Source of the DNA: Akkermansia muciniphila | Lineage (GTDB): Bacteria > Verrucomicrobiota > Verrucomicrobiia > Verrucomicrobiales > Akkermansiaceae | Reading direction: 5' to 3' | DNA length: 64,000 bases | Assembly: GCF_040616545.1 (NCBI RefSeq) | Contig: NZ_CP156688.1 | Coordinates: forward strand, 2,666,001 to 2,730,000 | Part shown: positions 1 to 64,000 of the stretch, piece by piece | Layout: every line of letters starts with the position of its first letter | How positions within the stretch are numbered: position 1 is the first letter of the stretch | The notes under the pieces: model-generated | The model's database searches: none | Told to the model about the DNA's origin: nothing | Seen by the model: only the letters and a program-made list of their open reading frames with translations | Made by a program: the position numbers and the translations under genes

Positions 1-135
1 GTCAACCGCATCACGGATGACCTGGCGGCCGCCATCTCCCCCCGGTGGCTGAAGGTGGAAGGCCGCTTCTCCCCCCGCGGCGGCATCCAGCTTACCGCCA
101 TGGCGGAGCACAACCCGGAAAACCGCCCTCTTTAA
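1..135 (+). CDS. queF: QueF, preQ0 reductase (3' end only)
   Basis: The last 44 codons of a gene cut by the window start, ending in TAA. The tail reads RWLKVEGRFSPRGG followed by a short end, which matches the C-terminal signature of NADPH-dependent 7-cyano-7-deazaguanine reductase (R-W-x-x-V-x-G-R-F-x-x-R-G-G). QueF reduces preQ0 to preQ1 in queuosine synthesis. The catalytic Cys and Asp lie upstream, outside the window. queC follows after 10 bp on the same strand, and it makes the QueF substrate, so the two are probably one operon. The assignment rests on a short fragment but is helped strongly by the neighbour. Confidence 0.85.
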   Translation, partial: VNRITDDLAAAISPRWLKVEGRFSPRGGIQLTAMAEHNPENRPL

Positions 136-145
136 CCGTTCTGCC

Positions 146-838
146 ATGGAAACAATGGAAACCGCCGTGCTGCTCAGCGGAGGGCTGGACTCCAGCGTGG
201 CCCTGCACTGGGCGTACCGGAACCACCGCGTGCGGGTGGCCCTCAGCTTTGACTACGCCTCCAACCACGCGGAACGGGAGCTGGAATGCGCCGCGTGGCA
301 GGCCGCCAGCCTGGGCATTGAGCACCGCGTCATTGACATCTCCTCCATCTCCGCCCATTTGAAATCCGCCCTCCTCTCCGGCGCGGAAGACATCCCGGAC
401 GGCTCCTATGACGAGGAGCTGATGAAGCAGACCGTCGTCCCCTTCCGCAACGGCATCTTCCTGTCCATTGCCGCCGGAGTGGCGGAAAGCTGCGGAGCGC
501 AGCAGCTCGTCATTGCGGCCCACTCCGGGGACCACAGCATTTATCCGGACTGCCGGGAGGAATTCATGGCCGCCATGACGGAAGCCGTCCGCCTGGGGAC
601 CTATGCCGGGCTGGGCATCCTGCGCCCCTTCATCCACACCTCCAAGGGCGGCATCGCCGCCATGGGCCATGAACTGGGCGTGGACTTCTCCCGCACCTAC
701 TCCTGCTACAAGGGCGGCGCCGTCCACTGCGGCACCTGCTCCACCTGCATGGAACGGCGGGAAGCCTTCAGGGAAGCCGGAATCCCGGACCCGACGGTTT
801 ATGCGCCTGCGGCGCAGCGGCCAAATACCGCAGACTGA
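146..838 (+). CDS. queC: QueC, 7-cyano-7-deazaguanine synthase
   Basis: A 230-residue cytosolic enzyme that converts 7-carboxy-7-deazaguanine to preQ0 with ATP and ammonia in queuosine synthesis. The PP-loop SGGLDSS is at residues 11-17. The C-terminal zinc site is Cys187, Cys195, Cys198 and Cys201 in the pattern C-x7-C-x2-C-x2-C, as expected for QueC. The length is normal for the family. A second in-frame ATG at 155 (residue 4) could equally be the start. It lies 10 bp after queF and ends facing the convergent tmk gene, with 34 bp between them and no obvious terminator. Confidence 0.95.
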   Translation: METMETAVLLSGGLDSSVALHWAYRNHRVRVALSFDYASNHAERELECAAWQAASLGIEHRVIDISSISAHLKSALLSGAEDIPDGSYDEELMKQTVVPFRNGIFLSIAAGVAESCGAQQLVIAAHSGDHSIYPDCREEFMAAMTEAVRLGTYAGLGILRPFIHTSKGGIAAMGHELGVDFSRTYSCYKGGAVHCGTCSTCMERREAFREAGIPDPTVYAPAAQRPNTAD

Positions 839-872
839 ACCTCAAAGGGGAATTCGCGGCCTTGAAGACATC

Positions 873-1499
873 TCATTCCTGATTACCCATCACTTCAGGA
901 AAACGCCCGGAAAGTGCTTTCCGGACTCTTGCCGCCACTTCCTCCTTCCCGGCGTCTGCGTCCACGCGGAGCATCCAGGGTTCATGGATGGAGGCGAATA
1001 CATTGCGGCAGGCCGCCAGGCCCGCCTCCGTTTCAAACGCGTCGCGTTCCCCGCGGCTCCCGATGCGCTCCAGCGCCACGGAAACGGGAATATCCAGCCA
1101 GACCACGGCGTCCGGCACGGGGGCAAACTCCTCATTGGCGGCGCGGATGACGGAAGTATCCACGCCCCGCGCGCCCTGGTAGGCCATCATGGAAAGATAA
1201 TAGCGGTCCAGCAGCACCCACGCGCCGCGCGCCAGAGCAGGGGCAATCAGCGTCTCCACATGCTCCCGCCTGTCCTTCAGGAATAACTCTACCTCCTCCT
1301 CCACGGAGAGGCGGCCCGTCACGGCGGAATCCCGGAGCATCCGCCCCCACTGTCCGCGGGTGGGCTCAAAACTCTGCACCACTTCCAGGCCCTGCCCTTC
1401 CAGATGCTTCCGCAACCGGCCGATGTGGGTGGACTTGCCGGTGCCGTCAATGCCTTCAAAGACGATCAGGCGGCCCGTTCTCTCTCCGGTGAAACTCAT
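873..1499 (-). CDS. tmk: Thymidylate kinase
   Basis: A 208-residue dTMP kinase supplying dTDP for DNA synthesis. The P-loop GIDGTGKST spans residues 16-24, and the DRY motif of bacterial TMPKs (LLDRYYLS) is at residues 98-100. The length is typical. The ATG overlaps the stop of the upstream MBL-fold gene by 4 bp (ATGA at 1496-1499), so the two are probably translationally coupled. The call is secure; only the functional reason for coupling to an RNA-nuclease-like gene is unclear. Confidence 0.95.
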   Translation of the reverse strand: MSFTGERTGRLIVFEGIDGTGKSTHIGRLRKHLEGQGLEVVQSFEPTRGQWGRMLRDSAVTGRLSVEEEVELFLKDRREHVETLIAPALARGAWVLLDRYYLSMMAYQGARGVDTSVIRAANEEFAPVPDAVVWLDIPVSVALERIGSRGERDAFETEAGLAACRNVFASIHEPWMLRVDADAGKEEVAARVRKALSGRFPEVMGNQE

Positions 1500-2866
1500 G
1501 ACTCAAACGTATAGCGCTGTCCCGGCACGGGTGCGATGATGGTGGAATCCGGCATTCTGGCGGAAAGCGTATCGTGCATCCATTCCACGGCGTCCGGGTC
1601 GCCGTGCACCAGAACCACCTGCCTGGGATTCAGCTTCACGGCATAATTGACCAGGGCGTCACGGGTGGCGTGCCCGGAAAAATCAAAACAATCCACCGTG
1701 CAATTGCGGCGCACCGGCTGGCCCTTGGGCCGCATCTTCACCAGTTCCCCCGCCGGGGCGGCCCTCAACTGGCCTGCCGGGGAATCCGGATCCGCATACC
1801 CCACAAAAAGAATGGCGTTCTTCTCATGCGGAAGAACCTGCTCCGCCATCACGTTGGAGAGCGTATTCTCCGTCATCATGCCGCTGGAAACCACGTAAAT
1901 ATTCCCGGGGGAACACACCAGGGGAGCCTTGCCCTTGCGCGGCAGGGGCATGGTCTTGATCTCCTCCTTCAGCTTGAACTCATGGTCATGCCTGCGGGTC
2001 AGCCCGGCAAAACGGTCGTACAGCAGGGAAACCTTGGCGCTCAATCCGCCGAAGTACACGGGCGTATTGGCCGGAATCACCCCCTGCTGCTTGAAACGGT
2101 GGATATTGAACAGCATCTCCTGGCTCTTGCCGATGGCGAATACCGGAATCAGTACCGCGCCGCCGCGTTCCAGCGTCTCCGCAATCGCCTTGCCGAACCG
2201 CACCATCTCCTCCGGGCGGGAATAATGGGCGCTGCGCTGGAAGCCGCCGCGCGTGCACTCCATGATCAGCGTATCCACGCCGGACTCCGGAAAATCCGCG
2301 CCGGGAATCATGCTCTGGTCCTCAAACTGCACGTCCCCCGTGTAAAACACGGTGTGGCCGCTCTCGCCCTCCAGCATCACGCCTGCGGAACCCAGGATGT
2401 GCCCGGCATCGTAAAACGTGGCCAGCACGTTCTGCCGGAACCCCACGCGGAACACCTCGTTGCAGGACTTGGCATGCCAGGCGTCGCTCAGCCTGTCCAG
2501 ATCGTTATGGGTGAAAAAGGGATACTCCACAATGCCCAGGTCCAGCCTCTTGGAGCTCATCACATTCACGGAATTGTGCAGCATCACCTCGGACAGGGCG
2601 GCGGCGGCGGGCGTCATGAACACATCCGCCGCCGGCTGCTTCTCCTGAAGCACGGGCAGCGTTCCCAGGTGGTCCAGGTGGGAATGGCTTAAAAAAACGG
2701 CTTCTACGGAATTGGGCTCCATGGAATCGAAATCCGGCATGGCCGCCAGCCCCTCCCTCTTGGGGTGCATCCCGCTGTCAAGTATGATCCGGGTGCCGTC
2801 CATCTCAAGCAAATAGCAATTGGCCCCAATTTCCTCGGCCCCGCTGATATTCGTAAAACTGATCAT
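1496..2866 (-). CDS. MBL-fold beta-CASP-type nuclease
   Basis: A 456-residue metallo-beta-lactamase-fold protein. The metal site HSHLDH is at residues 61-66 (H61, H63, D65, H66), with a further His/Asp pair in AGHILGSAG and FYTGDVQ. The order of MBL core, inserted domain with YFGGLSAK, and C-terminal FSGHA and LVHGDPDA is that of beta-CASP (CPSF73/YSH1-like) RNA nucleases. The likely role is RNA processing in the cytosol, but the substrate cannot be read from the sequence. The frame is open for 34 more codons upstream (to 2968), but that stretch is Arg/Pro-rich and unlike the family, so I start at the ATG at 2866. It overlaps tmk by 4 bp. Confidence 0.88.
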   Translation of the reverse strand: MISFTNISGAEEIGANCYLLEMDGTRIILDSGMHPKREGLAAMPDFDSMEPNSVEAVFLSHSHLDHLGTLPVLQEKQPAADVFMTPAAAALSEVMLHNSVNVMSSKRLDLGIVEYPFFTHNDLDRLSDAWHAKSCNEVFRVGFRQNVLATFYDAGHILGSAGVMLEGESGHTVFYTGDVQFEDQSMIPGADFPESGVDTLIMECTRGGFQRSAHYSRPEEMVRFGKAIAETLERGGAVLIPVFAIGKSQEMLFNIHRFKQQGVIPANTPVYFGGLSAKVSLLYDRFAGLTRRHDHEFKLKEEIKTMPLPRKGKAPLVCSPGNIYVVSSGMMTENTLSNVMAEQVLPHEKNAILFVGYADPDSPAGQLRAAPAGELVKMRPKGQPVRRNCTVDCFDFSGHATRDALVNYAVKLNPRQVVLVHGDPDAVEWMHDTLSARMPDSTIIAPVPGQRYTFES

Positions 2867-3059
2867 TATATGCCGCAGGAGAGTACCCCGTGCCCTCCGC
2901 CGTGTCAATGCCGCCTTCATGTTTGCGGGAGCAGGACGTTTCCGTTCCCGGAAATGACCGCGGATCAAGGGAAGAACCGCCCTGCTCCCTATTCCGAGGA
3001 ATCGTCCGGCCCCAAGAATTCCGGAACCCGTTTGGCCCGTCCATTCCGCACAAACGTTC

Positions 3060-3548
3060 CTACGGCAGTATCATTTCATAATCAATGTAGTCCCCGAAAA
3101 AGGCGGTATGGCTTTCGTTCCTCCTTCTCCCGCAGGCCTTGAACCCCACGCTTTCATACATCCGCCGGGCGGGAAGCATCCGGGCATTCGTGGTGACGAC
3201 TATTTTCCGCGCCTCCTGCCGGGCGATCCGGCGGAGCGCTTCCCGGAGCTGTACCGCGCCGTAACCACGGCCCTTATGGGAGGATATGATGCAATTATGG
3301 CCTACTTTCACGTATTCGGGCATCTTCCTGGGGTCCCATGACGCCAGCCCGGCGGGTCTGCCATTGCAAACAGTAATAAAACCATACCTATCTGCAATCC
3401 GGGGGTTATCAAAGAAAAAGTCGTCAAACTCCTTCCAGTCCGCCCCGCAGCGATCCTGCCACCGGGAGTCAAAGGAATAGGCGTCCGACAATAATTCAAG
3501 CAATATCCCGCGGTTAAACTCGCTCACTCTTCTGAAATGAATGTCCAT
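3060..3548 (-). CDS. GNAT-family N-acetyltransferase
   Basis: A 162-residue protein with the GNAT fold. Motif A, the acetyl-CoA pyrophosphate loop, reads SSHKGRGYGAVQLREAL (R/Q-x-x-G-x-G/A type), and motif B includes ARRMYESVGF. An AAGGAGG Shine-Dalgarno sits just upstream of the ATG, unusually clear for this window. The gene follows the secreted-protein gene at 3635-4396 on the same strand, and an alternative end of that gene (position 3562) would bring them within 13 bp. The acceptor substrate is unknown. Confidence 0.85.
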   Translation of the reverse strand: MDIHFRRVSEFNRGILLELLSDAYSFDSRWQDRCGADWKEFDDFFFDNPRIADRYGFITVCNGRPAGLASWDPRKMPEYVKVGHNCIISSHKGRGYGAVQLREALRRIARQEARKIVVTTNARMLPARRMYESVGFKACGRRRNESHTAFFGDYIDYEMILP

Positions 3549-3634
3549 GGCGCCTCCTTGATCAATATTCCGTTATTTTCACGGGAATCCAAACCATTCT
3601 TTTTTCCGGATAAAGCTCGTTAATCAAGTCAAAC

Positions 3635-4396
3635 TTAAAAATTCCCTTGTAAGGGACGGAAACCATTCTCCTTATCTTGCAGCAAGCGTAATTTGGCGCT
3701 CCAAGGTTTGCTCCGGAGAACACGCATCCTTTCAAGATAGGCATCCGCTTCCTTCTGCGATTGTTCCGGAACTGACGGATGGTTTTTGATATAAGCCATT
3801 CTTGCCTCCAGAGGCACACTGCTTTCCAGAGACGTCCAGAACACATAATCCATGATTTCATATGCCCAGTTTTTCTCCAGAGCCAGCGCCTGATGCTCAT
3901 CCTTCATCTGTTCCAGAAGTTTGATGGACATTTTCATGGATTTAATAAGGTGATGCTGGTAGCTCTGCAAGACGGCCTCCTGCAACAAAGAAAGATTTCT
4001 TGGCTTGTCCTCCACGATCACGGATGGAGAAGCTCCCGCATCACGCCAGTGTTTAGGATACCCTGCCTTTCCCCGTGGAATCAGCACAGGGATAATCCCG
4101 GAGCATCCCATCCCCGTTGCAGGAGTGAACTCTACAGACTTCCTTTCAAATGCCACGGTTATTGGTACAGGCAGCTTATGGCCATTGAGAGAAAGAATAT
4201 CTATTTCCCATGTATCCCGTTTGCGGATGGTTCCTGAAAAATAGGCGGGAGCCACGTGCGGAGATTCGCCATACACGGAAGAGTCAATCCGTTCCTTGAG
4301 TCCTTCAGGGACGTTGCTCCCATTCTCTCCGGCTTGCAAAGGCGGCAATGCCGTTCCGGACAACATGCACAGGAAAAACAAAAGCCACTTGTTCAT
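3635..4396 (-). CDS. Secreted protein of unknown function
   Basis: I do not recognise this 253-residue protein. The ATG at 4396 begins a clear signal peptide (MNKWLLFFLCMLSGTALPPLQAG) with likely cleavage near residue 22, so it is exported. The open frame runs upstream to 4570 but that part is not protein-like. The mature protein is polar with a Lys/Glu-rich, probably helical second half (residues 150-240). The 3' end may be frameshifted: another frame stays open to 3562 and encodes FKFDLINELYPEKRMVWIP, which looks more like a natural C-terminus than the present end. Composition is slightly more AT-rich than neighbouring housekeeping genes. Confidence 0.6.
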   Translation of the reverse strand: MNKWLLFFLCMLSGTALPPLQAGENGSNVPEGLKERIDSSVYGESPHVAPAYFSGTIRKRDTWEIDILSLNGHKLPVPITVAFERKSVEFTPATGMGCSGIIPVLIPRGKAGYPKHWRDAGASPSVIVEDKPRNLSLLQEAVLQSYQHHLIKSMKMSIKLLEQMKDEHQALALEKNWAYEIMDYVFWTSLESSVPLEARMAYIKNHPSVPEQSQKEADAYLERMRVLRSKPWSAKLRLLQDKENGFRPLQGNF

Positions 4397-4714
4397 CAGG
4401 TAATTCCAGCATACCGGAAAGTAAAACGCAACAAGATTCGGTGAGGCGCGAAAATTCCGCACGCAACCCGTCCTTTCCCTTGTCGCTGCTTTCTCCGATG
4501 GAAGATCATACCGTCCATGCCTTCCGGAATTTGCCTGAATCACGTTCCTTTCTACCGGTTTGCATGTCATGAGAAGGGCATCAGGGAAAGGTTCTTTCCT
4601 GATGCAACGTAATTGCCGTCAACAACCCAGCCCCTGCCGAACAATGGAAAACCTGGCTCCTGCGGCATCCGGGAATTGCTCTGGACGCCGCCGGGAGCGC
4701 ATGAGATAATTTTT
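4397..4714. other. Divergent intergenic region
   Basis: This 318-bp gap separates the start of the minus-strand secreted protein from the plus-strand DUF1232 gene, so both promoters should lie here. Open frames that cross it (for example 4567-4800 minus and the 5' part of 4613-5023 plus) read as Pro/Gly/Ser-rich noise. I see no RNA gene, repeat or strong hairpin. Confidence 0.5.
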
Positions 4715-5023
4715 ATGTCACCCTTCCAAGCCCCCATGAGCAGCAAGCTTCCCATTCCGCCCCAAGGCCCCAAACAGCAATTGCTGGCCAGGGCCGTCAA
4801 TTATTTCCGCAGCCGGGAAGGAGAACCGCGCCTGTTTACCAAACGCAAGCTTGTTCTTCTTATCCTGACGGCGCTCTATGCCTTTTCCCCCATTGACCTG
4901 ATTCCGGACTTCATCCCCGGAGTAGGCCAGATAGATGACCTGACCGTCATCGCCTTTGCGTTCCTGGCCATGTTCCTGCCCCCCATCAAGAAGGACGGCT
5001 CCCATGAAGACCCGGAACCCTGA
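4715..5023 (+). CDS. DUF1232 (YkvA-like) small membrane protein
   Basis: A 102-residue protein with the DUF1232 signature: KLVLLILTALYAFSPIDLIPDFIPGVGQIDDL, a hydrophobic helix running into the conserved S-P-I-D-L-I-P-D-x-I-P-x-x-G-x-x-D-D motif, followed by a second hydrophobic helix. It is probably an inner-membrane protein of unknown role. The start is uncertain: ATG at 4715 or at 4736, and the frame is open to 4613. It lies 23 bp before the DUF4230 gene, so they may be cotranscribed. Confidence 0.82.
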   Translation: MSPFQAPMSSKLPIPPQGPKQQLLARAVNYFRSREGEPRLFTKRKLVLLILTALYAFSPIDLIPDFIPGVGQIDDLTVIAFAFLAMFLPPIKKDGSHEDPEP

Positions 5024-5046
5024 GCTTACCGCCCGTACAGCTTTTC

Positions 5047-5739
5047 ATGAGTGATTCCCCGCCATCCTTCCTCCATTCCCCCTCCGTCATCGCCCTGGTG
5101 AAAGGAGCCGTCCTGATTGGCGCGCTGGCCGTGTTGGTCTGGGGGGTGCGTTCCTGCCTGACGGCTCCGGTGGAAAAACCGATGGAGGTGGCGGGAAAAT
5201 TGATTGAGGCAGGCAGGGAGTTGGGGCTGACATTGATCAACAAGGGTTTTTCCACAGACCACGGCGGCGTGGCCCTGATCGTGCAGAAGGATGAAAAAGT
5301 AGCCAACCTGGTTACCGTGGAACGGACGTTTGAGTACGAATACCGCTATTCCACCACTTGGTGGTGGAGCAAAAAGACGCTGGTCCTGAAAGCGGCCTAC
5401 CGCGCCCACGGGGGCATCGACCTGGAGGGCCCCGAGCCGCTCCGGATCATCATTCCCGCGGAGAACAAGGGTCCCATCACCGCAGAAGGTCTTCACGGAA
5501 AACTGATTTCCTGCGAGATGGTGGAAGGCTCCCTCCGCGTCGTGAGGGATGACGCCGGAATTTGGAATAGGCTGACCCCGGAGGACTCCGCCATCGCCGT
5601 CAACCAGTTGAATGAAAGCGCCCGGAAGCACATCATGGAGAGCGATTTAAAACGCCAGGCGGAAGAAAATTTCATGCGCCGCCTCCGGGAAGAAGCACGG
5701 CAGCCGGAAGAGCAATCAGGAAAAGACCGCTGGTTCTGA
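5047..5739 (+). CDS. DUF4230-like membrane-anchored protein
   Basis: A 230-residue protein with one N-terminal membrane helix (about residues 17-37, ALVKGAVLIGALAVLVWG), then a periplasmic or surface domain resembling DUF4230: a VTVERTFEYEY strand, a basic W-W-W-S-K-K-T-L segment and a Lys/Arg/Glu-rich helical tail. The family has no established function. It follows the DUF1232 gene by 23 bp. The assignment is by overall pattern and is moderate. Confidence 0.65.
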   Translation: MSDSPPSFLHSPSVIALVKGAVLIGALAVLVWGVRSCLTAPVEKPMEVAGKLIEAGRELGLTLINKGFSTDHGGVALIVQKDEKVANLVTVERTFEYEYRYSTTWWWSKKTLVLKAAYRAHGGIDLEGPEPLRIIIPAENKGPITAEGLHGKLISCEMVEGSLRVVRDDAGIWNRLTPEDSAIAVNQLNESARKHIMESDLKRQAEENFMRRLREEARQPEEQSGKDRWF

Positions 5740-5820
5740 TGCATGCTCATGGAGCGCAGCTCCTCATTCCGTTCTTTTATCTTGCCAAAACAGTCCGCGT
5801 CCTATAAAGGAACGCACGTC

Positions 5821-7068
5821 ATGGCCCATTTAACATTCACCCCTCCCACGGACGGCGCAGCCGTCACCATGCAGAACGGCAGGCTTTGCGTTCCGGACAG
5901 GCCCGTCATCCCCTTCATCATCGGTGACGGAACCGGGCCTGAAATCTGGGCGGCGGCTTCCCGGGTGATTGACGCGGCTGTGAAGAAGGCGTACCGGGGC
6001 AAGCGTTCCATCGCCTGGTATGAAGTTTTTGCCGGGCAGAAGTCCTTTGACAACCTGGGAACCTGGCTTCCCAACGAGACGGTGGAAGCCTTCCGCACGT
6101 ATCTGGTAGGCATCAAGGGGCCCCTCACCACCCCGGTGGGCGGCGGCATCCGCAGCCTGAACGTCACGCTGCGGCAGGATCTGGACCTGTTCGTCTGCCT
6201 GCGCCCGGTGCGTTATTTCAACGGCATTGAAACACCCGTGAAAGCCCCGGAGAAGGTGGACATGGTCGTTTTCCGGGAAAACACGGAGGACATTTACGCC
6301 GGAATCGAGTTCAAGGAAGGCTCCGAGGAAGCCAAGCTGTTTTTCGACACCATGAACCGCATCTTCCCGGACCGCATGAAGAAGGTGCGCTTCCCGGAAA
6401 GCTCCGGCTTCGGCATCAAGCCCGTTTCCCGGGAAGGCACGGAGCGCCTGGTGCGCGCCGCCATTGATTACGCCGTGGAGAACGGCCGCAAGAGCGTCAC
6501 GCTGGTGCACAAGGGCAACATTATGAAGTTCACGGAAGGCGGCTTCCGCGACTGGGGGTACGACGTCGCGCGCCGGGAATACGGCGCCCAGCCCATCGGA
6601 GACGGCCCCTGGATGAAGCTTCCCAACGGAATCGTGGTCAAGGACTGCATTGCAGACGCCTTCCTTCAGGAAATCCTGCTGCATCCGGAAAACTTTGACG
6701 TGGTCGCCACGCTGAACCTGAACGGGGATTACATTTCCGACGCCCTGGCGGCTCAGGTGGGCGGCATCGGCATCGCCCCCGGCGGCAACATCAATTACCT
6801 GACGGGCCATTCCATCTTTGAAGCCACGCACGGCACCGGCCCCAAACTGGCCGGACTGGACAAGGCCAATCCCAGTTCCGTCATCCTGTCCGCGGAAATG
6901 ATGCTGCGCTACATGGGCTGGACGGAAGCGGCGGACCTGCTGATTCAGGCCATTGACCGGGTGATTGCCGCAAAAACCGTCACGTTCGACCTCGCGGAAA
7001 TGATTCCCGGCTCCACGGAACTTTCCTGCTCCGCCTATGGCGACAAGCTGGTGGAAGCCCTGAGCTGA
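5821..7068 (+). CDS. icd: Isocitrate dehydrogenase (NADP-type)
   Basis: A 415-residue TCA-cycle enzyme that oxidatively decarboxylates isocitrate to 2-oxoglutarate. It has [13 protein letters not shown] near the N-terminus, the substrate motif [13 protein letters not shown] (Ser112, equivalent to the regulated serine of E. coli Icd), [13 protein letters not shown], and the cofactor segment HGTGPKLAG. The lysine after GTGP favours NADP, although the neighbouring tyrosine of E. coli is leucine here. The frame opens at 5743, but homology begins near the ATG at 5821. It stands alone, followed by a VOC-protein gene 118 bp downstream. Confidence 0.95.
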
Positions 7069-7186
7069 CCTTTTCCCCGGCCGCTTTCATCCGGCTGCCT
7101 TCCGGCACACTGTGCGGAGGGCAGCCCTTTTTTGCAGGGGAACCAGTATCCGTGCCATTCCCATCAAACATTTCAAATACCACCCC

Positions 7187-7630
7187 ATGAAGAAGAGCAT
7201 GAACAGAATGAACATCATCTGCCTTGGAGTCAGGGACATGAAGAAGGCCCTGCAATTTTACCGTGACGGGCTCGGTTTTAAAACGGACGAGACGGGCGAC
7301 CACCCGGACGTTGTCTTTTTCAGCACTCCCGGCACGAAGCTGGAATTGTATCCGCTGGATTTGCTGGCAAAAGACATCAACGGGGAGAATCCTCCCCCCA
7401 TCGGTTCCGGATTCGGAGGAATCACGCTTGCCTATAACGCAAAAACGAAAGAGGAAGTGATTGAAGTCATTGAACTGGCCCGGAATGCGGGGGCCAGGAT
7501 CGTGAAGGAACCCCAGGATGTTTTCTGGGGCGGCTTCCACGGCTATTTTGCGGACCCGGACGGCTATTACTGGGAGGTCGCCTGGGGGCCGAACGATGAA
7601 TTTGACGACCGGGACATGCTCGTCCTGTAA
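7187..7630 (+). CDS. VOC-superfamily (glyoxalase-like) protein
   Basis: A 147-residue protein with the paired beta-alpha-beta-beta-beta modules of the vicinal-oxygen-chelate fold: an N-terminal ICLGVRDMKKALQFYRDGLGF and a C-terminal GYFADPDGYYWEVAW, which carries the usual metal-ligand Glu. Substrates of this family range from methylglyoxal-glutathione to antibiotics and cannot be told apart here. I start at the ATG at 7187; another Met follows four codons later. The frame extends upstream to 7112 without family similarity. Confidence 0.85.
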   Translation: MKKSMNRMNIICLGVRDMKKALQFYRDGLGFKTDETGDHPDVVFFSTPGTKLELYPLDLLAKDINGENPPPIGSGFGGITLAYNAKTKEEVIEVIELARNAGARIVKEPQDVFWGGFHGYFADPDGYYWEVAWGPNDEFDDRDMLVL

Positions 7631-7636
7631 CCGGAA

Positions 7637-7682
7637 TTTATTTAAATAAAAGGGCTGCCGCTCCATATCAAGGCAACGGCAG
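7637..7682 (-). terminator. Putative terminator of the act cluster
   Basis: On the minus strand a CTGCCG/CGGCAG stem (7655-7660 with 7677-7682) with a 16-base loop is followed by CCCTTTTATTTAAAT. It lies 74 bp past the stop of the last act-cluster gene, between convergent genes. The stem is short, so this is a moderate call. Confidence 0.5.
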
Positions 7683-7755
7683 ACCGCAATGTTTCCTGAG
7701 GAACGGCGTCATTCCTTCAAGGCCGCCGCTCTTGTCCAGCCGCTCTCCTTTTCCG

Positions 7756-10092
7756 TCAGTTCATAGGGTTCCGGCGGATGGCGTCTATCTGTTCCGGCGT
7801 ATAAGCCGCCTTTTCCAGGCCGCCGAACTGGCGGCGCAGGAACGTGAGCAGGTTCGCCAGGTCACGGGAGTCAGTAACGCCGGGCGGCAGCATGGTGGAA
7901 TCCCATTCCTTTCCGTTCACCGTGATCGGTCCGGTAAGCCCCTGGAGGACGATCTTCACGATTTCCGCGTCAGGTTTTTCCTTCAGCCATTCGGACCCGG
8001 CCAGGGGCGGATAGGTCACCTTGTCCCCCATGCCGTCGTTGCCGTGGCAGATGGCGCATTTGGAAAGGTACACGCCCCTGCCCTTTTCCATGACAGCGGC
8101 GGCACGGGCCTTTTTCAGGCGTTCCATGTCCACGGCGGGAGGATGGGCGGCATAATCCGGATGAATGTGTGACAAGGCCGGGAAGGAATGGATCCGGTCG
8201 CGCTTCACGGAGGGCTCCACCCTCCGGAGGGAAGCCAGGTAGTTCAGCAGCCGCTCTCCCCGCGGGGACGGAACCAGCTCCCGGCCCTTCTCCATCCGGA
8301 CAGGCAGGGCAGCCGTGGAAGGGGCATTCCCCTCCACCGGGCGTTCCTCAAACAGGCCGGGCATGGCGGGGCACACGGTCCAGGGCTTTTTGAACTGCGC
8401 TTCCCGCGGGTTGTATAGATGCAGGGCCAGCCATTCCCGCACCTGCGCGGCACGGAGCGTGCCGCCGGATACGGCGTCTTCATATTCCAGCCTTCCGGCG
8501 GCGTATTCCGCCGCATTGCTCAGGTCTGGGCCTATGGCCGCCACGCCGGCCTGCGGGGCCCCCTCCCTGTTGAATTCGGCATCCATGTCTTCAGGTTCAC
8601 TGACGCGGTAGGGAAAATCCGGGTCCGTCCCGCGGTCGATCGCCGTCTGCCAGTCCCTGCCGGACATGGAACGCCGGATCATCTGCGTATGGCACAGGGC
8701 GCACCCCTCCGCGGCATAAATCCGGGCTCCTTCCGCGTCCTGGACGGGGCGCCTCACCTCCAGGGAATCCGGAGCCGGGGCATGCAGCAGCACGGCGGCG
8801 GCCGTCACCAGCGCAAGCGCCGCAAAAACGGTAAAGACGGAAAAAAGGCGCCCGGTCACCGGAGTTCCCGTTTCCGGCGCTCCGGCCTCCGTACGCGCCG
8901 GACGCCACAGGCAAAGACTCCCCGCCAGGCACAGCGCCATGGCGGCGGCATGGACGCAGGCCGCCATGCCCACCCAGCCGCTCATCAATTCCGCTCTCCG
9001 GGCCACGGGAAAGGCCTGCACATCCACCGCGGCGACCACGCCCACGGCATAAGCCAGCAGCACGCCGCAAACGCCCGCAGAAAACAGCCACCATGCCACG
9101 GGAAACCGTGCGGGGCCTTTCCTCCCGGCCATCATCAGCACGCCCGCGCCCAGCAGCACCCACAATTCCGCCTCATGCCACGCGGACAGGGAGAATTGCA
9201 TCAGTTCCGGCCAGGAGCCGGAGAGAACATTCCACGCCGCCAGCAAGGCGAGCACGGAGCAGCCGGCTTTCAGCCACGTTCCCATTCCCGGTTCCGGACA
9301 GGGTTTCATCCAAAGCCTTGCAGCCATCAGCACGGCGGGAAGAGCGGCGCACCAGGCCCAGACCGCTCCCGCCTCCACCAGCGCCCACGGCACCGGAAAA
9401 CCGCGGAGCCCCGCCAGGCCGCCAATCACCGGAGCCGCCAGCAACACCACGGCCATCCAGACAGACAAAATGCCGAACATCCGGCCCTGCGCCATGTTCA
9501 TGCGGAGGGCCGCCGCACCCAGCGCGGCAAACATCAGCCCGCAGGACAGGGAGCCGCCCAGGGAGGAGGCGTCCAGCAAGCCGTTCATGGACAGGGCCTG
9601 CGTATCCCCCAGCATCAGGAGAGCCGCCGCCACGCAACCCGCGGAAGAACTGAACAGCAGGCGCACGGGCCATGGAAAGGGCTTGAACCACGCGGCGCAC
9701 GCCATCCCGGCGGAAAGGAGGGCAAAAACCGGGCAAACCCACCAGTCAAAAGGCATCAGGAGGAGGCCGCTCCCGTCTCCCGCGGCTATCGTCCCCAGCC
9801 CCAGCAGGACACAGGCATGCCAGAGCCATTCCGCGGGTTTCAGCCATCGCCCCCCAGGTTCCGCCATGAAAGAGAACAGGACGGGGAGAGCCCAGCCGTA
9901 CACCAGGGCGCCGTAAAAGGAAAACATGAGCCGCCCCGCCGGCCAGGGGAGCGGTTCCCCAGCCACCAGTCCGGAGGCATGGACCAGGGACCACGCCAGC
10001 CCCAGCACGCAGGCCGCCGCCAGCCAGAACAGGGGCAGCCACTCGCCCGGACGGCGGCGGAACAGGGAGGAAACGGAGGCGGAAAGGTTCAT
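7756..10092 (-). CDS. Degenerate CcoN/CcoO/cytochrome c fusion protein
   Basis: A 778-residue membrane protein, the last gene of the act cluster; its ATG overlaps the actF stop by 4 bp. Residues 1-435 are 11-13 membrane helices resembling cbb3 oxidase subunit I. GRLMFSFYGALVYGW (53-67) matches the CcoN segment GRLRPLHTNAVIFAW, but the low-spin haem His is Phe. By eye the CuB histidines correspond to Gly180 and to Val222/Ile223; of the helix-10 G-H-V-H pair only His306 remains. Residues 455-590 resemble CcoO, with haem site CALCH at 464-468 and HLYNPR at 558-563. Residues 670-760 form a second cytochrome c with CAICH at 679-683. Known CcoN proteins reduce O2; this one probably cannot, and may instead anchor two c haems that accept electrons from the Act proteins. 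Confidence 0.75.
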   Translation of the reverse strand: MNLSASVSSLFRRRPGEWLPLFWLAAACVLGLAWSLVHASGLVAGEPLPWPAGRLMFSFYGALVYGWALPVLFSFMAEPGGRWLKPAEWLWHACVLLGLGTIAAGDGSGLLLMPFDWWVCPVFALLSAGMACAAWFKPFPWPVRLLFSSSAGCVAAALLMLGDTQALSMNGLLDASSLGGSLSCGLMFAALGAAALRMNMAQGRMFGILSVWMAVVLLAAPVIGGLAGLRGFPVPWALVEAGAVWAWCAALPAVLMAARLWMKPCPEPGMGTWLKAGCSVLALLAAWNVLSGSWPELMQFSLSAWHEAELWVLLGAGVLMMAGRKGPARFPVAWWLFSAGVCGVLLAYAVGVVAAVDVQAFPVARRAELMSGWVGMAACVHAAAMALCLAGSLCLWRPARTEAGAPETGTPVTGRLFSVFTVFAALALVTAAAVLLHAPAPDSLEVRRPVQDAEGARIYAAEGCALCHTQMIRRSMSGRDWQTAIDRGTDPDFPYRVSEPEDMDAEFNREGAPQAGVAAIGPDLSNAAEYAAGRLEYEDAVSGGTLRAAQVREWLALHLYNPREAQFKKPWTVCPAMPGLFEERPVEGNAPSTAALPVRMEKGRELVPSPRGERLLNYLASLRRVEPSVKRDRIHSFPALSHIHPDYAAHPPAVDMERLKKARAAAVMEKGRGVYLSKCAICHGNDGMGDKVTYPPLAGSEWLKEKPDAEIVKIVLQGLTGPITVNGKEWDSTMLPPGVTDSRDLANLLTFLRRQFGGLEKAAYTPEQIDAIRRNPMN

Positions 10093-11321
10093 CGTGATTC
10101 GGGAAATACCCTGCGGACGCTCAAGGCCCCCAGGAAGGAAAAACAGCAGATGGAGCCCATTACCCCCAGGAGCAGGACCAGGGGGACCCACGTTCCCCAC
10201 GCATCCGGGGCCAGCCCCAGTCCGGGGCCGAACATCCAGCACGCTTCCAGCAGGAAGCCAAGCAGAATACAGGCGCAGACGGCGGCCAGCGCAGACGGGC
10301 GGCGCCTCAACGCGGGAAAGAGCAGGACCAGGAAGGGCAGCAGCAGTTCCAGCCCCAGCGCCACGGACAGAAGCCCGGACCAGCCGGAGGATGCGGCGTC
10401 ATAAAAGGCCATTTCATCAGGAATGGAGGCGTACCAGGTAATCATGTACTGGGAGTACGTGATGTACGCCTTTACCAGCACCATGGCCATCAGCATGCCG
10501 CCCAGGCGGGGCCACGGCAGGCCTTTCCCCCCGTCCAGTTTCCTCAATCCCGCGGCGGCCAGCACGGAGAAGGCCAGGGAAACCAGCAGGACGCAGGCAA
10601 TCATGTACACGGGAAACATGGAAAGAACGGGGTTCCCCACGCCTCCCAGCAGGTCAAAGCCCAGCACGCCCAGCACCATGACGGCGGCAATCATGCAGAA
10701 GGCCGCCGCTCCCCTGTGGAAGGAGGGCTGCCATACCTCCTTTTCCGCGGCCAGCACGGCCCACACCTGGGCCATGCTCCAGGCCAGCACCACCATGACG
10801 CCCATGCGCACATACAGCCAAGCCGGATTCCACCATGAGGCATCCGTCAAATCCAGCACGCCGAAGGCTTGGACGCCGGGCAGGGAAACATCCGCCACGC
10901 CCCAGTACCGCGCCGCTTCCGGAAAAATCACGGTGGTCAGGCAGCCGGCCGTACCCGCCAGCACCAGAACGCCGGGCAGGAAGCCCCAGCATCCCGCCGC
11001 CAGCACGCGCCTCAGTTCAATGCCCCAGCGGGCGCCCGTCACGGAAGACAGGCAGAGCCAGAACAGCGTGCCCAGGCACACTCCGGTTCCCAGGACGCCC
11101 ACGGCCATTCCGGCAATGGCAAACGGCTTTCTCAATTCCTGAAGCCGCTCCCCGGCCACCGTCATGTCATCCCACGGCATGGCCGTGAAGGACTGGCGCA
11201 TCAGCACGCACCAGAGCAGGACGGAGATGATCCACAGGGCGAGGGCGGCGGAACGCCCGGCCCAGCCGAATCCCGGCCTGTCCCGGCGTTCCGTTCCGGT
11301 TGACGATGTATTTCTGTTCAT
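10089..11321 (-). CDS. actF: ActF-like subunit of alternative complex III
   Basis: A 410-residue polytopic inner-membrane protein with about ten hydrophobic helices. Its position, length and the feature WWNPAWLYVRMGVMVVLAW (cf. the W-x-x-P-x-x-x-x-R segment of NrfD-like ActF) identify it as ActF of the quinol:cytochrome c/acceptor oxidoreductase ACIII. In ACIII, ActC and ActF form the membrane core and are proposed to couple quinol oxidation to charge movement. The start overlaps the actE stop by 4 bp and the end overlaps the next gene by 4 bp. The call leans partly on gene order, because ActF diverges quickly. Confidence 0.8.
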   Translation of the reverse strand: MNRNTSSTGTERRDRPGFGWAGRSAALALWIISVLLWCVLMRQSFTAMPWDDMTVAGERLQELRKPFAIAGMAVGVLGTGVCLGTLFWLCLSSVTGARWGIELRRVLAAGCWGFLPGVLVLAGTAGCLTTVIFPEAARYWGVADVSLPGVQAFGVLDLTDASWWNPAWLYVRMGVMVVLAWSMAQVWAVLAAEKEVWQPSFHRGAAAFCMIAAVMVLGVLGFDLLGGVGNPVLSMFPVYMIACVLLVSLAFSVLAAAGLRKLDGGKGLPWPRLGGMLMAMVLVKAYITYSQYMITWYASIPDEMAFYDAASSGWSGLLSVALGLELLLPFLVLLFPALRRRPSALAAVCACILLGFLLEACWMFGPGLGLAPDAWGTWVPLVLLLGVMGSICCFSFLGALSVRRVFPESR

Positions 11322-11989
11322 GGACGGTGTTCCTCCTGTTTAACCAAGTTTTGCTCCTCCGGGGGCCCCGGCAGCGCCTGAAGCTGGCGGATGAACGCCA
11401 CCAGGCACCAGATTTCCCGCGCCGTGAGAATGTTCCCGAACGCGGGCATGTTCCCCTGTCCCAGCCGGATGCTCCGGAACATCTTTCCGGGAGAATAGGC
11501 GGCATACTTTTCATCCCGGAAGGAGCCTATCTGCGGGTAGGTTTCATAGGCGGCCATGCTGCCGCGCCCGCTGCCGTCCGCTCCGTGGCAGACGGCGCAG
11601 TGGACCAGATACAGCGCGCGGCCTTCCGCCAGCACGTCACGGCTGCGGGAAACGCCGCCCAGTTCCAGAGGCATGGAATCCTCCTCCCCGCCCTGCATGC
11701 GGCCTGAAGAAAAATAGGAGCCGTCCGCGGCAAAGGAATCCCGGCCGCCCCCGCGCTCCATGGGCACCCCGCCCAGGGAGCGGGCCACGGCGCGGGGCGG
11801 CGTCAGGCGCACATTGCGGCCTGCGGGGGTGAAGACGGGCTCCTGCACCTGCTGGGCGTCCGCCAGCGGACGCTCGTTCATATTGTCAAACAAATGGGGA
11901 ACGGGATTCCTGCCGCCGCCGTCGCGCACCAGAAACCAGGCCGCCCCCAGCACCGCCAGGGCGGCGACCGCCACCACGCCGCCTCTCAT
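11318..11989 (-). CDS. actE: ActE-like monohaem cytochrome c
   Basis: A 223-residue protein with an N-terminal membrane or signal segment (VVAVAALAVLGAAWFLV) and one haem site, CAVCHG, at about residues 131-136. The axial Met is probably in GQGNMPAFG. The long linker before the haem domain contains the NMNERPLADAQQVQ type segment seen in ACIII ActE. It would pass electrons in the periplasm from the complex to an acceptor. It overlaps actD upstream and actF downstream by 4 bp each. Confidence 0.85.
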   Translation of the reverse strand: MRGGVVAVAALAVLGAAWFLVRDGGGRNPVPHLFDNMNERPLADAQQVQEPVFTPAGRNVRLTPPRAVARSLGGVPMERGGGRDSFAADGSYFSSGRMQGGEEDSMPLELGGVSRSRDVLAEGRALYLVHCAVCHGADGSGRGSMAAYETYPQIGSFRDEKYAAYSPGKMFRSIRLGQGNMPAFGNILTAREIWCLVAFIRQLQALPGPPEEQNLVKQEEHRP

Positions 11990-12549
11990 GACGGCCCCCC
12001 TTCCGCATGGACATGTTCGCTCGCCTCCGGCAACAGGGACGCGGCCAGGGCGGCGGAAGCCTCTTCCCTGCCGCCTTCCAGCAGAATGAAGTAACCGTCC
12101 CCGTGCTCGTCTGTTCTGAAAAAATCACATTCAAACGCCCAGTCGTTCCACCTGGGGAGAACGGCCCCTTTCAGGAATCCGGCGGCGGTCAGGAGGCCTG
12201 CCCCCAGCAGCGTCCCTTCAAACAGGGGCGGAACGTACGCGGGCCAGTTATCCCAGCCCTGCACCCTGCCCTGGGTCACCAGGGGGTCCGCACGGAACTG
12301 CGTCCAGTAAAGCCACAGCGCCACGGCCAGGAACCCGCACAGGGCGCCCGCCACGGCCCACAGGCGCACGCCTGCGCCCACGGCCCTTCCGGCATGGCGG
12401 TTGGCAAGCCGCACGGCGGCGCAGGGATAGGGCGCGCAAACCTCCCAGTGAACGCCTTCCTCCTTCACCAGCTTCCTGACGGCCTGGTAAAGGTCTTCTT
12501 CCGACCGGAAAGAAAGCACCCAGCCGGAGGTGATGCGCTCCTTCTTCAT
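11986..12549 (-). CDS. actD: ActD-like DUF3341 protein
   Basis: A 187-residue protein of the DUF3341/ActD family: an N-terminal soluble part (SGWVLSFRSEEDLYQAVRKL, then CAPYPCAAV, the conserved P-x-P element), two membrane helices (about residues 58-80 and 110-130) and a C-terminal domain with NDWAFECDFFRTDEHGDGYF. ActD is a non-redox structural subunit of ACIII. The frame stays open upstream, but the ATG at 12549 overlaps the actC stop in the ATGA arrangement found at every junction of this cluster. The C-terminus ends in an acidic/His tail. Confidence 0.85.
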   Translation of the reverse strand: MKKERITSGWVLSFRSEEDLYQAVRKLVKEEGVHWEVCAPYPCAAVRLANRHAGRAVGAGVRLWAVAGALCGFLAVALWLYWTQFRADPLVTQGRVQGWDNWPAYVPPLFEGTLLGAGLLTAAGFLKGAVLPRWNDWAFECDFFRTDEHGDGYFILLEGGREEASAALAASLLPEASEHVHAEGGPS

Positions 12550-13892
12550 GCGCCGCCCTCCTTGTTCAGGGACTGCTGTTCCCGCACGTCGCACAGGGAG
12601 AAGAACGGCGTCACGCGCACCAGCACCATGTACAGGGCCGTGAACAGCCCCGCGCTCCCGGCCATCATCGCCAGATCCGTCAGGCTGGGGGAATAATCGC
12701 CTATGTTGGCGGCCAGCAGGGACGCCTTCAGGGAATTCACGACAATCCAGAAACGTTCCATCCACATGCCCGCCAGCACGCCCAGGGCCACGGCGGCAAT
12801 CACCCAGCGGCTGGTGCGCAGGGAGCGGAACCAGAACAGCTGGGGCAGCAGCACGTTCCCGGCGATCATGGCGGCCATGAATACGGCATTGACAGGATTC
12901 CTGCCCGGGAACAGCTCCGGACCGCCTCCGTTCAGCAGAACGGCCATGTGCTCCCACAGATACATGGCCCCCATCACCAGGCTCAGGGCCAGGACAAACC
13001 GGGAGCTCAAATCCAGAATGGCGGGGGTGATGGCCTGCCGGACGCCGCTGCCGGACATCAGGCGGCGCACCCCCAGCAAAATCAGCTGGACCATGGCCAT
13101 GCCGCTTAAAATGGCCCCGCCTACGAAATAAGGGGGAAAAATGCTCTGGTGCCAGCCCGGCACCTGCGTCACGGAAAAGTCAAAGCTCACCACGGAATGG
13201 ACGGATACCACCAGGGGAGTCAGGACAGCCGCAAAAAGCAGGCTGGCCTTTTCATAGGCGCGCCACTGGCGGCCCGTTCCCTGCCAGCCCAGCGCCAGCC
13301 GGCCGTACCGCCGCCGCAGGCGCCCCGTGCAGCAATCCCGCAGCAGGGCGAAATCCGGCACCAGGCCGATGTACCAGTACAAAACGGAGAGCAGAAAATA
13401 GGTGCTGACGGCCATCACATCCCACATCAGGGGGGAGGCCATGTCCGGCCAGACGCCGCTCACCTCCGGCAGCGGGGAGGCCATCCACGCCATCCAGACG
13501 CGCCCCACGTGCACCACGGGAAAGACGGCGGCGCAGATGACCGCGCACAGGGTCATCTGTTCCGCTCCGCGGGCGATCGGGCTTCTCCAGGACTGGCGGG
13601 TCAGCAGCAGGACGGCGGAAATCAGGGTGCCCGCGTGGCCGAGGCCTATCCAGAAGACAAAATGAACGATGTCCAGCCCCCACACCACGTTATTGTTCAA
13701 CCCCAGCACCCCCACGCCCTCCGCGGCAATGCGCCAGGAACTCCACCCCACGCCCCACGCCGCCAGCAAGGCGCTGGCGAGGAACACGCACCACCACACA
13801 GGCCCCAGCGGCTTGCGAACCTCCGCCAGCATGGTCTTCACCGGAACGGCGGCGGAAGAAGCGGCTGGTGCTGGTCTGGTCATCATCTGCAT
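12546..13892 (-). CDS. actC: ActC, NrfD-like quinol-binding subunit of ACIII
   Basis: A 448-residue protein with about ten membrane helices and strong ActC features: GVGVLGLNNNVVWGLDIVHF, FWIGLGHAGTLISA, CAAVFPVVHVGRVWMAW, SPLMWDVMAVSTYF and SVHSVVSFDF followed by PGWHQSIFPPYFVGGAI. ActC oxidises menaquinol at the periplasmic side and in known complexes hands electrons to the Fe-S clusters of ActB. It is first in the cluster here, with no actA or actB before it. Several Met codons lie near the start (13892, 13886, 13883). The frame opens at 14030, but the upstream part is not family-like. Confidence 0.92.
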   Translation of the reverse strand: MQMMTRPAPAASSAAVPVKTMLAEVRKPLGPVWWCVFLASALLAAWGVGWSSWRIAAEGVGVLGLNNNVVWGLDIVHFVFWIGLGHAGTLISAVLLLTRQSWRSPIARGAEQMTLCAVICAAVFPVVHVGRVWMAWMASPLPEVSGVWPDMASPLMWDVMAVSTYFLLSVLYWYIGLVPDFALLRDCCTGRLRRRYGRLALGWQGTGRQWRAYEKASLLFAAVLTPLVVSVHSVVSFDFSVTQVPGWHQSIFPPYFVGGAILSGMAMVQLILLGVRRLMSGSGVRQAITPAILDLSSRFVLALSLVMGAMYLWEHMAVLLNGGGPELFPGRNPVNAVFMAAMIAGNVLLPQLFWFRSLRTSRWVIAAVALGVLAGMWMERFWIVVNSLKASLLAANIGDYSPSLTDLAMMAGSAGLFTALYMVLVRVTPFFSLCDVREQQSLNKEGGA

Positions 13893-14210
13893 GGGCGGAA
13901 GCTCGTTAGAGCTTACTTGAGTGCGTTTTTCCGTCAATTCAAAAGGGGAAGGCACGTGACATGACGCGCGGTTCCCGTCAATGGCGGCGTTACGGAATAT
14001 CATGCGGAGTGAAAGCCCGGATTCTTTCAAAAAATCTGTTACTCGTCATGCCTCCGCTGCGCTGCGGTAACAATTCAGGCACGAAGGCCCGGAAACCGCC
14101 TTTGCAGTTGGACGGAAAGAAAATCTTGAAGTTCCAATCCTCCCTTCCCGCCCTCACAAACATTCAAATGGCTGGAATTCCCCCAGACGGCATTTTAAGA
14201 TGGGCCGCGC
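13893..14210. promoter_or_regulatory. Divergent promoter region, actC / isochorismate synthase
   Basis: This 318-bp region separates actC (minus) from the isochorismate synthase gene (plus). The promoters of both the act cluster and a menaquinone-synthesis gene should be here, which may link their expression. I found no actA/actB remnant on either strand: the frames are interrupted and contain no CxxCH or CxxCxxC motifs. I cannot name a specific promoter or operator. Confidence 0.45.
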
Positions 14211-15224
14211 ATGGACATAAGCACGCTGAATTCCGGAGCCCTGATCAGACACCCTGCTCGCGGACTGCTCCTCGGGACCGGGCCGTTCCGGGAATCAGCC
14301 GCGCCCCCGGAAGACGGTACCGCCTTTTACGTCAACACGTTCCGGCTGGACGACCCGCGGCCCTGGAAGATACCCTCCGCCCTGCATTCCATTCCTGAAC
14401 CGGAGGGCGCCCTGCCCCCCGCTCCGGAAATCCGGTGGACGGAGCCGTCACCGGACGCGTACGCCCAGGTTTTTGCGGAAATCATTGAACAGATCGCTTC
14501 CGGGCATCTGGTGAAAAGCGTTCCCGCCACGCCCCAGTTCGGAGAAATGGAGGCACCCCATGTTCCCCGTGAGCTCATCCTGCGGGCCATCAACGGCTCC
14601 ACGGTGCACTACCCCTATGCCTGGTGGACGGAGCGGGAAGGCTTCTGCGGGGCCACTCCGGAAACCCTGTTCCACCAGCAGGACCGCCGCCTGACGACCA
14701 TGGCCCTGGCAGGAACGGCGCGCCCGGAGGACGAGTGGGTGTTCATCAATGACGACAAGGAAATCCGCGAACATGAAATCGTGGCCGGGAGCATCCTTTC
14801 CCGCCTGTCCCCGTACGGAAGCGTCACCAGAACGCCCCGCGGCGTGCTGAACCTGGATACCCTGATCCACTTCGTCACGTACCTCACCCTGGAGGCGGAC
14901 GCCCCCATGCCCCCGGACCACTGGATACGGCTGCTGCACCCCACCCCGGCCCTGGGGTCCCAGCCCCGCACGGAGAAGACGCTGGCCCAGCTGGACGACT
15001 GGCGTTCACGCCTCCGCTGCCCGGCCCATTTCGGCGCCCCGTTCGGATTCCTGGAGGACGGGGACTTCTTCTGCCTGGTGGGCATCCGGTCCCTGTACTG
15101 GCAGGGGCAGCGGCTGGCGCTCTGCACCGGGGGCGGCGTAGTGGCCTCCTCCACGCTGACGCATGAATGGCGTGAGCTGAAATTAAAGAGGGACACCGTC
15201 AGGCACAGTTTCCAGCTTCCGTGA
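14211..15224 (+). CDS. menF: Isochorismate synthase (chorismate-binding enzyme)
   Basis: A 337-residue enzyme of the chorismate-utilising family. It has GATPETLF, LAGTARP, KEIREHEIV, LHPTPALG, GAPFGF and, at the end, CTGGGVVASSTLTHEWRELKLK. The LHPTPALG and KEIREHE motifs are typical of isochorismate synthases rather than anthranilate synthase, so the likely product is isochorismate for menaquinone. It is shorter than E. coli MenF (431 residues), with a reduced N-terminal half. It is divergent from the quinol-oxidising act cluster and followed by a convergent GH31 gene. A siderophore role (EntC type) cannot be excluded, but no siderophore genes are visible. Confidence 0.85.
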   Translation: MDISTLNSGALIRHPARGLLLGTGPFRESAAPPEDGTAFYVNTFRLDDPRPWKIPSALHSIPEPEGALPPAPEIRWTEPSPDAYAQVFAEIIEQIASGHLVKSVPATPQFGEMEAPHVPRELILRAINGSTVHYPYAWWTEREGFCGATPETLFHQQDRRLTTMALAGTARPEDEWVFINDDKEIREHEIVAGSILSRLSPYGSVTRTPRGVLNLDTLIHFVTYLTLEADAPMPPDHWIRLLHPTPALGSQPRTEKTLAQLDDWRSRLRCPAHFGAPFGFLEDGDFFCLVGIRSLYWQGQRLALCTGGGVVASSTLTHEWRELKLKRDTVRHSFQLP

Positions 15225-15255
15225 GCTTTCCGTCCGCCCTTCCTGCGGAAAGGGC

Positions 15256-17652
15256 TTATTCCTCCGTCCAGCTTACGGAAAGAGTTTCAAATTTGGCCCT
15301 CACCGGGATTCTCCACACCCGGCCATCCCTGGCCACGCCGCTGCACGGAATACCGTCCATCAGCGCGCTGACGAAAATCCCCGCCGGCAGGCCGTGCAGG
15401 ACCACCTCCGCGGACTCATGGAACGCGCAGGGATCCCCCTCGCACTTCCAGTCCAGTTCCAGGGAACTGGAGCCGCCGCGGTAAAGGAATTCATGCACGG
15501 CGCATTCCCCGTTCCTGTACCCGTAGCCGTCGCCCGCGTCTTCATACAGGTGGGAAGCTGTTTCCTCCTCCGGCGCCCACCAGACGTCCAGCGCCAGCGG
15601 GGGCCTGGACAGCTCGCCCACGTGCTGCTGGACGGGCCAATGAGGCACTACCGCCCCGCCGCGGACGTACACGGGGAGGAAGGAAAGCGGGCACTTCACC
15701 CACACGTCCTTTCCGGTGTCCTTCATCAGGCTGTCCGTGTGGTAGGAATACCAGACGCCCTCCGGAATGTACAGGAAGCGCCCTCCCTCCTGCGGCTCAT
15801 GAATGGGGACAACGTACAAATGGTCTCCAAGGAAGTATTCCGCTCCGCGCCAGTAGGTATCCCGGTTCTCAAAGCATTGGAGCGCCAGGGAGTGCAGCAC
15901 GGGCATGCCCGTTTCCGCATAACGCCGGAACTGGGTGTAAATATAGGGAAGAAGGCGGTACCGCCCTTCAATGGCGGCCTTCACGTATCCGGTCACCTCC
16001 TGGCCGAACACCCAGGGTTCCTGCCCGCCGAATTCCCCGGAGGAATGATTGCGGAAAAGGCCTTGGAACGCGGCCATCTGCATCCAGCGGCAGAACAGCT
16101 CCGGCGTGGGGTGGCCCATGAATCCCCCCGCATCCGCCCCCGCAAAGGAAATGCCGGAGGCGGCAAGCCGCTGGCACTGGAAGTTGGCCAGCTTCAAATG
16201 CTCCCAGTTGGAACGGTTGTCCCCCGTCCAGGTGGCGGCGAAGCGCTGAAGTCCGGCAAAACCCGCGCGGGACAGCAGGAAGGGGCGCCTGTCCGGCGCG
16301 TGGCGCTTCATGGCCAGCCAGGAGGCCTCCGCCATGCACTGCCCGTAAATGTTGTGGGCCTTCTCATGGGAACAGGGCATGCCGTCATATTCATGCCGCG
16401 TATCCATCGGGAACGTGCGGTCCGGAAAAATGACCGGCTCATTCATGTCGTTCCAAAGTCCGCGCACGCCCACCTCCTGAAGGTCATGCCTCAACAGGTC
16501 CGCCCACCAGCTCCGGACGGCAGGGGCCGTAAAATCCGGGAAATTGCAGAGCCCCGGCCAGACCTCCTCCGACAAAAGGGCGCCCTCCGCCCGGCGGCAG
16601 AAATAATTCCGTTCCAGGCCCTGCGCCCAGACCGGATTGGCCGGGTTGATCTTCACGCCGGGGTTCACGATCAGGACCGTCTTCACCCCGTCTTCCTCCA
16701 GGGAGCGGACCATTCCCGCCGCATCCGGAAAATTGTACTTGTCCCACGTGAACCCCTCCTTCTTCTCCATGTAATGGTGGTCCAGATGGATGGCGTCACA
16801 CGGTATCCCCAGGTCCCGGAACCGTTCCACCAGGTTGTACACGGCCTTGTCCGGGTAATAGCTCCATTTGGACTGGTGGTAGCCCAGGGCCCACAGCGGC
16901 GGCAGTTCCGGCGTGCCGGTAAGGCGGGTGTAGGCGGCCACGATGTCCAGCGGGCGGCGGTCGTAAATGAAGTAGTAATTCATCAGGCCCCCGAATGAAC
17001 CGAAGGTCAGCACCTTTTCATCCGTGGCGCCGAAGTCGAAGTAGGAGCGGCACGTATTGTCAAAAAGCAGGCCGTACGCCTTCCCGTCCCGGAGGCTCAG
17101 GAAAAACGGGATGCTCTTGTACAAGGGGTCGGACTCCTCATGAAAATCATAATGGTCCGCCCCCCACATGGAAAAATACTTGCCCCGCAGGTTCAGGGCG
17201 CAGGGCTTGTCCCCCAGGCCGAAGAAGTGCTCCGTTTCCTGGAGTTTTTTCCGTATCCACACGCGGGCGTCCCCCGTCCAGTCCTTGGACTCCCGGCCAA
17301 AGCCCCCTTCATCCGCCAGCAGGGGTTCATCAGTGACAAGATCGTAAAAATCCACCTTTTGCTCCTCCGTGCGGATGCGTATCCGCAACAGGGACGTTTC
17401 AATGACATGCACTCCCGCTTCGTCATGCTCCCGGATCTCCGCTCCCGGGGCCTCGTACGCGGGGTTCACGGCATAACTGGGTTCGTCCTCCGGCACCGGT
17501 CCGGTGAAGTACGTCACACGGACAATTCCGGCGTCCGCAATGCACACGCTGAGAGTTATTTTAGAAACGGCATTCGTGTATTCCCACTTGACCAGACGCC
17601 CCCGGAGAGGAGGCGTTTTCCGCTTTTCAGGGATGTTGGAAAAGGAACGCAT
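15256..17652 (-). CDS. Glycoside hydrolase family 31, alpha-glucosidase-like
   Basis: A 798-residue enzyme of GH31. The N-terminal beta-domain (about residues 20-215) precedes the (beta/alpha)8 barrel. The nucleophile is the Asp of GLWNDMNEP and the acid/base Asp is in TWTGDNRSNW. C-terminal beta-domains (about 610-798) include VYVRGGAVVPHWP. It most likely cleaves terminal alpha-glucosyl or alpha-xylosyl residues. No signal peptide is seen, so it is probably intracellular, which fits the glycogen genes across the divergent region. Two in-frame ATGs (17661, 17652) are three codons apart; I chose 17652. Confidence 0.9.
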   Translation of the reverse strand: MRSFSNIPEKRKTPPLRGRLVKWEYTNAVSKITLSVCIADAGIVRVTYFTGPVPEDEPSYAVNPAYEAPGAEIREHDEAGVHVIETSLLRIRIRTEEQKVDFYDLVTDEPLLADEGGFGRESKDWTGDARVWIRKKLQETEHFFGLGDKPCALNLRGKYFSMWGADHYDFHEESDPLYKSIPFFLSLRDGKAYGLLFDNTCRSYFDFGATDEKVLTFGSFGGLMNYYFIYDRRPLDIVAAYTRLTGTPELPPLWALGYHQSKWSYYPDKAVYNLVERFRDLGIPCDAIHLDHHYMEKKEGFTWDKYNFPDAAGMVRSLEEDGVKTVLIVNPGVKINPANPVWAQGLERNYFCRRAEGALLSEEVWPGLCNFPDFTAPAVRSWWADLLRHDLQEVGVRGLWNDMNEPVIFPDRTFPMDTRHEYDGMPCSHEKAHNIYGQCMAEASWLAMKRHAPDRRPFLLSRAGFAGLQRFAATWTGDNRSNWEHLKLANFQCQRLAASGISFAGADAGGFMGHPTPELFCRWMQMAAFQGLFRNHSSGEFGGQEPWVFGQEVTGYVKAAIEGRYRLLPYIYTQFRRYAETGMPVLHSLALQCFENRDTYWRGAEYFLGDHLYVVPIHEPQEGGRFLYIPEGVWYSYHTDSLMKDTGKDVWVKCPLSFLPVYVRGGAVVPHWPVQQHVGELSRPPLALDVWWAPEEETASHLYEDAGDGYGYRNGECAVHEFLYRGGSSSLELDWKCEGDPCAFHESAEVVLHGLPAGIFVSALMDGIPCSGVARDGRVWRIPVRAKFETLSVSWTEE

Positions 17653-17872
17653 GGAAGCCAAACAGAAGAAAGTATCAAGGGTGTTCGGTTTAGATTAAAC
17701 CCATTTTATGACGAACGCAAGATTGAACTAAACCAGCGCTTTTCTTTTCATTATTAAGACAAAATTACTAATATTCGTCTAGACCACACATGAAAAATCT
17801 GATTTTATTGCCTTGGTGCACAACACGGCATGGCGCCGCTTCCTTCCCGACACCGACAACCCACATCAACCA
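17653..17872. promoter_or_regulatory. AT-rich divergent promoter region
   Basis: About 220 bp between the GH31 gene (minus) and the glycogen synthase-like gene (plus), markedly AT-rich from 17690 to 17815 against a GC-rich background. It probably holds promoters for both directions. No specific operator or hairpin is convincing. Confidence 0.45.
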
Positions 17873-19171
17873 ATGAGCACAATCCGAGTTCTTACATTAG
17901 GATGGGAATTCCCACCCCTGGTTAACGGGGGGCTGGGCATTGCCTGCCTTGGCCTTTCCAAGGCACTGGCAAAAAAAGTGAATTTAAGGGTGATCGTTCC
18001 CAAGGCCGATCCCTCCGCCCTTTTCGACGGGTTCCAGCTCACTGGCCTCAACAATGTCTCCTACCGGGAAGTGGAGCAGGTGGACCAGAAATATTCCTAT
18101 GACAGCTTCGCCCTGGTGGAGCACGCCCCCATTGAACTGGACCCCTACACCACGGTGGAAGGGGAGTCCGGCACGGTGCAGTTCACCAAGGAAGGCCGCA
18201 TCACCTTCTCCAAGACTCATGAAGCGGACCTCCAGCTTTTCAAGAACAAGGAAGACCTCTATGCCGGAGACCTGGCCCTGAAAGTCATCCAGTTCTCCAA
18301 AATAGCGGTGAAAGTGGCCATGCAGCAGGATTTTGACATCATCCACGCCCATGACTGGATGACCTACCTGGCCGGGGTGGAAGTGAAAAAAGCCACGGGC
18401 AAGCCCTTGGTGGTGCACCTGCACGCCTCCCAGTTTGACCGCGCCGGAGCGGACGCCCGCGGCTGGATTTACGACATTGAGAAATTCGGCATGGAACAGG
18501 CGGACGCCGTCATCCCGGTCAGCAAGTACACGGGCACCATCGCCAGCGGTCACTATGCCATTGACCCCCACAAGATTTTCCCCATCCACAACGGAGCGGA
18601 CCCCGTCAAGGTGTTCAAGGGAAAGAAAAAATTCCCGGAAAAGCTCGTGCTCTTCCTGGGGCGCCTCACGGCCCAGAAAGGCCCGGGCTTCTTCCTGCAA
18701 ATCGCCGCCAAGGTGCTGGAGCAGACGGACGACGTGCGCTTCGTCATGGCCGGTACCGGAGAAAAACTCCGCCAGCTGATTGAATCCGGCGCGTTCAAGG
18801 GCGTGGGGGACAAATTCCACTTCACCGGATTCCTGAACAAGGACAAGGTGAATGACCTGCTCTCCATCACGGACATCTACTGCATGCCGTCCGTCTCGGA
18901 ACCCTTCGGCCTCTCCGCCCTGGAAGCCGCCCAGTTCAACATTCCCGCCGTCATCTCCAAGCAATCCGGCGTGGCGGAAGTCATGAAGGGAGCCCTGAAA
19001 GCGGACTTCTGGGACGTCAACAAGATGGCGGAACACATCGTGCACCTCTGCACGGATGAGGAACTGTACCGGAAAGTGGTGGAACAGAGCACGGAGGACA
19101 TTAAGGCCTCCACCTGGGACGCCGCCGCGGACAAGGTCATCCGGGTTTATGAACATGTGCTGAACCGCTAA
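17873..19171 (+). CDS. GT4 glycosyltransferase, glycogen synthase-like
   Basis: A 432-residue retaining glycosyltransferase with two Rossmann domains. The N-terminal domain begins with LGWEFPPLVNGGLG, the glycogen/starch synthase acceptor-site pattern, and has HAHDWMTYLAGV. The C-terminal domain has LFLGRLTAQKGP and the E-x7-E motif in SEPFGLSALEA. It probably extends alpha-1,4-glucan from a nucleotide-glucose donor. The ATG at 17873 gives the family N-terminus; the frame opens at 17813. A GH57 gene follows after 51 bp, a pairing also known in Bacteroidota glycogen loci. It is not the classical GT5 GlgA, so I leave out the symbol. Confidence 0.88.
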   Translation: MSTIRVLTLGWEFPPLVNGGLGIACLGLSKALAKKVNLRVIVPKADPSALFDGFQLTGLNNVSYREVEQVDQKYSYDSFALVEHAPIELDPYTTVEGESGTVQFTKEGRITFSKTHEADLQLFKNKEDLYAGDLALKVIQFSKIAVKVAMQQDFDIIHAHDWMTYLAGVEVKKATGKPLVVHLHASQFDRAGADARGWIYDIEKFGMEQADAVIPVSKYTGTIASGHYAIDPHKIFPIHNGADPVKVFKGKKKFPEKLVLFLGRLTAQKGPGFFLQIAAKVLEQTDDVRFVMAGTGEKLRQLIESGAFKGVGDKFHFTGFLNKDKVNDLLSITDIYCMPSVSEPFGLSALEAAQFNIPAVISKQSGVAEVMKGALKADFWDVNKMAEHIVHLCTDEELYRKVVEQSTEDIKASTWDAAADKVIRVYEHVLNR

Positions 19172-19222
19172 AACTCCCCCCCTCAACCCACACGATAACT
19201 CACAGCCCTCTCCCCCCGTCCA

Positions 19223-20401
19223 ATGAGCAATATTTCCCTCACTTTCGTGGCACACCAGCCCAACCGGCTGATTCATTACGATTTCTTCAAAATTGGAGAA
19301 CACGCCTTTTATGAAGATGACGATCTGAATGCCCGCGTGCTCAGCACGGTGGCGGAACGCTGTTATTTCCCGGCCACCCGGCTGATGAAGCAGCTCATTG
19401 AACTGACGGAGGGCAAATTCCGTTTCGGGCTGGCCCTCAGCGGCGTCATTCTGGAACAGGCCCTGTACCACAGGCCGGACCTCATCGCCGCCTTCAAGGA
19501 ACTGGCGGAAACCGGCTGCGTGGACTTTCTGGTGATGCCTTACTACAACTCCCTGGCCTCCGTCTATTCCCCCCAGGAATTCGCGGAACAGATTGAAGAA
19601 CACCGGGAGCTTCTCAAAAAACTCTTCCGCCGGGAATCAGACGTGCTGATGAACACCGGAATGCTTTACTCCAACGCCATTGCGGCGCAGGCGGAAACGC
19701 TCGGATTCAAGGGAATCATGGCGGACGGCAACCCCGCCATGCTCAAGGGATTCACCAGCAATGAAGTATTTCTGGCTCCGTGGGTGTACAACACCACCAC
19801 CATCTTCCGCAACCGGGAACTCTCCAATGACCTGGCGATCATGCGGACCGATCCGGAATGGCCGGAATACCCGCTTCCCCCCACCACCTTCGCAGACTGG
19901 CTGACGCACCAGCAGGGCAGCGTCACCACCCTGTCCATGGACTATGAAACGCTTGGCGAACGCCAGTCAGACGCTACGGGCGTCTTTGAATTCTGGCGCA
20001 CCATGATTCTCTCCTGCGTGGAAGCAGGCAATCGGTTCATGACCCCGTCTGAAGTAGCGCAGGAAATCAAGCCCGTCTCCGTCTGTGAATGCACCCAGGA
20101 AATGACCTGCTCCACCTTCGGAACCATGTCCCACTGGAACGGCAACGTCATGCAGGATGAAGCCATCCGCAAAATCTACCGGCTGGAAAAACCGGTAAAG
20201 GCCGCCGATGACAAGGACCTTACCCACGTCTGGCGCAAGCTTCAGAGTGCGGACCACTTCCATTACATGCAGAAGGAAAACTCCTTCACCCCGTATGCCT
20301 CTGCCTTTGACGCATACATCTACTACATGAACGCTCTGGCAGACCTGCAAATCCGGGTCAAGCGGGAATCCCGGAAACCCGTTCCCGCGGCAGCTTCCTG
20401 A
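19223..20401 (+). CDS. GH57 alpha-amylase-like protein, nucleophile replaced
   Basis: A 392-residue GH57 protein. Conserved region 1 is HQPNR (11-15), region 2 is SGVILEQ (73-79), region 3 is NTGMLYSNAIAA (144-155) and region 4 is LSMDYETLGERQ (237-248). In active GH57 alpha-amylases region 3 reads N-T-E and its Glu is the nucleophile; here it is Gly146. The acid/base Asp of region 4 is present (Asp240). The GH57 literature describes alpha-amylase-like homologues that lack one or both catalytic residues, and this seems to be one. It follows the GT4 gene by 51 bp and is probably part of glycogen metabolism, as a binding or scaffold protein or with altered chemistry. Confidence 0.85.
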   Translation: MSNISLTFVAHQPNRLIHYDFFKIGEHAFYEDDDLNARVLSTVAERCYFPATRLMKQLIELTEGKFRFGLALSGVILEQALYHRPDLIAAFKELAETGCVDFLVMPYYNSLASVYSPQEFAEQIEEHRELLKKLFRRESDVLMNTGMLYSNAIAAQAETLGFKGIMADGNPAMLKGFTSNEVFLAPWVYNTTTIFRNRELSNDLAIMRTDPEWPEYPLPPTTFADWLTHQQGSVTTLSMDYETLGERQSDATGVFEFWRTMILSCVEAGNRFMTPSEVAQEIKPVSVCECTQEMTCSTFGTMSHWNGNVMQDEAIRKIYRLEKPVKAADDKDLTHVWRKLQSADHFHYMQKENSFTPYASAFDAYIYYMNALADLQIRVKRESRKPVPAAAS

Positions 20402-20455
20402 CCTCCTGGTCCGTGCCCCCTGGCCCGTTTGGAGCGCAGCAAAAGCCTTTGCAGC

Positions 20456-20493
20456 AATAAAAATCCCCGTGCGTTCTCACGGAGCGCACGGGG
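20456..20493 (-). terminator. Rho-independent terminator after def
   Basis: A perfect 9-bp stem, CCCCGTGCG (20465-20473) with CGCACGGGG (20485-20493), with an 11-base loop. On the minus strand it is followed by ATTTTTATT. It lies 74 bp beyond the def stop and would end the tonB-exbB-exbD-def transcript; it may also serve the convergent GH57 gene. Confidence 0.82.
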
Positions 20494-20566
20494 TCCATCG
20501 GGAAATCCGTTCCTCTGATATATCCGGTTTCATGGCTGCCGTAAAAGCTTGCAGCGCGCCGGAAGG

Positions 20567-21115
20567 CTAATACTCCACAGCCAGGCGCTTCAGCTTGTTG
20601 CGCAGGGTAATCTTCTGGGCGGAGGAAACGCGCTCCACAAACAGGATGCCGTTCAAATGGTCGCATTCATGCTGCAGGCACCTGGCCAGCAGCCCGTTGC
20701 AGTCAATCGTCACTTCCCTGCCGTCTATCAGAAGCACCGTGGCTTTGACAAAATCCGGCCGCACGACGGAAGCGCGGATCTTGAGCACGCTCAGGCAGCC
20801 TTCATGGAAGGGGTGCATAGGACCGTAAGGCTCCAGAACGGGATTGGCAAACATCAGGGGCATGATGTCGGACAACTTCTTGTCTTCCCCGTTCACCTTC
20901 AGCCACGTCACGGACTCTTCCTCCTGCGGAATATCAATCACCACCAGTTGCACGGGAATGCTCACCTGCGGTGCCGCCAGGCCGATTCCCTCCGCGGCGT
21001 ACATGGTTTCCAGCATGTTTTCCGCCAGGGCCTTCAGGCCTTCGTCAAAATGTTCCACGGGACGGCATTTTTCCTTCAATACCGGATTTCCATACTGTGC
21101 TATTTCCAATAACAT
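20567..21115 (-). CDS. def: Peptide deformylase
   Basis: A 182-residue metalloenzyme that removes the formyl group from nascent N-terminal methionine. All three family motifs are present: GIGLAAPQ, EGCLS and QHECDH, which supply Gln, Cys and the HExxH-type metal ligands. The C-terminal extension is short. It is the last gene of a minus-strand run after exbD (31 bp apart) and is followed by a strong terminator. Confidence 0.96.
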   Translation of the reverse strand: MLLEIAQYGNPVLKEKCRPVEHFDEGLKALAENMLETMYAAEGIGLAAPQVSIPVQLVVIDIPQEEESVTWLKVNGEDKKLSDIMPLMFANPVLEPYGPMHPFHEGCLSVLKIRASVVRPDFVKATVLLIDGREVTIDCNGLLARCLQHECDHLNGILFVERVSSAQKITLRNKLKRLAVEY

Positions 21116-21146
21116 TGGGAGGAGGAAGTGTTATATGTTAAGGCGT

Positions 21147-21575
21147 TTACTGAGCGCCGGACTTGTTGATTTCTATTCTGGCAGGAACATCCCCCGCGTC
21201 AATACCCACAGATGTCAGCGCATCCCAAATGCCTACAATGACGCCAAACTCCGCCTTTTTATCAACATCAAGCTGTAATTTGACCTCCGGATTTTCCTTC
21301 TTCAGCGCTTCCAGCGCGGCGGCCAGTTCCTTCATCTCCACCAGGCTACCATTCAGGGAAATGGAGGATTCCCCCGTCACGGCCAGTACGGCCCGCTGTT
21401 CCGAGGAAGGAGCCCCTTCCATGAACTCCGCGCCGGGAACGTCTATCTTCAGCAGGGACTGCGGCTTTTTCCACTGGGTATGGACAATGAAAAAGATGAG
21501 CAGAATGGTTAAAATATCAATCATGGGGACAATCGGCACCCCCATGCTCCTTGCTTTCTTGCGGTAAAACTGCAT
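21147..21575 (-). CDS. exbD: ExbD/TolR-family proton-channel subunit
   Basis: A 142-residue inner-membrane protein with a short cytosolic N-terminus, one membrane helix (VPMIDILTILLIFFIVHT) containing the essential Asp of V-P-M-I-D, and a periplasmic domain with LDVDKKAEFGVIVGIWDAL. It forms the proton-driven motor with ExbB and energises TonB. The stop of exbB lies 7 bp upstream. It could alternatively belong to a Tol-Pal system, but the gene before the pair is TonB-like. Confidence 0.9.
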   Translation of the reverse strand: MQFYRKKARSMGVPIVPMIDILTILLIFFIVHTQWKKPQSLLKIDVPGAEFMEGAPSSEQRAVLAVTGESSISLNGSLVEMKELAAALEALKKENPEVKLQLDVDKKAEFGVIVGIWDALTSVGIDAGDVPARIEINKSGAQ

Positions 21576-21582
21576 GGCCGGA

Positions 21583-22209
21583 TCAGTGTTGGGAATGATG
21601 GCAGCGGAAGGAAATCAGCTCCGTGAGCAGAACTTCCATGGAGGCCGAGATGCGCTCCAGCTTGCGGGAATAATAAACGTGGGCGATCACGGCGGGGGTG
21701 GCGATGGCAAGACCGGCAATCGTCGTATTCAGCGCCTGGGCGATCCCCTGGGCAATCATGCCGTGGCTCTCATCCATGCCGAACACGCTGAAAATCTGCA
21801 CCAGGCCGCTGGCGGTCCCCAGAATGCCGAACATGGGGGCGATCATCACAATCATGTCCAGCAGGGGGAGGCCCGCCTGGAGCATCACGAATTCTTCACG
21901 GGCCTTCACCTGGATCATCTCCTTCAGGGAGGCTTCATCCTCCAGCGGGGAATTCAGGGCGTCCAGCACCAGACGGCCTTCCACGGAATTGGAATCCGCG
22001 GCGATCTTCTCCAGCTCACCGCGCTCCAGGGTGCCGCCGGTGTACTGTTCCACGGCCCGGATCAGCCTGGCGGGACAGATGATGCTCCTCTTCATATTGA
22101 ACATACGGTAAATGACGGCCGCAATGAGGAGGACGGAACAGGCCGCCAGCGGATACATGAAGACGCCGCCTGCCTGGAAGAATATGATGCAATCCTTGAT
22201 AAAGTTCAT
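21583..22209 (-). CDS. exbB: ExbB/TolQ/MotA-family proton-channel subunit
   Basis: A 208-residue protein with three membrane segments: one near the N-terminus (about 15-33) and two in the second half (about 110-135 and 150-180). The motifs PMFGILGTASGLVQIF and GIAQALNTTIAGLAIATPAVIA are the MotA/TolQ/ExbB domain, with the Thr residues that line the channel. It acts with ExbD and the TonB-like protein encoded just upstream (41-bp gap). Confidence 0.92.
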   Translation of the reverse strand: MNFIKDCIIFFQAGGVFMYPLAACSVLLIAAVIYRMFNMKRSIICPARLIRAVEQYTGGTLERGELEKIAADSNSVEGRLVLDALNSPLEDEASLKEMIQVKAREEFVMLQAGLPLLDMIVMIAPMFGILGTASGLVQIFSVFGMDESHGMIAQGIAQALNTTIAGLAIATPAVIAHVYYSRKLERISASMEVLLTELISFRCHHSQH

Positions 22210-22250
22210 AATGATGTATCAGTGAATGGTGTTTGTAGGATGGTAGGTTG

Positions 22251-23468
22251 TTAGAAATTGAAGTCGAAGTACATTTCCAGCGACTCCCCGATGAGCGCGC
22301 TCTTCACTTCCGGCGGCATCGCGGGAAGCCGCGCGAGCTTGATGGCGAGGAAAGTGAAGGACTTCTGCACCTCGCTGGCCCCCACGCGGGAAGTCTGCCG
22401 CATGGAGGAGACCTTGCCGTTCTTGCCGATCAGGATGCGGATGCGCACGGTCCCGGTGACGATCAGGTCCCGGTTCAAGTCACACTGGCGGTACCACTGT
22501 TCCCCGATGGCGCGGTAAACCATCGCCTGGTACATGCCCATGGGCGTGGCCTCTACATCCAGCGTGGGACGCCGCCCAAAACTGAATTTGCCCGTCTGCT
22601 TGGTCTTCTGCTCATGGGTCTTGAAGCCGGGCTGGCTCTCCGCATTGAACATGGGGTCATACAGGGGCTGCTTCTGCACCGGGCGCGTATTGGGGGGAAG
22701 GTTCAGGTTCGGAAGGTTCAGGGGAGGATTCTCGGCGCCCTTCGCAATGCTCCTGGCCAGCTCCTCAAGAGGGTCCGGCTTTTCCGGCGCGCCGGGCTGG
22801 GGCAGCGTCACCGCATGAGGAAGCTGCACGGCCCTTTCCTGCGCAGGGCGGCGGTTCTGCCGGGCCAGCCCTTCCTCGCTTGATTTGCCGGGCGCTCCCG
22901 TCTTGTTGGAGGAAGGGTCCATGGAATCCGGATGCCCCGCGGGAGGCATGGACGGCTCCTGGGGCTGGGGCGGAACGCTGGCGGAAGCTCCTGGGGCGGC
23001 ATCCTTGTTGCCGTCCCGCTCGTGGCTCATGTCGCCATCCTGCCTCTCCTGGTCAAAAAGGACAATCTCCCCGTTCTCACGCTCCACGCCGTCCTGCGCG
23101 GGCATGTCCCTGCTGCTGTCCGGGTCCTTCCGGCCGCCTTCCGCCCGCGTATTCCTGTTGCTCTGGAATTGGGGCGTTTCCGGCCTGGTGGCGCTCTCCT
23201 GCTCCTCACTGGTCTTCACGATGGAAGGCAGGCGTTCCTCCGGCGCCTGTCTCCTGCCCTCCTGCGGGGCCTCCACCTTCTTTACCATGCGCGCACTCAC
23301 CACCACCTGCCGCTTCTCCGCTGCCGGGGGGCGCGGGGAGGCCAGCCATTCCTCCGGAACCAGGTAGCTCCCCGCCAGTAAAAACAGGTGCACAAGCACG
23401 GACAGCAGCAGGCACATGCCCCAGGAAACCCGGAACAGCCCTTTTCGCCGTCGTTGCTTGAAACTCAT
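22251..23468 (-). CDS. tonB: TonB-like energy transducer
   Basis: A 405-residue protein with a cytosolic basic N-terminus, one membrane anchor (about residues 14-37, SWGMCLLLSVLVHLFLLAGSY, with the His typical of TonB/TolA anchors), a long Pro/Glu/Gln-rich linker (about 45-270) and a globular C-terminal domain (about 310-405) with VTGTVRIRILIGKNGKV, the G-x-V-x-V-x-F-x-I-x-x-x-G-x-V pattern of TonB. It would deliver ExbB/ExbD energy to outer-membrane transporters. The linker is long for TonB, and a TolA-like role is possible. The ATG at 23468 was chosen over 23504 because family similarity starts there. Confidence 0.85.
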   Translation of the reverse strand: MSFKQRRRKGLFRVSWGMCLLLSVLVHLFLLAGSYLVPEEWLASPRPPAAEKRQVVVSARMVKKVEAPQEGRRQAPEERLPSIVKTSEEQESATRPETPQFQSNRNTRAEGGRKDPDSSRDMPAQDGVERENGEIVLFDQERQDGDMSHERDGNKDAAPGASASVPPQPQEPSMPPAGHPDSMDPSSNKTGAPGKSSEEGLARQNRRPAQERAVQLPHAVTLPQPGAPEKPDPLEELARSIAKGAENPPLNLPNLNLPPNTRPVQKQPLYDPMFNAESQPGFKTHEQKTKQTGKFSFGRRPTLDVEATPMGMYQAMVYRAIGEQWYRQCDLNRDLIVTGTVRIRILIGKNGKVSSMRQTSRVGASEVQKSFTFLAIKLARLPAMPPEVKSALIGESLEMYFDFNF

Positions 23469-23660
23469 GGAGGTAAAGTTTTCACGGTTCCATGACAAAT
23501 GCAATGTAGAAAGGAGACATGATTGAAGGACGATTCCGCAATTTAGTATTGCACAAGAGCCCGCGCAGGCCCATAGTTGCTAGCGACCAACCACACGCCC
23601 CTACAGGCAAGGCGTCCCTCCCATACTATTACCATATACACCTCGTTAACACCCACCCAT

Positions 23661-24167
23661 ATGGCCAATCTCAACAAAGTCTTCTTAATGGGCAATCTTA
23701 CCGCTGATCCCGAGCTGCGCTACACCCCCAAGGGCACCGCCGTCACGGACATTCGCCTTGCCATTAACCGCTACTATGCGGGAGACAACAGCGAACGCCA
23801 GGAAGAAACCACCTTCGTGGACGTTACCCTCTGGAACCGTCAGGCGGAAGTGGCCGGCAACTACCTCAGCAAGGGCCGCGGAGTCTTTGTGGAAGGACGC
23901 CTGCAACTGGACTCCTGGGAAGACAAGGCCTCCGGCCAGAAGCGCACCAAGCTGCGGGTAATCGGTGAAAACATCCAGCTCTTCCCCCGCGGCGGTGAAG
24001 GCGACATGGGCGGCGCTCCGCGCCAGCAGTCCCAGGGCGCGCCCCGCTCCAGCAACTACGGGCAGTCCCAGTCCCGCCCGGCCCAGAACTACAACCCTCC
24101 CCCCATGCCGTCCAACAACCAGCCCTCCAACGACTTTGGAGACATGGACGACGAAATTCCGTTCTAA
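23661..24167 (+). CDS. ssb: Single-stranded DNA-binding protein
   Basis: A 168-residue SSB. The OB-fold (about 1-108) opens with MANLNKVFLMGNLTADPEL and contains the typical TFVDVTLWN segment. A flexible Gly/Gln/Ser/Pro-rich linker follows (about 112-158), and the acidic protein-interaction tip is DMDDEIPF, the canonical C-terminal peptide. The ATG at 23661 gives the standard N-terminus; the frame opens at 23577. It is flanked by a divergent promoter region and followed by a strong terminator, so it is transcribed alone. Confidence 0.97.
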   Translation: MANLNKVFLMGNLTADPELRYTPKGTAVTDIRLAINRYYAGDNSERQEETTFVDVTLWNRQAEVAGNYLSKGRGVFVEGRLQLDSWEDKASGQKRTKLRVIGENIQLFPRGGEGDMGGAPRQQSQGAPRSSNYGQSQSRPAQNYNPPPMPSNNQPSNDFGDMDDEIPF

Positions 24168-24196
24168 ATTGCAGGGCATTCCCTTTCTTTTTCCAG

Positions 24197-24227
24197 GCCG
24201 CCTTTCCTCCGTGTCAGGCGGCTTTTT
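24197..24227 (+). terminator. Rho-independent terminator after ssb
   Basis: Stem GCCGCCT (24197-24203) with AGGCGGC (24216-24222), a 12-base loop, then TTTTT at 24223-24227, starting 30 bp after the ssb stop. Confidence 0.85.
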
Positions 24228-24327
24228 CATGCCCTGAATGCCCGGCGCCCTTCACCAGTTGACGGAGTGCGGTTCCCCGTTCATTTCAGCTTGGCAAAAC
24301 AGGTCCGTCCCGGCATACTTCCCGCGT

Positions 24328-25584
24328 ATGAAAATAGCCGTCATTGGAAAAGGTGGGCGTGAACACGCACTGGTCAAGGCTCTCAAGGAATCCCCTTCCG
24401 CCCCGGAAATGTACTGTTTTCCGGGCAGCGACGCCATCAACCGTCTGGCCGCCCCCATCCCTGCCAGGGATCTGCCTACGCTGATCGACTGGATGGTTTC
24501 CAATAAAGTGGACCTCTGCGTAGCCGGGGAGGAAAGCTATCTGGTGAAGGATGAGGGCTTGGCGAACGCCTGTGCCCGTGCAGGCATCCCCTGCTGGGGC
24601 CCCGTAAAGGAAAGCGCCCAGCTGGAAGCCAGCAAGGAATTTGCCAAGGAGTTCCTGCTCCGCCACCAGATACCCACCGGGCAGGCCCGTGTGGCCGCCA
24701 CCCTGGAGGAAGCGCAGCAATTCATTGGCGGCGTTTATCCCACCGTGCTGAAATTTGACGGACTGGCCGCCGGAAAGGGCGTGGCCGTCTGCATGACCAG
24801 GGAGGAAGCGGACGCATTCCTGAAGGAAGTGTTTACGGACAGGCGCTTCGGTGAAGGGCGCCTGCTGGTGGAAGAATTTCTGACGGGGCCGGAAGTATCC
24901 ATCTTCGGCGCTTTGGTGGACGACCACTACCTCATTCTCTGCCCGGCGCGCGACTACAAGCGCCTCAAGGAAGGCGACGCGGGCCCCAACACGGGCGGCA
25001 TGGGCGCCGTGGCCTCTCGCCGGCTCGTGGAGCCGGACATGCTGGAACGCATTGAAAAGGAAATCGTGGCCCCCACGGTAGCCGGACTGAAAAAGGACGG
25101 GCTGCCCTACCGCGGCTTCCTGTACTTCGGCCTGATGCTGACCCCTGGCGGCCCCAAGGTGATTGAATACAACTGCCGCTTTGGGGACCCGGAATGCCAG
25201 GCCGTCATGCCTCTGCTCTCCGGAGACCTGGCTTCCTTCTGCCTTCATGGAGCCAAAGGGGAATTCACCCCGGAAGAAATCTCCTTCCAAAACGGTTGGA
25301 GCGTCTGCTGCGTGCTGGCCTCCCGGGGGTACCCGGAAACCTCCCACTCCGGCGACTGCATCCAGGGGTTGAACGACGTCGTGAACGCCTCCGTGTACCA
25401 CGCGGGCACCAAATGGAATGCGGACAAAAATTGTTTTGAAACCAACGGCGGCCGCGTGCTGGCCGTGGTGGCGCAGGGAGAAACCCTGTCCGAAGCGCGC
25501 CAGCGCGCCCATAACGAAACCAAGAAGGTCAAATTTGACGGCATGCAGCGCCGCCCGGACATAGGCTTCACCAGCTTCGTCTGA
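24328..25584 (+). CDS. purD: Phosphoribosylamine-glycine ligase (GARS)
   Basis: A 418-residue ATP-grasp enzyme for the second step of purine synthesis, joining glycine to phosphoribosylamine. It has the N-terminal KIAVIGKGGREHAL, LKFDGLAAGKGVAV, EEFLTGPEVSIF, PNTGGMGA and EYNCRFGDPECQ, all GARS signatures. The ATG at 24328 gives the family start (MKIAVIGKGGREH), while the frame opens at 24238. The length is normal. The next gene, a DUF1287 protein, begins 25 bp later. Confidence 0.96.
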   Translation: MKIAVIGKGGREHALVKALKESPSAPEMYCFPGSDAINRLAAPIPARDLPTLIDWMVSNKVDLCVAGEESYLVKDEGLANACARAGIPCWGPVKESAQLEASKEFAKEFLLRHQIPTGQARVAATLEEAQQFIGGVYPTVLKFDGLAAGKGVAVCMTREEADAFLKEVFTDRRFGEGRLLVEEFLTGPEVSIFGALVDDHYLILCPARDYKRLKEGDAGPNTGGMGAVASRRLVEPDMLERIEKEIVAPTVAGLKKDGLPYRGFLYFGLMLTPGGPKVIEYNCRFGDPECQAVMPLLSGDLASFCLHGAKGEFTPEEISFQNGWSVCCVLASRGYPETSHSGDCIQGLNDVVNASVYHAGTKWNADKNCFETNGGRVLAVVAQGETLSEARQRAHNETKKVKFDGMQRRPDIGFTSFV

Positions 25585-25609
25585 TTTTTCGCCTCCCCCA
25601 ACTGCCCCC

Positions 25610-26209
25610 ATGAAAATCCCTGCCCTTCTCTCCCTCCTGTTCCTTTCCTGTTCCGCGTGCCTAGTGGCGGACAACGCTGCGCTGGCCGCCAAGGCGCGCG
25701 AACAGATAGGAGTAACGGTCTCCTACAACGGAGGCTACCAGTCCATCCCCTACCCTGGCGGGGATGTTCCCAAGGAAACCGGAGTGTGCACGGACGTGGT
25801 CATCCGCGCCATGAGGGCCTTCGGCCTGGACCTTCAGAAAGCCGTGCATGAGGACATGAAGGCCCACTTCTCCAAATACCCCAAAAACTGGGGTCTGAAA
25901 ACCACGGACCGCAGCATTGACCACCGGAGGGTGCCCAACCTCCGCACCTTCTTCAGCCGTCGGGGATGGTCCGTCCCCATCACTAAAACGGCGGCGGACT
26001 ACAAGCCCGGCGATCTGGTTACCTGGAACCTGGGGGGCTCGGTCCCCCATATCGGCATCGTTTCCGACAAAAAGACGGAGGAAGGCACGCCGCTGATCAT
26101 TCACAACATCGGCGGCGGCACGCAGGAGGAAGACTGCCTGTTCCTTTACACCATCACGGGCCACTACCGCCCCGTACTGGACACGGGGAAACAGAGTTCC
26201 CAATCCTGA
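25610..26209 (+). CDS. DUF1287 secreted protein
   Basis: A 199-residue exported protein. An N-terminal hydrophobic segment (residues 3-17) ends in LSCSAC, so it has a signal peptide and may be a lipoprotein. The mature domain shows the DUF1287 pattern: ARAQIG-like start, GYQSIPYPGGDVPKETGVCTDVVIRAMRAFGLDLQ, DHRRVPNLRTFF, KPGDLVTWNL and PHIGIVSDKK ending in HNIGGGTQEED. The Cys/His layout (GVCTDVV, PHIGIV) resembles NlpC/P60-type cysteine peptidase folds, but the family function is not established. It lies 25 bp after purD. Confidence 0.85.
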   Translation: MKIPALLSLLFLSCSACLVADNAALAAKAREQIGVTVSYNGGYQSIPYPGGDVPKETGVCTDVVIRAMRAFGLDLQKAVHEDMKAHFSKYPKNWGLKTTDRSIDHRRVPNLRTFFSRRGWSVPITKTAADYKPGDLVTWNLGGSVPHIGIVSDKKTEEGTPLIIHNIGGGTQEEDCLFLYTITGHYRPVLDTGKQSSQS

Positions 26210-26387
26210 TTTCCCCCGTCCTTGCACAGCCTGCCGCCACAAGCTCCCGGAGACTTTCCCCGGAATTGCAAAGAGCGCCGCATGCCCATGAGGCGGATTT
26301 GCACATCCGGTGCGGGTCCCCTGTGCAAGGTTTGGAATGCCCATGAACCTTCTTGCAAAAAGAGGGGGCTTCCGTCATCATGTATTC

Positions 26388-28010
26388 ATGGTCACACCTG
26401 CATTCTCCGATTGTGTCAACAAGCTGGGCGTCGCTGAAAACGACGTGATCCCCTTCGGCCGCAACAAGGCCAAGATTTCCCTGGATGTACTCAACAAGCC
26501 GGCCTCTCCCGGCAAGCTTATTCTGGTCTCCGCCATCACGCCCACCCCTTCCGGAGAAGGGAAAACCACCGTGTCCATCGGTTTGGCGCAAGGCTTGCAG
26601 GCCATCGGTAAAAAAGCCTGCCTGGCGCTCCGCCAGCCCTCCATGGGTCCGGTATTCGGCCGCAAGGGCGGCGCCACCGGCGGCGGCAAAAGCTCCCTGA
26701 CGCCTCCGGATGAAATCAACATGCACTTTACGGGGGACTTTCATGCCATCACGTCCGCCCACAACCTGATCAGCGCCATCCTGGACAACGCCATGTTCTT
26801 CCACACGCTGAACATTGACGAACGCAAAGTCACCTGGAAGCGCGTCATGGACATGAACGACCGCTCCCTGCGCTCCGTCATCGTGGGGCTCAACAAGCAG
26901 GGCTTTCCGCGTGAAACGGGCTTCGACATCACCCCGGCTTCGGAAATCATGGCGTGCTTGTGCCTGGCTACCTCCTACAAGGACATGGAAGACCGCATCA
27001 ACCGCATCGTGATCGGCTTCACGTCGGACGACAAGCCCGTATTCGCCCGGGAACTCGGCATCACCGGTTCCGTCATGGCCCTGCTGAAAGACGCCCTGAT
27101 GCCCAACCTGGTGCAAACGGTGGAAGGCGTGCCCTGCTTCCTGCACGGCGGCCCGTTCGCCAACATCGCCCACGGCTGCAACTCCGTGCTGGCTACTAAA
27201 ATGGCCCTGCACTTCGGCGACTATGCCGTCACGGAAGCCGGCTTCGCCTTTGACCTGGGAGCGGAAAAATTCCTGGACATCAAATGCCGCCAGTCCGGCC
27301 TGGATCCGGCCGCCATCGTCATTGTAGCCACGGCGCGCGCGCTGAAAATGCACGGAGGCACCGCCCTGGCGGACCTGAAAAACACGGACGTGGCCGCCCT
27401 GAAAAAAGGCCTGGCCAACCTGGACGCCCATCTGGACGCCGCTGCCCACTACAAACGGCCCGTGGTGGTGGCCGTCAACAAATTCTTTGACGACTCCCGG
27501 GAAGAACTGGACGCTATCGTGGAACACTGCGCGGAACGCGGCATCCCCTGCGCCATTGCGGACATCTTCTCCCAGGGAGGGGAAGGAGGCAAAGACCTGG
27601 CCCAAATGGTAGCGCAAGCCGCGGAAAAGCCCTCCGCCCCCTTCAAGCCCCTGTATGAATCCGCCCTGCCAGTGGAAGAAAAACTCAACATCATTGCCCG
27701 CAGCATTTACGGTGCGGACGGCGTGGAACTGACGCCCGCGGCCAAAAAGAAGCTGGCCCAGTTTGAAGCCAGCCGCCTGACGGACCTGCCCGTCTGCATG
27801 GCAAAAACCCAGAACTCCCTTTCCGACAACGGACGCCTGCGCGGACGCCCCACCGGATTCACCGTTACCGTGCGCGACTTTGAAATCGCCAACGGCGCCG
27901 GCTTCCTGGTGGCCCTGTGCGGGGAAATCATGCGCATGCCCGCCCTGCCCGTCTCCCCCAACGCCATGCACATCTATCTGGACAACAAGGGCAACGTCCA
28001 GGGGCTCTGA
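26388..28010 (+). CDS. fhs: Formate-tetrahydrofolate ligase
   Basis: A 540-residue enzyme that makes 10-formyl-THF from formate, THF and ATP. The P-loop-like segment TPTPSGEGKTT is at about residues 58-68; RQPSMGPVFGRKGGATGGG and DEINMHFTGDFHAITSAHNL are family hallmarks, and the C-terminal half has VTEAGFAFDLGAEKF. I start at the ATG at 26388, while the frame opens at 26310. The length is close to the usual 550-560. It would feed one-carbon units to purine synthesis (purD is nearby). Confidence 0.95.
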   Translation: MVTPAFSDCVNKLGVAENDVIPFGRNKAKISLDVLNKPASPGKLILVSAITPTPSGEGKTTVSIGLAQGLQAIGKKACLALRQPSMGPVFGRKGGATGGGKSSLTPPDEINMHFTGDFHAITSAHNLISAILDNAMFFHTLNIDERKVTWKRVMDMNDRSLRSVIVGLNKQGFPRETGFDITPASEIMACLCLATSYKDMEDRINRIVIGFTSDDKPVFARELGITGSVMALLKDALMPNLVQTVEGVPCFLHGGPFANIAHGCNSVLATKMALHFGDYAVTEAGFAFDLGAEKFLDIKCRQSGLDPAAIVIVATARALKMHGGTALADLKNTDVAALKKGLANLDAHLDAAAHYKRPVVVAVNKFFDDSREELDAIVEHCAERGIPCAIADIFSQGGEGGKDLAQMVAQAAEKPSAPFKPLYESALPVEEKLNIIARSIYGADGVELTPAAKKKLAQFEASRLTDLPVCMAKTQNSLSDNGRLRGRPTGFTVTVRDFEIANGAGFLVALCGEIMRMPALPVSPNAMHIYLDNKGNVQGL

Positions 28011-28048
28011 ACAGTCTCAACGCAAGACACAACACCTCACCGCACACC

Positions 28049-28965
28049 ATGAAAATCGCCATTCTGGGGGCCGGAGCCCTCGGCTGCTATTACGGAGCCA
28101 GGCTCCAGGAATCGGGCCAGGACGTCTCCTTCATCGTACGTTCGGAATACGGCTACCTAAAAGAACACGGCCTGGAAGTGAAAAGCCTGCACGGAGACAT
28201 CTCCCTGCCCCACGTCAAAGTCTACCGGGACTCCGCGGAAGTCGGGCCCGTGGACCTGGTCGTGGTCGCATGGAAAAGCACGGCAAATGCCGGGTTCGCC
28301 AAGGCCCTGCCTCCGCTGATGGAACCGGACACGGTCGTGGTGACCCTGCAAAACGGCATGGGAAATGCGGAGAAAATTGCCCGCATCATTCCGGCGGACC
28401 GCATCTATGTGGGCCTGTGCTTCATCTGCGCCATGCGCGCGGAGCCGGGCCATGTCAACCATCTGGAAGGCGGCAACATTCAGTTTGCCCCCTTCGTCCC
28501 CTCACCGGAAGGCTCTGAAAAGGCCCGGGAGCTCTCCGAATTGTTTGCCAGCGCCGGCATCAAGACCCGCGCCTTTGACGCCGCGGAACAAATCCAGTGG
28601 TACAAGCTCGTCTGGAACATCCCGTTCAACGGACTGTGCCTGGCGCTGGGGGGCATCAGCATTGCGGAACTCTATCAAAACCCGGAAAACGTCGCCCGGG
28701 CGCGCCGCATCATGGAAGAAGTAGTACAGGCGGCCAAGGCCCGCGGCTACACCCTGCCGGACGACCTGGTGGAATTCCACCTCTCCCGCACGGAAAGCAT
28801 GGGCTCCTTCATCCCGTCCAGCGCGGTGGACTACAACGCAGGCCGCCCCATTGAATACACGGCCATCTGGGGTGACCCCTCGCCAAGGCGCACCAGGCCG
28901 GAGCCTCCCTTCCGGAATGGGAGCGCCTGGACCGGGACATCCGCAAGCGCCTGAACATGGACTGA
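28049..28965 (+). pseudogene. panE: Ketopantoate reductase-like gene with 3' frameshift
   Basis: The gene encodes a 2-dehydropantoate 2-reductase-family protein: the Rossmann start KIAILGAGALGCYYGARL, TLQNGMGN, and WYKLVWNIPFN with the catalytic Lys. In the current frame it ends at 28954 with an unnatural Arg/Pro/Ser-rich tail after residue 275. Adding one base in the CCCC run at 28876-28879 restores a good helical C-terminus (LAKAHQAGASLPEWERLDRD, then IRKRLNMD) ending at TGA 28965. So a single C appears to be missing. It may be a real mutation, which would leave most of the fold intact, or a sequencing error in a homopolymer. It starts 38 bp after fhs. Substrate identity (ketopantoate or another 2-keto acid) is not certain. 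Confidence 0.8.
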
Positions 28966-28998
28966 TTCTCCTGATTTTGTTCAACTACTCTAGAGAAT

Positions 28999-30960
28999 AT
29001 GCAACAAGCCTATTATTCTAATGATATACAATCATTTTGCACCCAATCTCTAGAAGAAATTTTAGGTCAACTTGCTGTTAATAACTCCTTTGACCTAGAG
29101 CAAAATTTACGTAATTCATGGGTTGACGAGATCAAATTACTACAACACGTTCTTCAAAATATTCCTACTGGTTCACTGGCCTTTGAATATACAATTCCCC
29201 GTATTGGAGAACGGATAGACGTGGTCATAGCCTATGCAGGTGTTCTCTACATCCTTGAATTTAAAGTAGGAGAAACATGTTATCCCAGATACGCCAGTGA
29301 CCAGGTGGTAGACTATGCCTTAGCACTTAAGTATTTTCATCAAGAAAGCCATCACAGGAAAATTGTTCCTCTTGTCGTTTGCACGAAAGCCCCCCCTAAG
29401 GAGCATGAACTTAAAGCATACCAAGACGGAGTATATCACCCTCTTCTTTGCAATGCTGATACTTTAGGTCCCACCTTAAGAAAGCTTACTGATAAGTTAT
29501 TTGATGAGGAGTTCTCTTTTGAACAATGGTTAGCTTCACCATACATGCCAACTCCTACCATTATTGAAGCTGCACAAGCGCTTTACCGTGGGCATGATGT
29601 TAAAGAAATTTCACGAAGTGATGCAGGAGCTTACAATCTGAGCCGCACCACACAGACACTGAATAGGATTATTGATCAAAGTAAACAAAACCATGAAAAA
29701 TCCATCTGCTTTGTCACCGGAGTGCCTGGTGCAGGAAAAACCTTGGTAGGCCTTAATATTGCTAATGAACGGCATCAATATGATGAACAAGAGCATGCTG
29801 TTTTTCTTTCTGGTAATGGCCCATTAGTTTCTGTCTTGCGGGAGGCCCTGGCACGGGATGAAGTCAAACGCTCTAAAGGTGAAATTACAAAAACAGAATC
29901 TAAAAGAAAAGTCTCTGCTTTTATTCAGAATATTCATCACTTTCGTAATGCAGGCTTACCTCCAGCTACCCAAGCTCCTGTAGAGAAAGTGGCCATCTTT
30001 GACGAAGCGCAACGTGCCTGGACAAAAGAACAAACGGCCAAGTTTATGCTGAAACGTCACAGCCTTCCCTGGGATATGTCGGAACCTGAATTTTTGATTA
30101 GTGTGATGGACCGGCACCAAGATTGGGCGGTTATTATCTGTTTAATCGGAGGGGGGCAAGAAATCCATACAGGGGAGGCGGGGTTGCCTGCTTGGTTTGA
30201 CGCATTAAGAGAACGTTTTCCCCATTGGAATGTTTATGCATCCCCTCAAATCTCTGATACGGAATATACGAGAGGAACCTCCCTTAAAACTCTCTTTAAG
30301 GGGTTACCTCTTGATGAAAGAACAGACCTGCACCTCTCTGTTTCCATCCGTTCTTTCCGGAATGAACAAGTTTCAGCATTTGTAAAATCTCTTTTAGACA
30401 AAGACTTGCCAGTAGCTCAGCACCTCTATTCTGCTCTTTCATCTGACTATCCCATTGTGCTTACTCGTAACCTACAAAAAGCGCGTCAATGGGTACGTGA
30501 GCAAGCCAGGGGAACAGAACGTTATGGAATCATTGCCAGTTCTGGGGCCAAACGGTTACGCCAATTTGGAATTTGGGTACAAAGTAACATTCAGGCAGAA
30601 AACTGGTTTCTAAATGGTAAGGAGGATGTCCGATCTTCCTATTTTCTAGAAGATACGGCCACGGAATTTGATATTCAAGGTCTGGAAATTGATTGGGCCG
30701 TTGTCGCGTGGGATGCAGATTACCGCATTGAAAATGGACATTTCAAATCTTATAACTTTACAGGGTCTAGCTGGAAAACAGTAGGTCAAAGAGATGCCCA
30801 GCTCTATCTTAAAAATACCTATCGCGTCTTATTGACACGAGCCCGACAAGGATTTGTGCTCTTTATACCAGAAGGCTGTGACGCGGATTTGACTCGGCAA
30901 TGTTCCTTTTATGATGGTATTTATTATTATTTAAAAGAAATAGGAATAAAGGAGCTATAA
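28999..30960 (+). CDS. Nuclease-helicase, PD-(D/E)XK plus DUF2075 SF1 helicase
   Basis: A 653-residue protein. The N-terminal part (about 1-180) has a PD-(D/E)XK-like core: RIGERIDVVI with Asp74, then ILEFKVG with Glu87 and Lys89. The middle and C-terminus form a superfamily 1 helicase of the DUF2075 type: Walker A GVPGAGKT (241-248), Walker B IFDEAQ (333-338), FDIQGLEIDWAVVAWD and the final RVLLTRARQG (motif VI). It probably acts on DNA or RNA in the cytosol. Base composition is strikingly AT-rich (about 40% GC by eye) compared with both neighbours, so it is likely transferred. It stands alone, directly after the frameshifted panE. A phage-defence role is inference; no partner gene is present. 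Confidence 0.82.
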   Translation: MQQAYYSNDIQSFCTQSLEEILGQLAVNNSFDLEQNLRNSWVDEIKLLQHVLQNIPTGSLAFEYTIPRIGERIDVVIAYAGVLYILEFKVGETCYPRYASDQVVDYALALKYFHQESHHRKIVPLVVCTKAPPKEHELKAYQDGVYHPLLCNADTLGPTLRKLTDKLFDEEFSFEQWLASPYMPTPTIIEAAQALYRGHDVKEISRSDAGAYNLSRTTQTLNRIIDQSKQNHEKSICFVTGVPGAGKTLVGLNIANERHQYDEQEHAVFLSGNGPLVSVLREALARDEVKRSKGEITKTESKRKVSAFIQNIHHFRNAGLPPATQAPVEKVAIFDEAQRAWTKEQTAKFMLKRHSLPWDMSEPEFLISVMDRHQDWAVIICLIGGGQEIHTGEAGLPAWFDALRERFPHWNVYASPQISDTEYTRGTSLKTLFKGLPLDERTDLHLSVSIRSFRNEQVSAFVKSLLDKDLPVAQHLYSALSSDYPIVLTRNLQKARQWVREQARGTERYGIIASSGAKRLRQFGIWVQSNIQAENWFLNGKEDVRSSYFLEDTATEFDIQGLEIDWAVVAWDADYRIENGHFKSYNFTGSSWKTVGQRDAQLYLKNTYRVLLTRARQGFVLFIPEGCDADLTRQCSFYDGIYYYLKEIGIKEL

Positions 30961-31016
30961 GAATCCCAGGATGTCTTTTTCTTGGGATGAAAAGCTAAAT
31001 AACTCTGCGTATTATC

Positions 31017-31895
31017 ATGCTGAAAACCACCATCATTTTCATCATTGCCCTGCTGGGCTTCGGCATGATCCGGCTGCCTTTGCAGAACCATATCCTGGAA
31101 CAGGAGAAGGCGGCGGGGCTGCTGGATGATCCGGTGAAGCTTTCCTCTTCCGATTATCTGGAGCAGCAGCTTGCGATGGTCTCCCTGGGGGGGCTGCGCT
31201 CCCTGGTGGCGGCCGTGCTGAGCATGGAGGCGTTCGACTGTTTCCTGATTTCCGACTGGGCCAATCTGGAACGCCGCTACAACCAGATTACTTCTCTCGC
31301 CCCCCATTCCGATTTTTACTGGGACAACGGTTCGTGGCATCTGGGCAACAATGCCTCCTCCAGCTACCTGGATAACAAGCGGCTTTCCCCCATGGAACGC
31401 CGGGAGGGCTTCCGGAAGTACATCCAGAAAGGCCGCCGTTTCCTGGAAAAAGGCATCGGCGCCAACCCCGGAAGCTGGTATTTGCAGTCCCTGCTGGGCA
31501 ACATGTACAGTGATACCTACCGTCAGCCGGATTTTGAAAAGGCCGCGGAAGCCTACCGCAAGGCCCGGGAGCTGGGAGCCCCGCCCCTGACGGCCCGCAA
31601 GGAGTTTTACGCGCTTGTCCGCGTTCCTTCCAAATCCCGTGAGGCGCTGGAGCTGGGCCGGGAATTGTTCAAGGACCCGCGTAACCGGACGCCCAGCCTG
31701 GTGAACAACATTTTTGTCCTGGAAAACAGGCTGAACGTGCCGGAGAAGGACCGCGTTCCCTTCCGGGAATTGTTCCCTACGGATGAAATCGCCCGCGACC
31801 TGATGACCAGCCACCTGGCCAATTCCCTCAGGTACCCCGTGGACGGCCTGAGGGAGGCGCTGGAGTCTTTGCCGGAAGAAAAGACCAAAGATTGA
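31017..31895 (+). CDS. Membrane-anchored TPR-like protein of unknown function
   Basis: A 292-residue protein I cannot name. One N-terminal hydrophobic helix (residues 3-20, KTTIIFIIALLGFGMIRL) anchors it, with the rest outside the membrane. The body is helical: LGGLRSLVAAVLSMEAF, then YIQKGRRFLEKGIGANPGSWYLQSLLGNMYSD and FEKAAEAYRKARELGAPP, which resemble tetratricopeptide repeats (residues 140-190). Composition returns to the GC-rich background. It is followed by a stem-loop at 31903. Confidence 0.6.
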   Translation: MLKTTIIFIIALLGFGMIRLPLQNHILEQEKAAGLLDDPVKLSSSDYLEQQLAMVSLGGLRSLVAAVLSMEAFDCFLISDWANLERRYNQITSLAPHSDFYWDNGSWHLGNNASSSYLDNKRLSPMERREGFRKYIQKGRRFLEKGIGANPGSWYLQSLLGNMYSDTYRQPDFEKAAEAYRKARELGAPPLTARKEFYALVRVPSKSREALELGRELFKDPRNRTPSLVNNIFVLENRLNVPEKDRVPFRELFPTDEIARDLMTSHLANSLRYPVDGLREALESLPEEKTKD

Positions 31896-31902
31896 AAATC
31901 AA

Positions 31903-31951
31903 AATACTAAACGGAGAAAACTTTAGTCCGGGGTCTTTCCCATTTAGTATT
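31903..31951 (+). terminator. Possible terminator hairpin
   Basis: AATACTAAA (31903-31911) pairs perfectly with TTTAGTATT (31943-31951) around a 31-base loop, followed by TATTTTA. It begins 8 bp after the preceding stop. The long loop and AT-rich stem make it a weak terminator, and it could be another structured element. Confidence 0.4.
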
Positions 31952-32013
31952 TATTTTACCGGCCGCGCTTGGCAAAGCCCCGGAAAAGTGCTATGGTTTT
32001 TCACCGCAATACC

Positions 32014-32751
32014 ATGAGTAGAATAGCCCTGATCAGTGACATCCATGCCAACCTGCCCGCTCTGGAAGCGGTAATGAAGGATATAGAACAGTTGCGATGC
32101 GATGCCGTTTACTGCCTGGGTGATATTGTAGGCTACAACGCCAATCCTTCCGAATGCCTTGAATTCATCCGCGAACGCCAGATTCCCACCGTGCGCGGCA
32201 ACCATGATGAGGAAGCCATTGGGGAGGACAATCCCGCAGGCATGAATCCCGTAGCGTACAACGCCCTGATGTGGACGCGCCGGCAGCTTTCCGACGAACA
32301 GAAGAAGTGGCTGCGCCGCGCGCCGTTCCAGCGCATCCTGCCCAATGAAATCGTTCTGGTGCACGCCACGCAGGACAAGCCCAATTCCTGGGCCTACGTC
32401 ACGAATGTGGATACGGCCACGCACAGCATCAACATGCTGCGCGACAACCAATTCCTGTGCTTCAACGGCCATACGCACGTCCCCCGCACTTTCATTCGCC
32501 ATGAAGGGAGCATCCAGGAATATGAATCCGGGGACATCCAGCTTCTCAAAACCAACAAGTACCTCATCAATGTAGGTTCCGTCGGCCAGCCCCGGGACGG
32601 AGACCCCCGCGCCGCCTATGGCGTGCTGGATGTGGACAGCATGGTTTACTACCAGCGCCGCGTGGAGTACGACGTGGAGGAGGCGCAGAGGCGCATCCTG
32701 GCCGCCGGGCTTCCGGACATGCTGGCACGCCGCCTGGGGGAAGGCATTTAG
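32014..32751 (+). CDS. Calcineurin-like metallophosphoesterase
   Basis: A 245-residue protein of the MJ0936/YfcE-like phosphoesterase group. All metal-site motifs are visible: ALISDIHANLPAL (D-x-H), LGDIVGYNANP (G-D), TVRGNHDE (G-N-H-D) and CFNGHTHVPR (G-H-T-H). The substrate, possibly a cyclic nucleotide or phosphodiester, is unknown. The ATG at 32014 gives the family start; the frame opens at 31969. Confidence 0.9.
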   Translation: MSRIALISDIHANLPALEAVMKDIEQLRCDAVYCLGDIVGYNANPSECLEFIRERQIPTVRGNHDEEAIGEDNPAGMNPVAYNALMWTRRQLSDEQKKWLRRAPFQRILPNEIVLVHATQDKPNSWAYVTNVDTATHSINMLRDNQFLCFNGHTHVPRTFIRHEGSIQEYESGDIQLLKTNKYLINVGSVGQPRDGDPRAAYGVLDVDSMVYYQRRVEYDVEEAQRRILAAGLPDMLARRLGEGI

Positions 32752-32939
32752 TGTTCCGCTCCCCTTTTCAGGTTCATGCGGGTTCAGCCTCTGAAACCCT
32801 GCGGCATTGTCCCTTGTTTCTGCGCCCCATCCGCACCGGCATTGAGAAAAACCGGGATGCCTGCATGTTAGCAAAGGCTCACAAATTTGCATTGCTACTT
32901 GCCTCACATGCCACAAACCAGTAGAGTTCTGCGCGACGA

Positions 32940-34328
32940 ATGAAGACCTATATCATCAGACGACTCCTTCTCATGCCCCTGACGCTTCTGGGGGTCACGT
33001 TCCTCGTCTTTTGCATAACCCGTTTTGTCCCGGGAGGTCCCATTGAACAGATGATGCAGCAGCAGAGCATGAGTGCCCTGTCCGGTCAGAAGGCGGGCTC
33101 CCAGCGCGGAGACAATAACCTGAGCGAAGCGGATATGGAGCGGTTGGAAGAACAGTACAGCCTGCAGGAACCCATCATCACCGCCTATCTGCAATGGCTG
33201 GGGGTGCTCCCCAAAAAGATTTTCATTTCCCGCGAGGAGTTCGGGGACATCGGCGGCATGGAACCGTCCGACACGGAGGATGAATATTCCGGCATTTCCG
33301 ATACTCACACCCGGATCAATCTGAATGAAACCGGGGAACAGGTCGTCGTCGTCCGTCCGGACAAGAATTCCGGCGACGTGAAGGATGCCTTTTTTTCCGG
33401 CACGCCATCCCGGAAAGCCGCCACGGAAGGCTGGACCGTGGACATTGAATCCCCCATGGACCGGGCGGAACGCTGGGCGCGCCGCATGAGGCAGACGGAC
33501 AACACGGCGGCCGTCCAGGACAAGGCCAAGAGCTATGCGTGGCGCGCCGTGATGTACAAGACCAGCTTTGACGGGCTGCTGCAGGGCACCATGGGCAACT
33601 CCTTCAAGTACAATGAACCCGTGTGGGACATGATTAAGGAGCGCATTCCCGTCTCCCTGTACTTCGGCATCCTGAGCGCCATCATCACGTATTCCGTCTG
33701 CATACCCCTGGGGGTGGTGAAGGCCATCCGGCACAAGAGCCTGGTGGATAACATTTCTTCCGTCCTGATTTTCCTGGGGTACTCCGTCCCCGGCTTCGCC
33801 CTGGGCGCGGTGCTGGTGGTCTATCTGGGCGCGCGGCTGGAATGGTTCCCGCTCTGCGGCCTGACGTCGCCGGACTTTGCGGACATGGGCTTCTGGGGAC
33901 AGGCCGGGGACCTGCTGCACCACACGGTGCTCCCGCTGATCTGTTACGTGGTCAGCTCCTTCGCCATCACCACCATGATGATGAAGAACAACCTGATGGA
34001 CAACCTTTCCTCCGACTACGTCAGGACGGCCATGGCCAAGGGCGTAAGCTTCAAGGGGGCCGTGATCAAGCACGCCTTCCGCAACTCCTTCATCCCAATC
34101 GCCTCCACGCTGGGGAGCCTGATCAGCCTGATTGTGGCCGGCTCCATGCTGGTGGAAAAGGTCTTTGATATCCAGGGCTTCGGCATGCTGAGCTACCAGG
34201 CCTTGATGGACAAGGATTACGCCCTGATCATGGGCACGCTGTTGCTCACCTCCTTCCTGATGGTGCTGGGCAACCTGCTTTCAGACATCATCGTGGCAGC
34301 CGTGGACCCCCGCATTAAATTTGAATAA
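32940..34328 (+). CDS. Peptide-type ABC transporter permease (OppB/YejB-like)
   Basis: A 462-residue inner-membrane permease, first gene of a five-gene importer operon. After helix 1 (KTYIIRRLLLMPLTLLGVTFLVF, with the FxPGGP-like VPGGPIE of OppB) there is an insert of about 150 residues (roughly 45-195). It is acidic and Pro/Gly-rich and precedes the normal DGLLQGTMGNSFKY segment. The EAA-type coupling loop is FKGAVIKHAFRNSFIP. Canonical OppB is about 306 residues and YejB about 364, so the insert is unusual. The second permease starts 5 bp downstream. It probably imports peptides. Confidence 0.9.
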   Translation: MKTYIIRRLLLMPLTLLGVTFLVFCITRFVPGGPIEQMMQQQSMSALSGQKAGSQRGDNNLSEADMERLEEQYSLQEPIITAYLQWLGVLPKKIFISREEFGDIGGMEPSDTEDEYSGISDTHTRINLNETGEQVVVVRPDKNSGDVKDAFFSGTPSRKAATEGWTVDIESPMDRAERWARRMRQTDNTAAVQDKAKSYAWRAVMYKTSFDGLLQGTMGNSFKYNEPVWDMIKERIPVSLYFGILSAIITYSVCIPLGVVKAIRHKSLVDNISSVLIFLGYSVPGFALGAVLVVYLGARLEWFPLCGLTSPDFADMGFWGQAGDLLHHTVLPLICYVVSSFAITTMMMKNNLMDNLSSDYVRTAMAKGVSFKGAVIKHAFRNSFIPIASTLGSLISLIVAGSMLVEKVFDIQGFGMLSYQALMDKDYALIMGTLLLTSFLMVLGNLLSDIIVAAVDPRIKFE

Positions 34329-34333
34329 CACAC

Positions 34334-35941
34334 ATGGTTAGAAAACTGGCATACCTTCTGGTCATTCTGGCGGTCCTCACTGCCGTGGGAGAGCTGTGCG
34401 GCCTGCTCCTGCCCACGTTGAGCTGGCCCTTCACCGTCTCGCGGGAAATGAGCATGCTCAACATCGTCTGCACGGACCAGAACAACGGCGGCATCCTGAC
34501 GCCTCAGGGAAAATTCCTGTGGTTCGGCTGGGCCTGCGTGCTGGTCATGGCCGGGGTGGGCTTCTGGATCATGCTGAAAGGCCCGCGCCGCTTCCATCCC
34601 ACGCCTATTACGAAGCGCCGCATTCAGCGCTTTAAAAGTATCTCCCGCGGCTACGTTTCCCTGGTCATCCTGCTGGCGCTGACACTGCTGGCCTGCATGG
34701 ACCAGTGCCTGGTGGGCAAGCGGGCTCTTCTTGTAGTCCAGGACGGTTCCTGGTACTTCCCCGCCATCATGCGCAAGGTGTACCAGGGCTCCACCTTCGG
34801 CCAGACCGGAGACTTTGCGGATGCGGAAGCCAATTACCGCGAACTGAAAAAGCAGGCCGGACAGCCCGGCAAGCCCTCCCTGGTCATCATGCCCCTGGTT
34901 CCGTACGATCCCACGGGGGATTCCACTAATCCCGGTTCAGAAGCCCTGACGGTGAATGAAGACGGCCTGGTGTGCGAGTCCAATGGCAAGCCGTATTCCG
35001 GCCTGGCCTCCCGGTTGCACAAGGATGAAGAAGCCCTCCCCCACATCAGCTACAAATTCCGCAAGGGGAAAAAGGTGGACCGCGCCACCGGCTGGCTGGA
35101 AGACCGGACGGAGGTATACAGCGCCACCTATGAAAACAACCGGATCGTGGCGGAACATTACAGCGGCCCCGGCACCAAGGAGGACTTCCTGAAACAGACG
35201 GACGAAAACAAAATCAGCCGCATCTTCTACCATCCGGCCCCTCCCCTCAAGGGCGGCCACCTGCTTGGCACCAATACCCAGGGGGCGGACATCCTGGCGT
35301 ACCTGTACGGCGGGCTCCAGGTGAACATGAAGGCCGCCATCTTCTATCTCCCCATCGTGTACTTCATCGGCATCACCTTCGGGATGATGATGGGGTACTT
35401 CGGCGGCATGTTTGACCTCGGCATGCAGCGCCTCATTGAAATCTTCTCCCAGGTTCCCTTCCTGTTCATCATCATGATCATTTCAGACATGGTGCCGCTC
35501 CAGATGAAGGGCATGTTCCTGATCATCAGCCTGCTCATCATGTTCGGGTGGATGTCCATGACGTACCAGCTCAGGACCTCCACTATGAAGGAAAAAGCGC
35601 GGGACTACGTAGCGGCCGCCCGCGTGCTGGGCGCTTCCACCAGCCGCATCCTCTTCATCCACATCCTTCCGAACCTGGTCGCCATCCTGGTCACGCTGGT
35701 TCCGTTCAGCGTTTCCGCCCTGATCCTGGCCCTGGCTTCCCTGGACTACCTGGGCTTCGGCCTGCCGGACACGTACGCCAGCTGGGGTCGCCTGCTCAAT
35801 GACGGCCTGGCGGACCTCTCCGCCAGCTGGGTGGTCACCTCCGCCTTCGCCGCCCTGGTGATCACGCTCCTGCTCGTCACCTTCATCGGGGAGGCCATCC
35901 GCGAGGCCTTCGATCCCAAGAAATTCACCACTTATAAATAA
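34334..35941 (+). CDS. Peptide-type ABC transporter permease (OppC/YejE-like)
   Basis: A 535-residue second permease, beginning 5 bp after the first. It has two N-terminal membrane helices (about 5-25 and 60-80) and a third at about 105-125, then a periplasmic insert of about 180 residues (130-310), and then the ordinary permease core beginning HLLGTNTQGADILAYLYGG. The coupling loop is DYVAAARVLGASTSRILFIHILPN and the C-terminus has GEAIREAFDPKKF. OppC is normally about 300 residues and YejE about 340. It is part of the importer operon. Confidence 0.9.
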   Translation: MVRKLAYLLVILAVLTAVGELCGLLLPTLSWPFTVSREMSMLNIVCTDQNNGGILTPQGKFLWFGWACVLVMAGVGFWIMLKGPRRFHPTPITKRRIQRFKSISRGYVSLVILLALTLLACMDQCLVGKRALLVVQDGSWYFPAIMRKVYQGSTFGQTGDFADAEANYRELKKQAGQPGKPSLVIMPLVPYDPTGDSTNPGSEALTVNEDGLVCESNGKPYSGLASRLHKDEEALPHISYKFRKGKKVDRATGWLEDRTEVYSATYENNRIVAEHYSGPGTKEDFLKQTDENKISRIFYHPAPPLKGGHLLGTNTQGADILAYLYGGLQVNMKAAIFYLPIVYFIGITFGMMMGYFGGMFDLGMQRLIEIFSQVPFLFIIMIISDMVPLQMKGMFLIISLLIMFGWMSMTYQLRTSTMKEKARDYVAAARVLGASTSRILFIHILPNLVAILVTLVPFSVSALILALASLDYLGFGLPDTYASWGRLLNDGLADLSASWVVTSAFAALVITLLLVTFIGEAIREAFDPKKFTTYK

Positions 35942-35969
35942 TAAAAGACTCCTGTTCCTCCACATACCC

Positions 35970-38219
35970 ATGCTCAAGCTGTCCACCATCCTCCGCACCC
36001 TCCTTTCTTCCATGGCGCTGTCCCTCCTGCTGACAGCCGGCGCCGGCTGCAAGGATTCCTCCCAATCCCAGGGGGTGGGCTGGCAGCCTAACGTGCCTTT
36101 CGGTACGCTTCCTCCGGGGTTTGACTCCTTCCCGGAGCGGTGGAACAAGCAGGTCAATGACCGCCTGGCCAGGGAAGAAGCCGCCAAGCAGAAGGAAATC
36201 AAGAGCCTCCGTGACCAATTCTTCAAGGAGGAAGACCCCAAAATCAGGGAAAAGCTGCAAAGCAAGCTCATTGCGGATGAAGCGGCCCTCTCCGTCATCC
36301 ACCGCAGGCAGACGGAAGGGGACTACATCAAATTCAAGACTCCGGCGGACATCCCCCAGGACCTTAAATGGGAAGACGGGCTGGACAACCCGGAAATAGG
36401 AGACCCGGCCGCCAAAAAAGGCGGCGTGCTGCGCCAGTGGGCCCCGGGGTCCTACCCGGACACCTTCCGCCCCAACGGCCCGAACAGCAACAGCGGCTTC
36501 CGCGGCCCCCTGTATGATGAAATCATCATCGGCCTCGTCTCCATCCATCCGGTCACCGGAAAAATCATCCCCGGCATTGCCCACAAATGGGCGGAAACTG
36601 CGGACAGGCGCACCGTTTACTTTGAACTGGACCCGGACGCCCGCTACACGGACGGGGCCAGGGTGAAGGCCATTGACCTGCTGGTGAACATGTACATCCG
36701 CACGTCGGAATACAGCCGGGACGTCTTCTACAACAACTTCTTTTACCAGAACGCCTCCAACATCACCATCTACGACGACAGCCGCTTCTCCATCACCCTC
36801 CCCTTCGCCAAACCGCTGCTCCCGTACTACTGTACGCTGTTCATCCCGTCCCCGCCGCACTTCTACTGTGAATTCGGCCCCAGTTACGTGGAGCGCTACC
36901 AGTGGCGCGTGCCGCCTACCACGGGTGCTTACGTGGTCAAGCCGGACGGCATCATCCGCGGGCGCCAGGTAACACTCCAGCGCGTGCCGGACTGGTGGGC
37001 CAGGGACAAAAAGTTCACCAAGTACATGTACAACGTGGACCAGATCGTGTACAACTTCATCGCGGAACCGTCCAAGGCCATTGAACTCTTCCGCATCGGC
37101 GAGCTGGACGTGATGAACATCACAAAACCGGAGCTGTGGCACGAACGCATGGAAATTCCGGAAGTCCACAACGGCTACATCAACCGCAGCACGTTTTTCA
37201 CCATCTACCCCCGGCCTCCCTACGGCCTCTTCCTGAACACCTCCAAGGCCCCCTTCAATAACCTGGACGTGCGCCTGGGCTTCCAGTACGCCCTGAACAT
37301 CCAGAACATCATTGACATCACCTTCCGCGGAGACTACCAGCGGCTCAACTCCTACAACTCCGGCTTCGGCAAATTCACCAACCCCTACATCAAGGCGCGC
37401 CCCTACTCTCCGGAACAGGCCCGCGCCTGCTTCGCCAAGGCCGGATACACGATCCCGTGCCCGGACGGAATCCTCCGCAAGCCGGACGGCACCCGGCTCA
37501 CCGCCGCCATTACCTTTCCCAACTCCTCCCCCTCCCTGGCCTCCACGCTGGGCAAGCTGAAGGAAGACGCCCGCAAATGCGGCCTGGAAATCCAGCTGGA
37601 CCCGCTGGACTCCACCGTGGCCTTCCGCAAGATCATGGAAAAGCGCGTTCAGGCCTCCTTCATGGCCTGGGGCTTCACCCCGCCCCACCCGATGAACGAA
37701 CAGGGCTTCCATTCCCGCTACGCCTATGACGAGCGCGGCAGCCTCATCACCTACACCAACAACATCTGCGCCTACGCGGACAAGGAGATGGACAAGCTGC
37801 TGGACGCTGAAACGAACGCCGCTACGGAAGACGAACTGCAAAAGGCCACGTGGAAGGTACAGCAGAAAATTCATGACGAAGCCCTGTGGGTCCCGGCCTG
37901 GACCACGGAATTCGTCAGGCTGGGCTACTGGCGCTGGGTCAGGTGGCCAAACAGCGCCACCACGCAATTCTGCCATCCCGTCGTGTTTGACCCGATGGAA
38001 AGCTACCTGTACTGGGTGGACAACGACATCAAGAAGGAGACGATGGAAGCCAAGCGTGAAGGAAAAACCTTCGAGGAAGTGGACGCCGTGTACGACCAAT
38101 ACCGTTACATGGATTCCATCGACAGCCTTGACAACAAGGAAGGGAGCGGCAAACTGCCGTCCGTGCCCGTCATCCCGGAAAACGGCAGCCCCCTGGAACC
38201 CTCTGCAACGGAGAAATAA
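35970..38219 (+). CDS. Family 5 solute-binding lipoprotein
   Basis: A 749-residue peptide/nickel-type substrate-binding protein. The signal peptide ends in the lipobox LTAGAGC (Cys about residue 27). An extra Lys/Glu-rich coiled-coil segment (about 65-105, EEAAKQKEIKSLRD and onward) comes before the SBP_bac_5 domain, which runs from GGVLRQWAPG (about 151) to the end. YDEIIIGLVSIHPVTGKIIPGIAHKW and FSITLPFAKPLLP are characteristic. With two permeases upstream and two ATPases downstream it completes an Opp/Yej-type importer. YejA-like murein-peptide or microcin-type substrates are possible but not readable from the sequence. Confidence 0.92.
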   Translation: MLKLSTILRTLLSSMALSLLLTAGAGCKDSSQSQGVGWQPNVPFGTLPPGFDSFPERWNKQVNDRLAREEAAKQKEIKSLRDQFFKEEDPKIREKLQSKLIADEAALSVIHRRQTEGDYIKFKTPADIPQDLKWEDGLDNPEIGDPAAKKGGVLRQWAPGSYPDTFRPNGPNSNSGFRGPLYDEIIIGLVSIHPVTGKIIPGIAHKWAETADRRTVYFELDPDARYTDGARVKAIDLLVNMYIRTSEYSRDVFYNNFFYQNASNITIYDDSRFSITLPFAKPLLPYYCTLFIPSPPHFYCEFGPSYVERYQWRVPPTTGAYVVKPDGIIRGRQVTLQRVPDWWARDKKFTKYMYNVDQIVYNFIAEPSKAIELFRIGELDVMNITKPELWHERMEIPEVHNGYINRSTFFTIYPRPPYGLFLNTSKAPFNNLDVRLGFQYALNIQNIIDITFRGDYQRLNSYNSGFGKFTNPYIKARPYSPEQARACFAKAGYTIPCPDGILRKPDGTRLTAAITFPNSSPSLASTLGKLKEDARKCGLEIQLDPLDSTVAFRKIMEKRVQASFMAWGFTPPHPMNEQGFHSRYAYDERGSLITYTNNICAYADKEMDKLLDAETNAATEDELQKATWKVQQKIHDEALWVPAWTTEFVRLGYWRWVRWPNSATTQFCHPVVFDPMESYLYWVDNDIKKETMEAKREGKTFEEVDAVYDQYRYMDSIDSLDNKEGSGKLPSVPVIPENGSPLEPSATEK

Positions 38220-38222
38220 CAA

Positions 38223-39200
38223 GTGAGCGAACCCCTGTTGGAAATCAAGAACCTGGTCACCGGATTCGAAACGGAATCCGGCCTGCTGAAAGCGGTGGAC
38301 GGCGTCAGCTTTACCGTACCCAAGGGAACCTGCGTAGGCATCGTGGGGGAATCCGGTTGCGGTAAAAGCGTTACGGCCATGTCCATCGTGCGCCTGCTGC
38401 CCCAGCCCATGGGGAAAATTCTGGACGGGCAAATACTCTTCAAGGGCCGTGACCTGGTCCAGGCCAGGGAGACGGACATGCACGGCATCCGCGGCCGCCA
38501 CATCGGCGTCATCTTCCAGGAACCCATGACGGCGCTCAACCCCGTGCACAGCATCGGCAGGCAGATCGGGGAATCCCTGATGCTCCACCGGGGAATGAAT
38601 GCCAAAGAAGCCCGGGACGCCGCCATCCAGCTCTTGCAGCGCGTCCGCATTCCTGCCCCGGAACAGCGTGTGGACGAATTCCCTCACCAGCTCTCCGGAG
38701 GCATGCGCCAGCGCGTCGTCATCGCCATCGCTCTGGCCTGCCATCCTGAACTCATCATTGCGGATGAACCCACCACAGCGCTGGACGTCACCGTGCAGGC
38801 GCAAATTCTGTCCCTCCTGAAGGACCTTCAGGCGGAAATGGGCTCCTCCTCCATCCTCATCACCCATGACCTGGGCGTCATCGCGCAGAGCTGTGACTCC
38901 GTGGTGGTCATGTATGCCGGCCGCGTGGTGGAAAAAGCCCCCGTCCGGGAACTCTTTGCCAATCCCCGCCACGCCTACACCAAGGGACTGCTGGCCTCCA
39001 TCCCCCAGTTAAGCTCCGTGCGCAAAACCAAGCTGCCGACCATTCCCGGCCAGGTGGCCTCCATTGCGGACTTCGTGCCCGGCTGCCGCTTCTGCCAGCG
39101 CCAGGGCGTCCCCGTGGAAGAACTGACGGAACGCCCCCCTCTGGTGGAAATATCCCCGGACCACTTTGTGGAAGCCTGCCCCCGCTGCGCCAACCTTTAA
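38223..39200 (+). CDS. Peptide ABC transporter ATPase (OppD/DppD-like)
   Basis: A 325-residue cytosolic ATPase. Walker [12 protein letters not shown] signature LSGGMRQR, Walker [15 protein letters not shown] and switch His ITHDLG are all present. The C-terminal oligopeptide-type extension has [11 protein letters not shown] and ACPRCANL, with a Cys pattern reminiscent of the Fe-S site in DppD-type ATPases. It starts with GTG 3 bp after the binding-protein stop; no better ATG fits. It pairs with the ATPase encoded downstream. Confidence 0.94.
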
Positions 39201-39221
39201 CCTTTTTCCCCTTCTCTCGCC

Positions 39222-40229
39222 ATGCCGGAACCAATCTTGCAAGTCAACAACCTGAAAATGTACTTCCCCGTCCGCTCCGGGATATTCCTGCGGCAGGCGG
39301 GCTGGGTCAAGGCGGTGGACGACGTCTCCTTCAGCATCTACCCCGGAGAAACGCTGGGACTGGTGGGGGAATCCGGCTGCGGAAAATCCACCATCGGGAA
39401 AAGCATCGTGCGCCTGCTGAAACCTACGGGAGGCTCCATCCTGTTCAACGGCAAAAACATCGCCAGGCTCTCCCAGCGGAGCATGCGCCCCCTGCGGCCG
39501 CACATTCAAATGGTTTTCCAGGACCCGGCGGAATCCCTCAACCAGCGCCAGTCCATCGGCCAGATTGTGGCGGAACCCTTCGTCATCCACCGCATGGGCA
39601 CTCCCGCCGCGCGCCGGGAATGGGTGCGCGGCCTGCTGGACCGCGTGGGAATGCCGGACAGCGCCATTGACCGCTTTCCCTTTGAATTCTCCGGAGGCCA
39701 GCGCCAGCGCATCGGCATTGCGCGCGCCCTCACGCTGAACCCCAGCCTCATTATTCTGGACGAACCCGTTTCCGCGCTGGATGTCTCCGTCCAGTCCCAG
39801 GTGCTCAACCTGCTGCTGGAGCTTCAGGAAGAACGCAAGCTCTCCTACCTCTTCATTGCCCATGACCTAGCGGTGGTCAAGCACATCTCCGACCGCGTGG
39901 CGGTCATGTACCTGGGGAAAATCGTGGAAATGTCAGATGCGGAAACCATCTACCAATCCCCCAAACACGCCTATACCAAGGCGCTGCTGGATGCCATTCC
40001 GGAACCGGACCCCGCCAGGGCCAACAAGCACCAGCCCTTGCCCGGGGACGTACCCTCCCCCATCAACCCGCCGCTCGGCTCCGCCTTCGGCCACCGCATC
40101 CAGCACCCCTCCTATCCGGAGACGGTGGGGGCGGACCTCACCCCCGTGGAAATAGAACCGGGCCACTGGGTAGCCCCGGACCCCTGCTCCCTGGAACCGG
40201 AGGACTGGAACAAGGTGCGCCAGCGATAA
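39222..40229 (+). CDS. Peptide ABC transporter ATPase (OppF/DppF-like)
   Basis: A 335-residue partner ATPase of the importer. Walker [10 protein letters not shown], signature FSGGQRQR, Walker B LIILDEPVSALDVS and IAHDLAVV are intact. The C-terminal extension (about 255-335) includes LPGDVPSPINPPLGSAFGHR, the OppF-type region. It begins 21 bp after the first ATPase and is last in the operon. A weak hairpin (GCCGCA 40264-40269 with TGCGGC 40276-40281) follows. Confidence 0.94.
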   Translation: MPEPILQVNNLKMYFPVRSGIFLRQAGWVKAVDDVSFSIYPGETLGLVGESGCGKSTIGKSIVRLLKPTGGSILFNGKNIARLSQRSMRPLRPHIQMVFQDPAESLNQRQSIGQIVAEPFVIHRMGTPAARREWVRGLLDRVGMPDSAIDRFPFEFSGGQRQRIGIARALTLNPSLIILDEPVSALDVSVQSQVLNLLLELQEERKLSYLFIAHDLAVVKHISDRVAVMYLGKIVEMSDAETIYQSPKHAYTKALLDAIPEPDPARANKHQPLPGDVPSPINPPLGSAFGHRIQHPSYPETVGADLTPVEIEPGHWVAPDPCSLEPEDWNKVRQR

Positions 40230-40333
40230 CCCTTCCCGGAATTTTCCCATTCCCGCCGGGAGCGCCGCAAACCACTGCGGCATCTTAAAAATTTGCGGCC
40301 TTTCAAGGGCGCCTGAAGTCTGCCGCTTCTCCG

Positions 40334-41437
40334 TCACACATAAATGCGCGGCACGCGGGCGCTGATACTGGTCAGCACGTTGCTGGGAATGGTATTTGCG
40401 CGGCGCGTCAGCTCCTCCCAACTCACGTTCGGGCCCATGATTTCTACCAGGTCTCCGGTCTCCACATGGTCCATGTAAGTGACGTCCACCATAATCTGGT
40501 CCATCGTCACGCGGCCCAGCACGGGGCAGTACTGGCCATTGATATACACGCGGGCACCCTGGTTGGACAGGTATTGAAGATAGCCGTCCGCATAGCCGAT
40601 GCCGATGGTAGCCACCTTCGTGCTCCCCTTGGTGATATAACAATGGTTGTAGGAAACGCCATGGTTGCCCGGCAGCCTGCGGATCAGAGTGATGCGGCTG
40701 TACAGGGTCATGGTGGGCTTCAATTCCTTGTTATAGGGGGAAGGCATGGGGGAAAAACCGTACAGGATTCTTCCCAGCCTTACCATGTTGGCGCAGGGAA
40801 CCTTGTAATTGAACACGGCTGCGCTGCTGCACAAGTGCCGGAACTCATACTGGTAGCCGGAGGAAAGTTCATTCACCGCCTCCGTGAATCCGCTGATCTG
40901 CCCGTGCGTGAAGGAAATATCATCAGAAGCCGCGGACAAATGGGAAAACACGCCTTCCAGATGAAGGTGGTCCAGCTTCCTGAGTTTCTCCGTCAGGCCG
41001 TGCAGTTCACTGGGAAGGAAACCGCTGCGCCCCATCCCGGTATCCACGCCCACATGAACGTGTACGGGCTTGTTATACAGGGCGCCCAGGGAATTGAAAT
41101 GCTCCGCCTCCTCCATGCTGGAAAGGGCGGCGCGCCAGCCGTTCTGCACAATCTCCTCCCGTTCTCCGGCAAAACAGGGCCCCAGAATAAAAGGGCACGT
41201 CTTCACGCCCGTATCCCGCACCCGGGCGGCTTCCGCCACGGTCGCGACGCCGAAAAAGGCGCACCCCTCGTTATCCAAAGCCTTCACCACTCCCTCAAGA
41301 CCGTGGCCGTAAGCCTCCGCCTTCACAATGGCCATTTGCCGCTGGTCCGGCATAATGCGGCGGACGACGCTCAAATTATGCCGCAGCGCATTTGTATCAA
41401 CCTCGGCCCAGGCTCTGGGAGGGCTTGTGCAACTCAT
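40334..41437 (-). CDS. alr: Alanine racemase
   Basis: A 367-residue PLP enzyme that makes D-alanine for peptidoglycan. The PLP-lysine motif is [11 protein letters not shown] (usually V-K-A-N/D-A-Y-G-H-G, so Glu here is uncommon), and the second catalytic residue is the Tyr in [20 protein letters not shown] and the C-terminal [17 protein letters not shown] complete the fold. The frame opens at 41611, but the ATG at 41437 fits the family. It is convergent with the importer operon. Confidence 0.95.
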
Positions 41438-41650
41438 GCCCGGAGTGTAGAAAGGCGCACCATGCTGTACAAGCCGGAAATCAGCCACCTCCCCACTTTC
41501 CGGAACGGAACCCGGAAAAATGTGTCCCCATCCGGAGGAATGAATCCGGAAACCCTGGCGGAAGAAAAACAACGCCTCTTTTTCACCCGCCTTCAAAAAA
41601 CTCCTTGCCAATCTCCTGCTTGAACGATATATTCCCTCCGCACTGCAAAT

Positions 41651-41725
41651 GCGCGGTTAGCTCAGTGGTAGAGCACATGCTTCACACGCATGGGGTCACT
41701 GGTTCGAAACCAGTACCGCGTACCA
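41651..41725 (+). tRNA. tRNA-Val, anticodon CAC
   Basis: A 75-nt cloverleaf including an encoded CCA. The acceptor stem is GCGCGGT with ACCGCGT (one G-U pair), the D-arm is in TTAGCTCAGTGGTAGAGC, and the anticodon stem CATGC/GCATG holds the loop TTCACAC with anticodon CAC. The T-arm is CTGGTTCGAAACCAG. It reads GUG valine codons. A strong terminator follows 11 bp later. Confidence 0.95.
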
Positions 41726-41736
41726 TCTTTATAAAA

Positions 41737-41770
41737 GCCCCGGAATCCAGTATTCCGGGGCGTTTTTTTT
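41737..41770 (+). terminator. Rho-independent terminator after tRNA-Val
   Basis: A 10-bp perfect stem, GCCCCGGAAT (41737-41746) with ATTCCGGGGC (41752-41761), with a 5-base loop and a T-rich tract of eight T residues to 41770. Confidence 0.93.
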
Positions 41771-41878
41771 CAGGTAAGGGCAGGATTGATGAAACAGTCC
41801 CGTCTTGCTGCATGTTGATTGTCTTGTCATCTACTCCTTCCAAGGATAGCATGTTTTCAATATCCCATATTTTCTGCA

Positions 41879-42805
41879 ATGCCGCTTTTTAATTCAAAAC
41901 TGGAAATATTGAACCAGATCAAGGAAACTCCGTTCAAGCTGGAACGGGAGATTCAACATCTGGTGGAAGCGAATTTGGAGACGCTGCTTGGGCTGGAATT
42001 CGTCAAATCCGAATTCACGATCTCCGGTTCCGTTCAGCAACTGCGAATTGACACGCTGGCTTTTGACAGGAAGAACAAGGCGTTCGTCATCATTGAATAC
42101 AAGCAGGACAAGAGTTTCAGCGTGGTCGACCAGGGCTACGCCTATCTTTCCGTAATGCTTAACAATAAGGCTGATTTCATTCTGGAATATAACGAATCCC
42201 GGAACGAGCCGTTGAAACGCAATAGTGTGGACTGGTCCCAATCCCGGATCATTTTCATTTCCCAGGGCTTCACCCCTTATCAAAAAGAGGCGATTAATTT
42301 CAAGGACCTGCCCATCGCCCTGTGGGAGATTAAAAAATACAGCAATCAAACCATCAGCTTTGAAGAAGTCCGGAAGCTCAACGCAACGGAAAGCATTAAA
42401 ACGGTTTCATCGGAAAACAGCGCCGTCAATGCCGTCAGCAAGGAGGTTATCGTCTACACGGAGCAAGACCGGCTGAAGGATATTCCGGAAGAAGTGCGGG
42501 ATGTTTACAACAGCCTCAGAGAAAAAATTCTTGATTTGGGCAACGTTGAAATCAAGGCCACCAAGCTTTATGTCGCCTTCACGGTCAACGGCTCAAATTT
42601 CACGGATATCGCCTTGCAGAAACAAGGCCTGAAACTCTGGATCAACCTTCCCCAAGGCGAATTGGAAGACCCCTACAAACTCGCCAGGGATGTTTCCAGC
42701 ATCGGCCATCACGGCAACGGCGCGTACGAACTGGCTGTAAAAAATGCGGACAAGCTGGATTACATCCTTACCTTGATCAAACAGTCTTATACGCAAAAGG
42801 CTTAA
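41879..42805 (+). CDS. PD-(D/E)XK nuclease-like protein with DUF5655 domain
   Basis: A 308-residue cytosolic protein. The N-terminal part has a PD-(D/E)XK-like core, LRIDTLAFD with Asp58 followed by VIIEYKQD with Glu73 and Lys75, as in DUF91/NucS-like nuclease domains. The C-terminal 100 residues (about 205-305) resemble DUF5655: VRDVYNSLREKILDLG, KLYVAFTVN and LKLWINLPQGELEDP. Its function is unknown; nucleic-acid cleavage is inference. The ATG at 41879 was chosen; the frame opens at 41819. It is somewhat more AT-rich than its neighbours and begins about 150 bp after tRNA-Val, a common site for acquired genes, but no integrase is present. Confidence 0.78.
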   Translation: MPLFNSKLEILNQIKETPFKLEREIQHLVEANLETLLGLEFVKSEFTISGSVQQLRIDTLAFDRKNKAFVIIEYKQDKSFSVVDQGYAYLSVMLNNKADFILEYNESRNEPLKRNSVDWSQSRIIFISQGFTPYQKEAINFKDLPIALWEIKKYSNQTISFEEVRKLNATESIKTVSSENSAVNAVSKEVIVYTEQDRLKDIPEEVRDVYNSLREKILDLGNVEIKATKLYVAFTVNGSNFTDIALQKQGLKLWINLPQGELEDPYKLARDVSSIGHHGNGAYELAVKNADKLDYILTLIKQSYTQKA

Positions 42806-42912
42806 GCCGTCCTGACCGGGGCAATTTCCTCCCCTCCTCCGATTGGAGGCAGTGCGCCTTATGCCACGGGCATTGACTTGCCGGAGCGTCCCCCGTATGG
42901 TTTCCGCTCTTC

Positions 42913-43782
42913 ATGTCTGCACTGCTGGTCACGTCTCTTATTTGGGCGTTGTCATTCGGGTTGTTGGGGAACTTCCTGTCTGGCTTGCCTGCCAGTTTTG
43001 TCGCCATGGCGCGCATGGCCGGGGCCCTGGCCGTTTTCCTTCCTTTCCTGCGGAAGACCCCGCCGCACCATGCCCTGACCATGATGGGCATAGGCGCCGT
43101 GCAGTTCGGAGGAATGTACCTCTGCTACATTGCCGCCTTTCATTACCTGCCCTCCCACCAGGTAGCCCTGTTCACAGCCACAACTCCCATTTACGTGGTG
43201 CTGGCGAGTGCGCTGATCAAAGGAAGGCTGTCTAGTCTTCACATCGCGGCTGCCGTTCTTGCCGCCGCAGGCGGCGCAGGAATTCTCTGGAACGGGTACA
43301 CTGCCGGCAAGGGACTTCTTACGGGCATTCTTCTGGTGCAGCTTTCCAATCTCTGTTTTGCGGCGGGCCAGATAACCTATGCCTCCTTGAAGGATTCGTG
43401 GTTTAAAGGCGGCGAGGCTTCCAGCTTTGCCTATGCCTACGCGGGAGCCCTGCTGGTTACCGCGCCCACGGGACTTCCCGCAGGACTGGCATGCTGGCGG
43501 GAGATTTCAACCGTGCAATGGTGGCTGCTGGCCTATCTGGGCGTGGTAGCCTCCGGAATCTGCTTTTTCCTGTGGAATTACGGCGCGCGCAGAGTGGCTC
43601 CCATCAAGCTCGCCATCATGAATAATCTCAAAATTCCCCTGGCGGCGTTTACCTCCCTGGTCCTGTTCAGAGAGAGCCCCAGCATTCCCCTGCTCGCCCT
43701 GGGGAGCGTGCTTATCCTGGCCTCTTTTCTGGTTACTCCGGTTTCTCCCGGGAGGCTCCCCAACGATAAGCCCAGGGGTTAA
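42913..43782 (+). CDS. EamA/DMT-family transporter
   Basis: A 289-residue inner-membrane protein with ten predicted helices in two EamA repeats: the first from SALLVTSLIWALSFG and the second from GLLTGILLVQLSNLCFAAGQI. The C-terminal repeat ends with APIKLAIMNNLKIPLAAFTSLVLF. Such proteins export amino acids or related metabolites; the substrate cannot be read from the sequence. It starts about 107 bp after the PD-(D/E)XK gene and stands alone. Confidence 0.88.
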   Translation: MSALLVTSLIWALSFGLLGNFLSGLPASFVAMARMAGALAVFLPFLRKTPPHHALTMMGIGAVQFGGMYLCYIAAFHYLPSHQVALFTATTPIYVVLASALIKGRLSSLHIAAAVLAAAGGAGILWNGYTAGKGLLTGILLVQLSNLCFAAGQITYASLKDSWFKGGEASSFAYAYAGALLVTAPTGLPAGLACWREISTVQWWLLAYLGVVASGICFFLWNYGARRVAPIKLAIMNNLKIPLAAFTSLVLFRESPSIPLLALGSVLILASFLVTPVSPGRLPNDKPRG

Positions 43783-43901
43783 TACGGCAGTTTTTATTCC
43801 CCTTTCCGTCTTTCACGGAAACCATGACACGGCACCCGGCGTTCATTTTGAACCGGAGATGGAATGGACAGGTCTTTTCTGGAGGTAATTTTTTCTTGTT
43901 C

Positions 43902-46151
43902 ATGTTCAAGCTTTCCTTCCATTTTTTTCCATTCCTGTGCTTCCTGACAGCACAGTTTTCTCTATCCTTCGCAAAAACGGTGGAGTATGATTTGTATGTC
44001 CGGGACGCTCCGGTTAATTTTACCGGAGTCACGCGCCCGGCCATGACCATCAACGGGAGCATTCCCGGCCCCACCCTGCATTTTACGGAGGGGGATACGG
44101 CCGTGATACGGGTGCATAACCTGATGGATACGGAGACGTCCTTCCACTGGCACGGCCTGCTGGTGCCCAATGACCAGGACGGCGTGCCCTACCTGACTTC
44201 CGCCCCCGTGAAGCCCCATACCACGCATACTTATACTTTCCCTATTATCCAGAACGGCACATACTGGTACCATTCCCACAGCGGCCTTCAGGAGCAGAGC
44301 GGGCTGTACGGCGCATTCGTCGTCCGCAAACGGCCCGGCGACCCGGCGCGCAGAACGGAAGACGCCCTGCCGGAGTATACGCTGGTGCTGAGCGACTGGA
44401 CCAACGAGAATCCCAACGAGGTCAACAGGAAGCTTCACACGGGTTCGGACTGGTTTTCCATCCGCAAGGGGAGCGTGCAGAGCTACTGGGAGGCCCTGCG
44501 TGCCGGGTACCTGGGAACCAAGCTGACCAGCGAATGGAAGCGCATGAACGCCATGGATGTGAGCGACGTGTTTTACAACCGCTTTCTCCTGAACGGAACC
44601 CCTCAGGCTTCCCTGCCTCGGCTGAAGGGCGGCGACCGCATCAGGCTGCGCATCGTCAACGGAGCTTCTTCCACGTATTTCTGGCTGAGGTACGCTGGCG
44701 GCAAGATCCGCGTGGTGGCGAGCGACGGCAAGGACGTGGTTCCCGTGGACGTGGACCGCATGATTATTGCGGTTTCCGAGACTTATGATTTGATCCTGAC
44801 CGTGCCGGAGTCCGGCAAATCCTTTGAGTTCCAGGCGACGGCGGAGGATACCACCGGGTCTTCCTCCCTGTGGCTTGGCCATGGGGAGAAGCAGCCGCTG
44901 CGCCCCTTTCCCAAACTGAATTATTTCAAGAAGATGAAGGAGATGAACGGGATGATGACCATGGGCGGCAATATGAAGATGATGAAGATGAATTCCGGCC
45001 CCATGTCCCGCCAGATGCATCATCACGGCATGTCCGGCGGCATGCCGGCCTCCCATTCCGGAAATATGGGGATGATGGATATGAAACCCGGTTCCTCCCA
45101 CGGAGGAGGCCATGGGAACATGCAGGAGGACGGGGAGGGAACCACCCTGACTTACGATATGCTGAAGTCCCCCTCCCGCACCAACCTTCCCTCCGGCGTT
45201 CCCGTGAAGGAGCTGCATTTCATGCTGACCGGGAACATGAACCGCTACGTGTGGAGCATGAACGGGAAGACTCTTTCAGAGACGGACCGCATCATGATCA
45301 AGGAAGGGGAGAATGTGCGCATTATCCTGACCAATAATACCATGATGAGGCATCCCATGCACCTGCACGGCCATTTTTTCCGGCTGGTGAACAGGCACGG
45401 GGATTTTTCACCGCTCAAGTTTACGGTGGATATCCAGCCCATGGCCACCCAGGTGATTGAGTTCAACGCCGCAGAGAAAACGCGCGGCAACTGGTTTTTC
45501 CACTGCCATATCCTGTACCATATGATGAGCGGCATGGGGCGCATTTTCACGTATGAGGATTCTCCGCCCAATCCGCAGCTTCCCCATCCCATGCGCGCGC
45601 TTCAGCGCGTTTACGATATGGACCGGATGTGGTACCTGACCGTGAATAATGATTTTGCGTCCAACGGGAATATAGGGGATCTGGAGTTCGGGGGCACCCG
45701 CTGGAGCATACAGGGGGAATGGCAGATAGGCTACAAGGATACCCATGGTTATGAGGCGGAGGGACGGCTGGGCAGGTACATCGGAGAAAAGCAGTGGCTT
45801 TATCCCTACATCGGCGTGGATTGGACCTACCGCAAGGGGGAGGCGGGGGAACGCAACATGTTCCGCCAGACCACTAAAAAGGACCGGGAAGTGGACGGCA
45901 CCCTGGGCGCCCGGTACACGCTCCCCATGTTCCTGATTGCTGACGCGCGCATTGACACGGACGGAAAGGTGCGCCTGCAATTGGAACGGGACGATATTCC
46001 GCTTACCTCACGCCTGCGCCTGTCCTTTTCCCTGAATACGGACCGGGATTATTCCGTGGGCCTGCATTACATCCTGACCTCCCACCTCAGCATTTCCACC
46101 AATTACGACAATAACCTGCACTGGGGCGTGGGCCTGATGCTGACCTATTGA
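43902..46151 (+). CDS. Multicopper oxidase fused to a CopB-like beta-barrel domain
   Basis: A 749-residue exported protein. A signal peptide (residues 1-24) precedes a three-domain multicopper oxidase with all copper motifs: HWHG (82-85), WYHSHSG (122-128), HPMHLHGHFF (about 484-493) and HCHILYHMMSGM (about 532-543), the type 1 site with Met ligand. A Met/His-rich stretch (about 345-405, with M-x-x-M repeats and HHHGM) resembles the copper-loading region of CopA. Residues 567-749 are not part of any oxidase: they alternate short amphipathic strands, include LYPYIGVDWTYRKGE (cf. CopB YIGVEW) and end in aromatic VGLMLTY, like an outer-membrane barrel. The natural separate CopA and CopB seem to be one polypeptide. 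The start at 43902 has a distant GGAGGT; the frame opens at 43824. Confidence 0.85.
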   Translation: MFKLSFHFFPFLCFLTAQFSLSFAKTVEYDLYVRDAPVNFTGVTRPAMTINGSIPGPTLHFTEGDTAVIRVHNLMDTETSFHWHGLLVPNDQDGVPYLTSAPVKPHTTHTYTFPIIQNGTYWYHSHSGLQEQSGLYGAFVVRKRPGDPARRTEDALPEYTLVLSDWTNENPNEVNRKLHTGSDWFSIRKGSVQSYWEALRAGYLGTKLTSEWKRMNAMDVSDVFYNRFLLNGTPQASLPRLKGGDRIRLRIVNGASSTYFWLRYAGGKIRVVASDGKDVVPVDVDRMIIAVSETYDLILTVPESGKSFEFQATAEDTTGSSSLWLGHGEKQPLRPFPKLNYFKKMKEMNGMMTMGGNMKMMKMNSGPMSRQMHHHGMSGGMPASHSGNMGMMDMKPGSSHGGGHGNMQEDGEGTTLTYDMLKSPSRTNLPSGVPVKELHFMLTGNMNRYVWSMNGKTLSETDRIMIKEGENVRIILTNNTMMRHPMHLHGHFFRLVNRHGDFSPLKFTVDIQPMATQVIEFNAAEKTRGNWFFHCHILYHMMSGMGRIFTYEDSPPNPQLPHPMRALQRVYDMDRMWYLTVNNDFASNGNIGDLEFGGTRWSIQGEWQIGYKDTHGYEAEGRLGRYIGEKQWLYPYIGVDWTYRKGEAGERNMFRQTTKKDREVDGTLGARYTLPMFLIADARIDTDGKVRLQLERDDIPLTSRLRLSFSLNTDRDYSVGLHYILTSHLSISTNYDNNLHWGVGLMLTY

Positions 46152-46209
46152 ACGGCCGCCCCATTTTCTCCTGTTCCATCCGGGCATTCCCCTGTAGCAT
46201 TCCCGTACC

Positions 46210-47541
46210 ATGCCAGGGATGATGAATTGGGAACAGCTTTTGTCGGATACCCGGTGCGGGTCCACGCACCAGAGCACCACACCCCCGCAGAAGGACCGGA
46301 ACGAGTACGACAAGGATTACGGCCGCGTGCTGTTTTCCAGCGCCTTCCGCCGCCTTCAGGATAAAACGCAGGTGTTTCCCCTGGGCCGCAATGATTACGT
46401 GCGCACGCGGTTGACCCATAGCCTGGAGGTGGCCCACATCGGTTCCTCCCTGGGCATGCACGTGGGCCATTTGCTTGGGGAAAAGCGGAAGGAGCTGAAT
46501 GCCATTATGAGGCCTTCCGGACTGGCCACCATCGTTTCCACCGCCTGCCTGGCCCATGATATCGGGAATCCCCCCTTCGGCCATTCCGGGGAAGACGCCA
46601 TTGAGTCCTCCCTGGCGCGCCACGGCGTGACTCATCCGTTTGAAGGGAACGCCCAGGGCTTCCGCATCCTGACCTGCACCGGGGACCCGATGGAAGGCAA
46701 AGGATTGAAGCTGACGTGCGCCATTCTGGGAGCGTTCATGAAGTACCCCTGTACGCAGTCCTATTCCGCCGCAGTAAAGAAGAAGGCGGTTATTCCCGCC
46801 AACAGGCTGGAATGCAAGAAATTCGGCATCGGGGAGCCGGAACGGGAGGCCGCTTCCTTCGTGGCGGGAGAACTGGGACTGCTCCCCCGGCATCAGCCGG
46901 GAGCTGCGGAGCTGTGCTGGTGCCGCCATCCCCTGGCCTACCTGATGGAGGCCGCGGACGATATTTGCTACCGCATTGCGGATATTGAAGACGGCTTTTT
47001 TTCCGGCCTGCTGGATTTCAGCCATGCCAGGGAGTTGTTCAGTCCTTTCCTGAAGGAACGGCAACTCAAGTACGTGGCGGAACTGGCCCAGCAGGGGGAA
47101 GAAGCTTCCTGCGTCCATTACATGCGGGCCATTGCCATCGGCGCCAGCATCCAAACCGCCGTGAACAGTTTCATGGACCACGAAGAGGAGCTTCTGCAAG
47201 GGAGGATGGAGCAGTCCCTGATAGACAGTTCAACATTGTCCGCCGCGCTGGACGGCCTTTACAGGTATGCCATTGAGAACGTGTACCAGGCCAGGGAGGT
47301 GATTGAGGTGGAGGCCATGGGCTACAAGGTGCTGGGCGAGCTGATTGACTTTTTCATGGAGTGGGTGAACCATCCCTCCTCCGGACAGGCCAAAAAAGTG
47401 GCCATCATGCTTCAGGGCGCCAAACTCCCCAAGGATGATGCAGGGAGGGACGCGCGCCTGACACACATGCTGGATTACCTTTCCGGCATGACGGATTCCT
47501 TCGCGCTGGAAACGTACCGGAAATTGACCGGAATCCTGTAG
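46210..47541 (+). CDS. dgt: Deoxyguanosinetriphosphate triphosphohydrolase-like protein
   Basis: A 443-residue HD-superfamily dNTPase. YGRVLFSSAFRRLQDKTQVFP and RTRLTHSLEVAHIG are the dGTPase N-terminal signature; the metal site is ACLAHDIGNPPFGHSGE (HD and the downstream H). Later ADDICYRIADIEDG provides the final Asp. It hydrolyses dNTPs to the nucleoside and tripolyphosphate, controlling dNTP pools and, in some bacteria, phage growth. Met codons also occur at residues 4 and 5. It is 58 bp after the multicopper oxidase. Confidence 0.93.
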   Translation: MPGMMNWEQLLSDTRCGSTHQSTTPPQKDRNEYDKDYGRVLFSSAFRRLQDKTQVFPLGRNDYVRTRLTHSLEVAHIGSSLGMHVGHLLGEKRKELNAIMRPSGLATIVSTACLAHDIGNPPFGHSGEDAIESSLARHGVTHPFEGNAQGFRILTCTGDPMEGKGLKLTCAILGAFMKYPCTQSYSAAVKKKAVIPANRLECKKFGIGEPEREAASFVAGELGLLPRHQPGAAELCWCRHPLAYLMEAADDICYRIADIEDGFFSGLLDFSHARELFSPFLKERQLKYVAELAQQGEEASCVHYMRAIAIGASIQTAVNSFMDHEEELLQGRMEQSLIDSSTLSAALDGLYRYAIENVYQAREVIEVEAMGYKVLGELIDFFMEWVNHPSSGQAKKVAIMLQGAKLPKDDAGRDARLTHMLDYLSGMTDSFALETYRKLTGIL

Positions 47542-47557
47542 TTCCCGGCAGTGCGGG

Positions 47558-49924
47558 TCAAAGCTGCATGGCAACGTTTTTGTTTTCCTGGTTCCTCCTG
47601 ATGGTCACTTTCAATTCGCCGGAGGGCGGCAGAAGCTGTTCCAGGCTCTTCACCCCGCGCACCTTGCGACCGTCCACCGTCAGAAGCACGTCGTTGGGCT
47701 GAATGCCGGCGGAGGAACACGGGCCATCCTTCTGCACCTTCACTACAACCAGCGCACTGCCCAGGTCTTCCGGCATCAGCCCGAAAACGGACAAGTCTCC
47801 CTCGCCTTCCGCCACCCTCACTTCAGCGCCCAGCCTGCGCACCTGGACCGCCGCGGGAGCCGTGCCCCCCTTTTTTCCGCTGTTCCCGGCGGTTCCCGGA
47901 ATGTCCGGCGTTCTGGCCAGGGCTTTCAAATGCGGGGAACGCACGCCGAAACGGTTCATCGGGAAGTTGCGGAAGCCCAGCTTGAGCGCCGGGGAGGAGG
48001 AGCGGACGGAAAAGTCACCTTTGCCGGGATTTACAAAGAGGGCATCCCCTTTTATGGAACGCCGGTCGTTCCCGGACTGTCCCGCCAGTCCGGAGGCCTT
48101 TTCCGTATTTTTCATCCCTTCCGCATGGACGAAATTCCTGTCCATATTCTTTCCCCACGGGGAAAAGTCCATCTTGCCCGCCTGGCGGTAGCGGTCTTCA
48201 AAAACAATGTTGCTGTAAAATTCATCCCCGCTTTCCCGGAACCACACGTGCGGATGCAGCGTGTTGTTCACAAAAATGTTGTTGTACACCTTCCGGAAGA
48301 ATCCCTCACGGAGCTTGAGTCCGGAGGAGAGCATCACATTATTGCAGATCACATAGTTGGAGGACCCATCGTCCAAATCCACATCCCACCCGTGGTCACA
48401 CCGCCAGCGGTTGGTCCGGAGCACATTGGGCTGAAGGCAATCCAGCAGCACCACATTCCGGTCCTGGCTCAGCGCCATCTGGTCCCCCGCCCAGTACCGG
48501 TCCCGGCCCCAGGAGTTGAAGGAGCCATGGTCGCTGGTTTCCCTCACCGTATCAAAGACATCGCAATATTCCACAACATGGCCGCCAAAGGCCCCCTCCC
48601 CGATGTTGATGCCCGCACGCGGGACCTCGTAAATGGAACAGCTGCGGACGGTAATATTCCGCGCCAGGGAGATTTGCACCCCGGCCGTCTGCTTTTCAAC
48701 CAGTCCCGTGCGCCAGATCAGGCAGTCGTCCACCAGGCAGGTGGACGGGAATTTCCCGTTTTTGGGCCCCGGCGTCCTGTCCAGCTTCTCCAGGGCCATT
48801 CCCCGGGCTTCCCCGTAGTCCCTGGGTCCCCGGTAGGCGGAACGGTCCCCCACCAGGGCCACGCCGTTTCCCCCCACTTCATGGATGTGGCAGGAGCGAA
48901 CCTGGGCACGGTCATTTTTCCCATCCACAAAGACGGCATTCCCTCCCAGATGGACGAACTCACAGCCCAGGATACGGCAGTTTTCCGTATTCCGCAGCAG
49001 AACGGCCCCGCTGCGGAAGATGGTCCAGTCACTTCTCAGCAGGGGTTCCCGGTTTTCCATGAAGGTGCGCCGCGTTCCGGTCAGCACCAGGTCGCGGAGA
49101 GTGACGTTTTTCACGGGTGCGCCTTCCTTCCCCTGAAGGCGGACCAGCTCCGGAAGCCCGGCGGCTTCCACCACGGCCCGGGATAAATCCGTGCCCGGTT
49201 CCGGATACAGGTAGAGCACGTTTTCCCGCCTGTCCAGATACCATTCCCCGGGAGCATCCAGTTCCTCAAAGATGTTTTCCACAAATTTGTACCTGTCATG
49301 CGGAGGCGAGGGACGGTTGTTCTGCCAGCCGCCCTCCGTGACCAGGCTGTCCCCCTTTTTGCCGGTGATGCGGAAGTGCATGTCCCCCCACATGCGCGCA
49401 TGAAGGGCGTGCAGGAATCCTCCTTCCGGATTTTTCCAGCGCGCCACGCGCTGCGGGCTGTCCGCGTCCGCAGATGTTCCGTTGAAGATGCGGGCCTCCG
49501 GGTCATGGTTGGGGTACCGGGCCATGTGCATGGGTTTTCCATTAACCATCAGCACATCCATTTCCAGTCCGGCGGGTACGGAAGCCTTCATGATGCCGTC
49601 CCTGAACGGCTGCCAATCCGCGGAGAACGGCACGGCACCGCTCAATACCGCCCTGCCCTGGTTTTGGGCGCGGATGGTCAGTCCGGAATGCTCCGGACGA
49701 AGGGCCAACGGTTCCCGCAGGTAGTAAACGCCGTCTGCCAAAATAACCTGGCATTTTCCCCGGGCACCTTCTCCGGCTTTCCGCACGGCGGCTTCCACGG
49801 AACGCATGGGGAGCTCTTCCGTTCCCGCATGGGAGTCATTCCCGGCGGGGGAAACAAAAATATCCGCGCCCCATACACAGGAGGCGCACCACAGCATCCC
49901 CCAAAGACAGTTAAAACCATTCAT
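47558..49924 (-). CDS. Secreted right-handed beta-helix protein with C-terminal PDZ domain
   Basis: A 788-residue exported protein. A signal peptide (residues 1-19) leads to ADIFVSPAGNDSHAGT, a common start of parallel beta-helix polysaccharide-active proteins. The pattern LTIRAQNQGRAVLSGAVPF, APGEWYLDRRENVLYLYPEPG and the Asn-ladder coils (about 265-600) resemble GH141/GH110-type beta-helix glycosidases, but I cannot fix the family or its catalytic residues. The last 90 residues (about 695-788) form a PDZ domain: LVVVKVQKDGPCSSAGIQPNDVLLTVDGRKV. A beta-helix with a C-terminal PDZ is unusual. A glycan substrate is likely given the mucin-related genes, but unproved. It is convergent with dgt. 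Confidence 0.78.
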   Translation of the reverse strand: MNGFNCLWGMLWCASCVWGADIFVSPAGNDSHAGTEELPMRSVEAAVRKAGEGARGKCQVILADGVYYLREPLALRPEHSGLTIRAQNQGRAVLSGAVPFSADWQPFRDGIMKASVPAGLEMDVLMVNGKPMHMARYPNHDPEARIFNGTSADADSPQRVARWKNPEGGFLHALHARMWGDMHFRITGKKGDSLVTEGGWQNNRPSPPHDRYKFVENIFEELDAPGEWYLDRRENVLYLYPEPGTDLSRAVVEAAGLPELVRLQGKEGAPVKNVTLRDLVLTGTRRTFMENREPLLRSDWTIFRSGAVLLRNTENCRILGCEFVHLGGNAVFVDGKNDRAQVRSCHIHEVGGNGVALVGDRSAYRGPRDYGEARGMALEKLDRTPGPKNGKFPSTCLVDDCLIWRTGLVEKQTAGVQISLARNITVRSCSIYEVPRAGINIGEGAFGGHVVEYCDVFDTVRETSDHGSFNSWGRDRYWAGDQMALSQDRNVVLLDCLQPNVLRTNRWRCDHGWDVDLDDGSSNYVICNNVMLSSGLKLREGFFRKVYNNIFVNNTLHPHVWFRESGDEFYSNIVFEDRYRQAGKMDFSPWGKNMDRNFVHAEGMKNTEKASGLAGQSGNDRRSIKGDALFVNPGKGDFSVRSSSPALKLGFRNFPMNRFGVRSPHLKALARTPDIPGTAGNSGKKGGTAPAAVQVRRLGAEVRVAEGEGDLSVFGLMPEDLGSALVVVKVQKDGPCSSAGIQPNDVLLTVDGRKVRGVKSLEQLLPPSGELKVTIRRNQENKNVAMQL

Positions 49925-50196
49925 ACCGTTTTCTACATAAAAGCCGTTGCGGGAACCGGCCCTCTGAAAAACTTCCCGTTTTCATCATGTAAGCCAGTCC
50001 CTCTGATGAAAACATACGGCATTCCCCCATTCGTTCTTTCCCCGAACCCATCAATATTTTTCCGTTTCTTCAAGGAACGATCCGCTTTTCCGGAAGGGCA
50101 AGAACAAACCTTCCCTGTCATAAAAAAGGCTGCCCCACCCGGGGCAGCCGTCCTTAACATAATGATCATGGATTTCTCCACTATTTCATGAAGACG
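49925..50196. other. Intergenic region before the beta-helix gene
   Basis: A 272-bp gap holding the promoter of the beta-helix gene and, at 50122-50149, the terminator of the upstream PDZ-protein gene. Nothing else is seen. Confidence 0.5.
50122..50149 (-). terminator. Rho-independent terminator after PDZ-protein gene
   Basis: On the minus strand a 9-bp stem (GGCTGCCCC, 50141-50149, with GGGGCAGCC, 50128-50136) and a 4-base loop are followed by TTTTTT (50122-50127). It lies 47 bp past the stop of the PDZ-protein gene. Confidence 0.9.
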
Positions 50197-51156
50197 TTAA
50201 AAGCAGAAGTTGGTTTCTATGTTTTTCAGGCGTTCCCTGACGGCTTCCGGAACGGCCTCCTTTTCCTCCTGCGTATTGTAGGGGCCGGAGTACAGGACTT
50301 TACCGGAGGCATCCGTCACATGGACGGTGGTGCCCGTCTGGGAACTGGAAGAAACCACGATGGTTCCTTTGGCGTCCGACATCTGGACGGAAGACGAGCT
50401 GTGGCCTCCGCCGGAAACCTTGCCCATGGGAGGCATGGGCATCTGGTGAAGCCCCTGCAGGCTCCGGAGCATTTGGGCCGCCCCGGGCGTCAGGTCCATC
50501 CGGCTGATGATGTCATCCATGCGGGAATCATCAATGGCGGAGTCCTTTAAAAAATCATCCATCATCTGCTGCATGTCCAGGATGCGCTGCGGAAGAGCAG
50601 AACGTCCGGCCATTCCCGCGGGCGGGGCCATTTGGCGCCGTACGGAGGGGACCACGCGCGGCTGCGTGCGGGGGTCTCCCTGGGCGGCTAGTATTTCCTC
50701 AGCGGAAAGCGTTCCTCCATCCAGCGTGATGTCCGCCGTTTCCCGCTTGCCCTTGCGGTAAAATACCGCCGTAACCTTGTCTCCCGGCACTTTGTCCGTG
50801 AGGGCTTCCGTCACGGACTGCGGACCGGACAGGGAGATGTCACCCAGTTTGACAATGACGTCATTTTCCTTCAGTCCGGCCTTGGCGGCGGGACTGTCCG
50901 GCATGATTCTGGTCACCAGCACTCCGGGGAATCCGCTCAACTCCAATTGCGCCACCACCGCCTGCGGCACCGTACCGGGCACAATGCCCAGCCTGGCGGG
51001 CCTGGAGGAGGGGAGAGGCCTGGTCTGCGGGGTATACGGCGTCAGGGGCGGAGGCTGGAGGGGGTCCGTACTTCCAGCGGGCCGGTCAATGGAATATCCG
51101 GAGCCCGAACCTATCAGCAGTCCCAAGGTCAGAAAGATACAGGTTTTCATATCCAT
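50197..51156 (-). CDS. Secreted PDZ-domain protein
   Basis: A 319-residue exported protein. A signal peptide (residues 1-20) is followed by a Pro-rich linker (30-55) and a PDZ domain (about 57-150) with LGIVPGTVP, GVLVTRIMPDSPAAKAGLKENDVIVKLGDISL, the HtrA-type peptide-binding layout. No protease domain is present. The C-terminal part is Ser/Met-rich with DDSRMDDIISRMDLTPGAAQML and ends IETNFCF. The role is unknown; a periplasmic adaptor is possible. The PDZ neighbour at 47558-49924 is on the same strand but separated by a terminator. Met3 could also be the start. Confidence 0.75.
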   Translation of the reverse strand: MDMKTCIFLTLGLLIGSGSGYSIDRPAGSTDPLQPPPLTPYTPQTRPLPSSRPARLGIVPGTVPQAVVAQLELSGFPGVLVTRIMPDSPAAKAGLKENDVIVKLGDISLSGPQSVTEALTDKVPGDKVTAVFYRKGKRETADITLDGGTLSAEEILAAQGDPRTQPRVVPSVRRQMAPPAGMAGRSALPQRILDMQQMMDDFLKDSAIDDSRMDDIISRMDLTPGAAQMLRSLQGLHQMPMPPMGKVSGGGHSSSSVQMSDAKGTIVVSSSSQTGTTVHVTDASGKVLYSGPYNTQEEKEAVPEAVRERLKNIETNFCF

Positions 51157-51552
51157 GTGAGATAATATACAGCATCCGTCCGTGCAATGTTCAAAATTTA
51201 CACATTTTTTTTACAGCCCCCAGCCGCCCTGCCGGCTCAGGTTCATCACGGAGCGCCGGAAGGGCCGACAGAAGGAGCAATTACGGGAATAAAGGGAGCC
51301 GGACAGCCAGGGGGGAGAAGGTTCTTTTCCCAAACAGGGAACCGGGTGGCATTCCCCCGTATTCCTTCAGTTGCCACAGAAGGGCGGCGGCTCTCCCCGA
51401 CTGTTCCCGGCCGCAACCGGAGCCTCATGTGAACAACCGGGCCATACGCGCTTACGGCCGCACTGCCGGACGCAAGAGATTCCATCCTGCGCAACGTCAC
51501 ACACAGCGTACGGAAAAAGAAAAATTCCTCCATTGCCCCAGACGGCAGCCTC
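51157..51552. other. Intergenic region, no gene supported
   Basis: This 396-bp gap separates two minus-strand genes. Near 51170-51220 an AT-rich tract (TTCAAAATTTACACATTTTTTTTACAG) probably carries the promoter of the PDZ-protein gene. The short open frames (51246-51533 minus, 95 codons; 51187-51432 plus) have Arg/Ser/Pro-rich, low-quality translations and no signal peptide or motif. No RNA gene or repeat is evident. Confidence 0.5.
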
Positions 51553-52221
51553 TCAATATTCCTTTTCAGGAAGAATCCTGCGGATGACGGCGGGGGCGAT
51601 CACGGGCACGCGTTCGTCACCTCCCTGCAATTCAAAAAGGGTGGGCTTCCGCAGTTCACGTTTTTCTCCGGGGAGCATCGGCGCCTGCGCCTTTTCAACC
51701 CCGGCTTCCACGCCGTTCCCTCCGGCCACCGTGCCGCCGGACGGCGCCAGCGTATTCTGCATAATCAGGACAACGCCCACGGCGGCGGCCACGGAAATGC
51801 CGGAAATATAGACCAGCCGGCGCCACAGGGACATTTTCACCGTTTTTTCCTGCTTCACTTCCCCGGCACAGTCCATGGCCCGGGCCATTTTGCACACGGA
51901 GAATTCCAGAATGGACGAGGCGGAAAGCCTTTTCAACCGGGTTTCCATTTCACGCTCGGATTCAGCGCACATCAGGGAACAGCACTGTTCCCTGAACAGA
52001 ACCCTCGCGGGAGAAGGGCTTAAACGCTTCAACAGGGATTCCATCTCACGGAGTTCCTCGTCAGAGATTTCATCATGCCGGAGACGGGCATTCAGGGGAA
52101 AGATTTCCTCACACTTTCCGGCCAGGCGGGAAATCAGTTCATCGGATACGGGAAGGGGCTGCATGGCGGCAGTACCGCCGCCTTCCTCCCCTGCGGCAGA
52201 TGATGTTGTTTCATGTTTCAT
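51553..52221 (-). CDS. Putative anti-sigma-like membrane protein
   Basis: A 222-residue protein I do not recognise by family. The cytosolic N-terminal 125 residues are acidic and helical (DELISRLAGKCEEIFPLNARL, DEISDEELREMESLLKRL, with two related segments around MESLLKRLS and METRLKRLS). One membrane helix follows (about residues 135-155, VYISGISVAAAVGVVLI), then a periplasmic tail. This architecture and its start 17 bp after an ECF sigma gene suggest an anti-sigma or sigma-regulated partner. No zinc H-x3-C-x2-C motif is present, so it is not a ZAS-type anti-sigma. Confidence 0.55.
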   Translation of the reverse strand: MKHETTSSAAGEEGGGTAAMQPLPVSDELISRLAGKCEEIFPLNARLRHDEISDEELREMESLLKRLSPSPARVLFREQCCSLMCAESEREMETRLKRLSASSILEFSVCKMARAMDCAGEVKQEKTVKMSLWRRLVYISGISVAAAVGVVLIMQNTLAPSGGTVAGGNGVEAGVEKAQAPMLPGEKRELRKPTLFELQGGDERVPVIAPAVIRRILPEKEY

Positions 52222-52238
52222 AAGAGCGGGGTGCGGCG

Positions 52239-52847
52239 TTAAATTTGTTCTTTTTTATTTCTCAGCGCCTTACGGAGCAGGTCGATTCCATAGCGGTACC
52301 GGCTCGCCACCGTGTTTTGTGAGATTTCCAGCGTTTCCGCAATTTGCTGAAAGGTTTGTTCCCCCCATATTTTCAGGACAATGACCTCTGAGAATTTGGA
52401 AGGGAGCTTCTTGAGCTGCATTTCCATGAATTGCTTGAGTTCCTCGTCCGCCGCGGCGCTGGAAAACCAGGGGTCCGCACAAATATCCCCGTCCTGTTCG
52501 GCGGCGCAGGCCTCATCCTCCCTCTTCTGGCGCCTGTCGGATTTGCGGCCATAGTCCACCGCCAGGCGCCGGATGGAGGCAAAGACATAGGAAAGCCACG
52601 CCTCCTGGCCACCCACAAATTCCCCGGAAGCTTCTTTCCTGGCCAGCCGTATCAGGGCATCCTGAAGGATGTCCTCCGCATCTTCCGGCGAACGGGACTG
52701 CTGGCGGGCAAACAGCAACAGTTGAGCGACGTGCCTGCGCAGCCATTCATCCCAGCTCAGCAAATGGCTGTCTTCTTCCTTTACTTCCTCTTCCCTGATG
52801 TAGGCGGACGTATTCATTTCTGCATGTTCGGTTCCTTCATCAATCAT
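52239..52847 (-). CDS. ECF-family RNA polymerase sigma factor
   Basis: A 202-residue sigma-70 family regulator with region 2 (about 40-105: SPEDAEDILQDALIRLAR, then WLSYVFASIRRLAVDYGRK) and region 4 (about 140-195: LPSKFSEVIVLKIWGEQTFQQIAETLEISQNTVASRY). Some features, such as the LHxWxEQTFQQIAE-like sequence, match Planctomycetes/Verrucomicrobia ECF groups. It starts either at 52847 or at Met11 (52817). The following gene is a putative membrane partner 17 bp away, and an upstream thioredoxin-like gene is 88 bp away. Confidence 0.9.
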   Translation of the reverse strand: MIDEGTEHAEMNTSAYIREEEVKEEDSHLLSWDEWLRRHVAQLLLFARQQSRSPEDAEDILQDALIRLARKEASGEFVGGQEAWLSYVFASIRRLAVDYGRKSDRRQKREDEACAAEQDGDICADPWFSSAAADEELKQFMEMQLKKLPSKFSEVIVLKIWGEQTFQQIAETLEISQNTVASRYRYGIDLLRKALRNKKEQI

Positions 52848-52935
52848 AGCGCAGCAAGTTCATTTTTTTGTTTAAAATAATAGATGGAATATGATTCCCC
52901 TGTTCACGGGAAGAGGGAGCCTTCCGGAACAGGGT

Positions 52936-53880
52936 TTACTTACCCTTATTGATAACTTTCTGCATATTGCCTATCCACGGCTCCAGCTTTTTGGCCGCCT
53001 GAGATTCCGGATCGGCGTCACGGGCCATTTTCAGATACTCCAGGGCCTTGGGATAATTGCGCTCCAGCGCATACCCGTCGCTGACGTATTTGGTTATTTC
53101 CAGACGGATGGCCGGCAGAAGGTCCCGTTTCTCCAGCATTTGCAAAGCTTCCTCCCGGCTTGCCCGGATTTTTTCCGGGGAAAAGGAGCCAGCGTGCTTT
53201 TTGTAAAATTGCTCCATCATGAGCCGCTGCGCCGCCATGGTTACGGCTTTTTCAGCCTTTCCGGAAAATCCGTACTGGTCTTCCGGGTCCAGGGCGGAGA
53301 TTTCCGCGATCAATTCCTTTTGATAAGGCTGTAAGTCTTCCGGAAGCTGCTTGAGGGCCTGAACCAGTTTTTCCAGCTTTTCCTTTCCTTCCAGCGCGCG
53401 GGCAGCAGCCACGGCTTCTTTCAGTTTCAGCCTTGCCTCCCCCGCGGCCTCAAGTTTTTTCAGGTATTCCTGTGCCGTCCTGGACGGCCCTACTATTTTG
53501 GCATAGGGAGCGCCATTCCCTTCCATCAGGAGAACGGTGGGGAACACGGAGATTCCGTAACGGCGCATCAGCTCTTCATGGAACTTGAGCTGTTCCGGAG
53601 GCATTTTCCCCTCCTTCCTGGGAAAATCCAGCTCCACCAGCATGAGGTTGTTGTCTTCCGCGTATTTGGCAAAGGCCTCCGTATTAAAAATATTGGTGCG
53701 CAGATAAATACACCCCGGGCACCAGTCGGAACCGGTAAAGTCAGCCAGCACCGGCTGCCCGCTTTTGCCGGCTTTCTCCAGAGCCTTGTTCCAGTCCGTC
53801 TCCCAGACGGGAGAAGCGGAACAAATCATGGCAGAAGCCAGGGAAAGAATGCCAAGCACAGGAACATATGAATTCTTCAT
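52936..53880 (-). CDS. Secreted thioredoxin-like protein with C-terminal helical region
   Basis: A 314-residue exported protein. A signal peptide (residues 1-23) is followed by a thioredoxin fold: VLADFTGSDWCPGC gives the redox site Cys-Pro-Gly-Cys (about residues 53-56), and YGISVFPTVLLM contains the cis-Pro. The C-terminal 170 residues are helical (KLEKLVQALKQLPEDLQPYQKEL and YALERNYPKALEYLKMARDADPES), the last part resembling a TPR. It probably acts in periplasmic disulfide reduction. The CPGC site differs from the common C-G-P-C or C-x-W-C. The ATG at 53880 fits a signal peptide better than 53895. Confidence 0.82.
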   Translation of the reverse strand: MKNSYVPVLGILSLASAMICSASPVWETDWNKALEKAGKSGQPVLADFTGSDWCPGCIYLRTNIFNTEAFAKYAEDNNLMLVELDFPRKEGKMPPEQLKFHEELMRRYGISVFPTVLLMEGNGAPYAKIVGPSRTAQEYLKKLEAAGEARLKLKEAVAAARALEGKEKLEKLVQALKQLPEDLQPYQKELIAEISALDPEDQYGFSGKAEKAVTMAAQRLMMEQFYKKHAGSFSPEKIRASREEALQMLEKRDLLPAIRLEITKYVSDGYALERNYPKALEYLKMARDADPESQAAKKLEPWIGNMQKVINKGK

Positions 53881-53970
53881 CCTGGGAGGCATCATAACAC
53901 CATCCCTGCCCTTGTCATTCTTTTTCAGATGCTCCCACGGCCGCAGCCGGAACGCCGCGCCTCCGGCTCC

Positions 53971-56162
<2,192 letters not shown>

Positions 56163-56756
56163 ATGGACGAAGCACAACACATGCCATCCGCCGAACCGGA
56201 CGAGGACGCCCAGCTCATGCTGAGAGTCAGGGATGGAGATGCCTCCGCCATGGAACAACTGATCCGCAGGCACCAGAATTCCGTGTACGCCACCGTGGCC
56301 CGCATGCTGAATAACGGGCCGGAGGTGGACGACATCGCCCAGCAGGTTTTTATCCGCATCTGGAAGGGAGCGGGGAATTATGAGCCCTCCGCACGCTTCA
56401 CCACCTGGATGTTCACCATTCTGCGCAATCTGGTCTTCAATGAAGTACGCCGCCAGAAGCGCAAGCCCACCACCTCCGCGGACGCCATGGAGGAGGAAGG
56501 CGGCATGACCGTGTTTCTGGAGCCCTCCCAGGCTCCGGACGAGGCCCTGGAGCATACCGAACTCCAGCGGGCCGTGGATGATGCCATCGCCGCCCTGCCG
56601 GAAAAGGCGCGCCTGGCCGTCCAGCTCCGCCGCTTTGAAAACATGCCTTACGAGGAGATAGCCAGGACGCTGGAAATGACCATTCCGGCCACCAAAAGCC
56701 TTCTGTTCCGCGCCCGGAACATGCTGAAGGAGGCGCTGGCTTCTTTTCTGGAGTGA
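56163..56756 (+). CDS. ECF-family RNA polymerase sigma factor
   Basis: A 197-residue sigma factor. Region 2 (about 24-95) contains DAQLMLRVRDGDASAMEQLIRRH, VDDIAQQVFIRIWKG and FTTWMFTILRNLVFNEVRRQ; region 4 (about 138-192) contains LPEKARLAVQLRRFENMPYEEIARTLEMT. The group is RpoE/ECF01-like. No anti-sigma gene follows (next are hairpins and a convergent sialidase gene), so its regulation is not visible. Confidence 0.92.
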   Translation: MDEAQHMPSAEPDEDAQLMLRVRDGDASAMEQLIRRHQNSVYATVARMLNNGPEVDDIAQQVFIRIWKGAGNYEPSARFTTWMFTILRNLVFNEVRRQKRKPTTSADAMEEEGGMTVFLEPSQAPDEALEHTELQRAVDDAIAALPEKARLAVQLRRFENMPYEEIARTLEMTIPATKSLLFRARNMLKEALASFLE

Positions 56757-56868
56757 CCTCTCAAAAGACGGGCGCGGGGCCCGCAGGCATCGGGGGTTTC
56801 TGAACCGGTACACGGTCCAAGGACATTCCCTTCTGCCGGGGAGAAACGTGGTTTGTTTGATTTACAAG

Positions 56869-56901
56869 GGCCGGGAAACCGGATAATCCGGTTTCCCGGC
56901 C
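56869..56901. terminator. Long hairpin, possible terminator of the sigma gene
   Basis: A perfect 14-bp stem, GGCCGGGAAACCGG (56869-56882) with CCGGTTTCCCGGCC (56888-56901), and a 5-base loop. The following T-tract is weak (TTCTTA), so it may act as a terminator for the plus-strand sigma gene or as another structured element. Confidence 0.5.
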
Positions 56902-56963
56902 TTCTTACCTGAAATTTCTCTGAAGCGCAGCGGAGGACTTCCTTCTCAAAGACCCGCACCTGC

Positions 56964-56997
56964 AAAAACGGGCCGCATCCCTGAAGGAAGCGGCCCG
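56964..56997 (-). terminator. Terminator after the sialidase gene
   Basis: On the minus strand CGGGCCGC (56990-56997) pairs with GCGGCCCG (56969-56976) around a 13-base loop and is followed by TTTTTG. It starts 20 bp past the sialidase stop. Confidence 0.75.
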
Positions 56998-57016
56998 GAA
57001 ATGATTTGCCCGAACG

Positions 57017-59065
57017 TCAGCGCGCGCTGCCCGCGTTCAGCACATCCCTGTACGGGATTTTCAGGAAGTTCAACGCTCCCTGGGATTCATACAGAACGCC
57101 CACGTGGTTTTTATCCACAGGAGCCAGGCAGGAATACCCCCAGCCGTTGCGGGCATCGTAAAGGAGCCACTTGTCCTCCGGCCAGGAGCCGGCGTCATCC
57201 GTGGAGGCCTTCAGGGTCATGTGGGAACGCCCGGAGGTGGTGTTGGGGTTGGAGAACAGGACCACCCTGCCCGCGCCCGGCACTCCGTCCACTGCCAGCA
57301 GGCTGCCCTGGCAGACGGGTTCCCTCAACTGGGGAGTGCGGTTGGTGGGATGTTTCTCCCAGGTCTTGCCCAGGTCCTTCGTGACGCCCACCACGCGGGA
57401 GCCGCCCCAGTTGCAGCGGGCATTGATCATGATGGAGCCGTCTTTCAGCTCAATCACCTGGGCTTCCGTCGTCTGCTCGTTGACGCCCGTGCCGCAGTGC
57501 CAGGTTTTGCCCCGGTCCTTGGAATAAACGATGGTGGACCACGGCACCCCCTTGCCGTCCCAGTACTGGGCGGCGAAGACCAGCGTGCCGTCCTTCATGC
57601 AGATGCCGTTGCCGGGGCCGTTGAACAGGATGCGCCAGTCCTTGTCCTTGGTCTGTTCCGTAATGTTGATGGGCTTGGACCAGGTAAGGCCGTCGTCATC
57701 GCTGTACGCCAGCACCAGCTGGCCGCAGGCTTCCGGGGAATTGTCTCCGGACTTGCTGCCCCAGATGGAATGCTTGTGGCTCCAGATGGCGGCCACCCAG
57801 ATGCGGCCCGTCTTTTCATCCACCAGAATGGCCGGGTCCCCCACGCCCTTGGTTGCTCCCAGGGAGGGATCAATCTTGGAATCATCCATGGCTATTTTGA
57901 CGTCGGACCAGGTGCGGCCGCCGTCCGTGGAGCGGCTCACGCCCACGTCAATGTTGGCCGGAAGGTCGCCGGAATGATTGTAACGGATGTCGTACACGGC
58001 CAGCAGGGTTCCTTTCCTGGAACGGTCCAGGCCGGGAATGCGGTAGAACTTGGAATTGAAATCCCCGTGCTTCACTACGGCCACGCCGATGCGCTGCGCC
58101 ACGGGAGCGGCATTCGCCACCTTCATCAGCTTGTTCCCCGCCACGACGCTCGCCGGACGCACCACAACTTTGCCGTCCAGGGACGCGCCTTTCTTCATCG
58201 TCACGCAAGCCCACAGGTGATTGTCTCCGGGTTCCAGCTCCAGCTTTCCCTTCACGGAAATCTGGGGCTTGGCGGAGCCGGAAAGCTTTACCGTGCCCAG
58301 CACCTGGGAAGCGTCCTTCGGGAACGGGTCCTCCCCGTGGTGGATGGGCGGAGCTTCTTCCCCCCGCATCACGGTCACGGATTCAATGTCGGAAAGCTTC
58401 GTCGTGCCCGTAAAATCCAGATTCACGGCCGTCAGATACTGCGGATTCAGGCACCCCTCCGTCTGAACATTCAGGGAAAGCACGGGACTGCATGGAATGC
58501 GCACCATCACCGGATAGGTGGAAGAAGCCATCTCCACCTGCGGATTCACCTTCATGGGAATGCAGGGCACGATGAACAGGTCGTCCAGCTTCATCCCCTT
58601 GTTGTCCGGAGATGTCAGCTTGAACACCAGGGAACGCGTTCCGGCGGGGACGCGGGCTTCTATCTTGGTATTGAAGCCGCCCGTCCTGATATCCTTGCCG
58701 TCATAGATCTTCTTTTCTCCCTGGGGGCCTACGGCCACAATGGAAAATTCAAAGGGAGCCTGTCCGGTCCAGCGCTCCGCCCAGGCAGACAGACGGACCT
58801 CCCTGGAGGGCGTATCCTTCAAGTCCAGCTTCAGTTCCGTATCCTGTCCGCCGAACATCCGCAGGGAGGATTTTCCGGATTTTCCCCCTCCCCCGATTTC
58901 CGCCACGCCGTCCCGGCAGGTCATGGGGCCGTACTTGGTGGAGAGAGTGGTGAACTTGCCGCGTTTGGATTGCTCAAAACTTTCCGTGCCCAAGGCTGCG
59001 GGAATAGACATGCCCAGGGCGCACAGCAGGGCAAGTCCCGTTAATTTATTCAAAGGTAAACGCAT
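57017..59065 (-). CDS. Secreted exo-sialidase, GH33
   Basis: A 682-residue exported enzyme that releases sialic acid from host glycans. A signal peptide (residues 1-26) is followed by a beta-sandwich region (about 30-170) and a sialidase N-terminal associated domain (about 170-320). The six-bladed catalytic propeller starts near FYRIPGL (about residue 342, the R-I-P arginine). Asp-box motifs appear as STDGGRTW (about 380), SDDDGLTW (about 455), SKDRGKTW (about 515) and TKDLGKTW (about 562). The final tyrosine/glutamate region includes GYSCLAPVDKNHVGVLYE. The ATG at 59065 gives the signal peptide. With fucP and fucI nearby it points to mucin degradation. Confidence 0.95.
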   Translation of the reverse strand: MRLPLNKLTGLALLCALGMSIPAALGTESFEQSKRGKFTTLSTKYGPMTCRDGVAEIGGGGKSGKSSLRMFGGQDTELKLDLKDTPSREVRLSAWAERWTGQAPFEFSIVAVGPQGEKKIYDGKDIRTGGFNTKIEARVPAGTRSLVFKLTSPDNKGMKLDDLFIVPCIPMKVNPQVEMASSTYPVMVRIPCSPVLSLNVQTEGCLNPQYLTAVNLDFTGTTKLSDIESVTVMRGEEAPPIHHGEDPFPKDASQVLGTVKLSGSAKPQISVKGKLELEPGDNHLWACVTMKKGASLDGKVVVRPASVVAGNKLMKVANAAPVAQRIGVAVVKHGDFNSKFYRIPGLDRSRKGTLLAVYDIRYNHSGDLPANIDVGVSRSTDGGRTWSDVKIAMDDSKIDPSLGATKGVGDPAILVDEKTGRIWVAAIWSHKHSIWGSKSGDNSPEACGQLVLAYSDDDGLTWSKPINITEQTKDKDWRILFNGPGNGICMKDGTLVFAAQYWDGKGVPWSTIVYSKDRGKTWHCGTGVNEQTTEAQVIELKDGSIMINARCNWGGSRVVGVTKDLGKTWEKHPTNRTPQLREPVCQGSLLAVDGVPGAGRVVLFSNPNTTSGRSHMTLKASTDDAGSWPEDKWLLYDARNGWGYSCLAPVDKNHVGVLYESQGALNFLKIPYRDVLNAGSAR

Positions 59066-59209
59066 CGTATTTATGGTGTGTTTCGCAGGACAATACGCGG
59101 CAGCCCGGAGCAATCTTGCTCAAGCCCGCGTCATTGCCAGCCTGTTTCCTACCACACCCTTTTCCGTTGCGTCCAGTCTAGCCTGAAAAGCTTGTAGAAA
59201 GACCAGTCC

Positions 59210-59722
59210 TCAATCCTTCGCTTCCTCACCGGAAGAAGCAGCCGGCTCTATGGAAATTACAGGGCGTTCCGGGAAGGAACTGGAATCCTTGTGCATGTAG
59301 TAATGGGACCAGTGAAGGACCACCTTGTCCCCCGGTTTCAGCGCAGCTACCTGTTTCAGGATGTCCGCGCCCTGCAGGATGGGCTTGTGGGCGGGATTAA
59401 CGTCAATCATCAGCTGTTCCTGCTTTTCATCCCCGTACTTGCCGGGTTTCCGGTAATCCAGATACTTGATGATCCGGAAAGCGGCGAAATCCTTGGCGTG
59501 GTCGCACTTGTCCGGACACAGGGAAGTAAGGAACCTGCATTTCCGGTGAATAATCCCGGTAAACTCCGCCTCCGCCACATGGTCTGACAGCAGTTCTCCA
59601 GAGGAAAGGGGAGTCTCCTGCTTATCGCCGGAAGCCGGGAGAACGGCCACCGGATTTTCTACGGCAGGAGAGGCAAAAGGAAAAATCAGGAAAAGACAGC
59701 AGGGGAGAATGAATTTCTTCAT
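59210..59722 (-). CDS. Small secreted protein of unknown function
   Basis: A 170-residue exported protein with a signal peptide (MKKFILPCCLFLIFPFASPA) at the ATG at 59722; the frame opens at 59812. The mature domain contains GIIHRKCRFLTSLCPDKCDHAKDFAAFRI, with three or four clustered Cys and one His that could bind metal or form disulfides, then VAALKPGDKVVLHWSHYYMHK, a KOW/OB-like strand. I do not recognise the family. It lies 145 bp before the sialidase gene on the same strand. Confidence 0.6.
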   Translation of the reverse strand: MKKFILPCCLFLIFPFASPAVENPVAVLPASGDKQETPLSSGELLSDHVAEAEFTGIIHRKCRFLTSLCPDKCDHAKDFAAFRIIKYLDYRKPGKYGDEKQEQLMIDVNPAHKPILQGADILKQVAALKPGDKVVLHWSHYYMHKDSSSFPERPVISIEPAASSGEEAKD

Positions 59723-59883
59723 ACTCCCCTGCTTAAACATTCCGTCAACAAGAGTCAAGCAGAAGGCCCGCCCTCTTTCTTTCCGGATAAAATTTCTGCG
59801 GGAGACGGTCAAGGCGGCAGCCGCAATGACCGAAGAGGGACCACGGCCATGCCTGGAAAGCCCCAGGGATATATGGAATGGTC

Positions 59884-60933
59884 TTAATGGCCGGTTCCGG
59901 CAATGCAGCCTTCACAGGCCAGTTCCTCGGTATTCTTGAAATCAGACGGAGCAATGAAGGAGGAGCGATGTTCATTGAGCCAGAGAAGGGCTTCTTTCTG
60001 GGCCTGCCGGCTCCACAGGCTTTTCCAGTCTTTCTTGTGAGTGACAAGGCAATACCAGACGTACGCCACTCGTGCCGTCCACATGACAAGCTCTATTTTT
60101 TCCTTGAATGAAGAACACAGAAATTCGCGGTTTTCCAACTCCGCCGCCATGGCATCCCTCCCGGCCCGCAACAGGATGGCGCCGTGCTTCTCCGGATCGA
60201 AAACATTTTCAGCCTTCCCCTGCATCATGAAATCCTTCTCATCCCCGTCCGGGACATTTGGAACGTCCCATTCTCCGGACTCCATTTCTTCAAGGGCTTT
60301 CGACAAAAGAGACTGCTCTTCCGGCCCGGTGGCAGCATCCAGAGGAATAACCGGCTGCTTGTAATGCAACTGATACGGCTCGCCGGCTTCTTCATAACAC
60401 TTCGCTACAAATTGCGAGCAAAATGCTGTTGGATGGCTGCCTTCCAGCAGGGACCGCAGTACCTGGTAAGTGGACGCCAGCAGGCAGACGGCGGCTGCCG
60501 CCGTCTCCCGGTCCCAACGGAACCTGGAGTATTTGGAAGTGATCAGAAGAAGCCCCAGCATATAAATACCTCCATACGGCAGCTTCTGCTGCAGGTATTT
60601 CCTGCCTGTTTCAACAACCGGCTCCAGCGAGGGAAGATTCCTGTTTCTGTAAACGTGGATGGTACGCCCTGCAAACCTTTGCCGGGCCGGATTTTCCAGG
60701 ACAGGATGTTCTCCGGTAGCTTCAAGCAAGGTTTCCTTCTCCTCATCGGCATAAAGGGCGGCATGGCTTACATCGGATCCCGTCAGCAATCCGATCAGAG
60801 AAGAAATGGTATCCCCCTGAAGCACGGAGAACAGCAGGACATCCCCCTTTTTCAGATCCTCAACAGACAGTTCGTTCTGAACATCTTTCCGCTCCTCTAC
60901 GGCCTTGTTTTTTATATCGCTTGATTTTTCCAT
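59884..60933 (-). CDS. YiiX/NlpC-P60-like permuted papain-fold protein
   Basis: A 349-residue protein resembling the YiiX/YaeF group of circularly permuted NlpC/P60 (papain-like) proteins. GDVLLFSVLQGDTISSLIGLLTG followed by SDVSHAALYAD supplies the catalytic-type His, and AFCSQFVAKCYEEAG the nucleophile Cys. A weakly hydrophobic segment (about 125-150) lies between. The C-terminal 120 residues are extra and polar. No signal peptide is seen at the N-terminus, which is Lys/Glu-rich. It may hydrolyse peptide or amide bonds, or a lipid; the substrate is unknown. Confidence 0.72.
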   Translation of the reverse strand: MEKSSDIKNKAVEERKDVQNELSVEDLKKGDVLLFSVLQGDTISSLIGLLTGSDVSHAALYADEEKETLLEATGEHPVLENPARQRFAGRTIHVYRNRNLPSLEPVVETGRKYLQQKLPYGGIYMLGLLLITSKYSRFRWDRETAAAAVCLLASTYQVLRSLLEGSHPTAFCSQFVAKCYEEAGEPYQLHYKQPVIPLDAATGPEEQSLLSKALEEMESGEWDVPNVPDGDEKDFMMQGKAENVFDPEKHGAILLRAGRDAMAAELENREFLCSSFKEKIELVMWTARVAYVWYCLVTHKKDWKSLWSRQAQKEALLWLNEHRSSFIAPSDFKNTEELACEGCIAGTGH

Positions 60934-61400
60934 AACATTAAAGTTTCACCTGCCATAGTATGATTTATTAAAAAACAATCAATAATTAATCTGAAAACAT
61001 GGATTTTCCCCACAGAAGCCCTTCCGCCGGTCCCATGCGATCCTTTTCCGGTCAATTCCTCCTTGCTTCCTCTCCTGTTCCCATGCGCCAAGCTCCCCCC
61101 TGAAGAAACAGTGGAGAAAACTCCCTTTCCGCAAAACCGTGTCTCCGGCCCGCAGGCGTCCATCCGGTGCAATGCCGCCGTTCAACAAGGATTCACCCCC
61201 GGATTTTCAGCGGAATGTGGAAACGCATCTCCCGCAGGCGCCATGGAACCGCTCAGAAGTCAATCGCTTACCTATGGCCAAAAGCATAGGAAAAATTTGA
61301 AGCGGCTGTCCGGGTGCATGGAAAAGAATCAGAATCCCAACTTCTTCCCCGTTTCCAAATTGACGCGTCGCCTTCCGTATGAGAGATTGAGAAAAGCAAT
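60934..61400. promoter_or_regulatory. Divergent promoter region before fucP
   Basis: A 467-bp gap between the YiiX-like gene (minus) and fucP (plus). An AT-rich block at about 60955-61000 (TTTATTAAAAAACAATCAATAATTAATC) is a likely promoter of the minus-strand gene. The remainder contains low-quality open frames that do not look like protein. I see no clear FucR-type or other operator. Confidence 0.45.
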
Positions 61401-63332
61401 ATGGACAACAACCGTACCTCTACCGTGCCGATCGTTCCCAAACAATACCGGCTGCCGTTCTTCATGCTGGTCTCCTGTTTTGCGCTGTGGGGCCTGCTGA
61501 ACAACATGACGGACAACCTGGTTCCGGCGTTCAGCAAGATATTCATGATTAATGCGTCTGAATCCGCTGGGGTGCAAATCTCCTTTTACGGGGCGTATGC
61601 GGTGCTTGCCATTTTCGCCTCCATCCTGCTGGAGGAATTCTCCTACAAGGCAGGCGTGCTCATCGGCCTGGGCTTCTATATGATCGGCGCGCTGTGCTAC
61701 ATTCCCGCCGCCATCGGGCAAAGTTTTGACATTTACCTGATAGCCATCTTCGTCCTGGCGGGCGGCCTCTCCATCCTGGAAACCACCTGCAACCCGTTCG
61801 TCCTTTCCATGGGGTCCCAGGAGACGAGCGTACGCCGCCTGAACTTCGCCCAGGCCTTCAACCCCATCGGCTCCCTGACGGGCATTTTCCTGGCCAAATA
61901 CTTCATCCTCGCGCACTTGAATGACGCGGACATGGATACCCGCAAGGCCATGGACCCGGAACAGTTGAACGCCATCGTCAGCGACGAACTCTTCTGGGTG
62001 TGCGTTCCGTATGTGGGCCTGGTGGCCATCGCCGCCGTCATCTGGTTCTTCTTCTGCCGCTACAAGTCCGACGACGAAAGCGTGCCCACCCAGGAAAACA
62101 CGCAGCCCCTTTCCTCCAAGCTCGGCCGCCTGGGCCTCTGCGTCGCCTTCATCCTCATCCCCTTCCTGTTCCAGTACTATTCCACCTTTGAATTCAGCAT
62201 GGTGCAGCAGATCCTGATCATGATGGTGGGGCCCATCGCCTTCCTGCTCATCATGCCGGACTACCGCTGCCAGCTCATGAAGCTGGTGAAGCTGCCGCGC
62301 TACTTCTGCGGCGTGGTGGCCCAGTTCTTCTATGTGGGCGTGCAGATCGCCGTCTGGACATGGACCATCAAGTACATCATGTCCGTCTTCCCCGGCATGC
62401 AGGAAGCGGCGGCCTCCAATTACTACATCTTCTCCATCGTCCTGTTCATTGCCTGCCGCGCCATCACCACGGCCCTGATGAAAAAGTTCAACCCGGCCAA
62501 CATGATGTCCCTCTTCGCCATTGCGGGCATCCTCTGCTGCCTGGGCACCATGTACCTGCCCAAGGAAATCTCCGTCTGGACGCTGGTGGGCATTTCCGGC
62601 TGCATGTCCCTGATGTTCCCCACCATTTACGGCATCGCCCTGCGCGGGCTGGGTTCCGAAGTGAAGCTGGGCGCCGCAGGCCTCATCATGGCCATTCTGG
62701 GCGGCGCGGTCATCACCCCGTACATGGGTTCCTGCATTGACAACACCACGGTGAAAAACCAGGTGGCCTACTTTGAATCCATTGACCGCCCCCTGATTGC
62801 GCAGGCGGAAGCGGCGGACTCCCGCAAGTCCGTCTCCGGAGCCATGCTGGCCCTTTACAAAATGTCGGAAGCGAATCCCTCCGAGGGAGAGGAAGAAGCC
62901 AAAGCTGCCGCCAAGTTCCAGAAAAACCTGGACACTTTCCTTTCCCTCCATACCCTGGACGGGGAAGCCTTTGACCAGGCGGCCAAATCCCTGCCCGGCT
63001 GCTCCGGGCTGAAGCCCGAGGAACTGGCGGTCTTCAAGGCCAACCTGGACCGCCTGCCCGCCCCCGCGGACCGGGAGCAGCAGATCCAGCAATTCTCCCT
63101 GATTCCGGCGCTGACCACGCTTTCCGGAGGCCAGGCGAACGTGCTGAATGACCTGATCGCCCATCCCCTGGACATGAAGCAATTCCAGACGGCCCAGGAA
63201 AACTTTGTGGAAAAAGCGGTACGGTCATCCTTCTTTATTCCCATCATCTGCTTTGCCGTGGTACTAATCTACGGCTTCTTCTTCCGGAACACCCATCTGA
63301 AAAAGGAAGAAGAAGCGCCTGCCCAGGCATGA
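61401..63332 (+). CDS. fucP: L-fucose:H+ symporter family protein with a large soluble insert
   Basis: A 643-residue major facilitator of the FucP group (fucose/galactose/glucose permeases). [26 protein letters not shown] and [16 protein letters not shown] are FucP signatures. E. coli FucP is 438 residues. Here, after helix 11 ([18 protein letters not shown]), a soluble stretch of about 150 residues (roughly 446-600, Ala/Glu/Lys-rich, with [21 protein letters not shown] and [19 protein letters not shown]) precedes the last helix ([22 protein letters not shown]). fucI follows by 28 bp, supporting fucose as substrate. Confidence 0.9.
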
Positions 63333-63360
63333 CCCCCTCTTCACATCACCTACGCAAGAT

Positions 63361-64000
63361 ATGAAAACAGCATTACCAACCATCGGTATCCGCCCCACGA
63401 TTGACGGGCGCCGCCTCGGCGTCCGGGAATCCCTGGAAGACCAAACCATGAACATGGCCAAGGCGGCCGCGGCCCTCATTGAGGCCAACATCCGCCACGC
63501 CTCCGGAGAACCCGTCAAGTGCGTCATCGCAGACACCTGCATCGGCGGTCCGGCGGAAGCCGCCGCCTGTGCGGACAAATTCAAGGCCAACAACGTGGGC
63601 GTCTCCCTGGCCGTCACGCCCTGCTGGTGCTACGGCAGCGAGACGTTTGACATGGACCCCTTCACCCCCAAGGCCATCTGGGGCTTCAACGGCACGGAAC
63701 GCCCCGGAGCCGTGTACCTGGCCGCCGCCCTGGCGGGCCTGAACCAGAAGGGCTTCCCCGCCTTTTCCATTTACGGAAAAGACGTCCAGGACGCCGGCGA
63801 TACCTCCATTCCGGAAGACGTGGCTGAAAAAATCCTGCGCTTCTGCCGCGCCGGCCTGGCCGTAGCCACCCTCCGCGGCAAGGGGTACCTCTCCATCGGC
63901 GGCTGCTCCATGGGCATTGCCGGCTCCATTGTGGACCAGTCCTTCTGGGAAAACTACCTGGGCATCCGCGTGCAGGCCGTGGACATGACGGAAGTGCGCC
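63361..64000 (+). CDS. fucI: L-fucose isomerase, N-terminal part (cut by window end)
   Basis: The first 213 codons of L-fucose isomerase, which interconverts L-fucose and L-fuculose. [23 protein letters not shown] is the family start; [35 protein letters not shown] and [19 protein letters not shown] follow, all FucI-like. The catalytic Glu and Asp lie beyond the window. It is 28 bp after fucP and probably in one operon for fucose use. Confidence 0.95.

Follow-up and report, generated by a model that had tools for sequence, protein, structure and literature searches.

A Predicted Fusion of a CopA/PcoA-like Multicopper Oxidase with a Diverged PcoB/CopB-like Outer-Membrane Barrel in Akkermansia muciniphila

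Introduction

One reading frame in the window analyzed here, a 64,000-nucleotide stretch of the Akkermansia muciniphila genome, raises two questions: does a single polypeptide really combine a CopA/PcoA-like multicopper oxidase with a CopB/PcoB-like barrel, and what might such a chain do with copper? The split PcoA/PcoB systems of Escherichia coli, Caulobacter, and others (PcoB structure 7PGE) comprise a homologous oxidase and a 12-stranded barrel encoded in the same order as the two parts of the fusion, but they are two proteins, with PcoA described as carrying a Tat signal (PMC7558416, in the passages cited), whereas the fusion is one chain. Both the direction of copper movement by PcoB, export versus import, and the contact between PcoA and PcoB are disputed; in the portions of the articles cited here, copper moves outward in the Caulobacter view (PMC12509749) and inward in the view of the PcoB structure paper (PMC9210255). 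A fused chain makes both matters directly testable, and the protein would be a good tool to decide the direction of copper through the barrel.

Oxidase-barrel fusions are already in print, if briefly. A fused PcoA-PcoB was reported in five Legionella species in 2012 (PMC3548706), and residues 611-809 of a multicopper oxidase from Bizionia argentinensis (G2EDV6) were described in 2024 as porin-like with some PcoB similarity (PMC11213822), according to the sections of those papers used here. Neither the breadth of the fusion nor the switch of export signal that accompanies it was described in the literature that we searched, which consisted mostly of titles and abstracts and included few subscription journals.

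Results and Discussion

A single open reading frame encodes an oxidase followed by a barrel

The gene is one open frame, of 749 residues when read from ATG 43902, that ends with the stop codon at 46149-46151 (Table 1); alternative starts are an upstream ATG at 43824 and a TTG at 43896, the latter read by eye. The encoded protein runs from a signal peptide through a CopA/PcoA-like multicopper oxidase and a short linker to a C-terminal barrel domain, and an oxidase and a PcoB-like barrel thus share one frame, as expected of a fused PcoA-PcoB. Judging from its sequence, the signal peptide is probably cleaved after SFA. A scan for promoters and terminators found nothing above chance.

Table 1. Features of the fusion gene, in window coordinates.
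Feature	Position	Strand	Basis
Fused multicopper oxidase-barrel gene (749 aa)	43902..46151	+	Open frame; homologues full length in one frame; putative start
Signal peptide, Sec type, without twin-arginine motif; residues 1-24	43902..43973	+	Sequence reading; motif scan; helix 4-20 in model
Multicopper oxidase domains, residues 25-551	43974..45554	+	Pfam Cu-oxidase_3, Cu-oxidase, Cu-oxidase_2; TIGR01480
Copper motif HWHG	44145..44156	+	H82, H84 invariant in 56 sequences
Copper motif WYHSH	44265..44279	+	H124, H126 invariant in 56 sequences
Met-/His-rich insert, mostly disordered, approximately residues 340-417, 18 Met and 6 His	44919..45152	+	pLDDT < 50 for 360-411; residue counts
Copper motif HPMHLHGH	45351..45374	+	H484, H487, H489 invariant
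Copper motif HCHILYHMMSGM (Cys, His, axial Met)	45501..45536	+	H534, C535, H536, H540, M545 invariant
Short linker with helix, residues 552-577, helix 563-573	45555..45632	+	Model; family median 21 residues in 56 sequences
C-terminal 12-stranded outer-membrane barrel (predicted), PcoB/CopB-like, residues 578-749	45633..46148	+	AlphaFold2; Foldseek and VIA best match 7PGE PcoB; hhalign vs standalone CopB

The oxidase half had been predicted to be complete, with all four copper motifs and a Met-rich loop, and both expectations were borne out. Its three cupredoxin domains scored 153.6, 99.9, and 59 bits against Pfam cut-offs of 21, 20.4, and 21 for Cu-oxidase_3, Cu-oxidase, and Cu-oxidase_2, respectively, and the His, Cys, and Met residues listed in Table 1, which we take to be the copper ligands of this oxidase, were invariant in 56 aligned sequences (window included). 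The loop corresponds to the Met-/His-rich insert. The best NCBIfam model for the oxidase was the copper-resistance oxidase TIGR01480, at 409.2 bits versus a cut-off of 478.95; by sequence score, the fusion oxidase is a close relative of the CopA/PcoA proteins of TIGR01480 that is not filed as a member.

The alignment, which also served for modeling, joined the window protein to 55 of 72 frames drawn from the best 80 loci of an 84,980-species collection, where nine loci gave no frame by the motif rule and one gave two. Three frames that contain X (L067, L098, and L127) and 14 picked by eye as resembling kept rows were left out.

The C-terminal domain is a diverged relative of CopB/PcoB

AlphaFold2 modeled the whole fusion, from the alignment of 56 sequences, with a pLDDT of 87.2 and a pTM of 0.86, and placed the linker helix ahead of twelve strands spanning residues 578-748. 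Modeling of the barrel domain alone again yielded twelve strands (pLDDT of 90.5, pTM of 0.80), so that two runs at high confidence rule out the outcome in which no barrel is predicted. Since the full-length pTM exceeds that expected for the oxidase alone, the barrel seems to be positioned with some confidence relative to the oxidase. Alternate positions in all 12 strands differed by 1.4 to 5.9 units of mean hydropathy (no shuffled control), and the strand alternation originally noticed in the last 180 residues is thus recovered over approximately 172 residues; the chain ends in Tyr, the aromatic C-terminal residue noted at the same time.

Foldseek searches with the whole-protein model returned only multicopper oxidases among the top 50 matches, and the barrel was therefore modeled alone. 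Against 350,542 PDB chains, the top match of the barrel was PcoB (7PGE, E of 2.5e-5, TM of 0.50), which is described as a 12-stranded, OMPLA-like barrel with periplasmic termini (PMC9210255, in the part cited). VIA also ranked 7PGE first (Z of 15.1, rmsd of 3.2, 156 residues aligned with 18% identity), with the 12-stranded barrel of OMPLA (outer membrane phospholipase A, 1QD6) level at Z of 15.0. OMPLA stood below PcoB in Foldseek (best OMPLA row at E of 9.7e-4) and was absent from the 10 matches at E ≤ 10 that a fused-barrel profile found in the PDB. In that search PcoB appeared at E of 0.0015, second to the designed barrel 9FDG, indicating that part of these profile scores is a signal general to barrels. 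A single-sequence search of the PDB with the C-terminus gave no match, and matches came with profiles alone.

Comparison with CopB itself was examined at the level of both family models and profiles. Pfam matches of the isolated C-terminal domain were weak (OMP_b-brl at E of 0.0019 and CopB at E of 0.025, both below cut-off), the CopB model PF05275 giving 14.6 bits versus a cut-off of 27, and NCBIfam returned no match for the C-terminus alone. Six of 13 homologous C-termini, the one from the window being among the 13, matched CopB at E ≤ 0.1, the best at 1.6e-9. A Pfam CopB search over 39 relatives recovered only 1 of the 39 genomes, and the fusion family would therefore be missed if Pfam names alone were used; a CopB profile search of the window's own genome, run without a positive control, was empty. 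When the 56 fused barrels were aligned by hhalign to standalone CopB (A7; 23 rows, from one Akkermansiaceae bin and gammaproteobacteria), the match was collinear over 133 columns with a probability of 93.5 and E of 2.3e-7, and this standalone alignment finds 7PGE at 9.5e-85. The predicted kinship to CopB thus holds in profile-profile comparison but falls short of the Pfam threshold, and in sequence the domain is related to CopB/PcoB but has diverged past Pfam's curated boundary.

One argument in the original prediction did not survive. The YIGVDW-type motif had been offered as a CopB signature, but in the window protein it lies in strand 5, whereas the APYIGVNW-type motif of CopB is near the C-terminus, and the collinear profile alignment pairs YIGVDW with a different stretch of CopB. 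The likeness looks like a coincidence of sequence, and the identity of the CopB-like barrel holds without it.

The region ahead of the barrel also differs from that of split PcoB. Caulobacter PcoB possesses a disordered His/Met-rich N-terminal region of 109 residues that stabilizes PcoA, and its authors propose direct contact with a possible docking site (PMC12509749, in the sections cited), whereas the fusions have the short linker of Table 1. In the window protein these 26 residues include 4 His/Met, unlike the disordered His/Met-rich region of PcoB, and across the 56 sequences His/Met is only slightly enriched in the linker (6.6% vs 4.1% in the barrel). A covalent link between oxidase and barrel would make such a docking tail unnecessary.

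These features bear on whether the barrel is a mere outer-membrane anchor that holds the oxidase, its copper pathway having been lost. The fused barrels are shorter and diverged, that of the window scores below the Pfam CopB cut-off and shares little identity with PcoB over the residues aligned, and the His/Met-rich tail is absent, all of which would suit an anchor. The twelve strands are kept, however, and in the 56 sequences barrel-domain positions G118, P124, G191, and G193 are invariant, with G59, E67, G87, and R153 at least 90% conserved, a degree of constraint that seems beyond the needs of a bare anchor. We consider loss of the copper pathway unlikely.

Proposed function and its alternatives

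The fusion resembles the Legionella proteins (PMC3548706, as cited) in joining PcoA and PcoB in one chain, and it differs from fusions of that type in the barrel, which is shorter and more diverged in the branch of the window. Its architecture is that of Bizionia argentinensis G2EDV6, which falls in the same large fused group (as locus L125). L125, from strain JUB59, encodes 809 amino acids, the length given in PMC11213822, and is presumably the gene of G2EDV6. The authors treated G2EDV6 as a periplasmic oxidase and, in the portion of the article on which we draw, concluded nothing from the fusion. The window copy differs from it in belonging to a separate subclade and in the greater length of its strand 5-6 loop.

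The interpretation of the locus as a fusion that would place copper oxidation at the outer membrane in one molecule is supported. We regard the protein as probably a natural one-chain PcoA-PcoB (CopA-CopB) that oxidizes Cu(I) where a copper pore of the outer membrane opens into the periplasm. In this model, for which we infer the outer-membrane location, the Cu(I) substrate, periplasmic copper loading, and the passage of copper through the barrel with its direction, the chain would exit the cytoplasm unfolded by the Sec route, its C-terminal part would form a barrel of 12 strands within the outer membrane, and the N-terminal part would fold in the periplasm and acquire its coppers there. Placement of the oxidase at the outer membrane would follow from the modeled architecture, in which the barrel termini face the periplasm; because both ends would be periplasmic and the linker is short, the oxidase would be positioned at the inner mouth of the barrel. 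The Met-rich loop may then gather Cu(I), which the oxidase would turn into less toxic Cu(II) with O2, and the Cu(II) would be passed to, or released at, the pore. The natural fixing of an oxidase to a pore argues for PcoA and PcoB acting in contact.

Copper could also travel inward, with the pore admitting Cu(II) and the tethered oxidase holding incoming or nearby copper as Cu(II), which would amount to a guarded importer. PcoB exhibited copper flux under an applied gradient, PcoB alone sensitized cells to copper, and the same structure paper argues that an energy source for export is not known (PMC9210255, in the passages cited); in contrast, the authors of the Caulobacter study assign PcoB to efflux (PMC12509749, likewise). 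We judge import unlikely. A bolder version of the one-chain proposal, which we put forward as a distinctly speculative idea, is a redox-driven copper exporter in which the oxidase makes Cu(II) with O2 and releases it into the inner mouth, oxygen chemistry drives efflux, and the joining of the two proteins forced the move from Tat to Sec export and periplasmic copper loading. If this were true, oxygen chemistry would provide the drive reported to be missing from PcoB-mediated efflux, and the fused proteins would testify, as a trace of evolution, to PcoA and PcoB having acted in contact all along.

Finally, an oxidase at the outer membrane might have iron, manganese, or phenols as its substrate. 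The score below the TIGR01480 cut-off is compatible with this, as is the window locus, where six flanking genes were tested and none is a copper gene (genes for an EamA transporter and an HD phosphohydrolase lie nearest); two copper ATPases above the TIGR01511 cut-off are encoded in the same genome, over 1 Mb distant by contig coordinates. Against such a substrate stand the Met-rich insert, which is as in copper oxidases, the homology of the barrel to a copper-channel partner, and the surroundings of plasmid-borne relatives: each of three Bacteroidota plasmid copies has a copper or heavy-metal P-type ATPase gene no more than a few kb away, with DUF3347 genes close to two of these copies and an RND pump gene close to one, and a Fusobacteriota plasmid fusion is near metal-sensor-type genes. 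A substrate other than copper therefore appears quite improbable.

Fused homologues are widespread

Homologues of the window protein were sought at several depths. Matches were present in 13 of 39 genomes (its own and 38 relatives), and outside the genus but within the same order 10 of 14 genomes matched, nine with frames of 710-790 aa and the tenth with only a fragment, located in a frame of 140 aa. A barrel-only profile run against 288 Verrucomicrobiota genomes gave 32 rows in 28 genomes, with 28 of the rows in frames of at least 700 aa; among these long rows, G145 has a TGA within the match and two rows of G121 represent a single gene broken over two frames. Of the remaining four rows, one has a stop in its frame (G294), two lie in frames of 77 aa and 198 aa, and the last is G231, which is a true standalone CopB behind an oxidase. 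Of the 30 Verrucomicrobiota loci kept, 26 carry in one frame the HCH motif of the oxidase with over 170 residues downstream of it, the exceptions being G145, G294, G288, and G231.

Barrel profile A6 yielded 54 rows in 45 of 198 Bacteroidota genomes. Forty of the 42 strong rows (at least 114 bits) were in frames of 710-966 aa, every one of which contains the barrel together with the two oxidase motifs, and the other two were a match running off a contig end and one split over two adjoining frames. One further row is a 47-aa fragment. The eleven weak rows were in frames of 255-317 aa; the five that were read each lie behind an oxidase frame on the same strand, and three of these five are CopB according to Pfam, at 218-259 bits. 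In the 84,980-species collection, the best 80 loci, which were selected for their likeness to the junction and barrel and hence are biased to fusions, included 71 single frames by the strict motif rule. These comprised 68 in ten named phyla, where single-record phyla could be misbinned since many of the 80 loci are from metagenome bins, and three in records without a phylum. The rest were full length with a changed motif (four), off the end of the locus (three), or without the N-terminal part (two). An additional fusion was found on a plasmid of Ilyobacter (Fusobacteriota).

Fused forms thus occur in many genomes and phyla, and unfused CopA-CopB neighbors were found as well, as the original prediction had proposed to check. 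That a lost stop codon or a sequencing error merged two genes has practically no chance of being correct, as the split neighbors elsewhere are all that was found to speak for it, and full-length homologous fusions, including intact single frames in 9 of 76 genomes of the genus, rule it out.

Split counterparts and the number of fusion events

Of 24 standalone CopB loci, 23 have an oxidase frame on the same strand immediately before CopB and one is at a contig edge, and the order of split CopA and CopB therefore equals that in the fusion. Standalone CopB was also present in 1 of 30 fusion-bearing genomes. Standalone CopB and fusions both occur among 94 genomes from the class of a gammaproteobacterial bin. 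The six gammaproteobacterial fusions, in frames of 784-926 aa, have C-termini that match CopB at 79-111 bits and cover the model from position 5-25 to 206-208 of 208, and by hhalign their barrels align to standalone CopB with E of 2.5e-19 versus 1.7e-7 to the window type. They are of the same general kind as the Legionella fusion (PMC3548706, in the part cited), which does not imply membership in Legionella.

In an outgroup-rooted tree the gammaproteobacterial fusions joined the split CopAs (SH-aLRT of 97), whereas a single fusion clade was not rejected (AU p of 0.36). This tree was a quick one with long branches in the outgroup and contained 35 of the 80 fused rows of a 107-row tree plus four plasmid rows; L098 was excluded from the trees. 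The rooted topology favors two fusion events over one, and the AU test is compatible with one.

The fused proteins differ from split CopA in export signal

Twin-arginine patterns were scanned for in a segment of at most 100 residues whose end lies 40 residues ahead of HWHG. The motif was present in 20 of 20 gammaproteobacterial split CopAs versus none of the six gammaproteobacterial fusions, and in 5 of 5 Bacteroidota split CopAs versus none of 29 Bacteroidota fusions. Among separately drawn Bacteroidota fusions the count was 0 of 40, one gene being shared with the 29 (and with the total of 79 below). Of the 72 fused frames from the best 80 loci, one carried the motif, a second copy in L061, and this case is doubtful since a more plausible Sec start follows the motif; the one Verrucomicrobiota split CopA (L229) was without it. 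The gammaproteobacterial split set represents 20 of 23 standalone CopB loci (without L151, L159, and L162); a Sphingomonas plasmid pair (L135) and a second oxidase without a CopB partner in L223 were left out. Overall, the motif occurred in 25 of 26 split proteins versus 1 of 79 fused ones with the second sample of 40 excluded (Fisher p of ~7e-22, uncorrected for relatedness).

The signal region of the window protein has no twin-arginine motif and in this respect departs from PcoA, which is described with a Tat signal. TatC is present in the genome of the window. CopD, a permease with a cited suggested role in cytoplasmic copper loading (PMC7558416, in the passages cited), was not detected in that genome by a search positive in 7 of 14 control genomes. 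On the plainest interpretation, a chain that ends in an outer-membrane barrel must cross unfolded by Sec, and its oxidase would therefore be loaded with copper in the periplasm; fused oxidases very likely cannot be loaded in the cytoplasm. The almost complete switch of signal in the fused proteins bears on whether these oxidases need cytoplasmic copper loading.

Probable origin of the gene and its loss within the genus

In tblastn comparisons, the window protein shared 50.6% identity with a protein on a Flavobacterium plasmid and 51.7% with one from Pontibacter; in alignment, it was 56% identical to the Bacteroidia bin L110, versus 36-43% for homologues in other genera of its order. The window copy and a relative from the genus grouped with two Bacteroidota rows in the 107-row tree (SH-aLRT of 100), and in the outgroup-rooted tree the copy lay in a seven-row set (SH-aLRT of 100). 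The loop between strands 5 and 6 is long (20-24 residues) in the window protein and three Bacteroidota rows (L104, L110, and L131), is 14 residues in one Verrucomicrobiota row, and is shorter in the other 51 of the 56 sequences. These comparisons suggest that the gene was probably acquired by transfer from Bacteroidota, the direction being the one that the groupings point to, with a plasmid perhaps as the vehicle.

Twelve of 76 genomes of the genus matched, nine with an intact gene, one with an in-frame TGA, and two with a barrel remnant only; the tally was 12 of 55 within the class of 90% completeness and 5% contamination, outside which 21 of the 76 genomes fall. Because most genomes of the genus lack the gene and some carry it in decayed form, it is not essential. 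In a probable gut commensal, the fusion points to a gene for copper tolerance whose likely source is Bacteroidota and which some relatives have lost. The two barrel remnants sit between the same two flanking genes as the window copy, which indicates that the fusion gene was formerly there and was then lost.

Remnants and variants of the fused oxidase-barrel gene

In two genomes of the genus (G061 and G441), a remnant of the barrel part of the fused gene was found between the EamA transporter and HD phosphohydrolase genes (loci L209 and L210, respectively); these remnants represent decay of the fused gene at the same site. Another copy (L214, genome G145) was 91% identical and carried a single in-frame TGA, perhaps reflecting a recent pseudogene or else an assembly error. 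In the 107-row tree, the oxidase portion from a record titled Akkermansia muciniphila (L063) was identical to that of genome G034, which belongs to the same order as the genome of the window and to another family, and this title may be a misnomer.

A small-genome member of the Verrucomicrobiota (G231) possessed a split oxidase-CopB pair, in which the oxidase had a Sec-like, not Tat, signal and a His-rich C-terminus. This pair is possibly an intermediate between the split and fused forms. One Verrucomicrobiaceae bin contained two differing fused genes in tandem. The Met/His-rich insert of the oxidase domain extended to 236 and 201 residues in two loci from Acidobacteriota (L080 and L083, respectively), whereas it comprised 28 to 38 residues in several Verrucomicrobiota relatives.

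Coordinates of remnants, split and tandem genes, and other genes in the window
Location	Feature	Coordinates	Strand
L209 (G061)	Barrel-part remnant	2738-2905	
L210 (G441)	Barrel-part remnant	2692-2781	
L229 (G231)	Split oxidase-CopB pair	732-3285	
L061 (Verrucomicrobiaceae bin)	Tandem fused gene	4756-6759	
L061 (Verrucomicrobiaceae bin)	Tandem fused gene	7270-9603	
Window	Protein with DUF5655 match in C-terminal part	41819-42805	+
Window	Protein with right-handed beta-helix match and C-terminal PDZ domain	47561-49921	-
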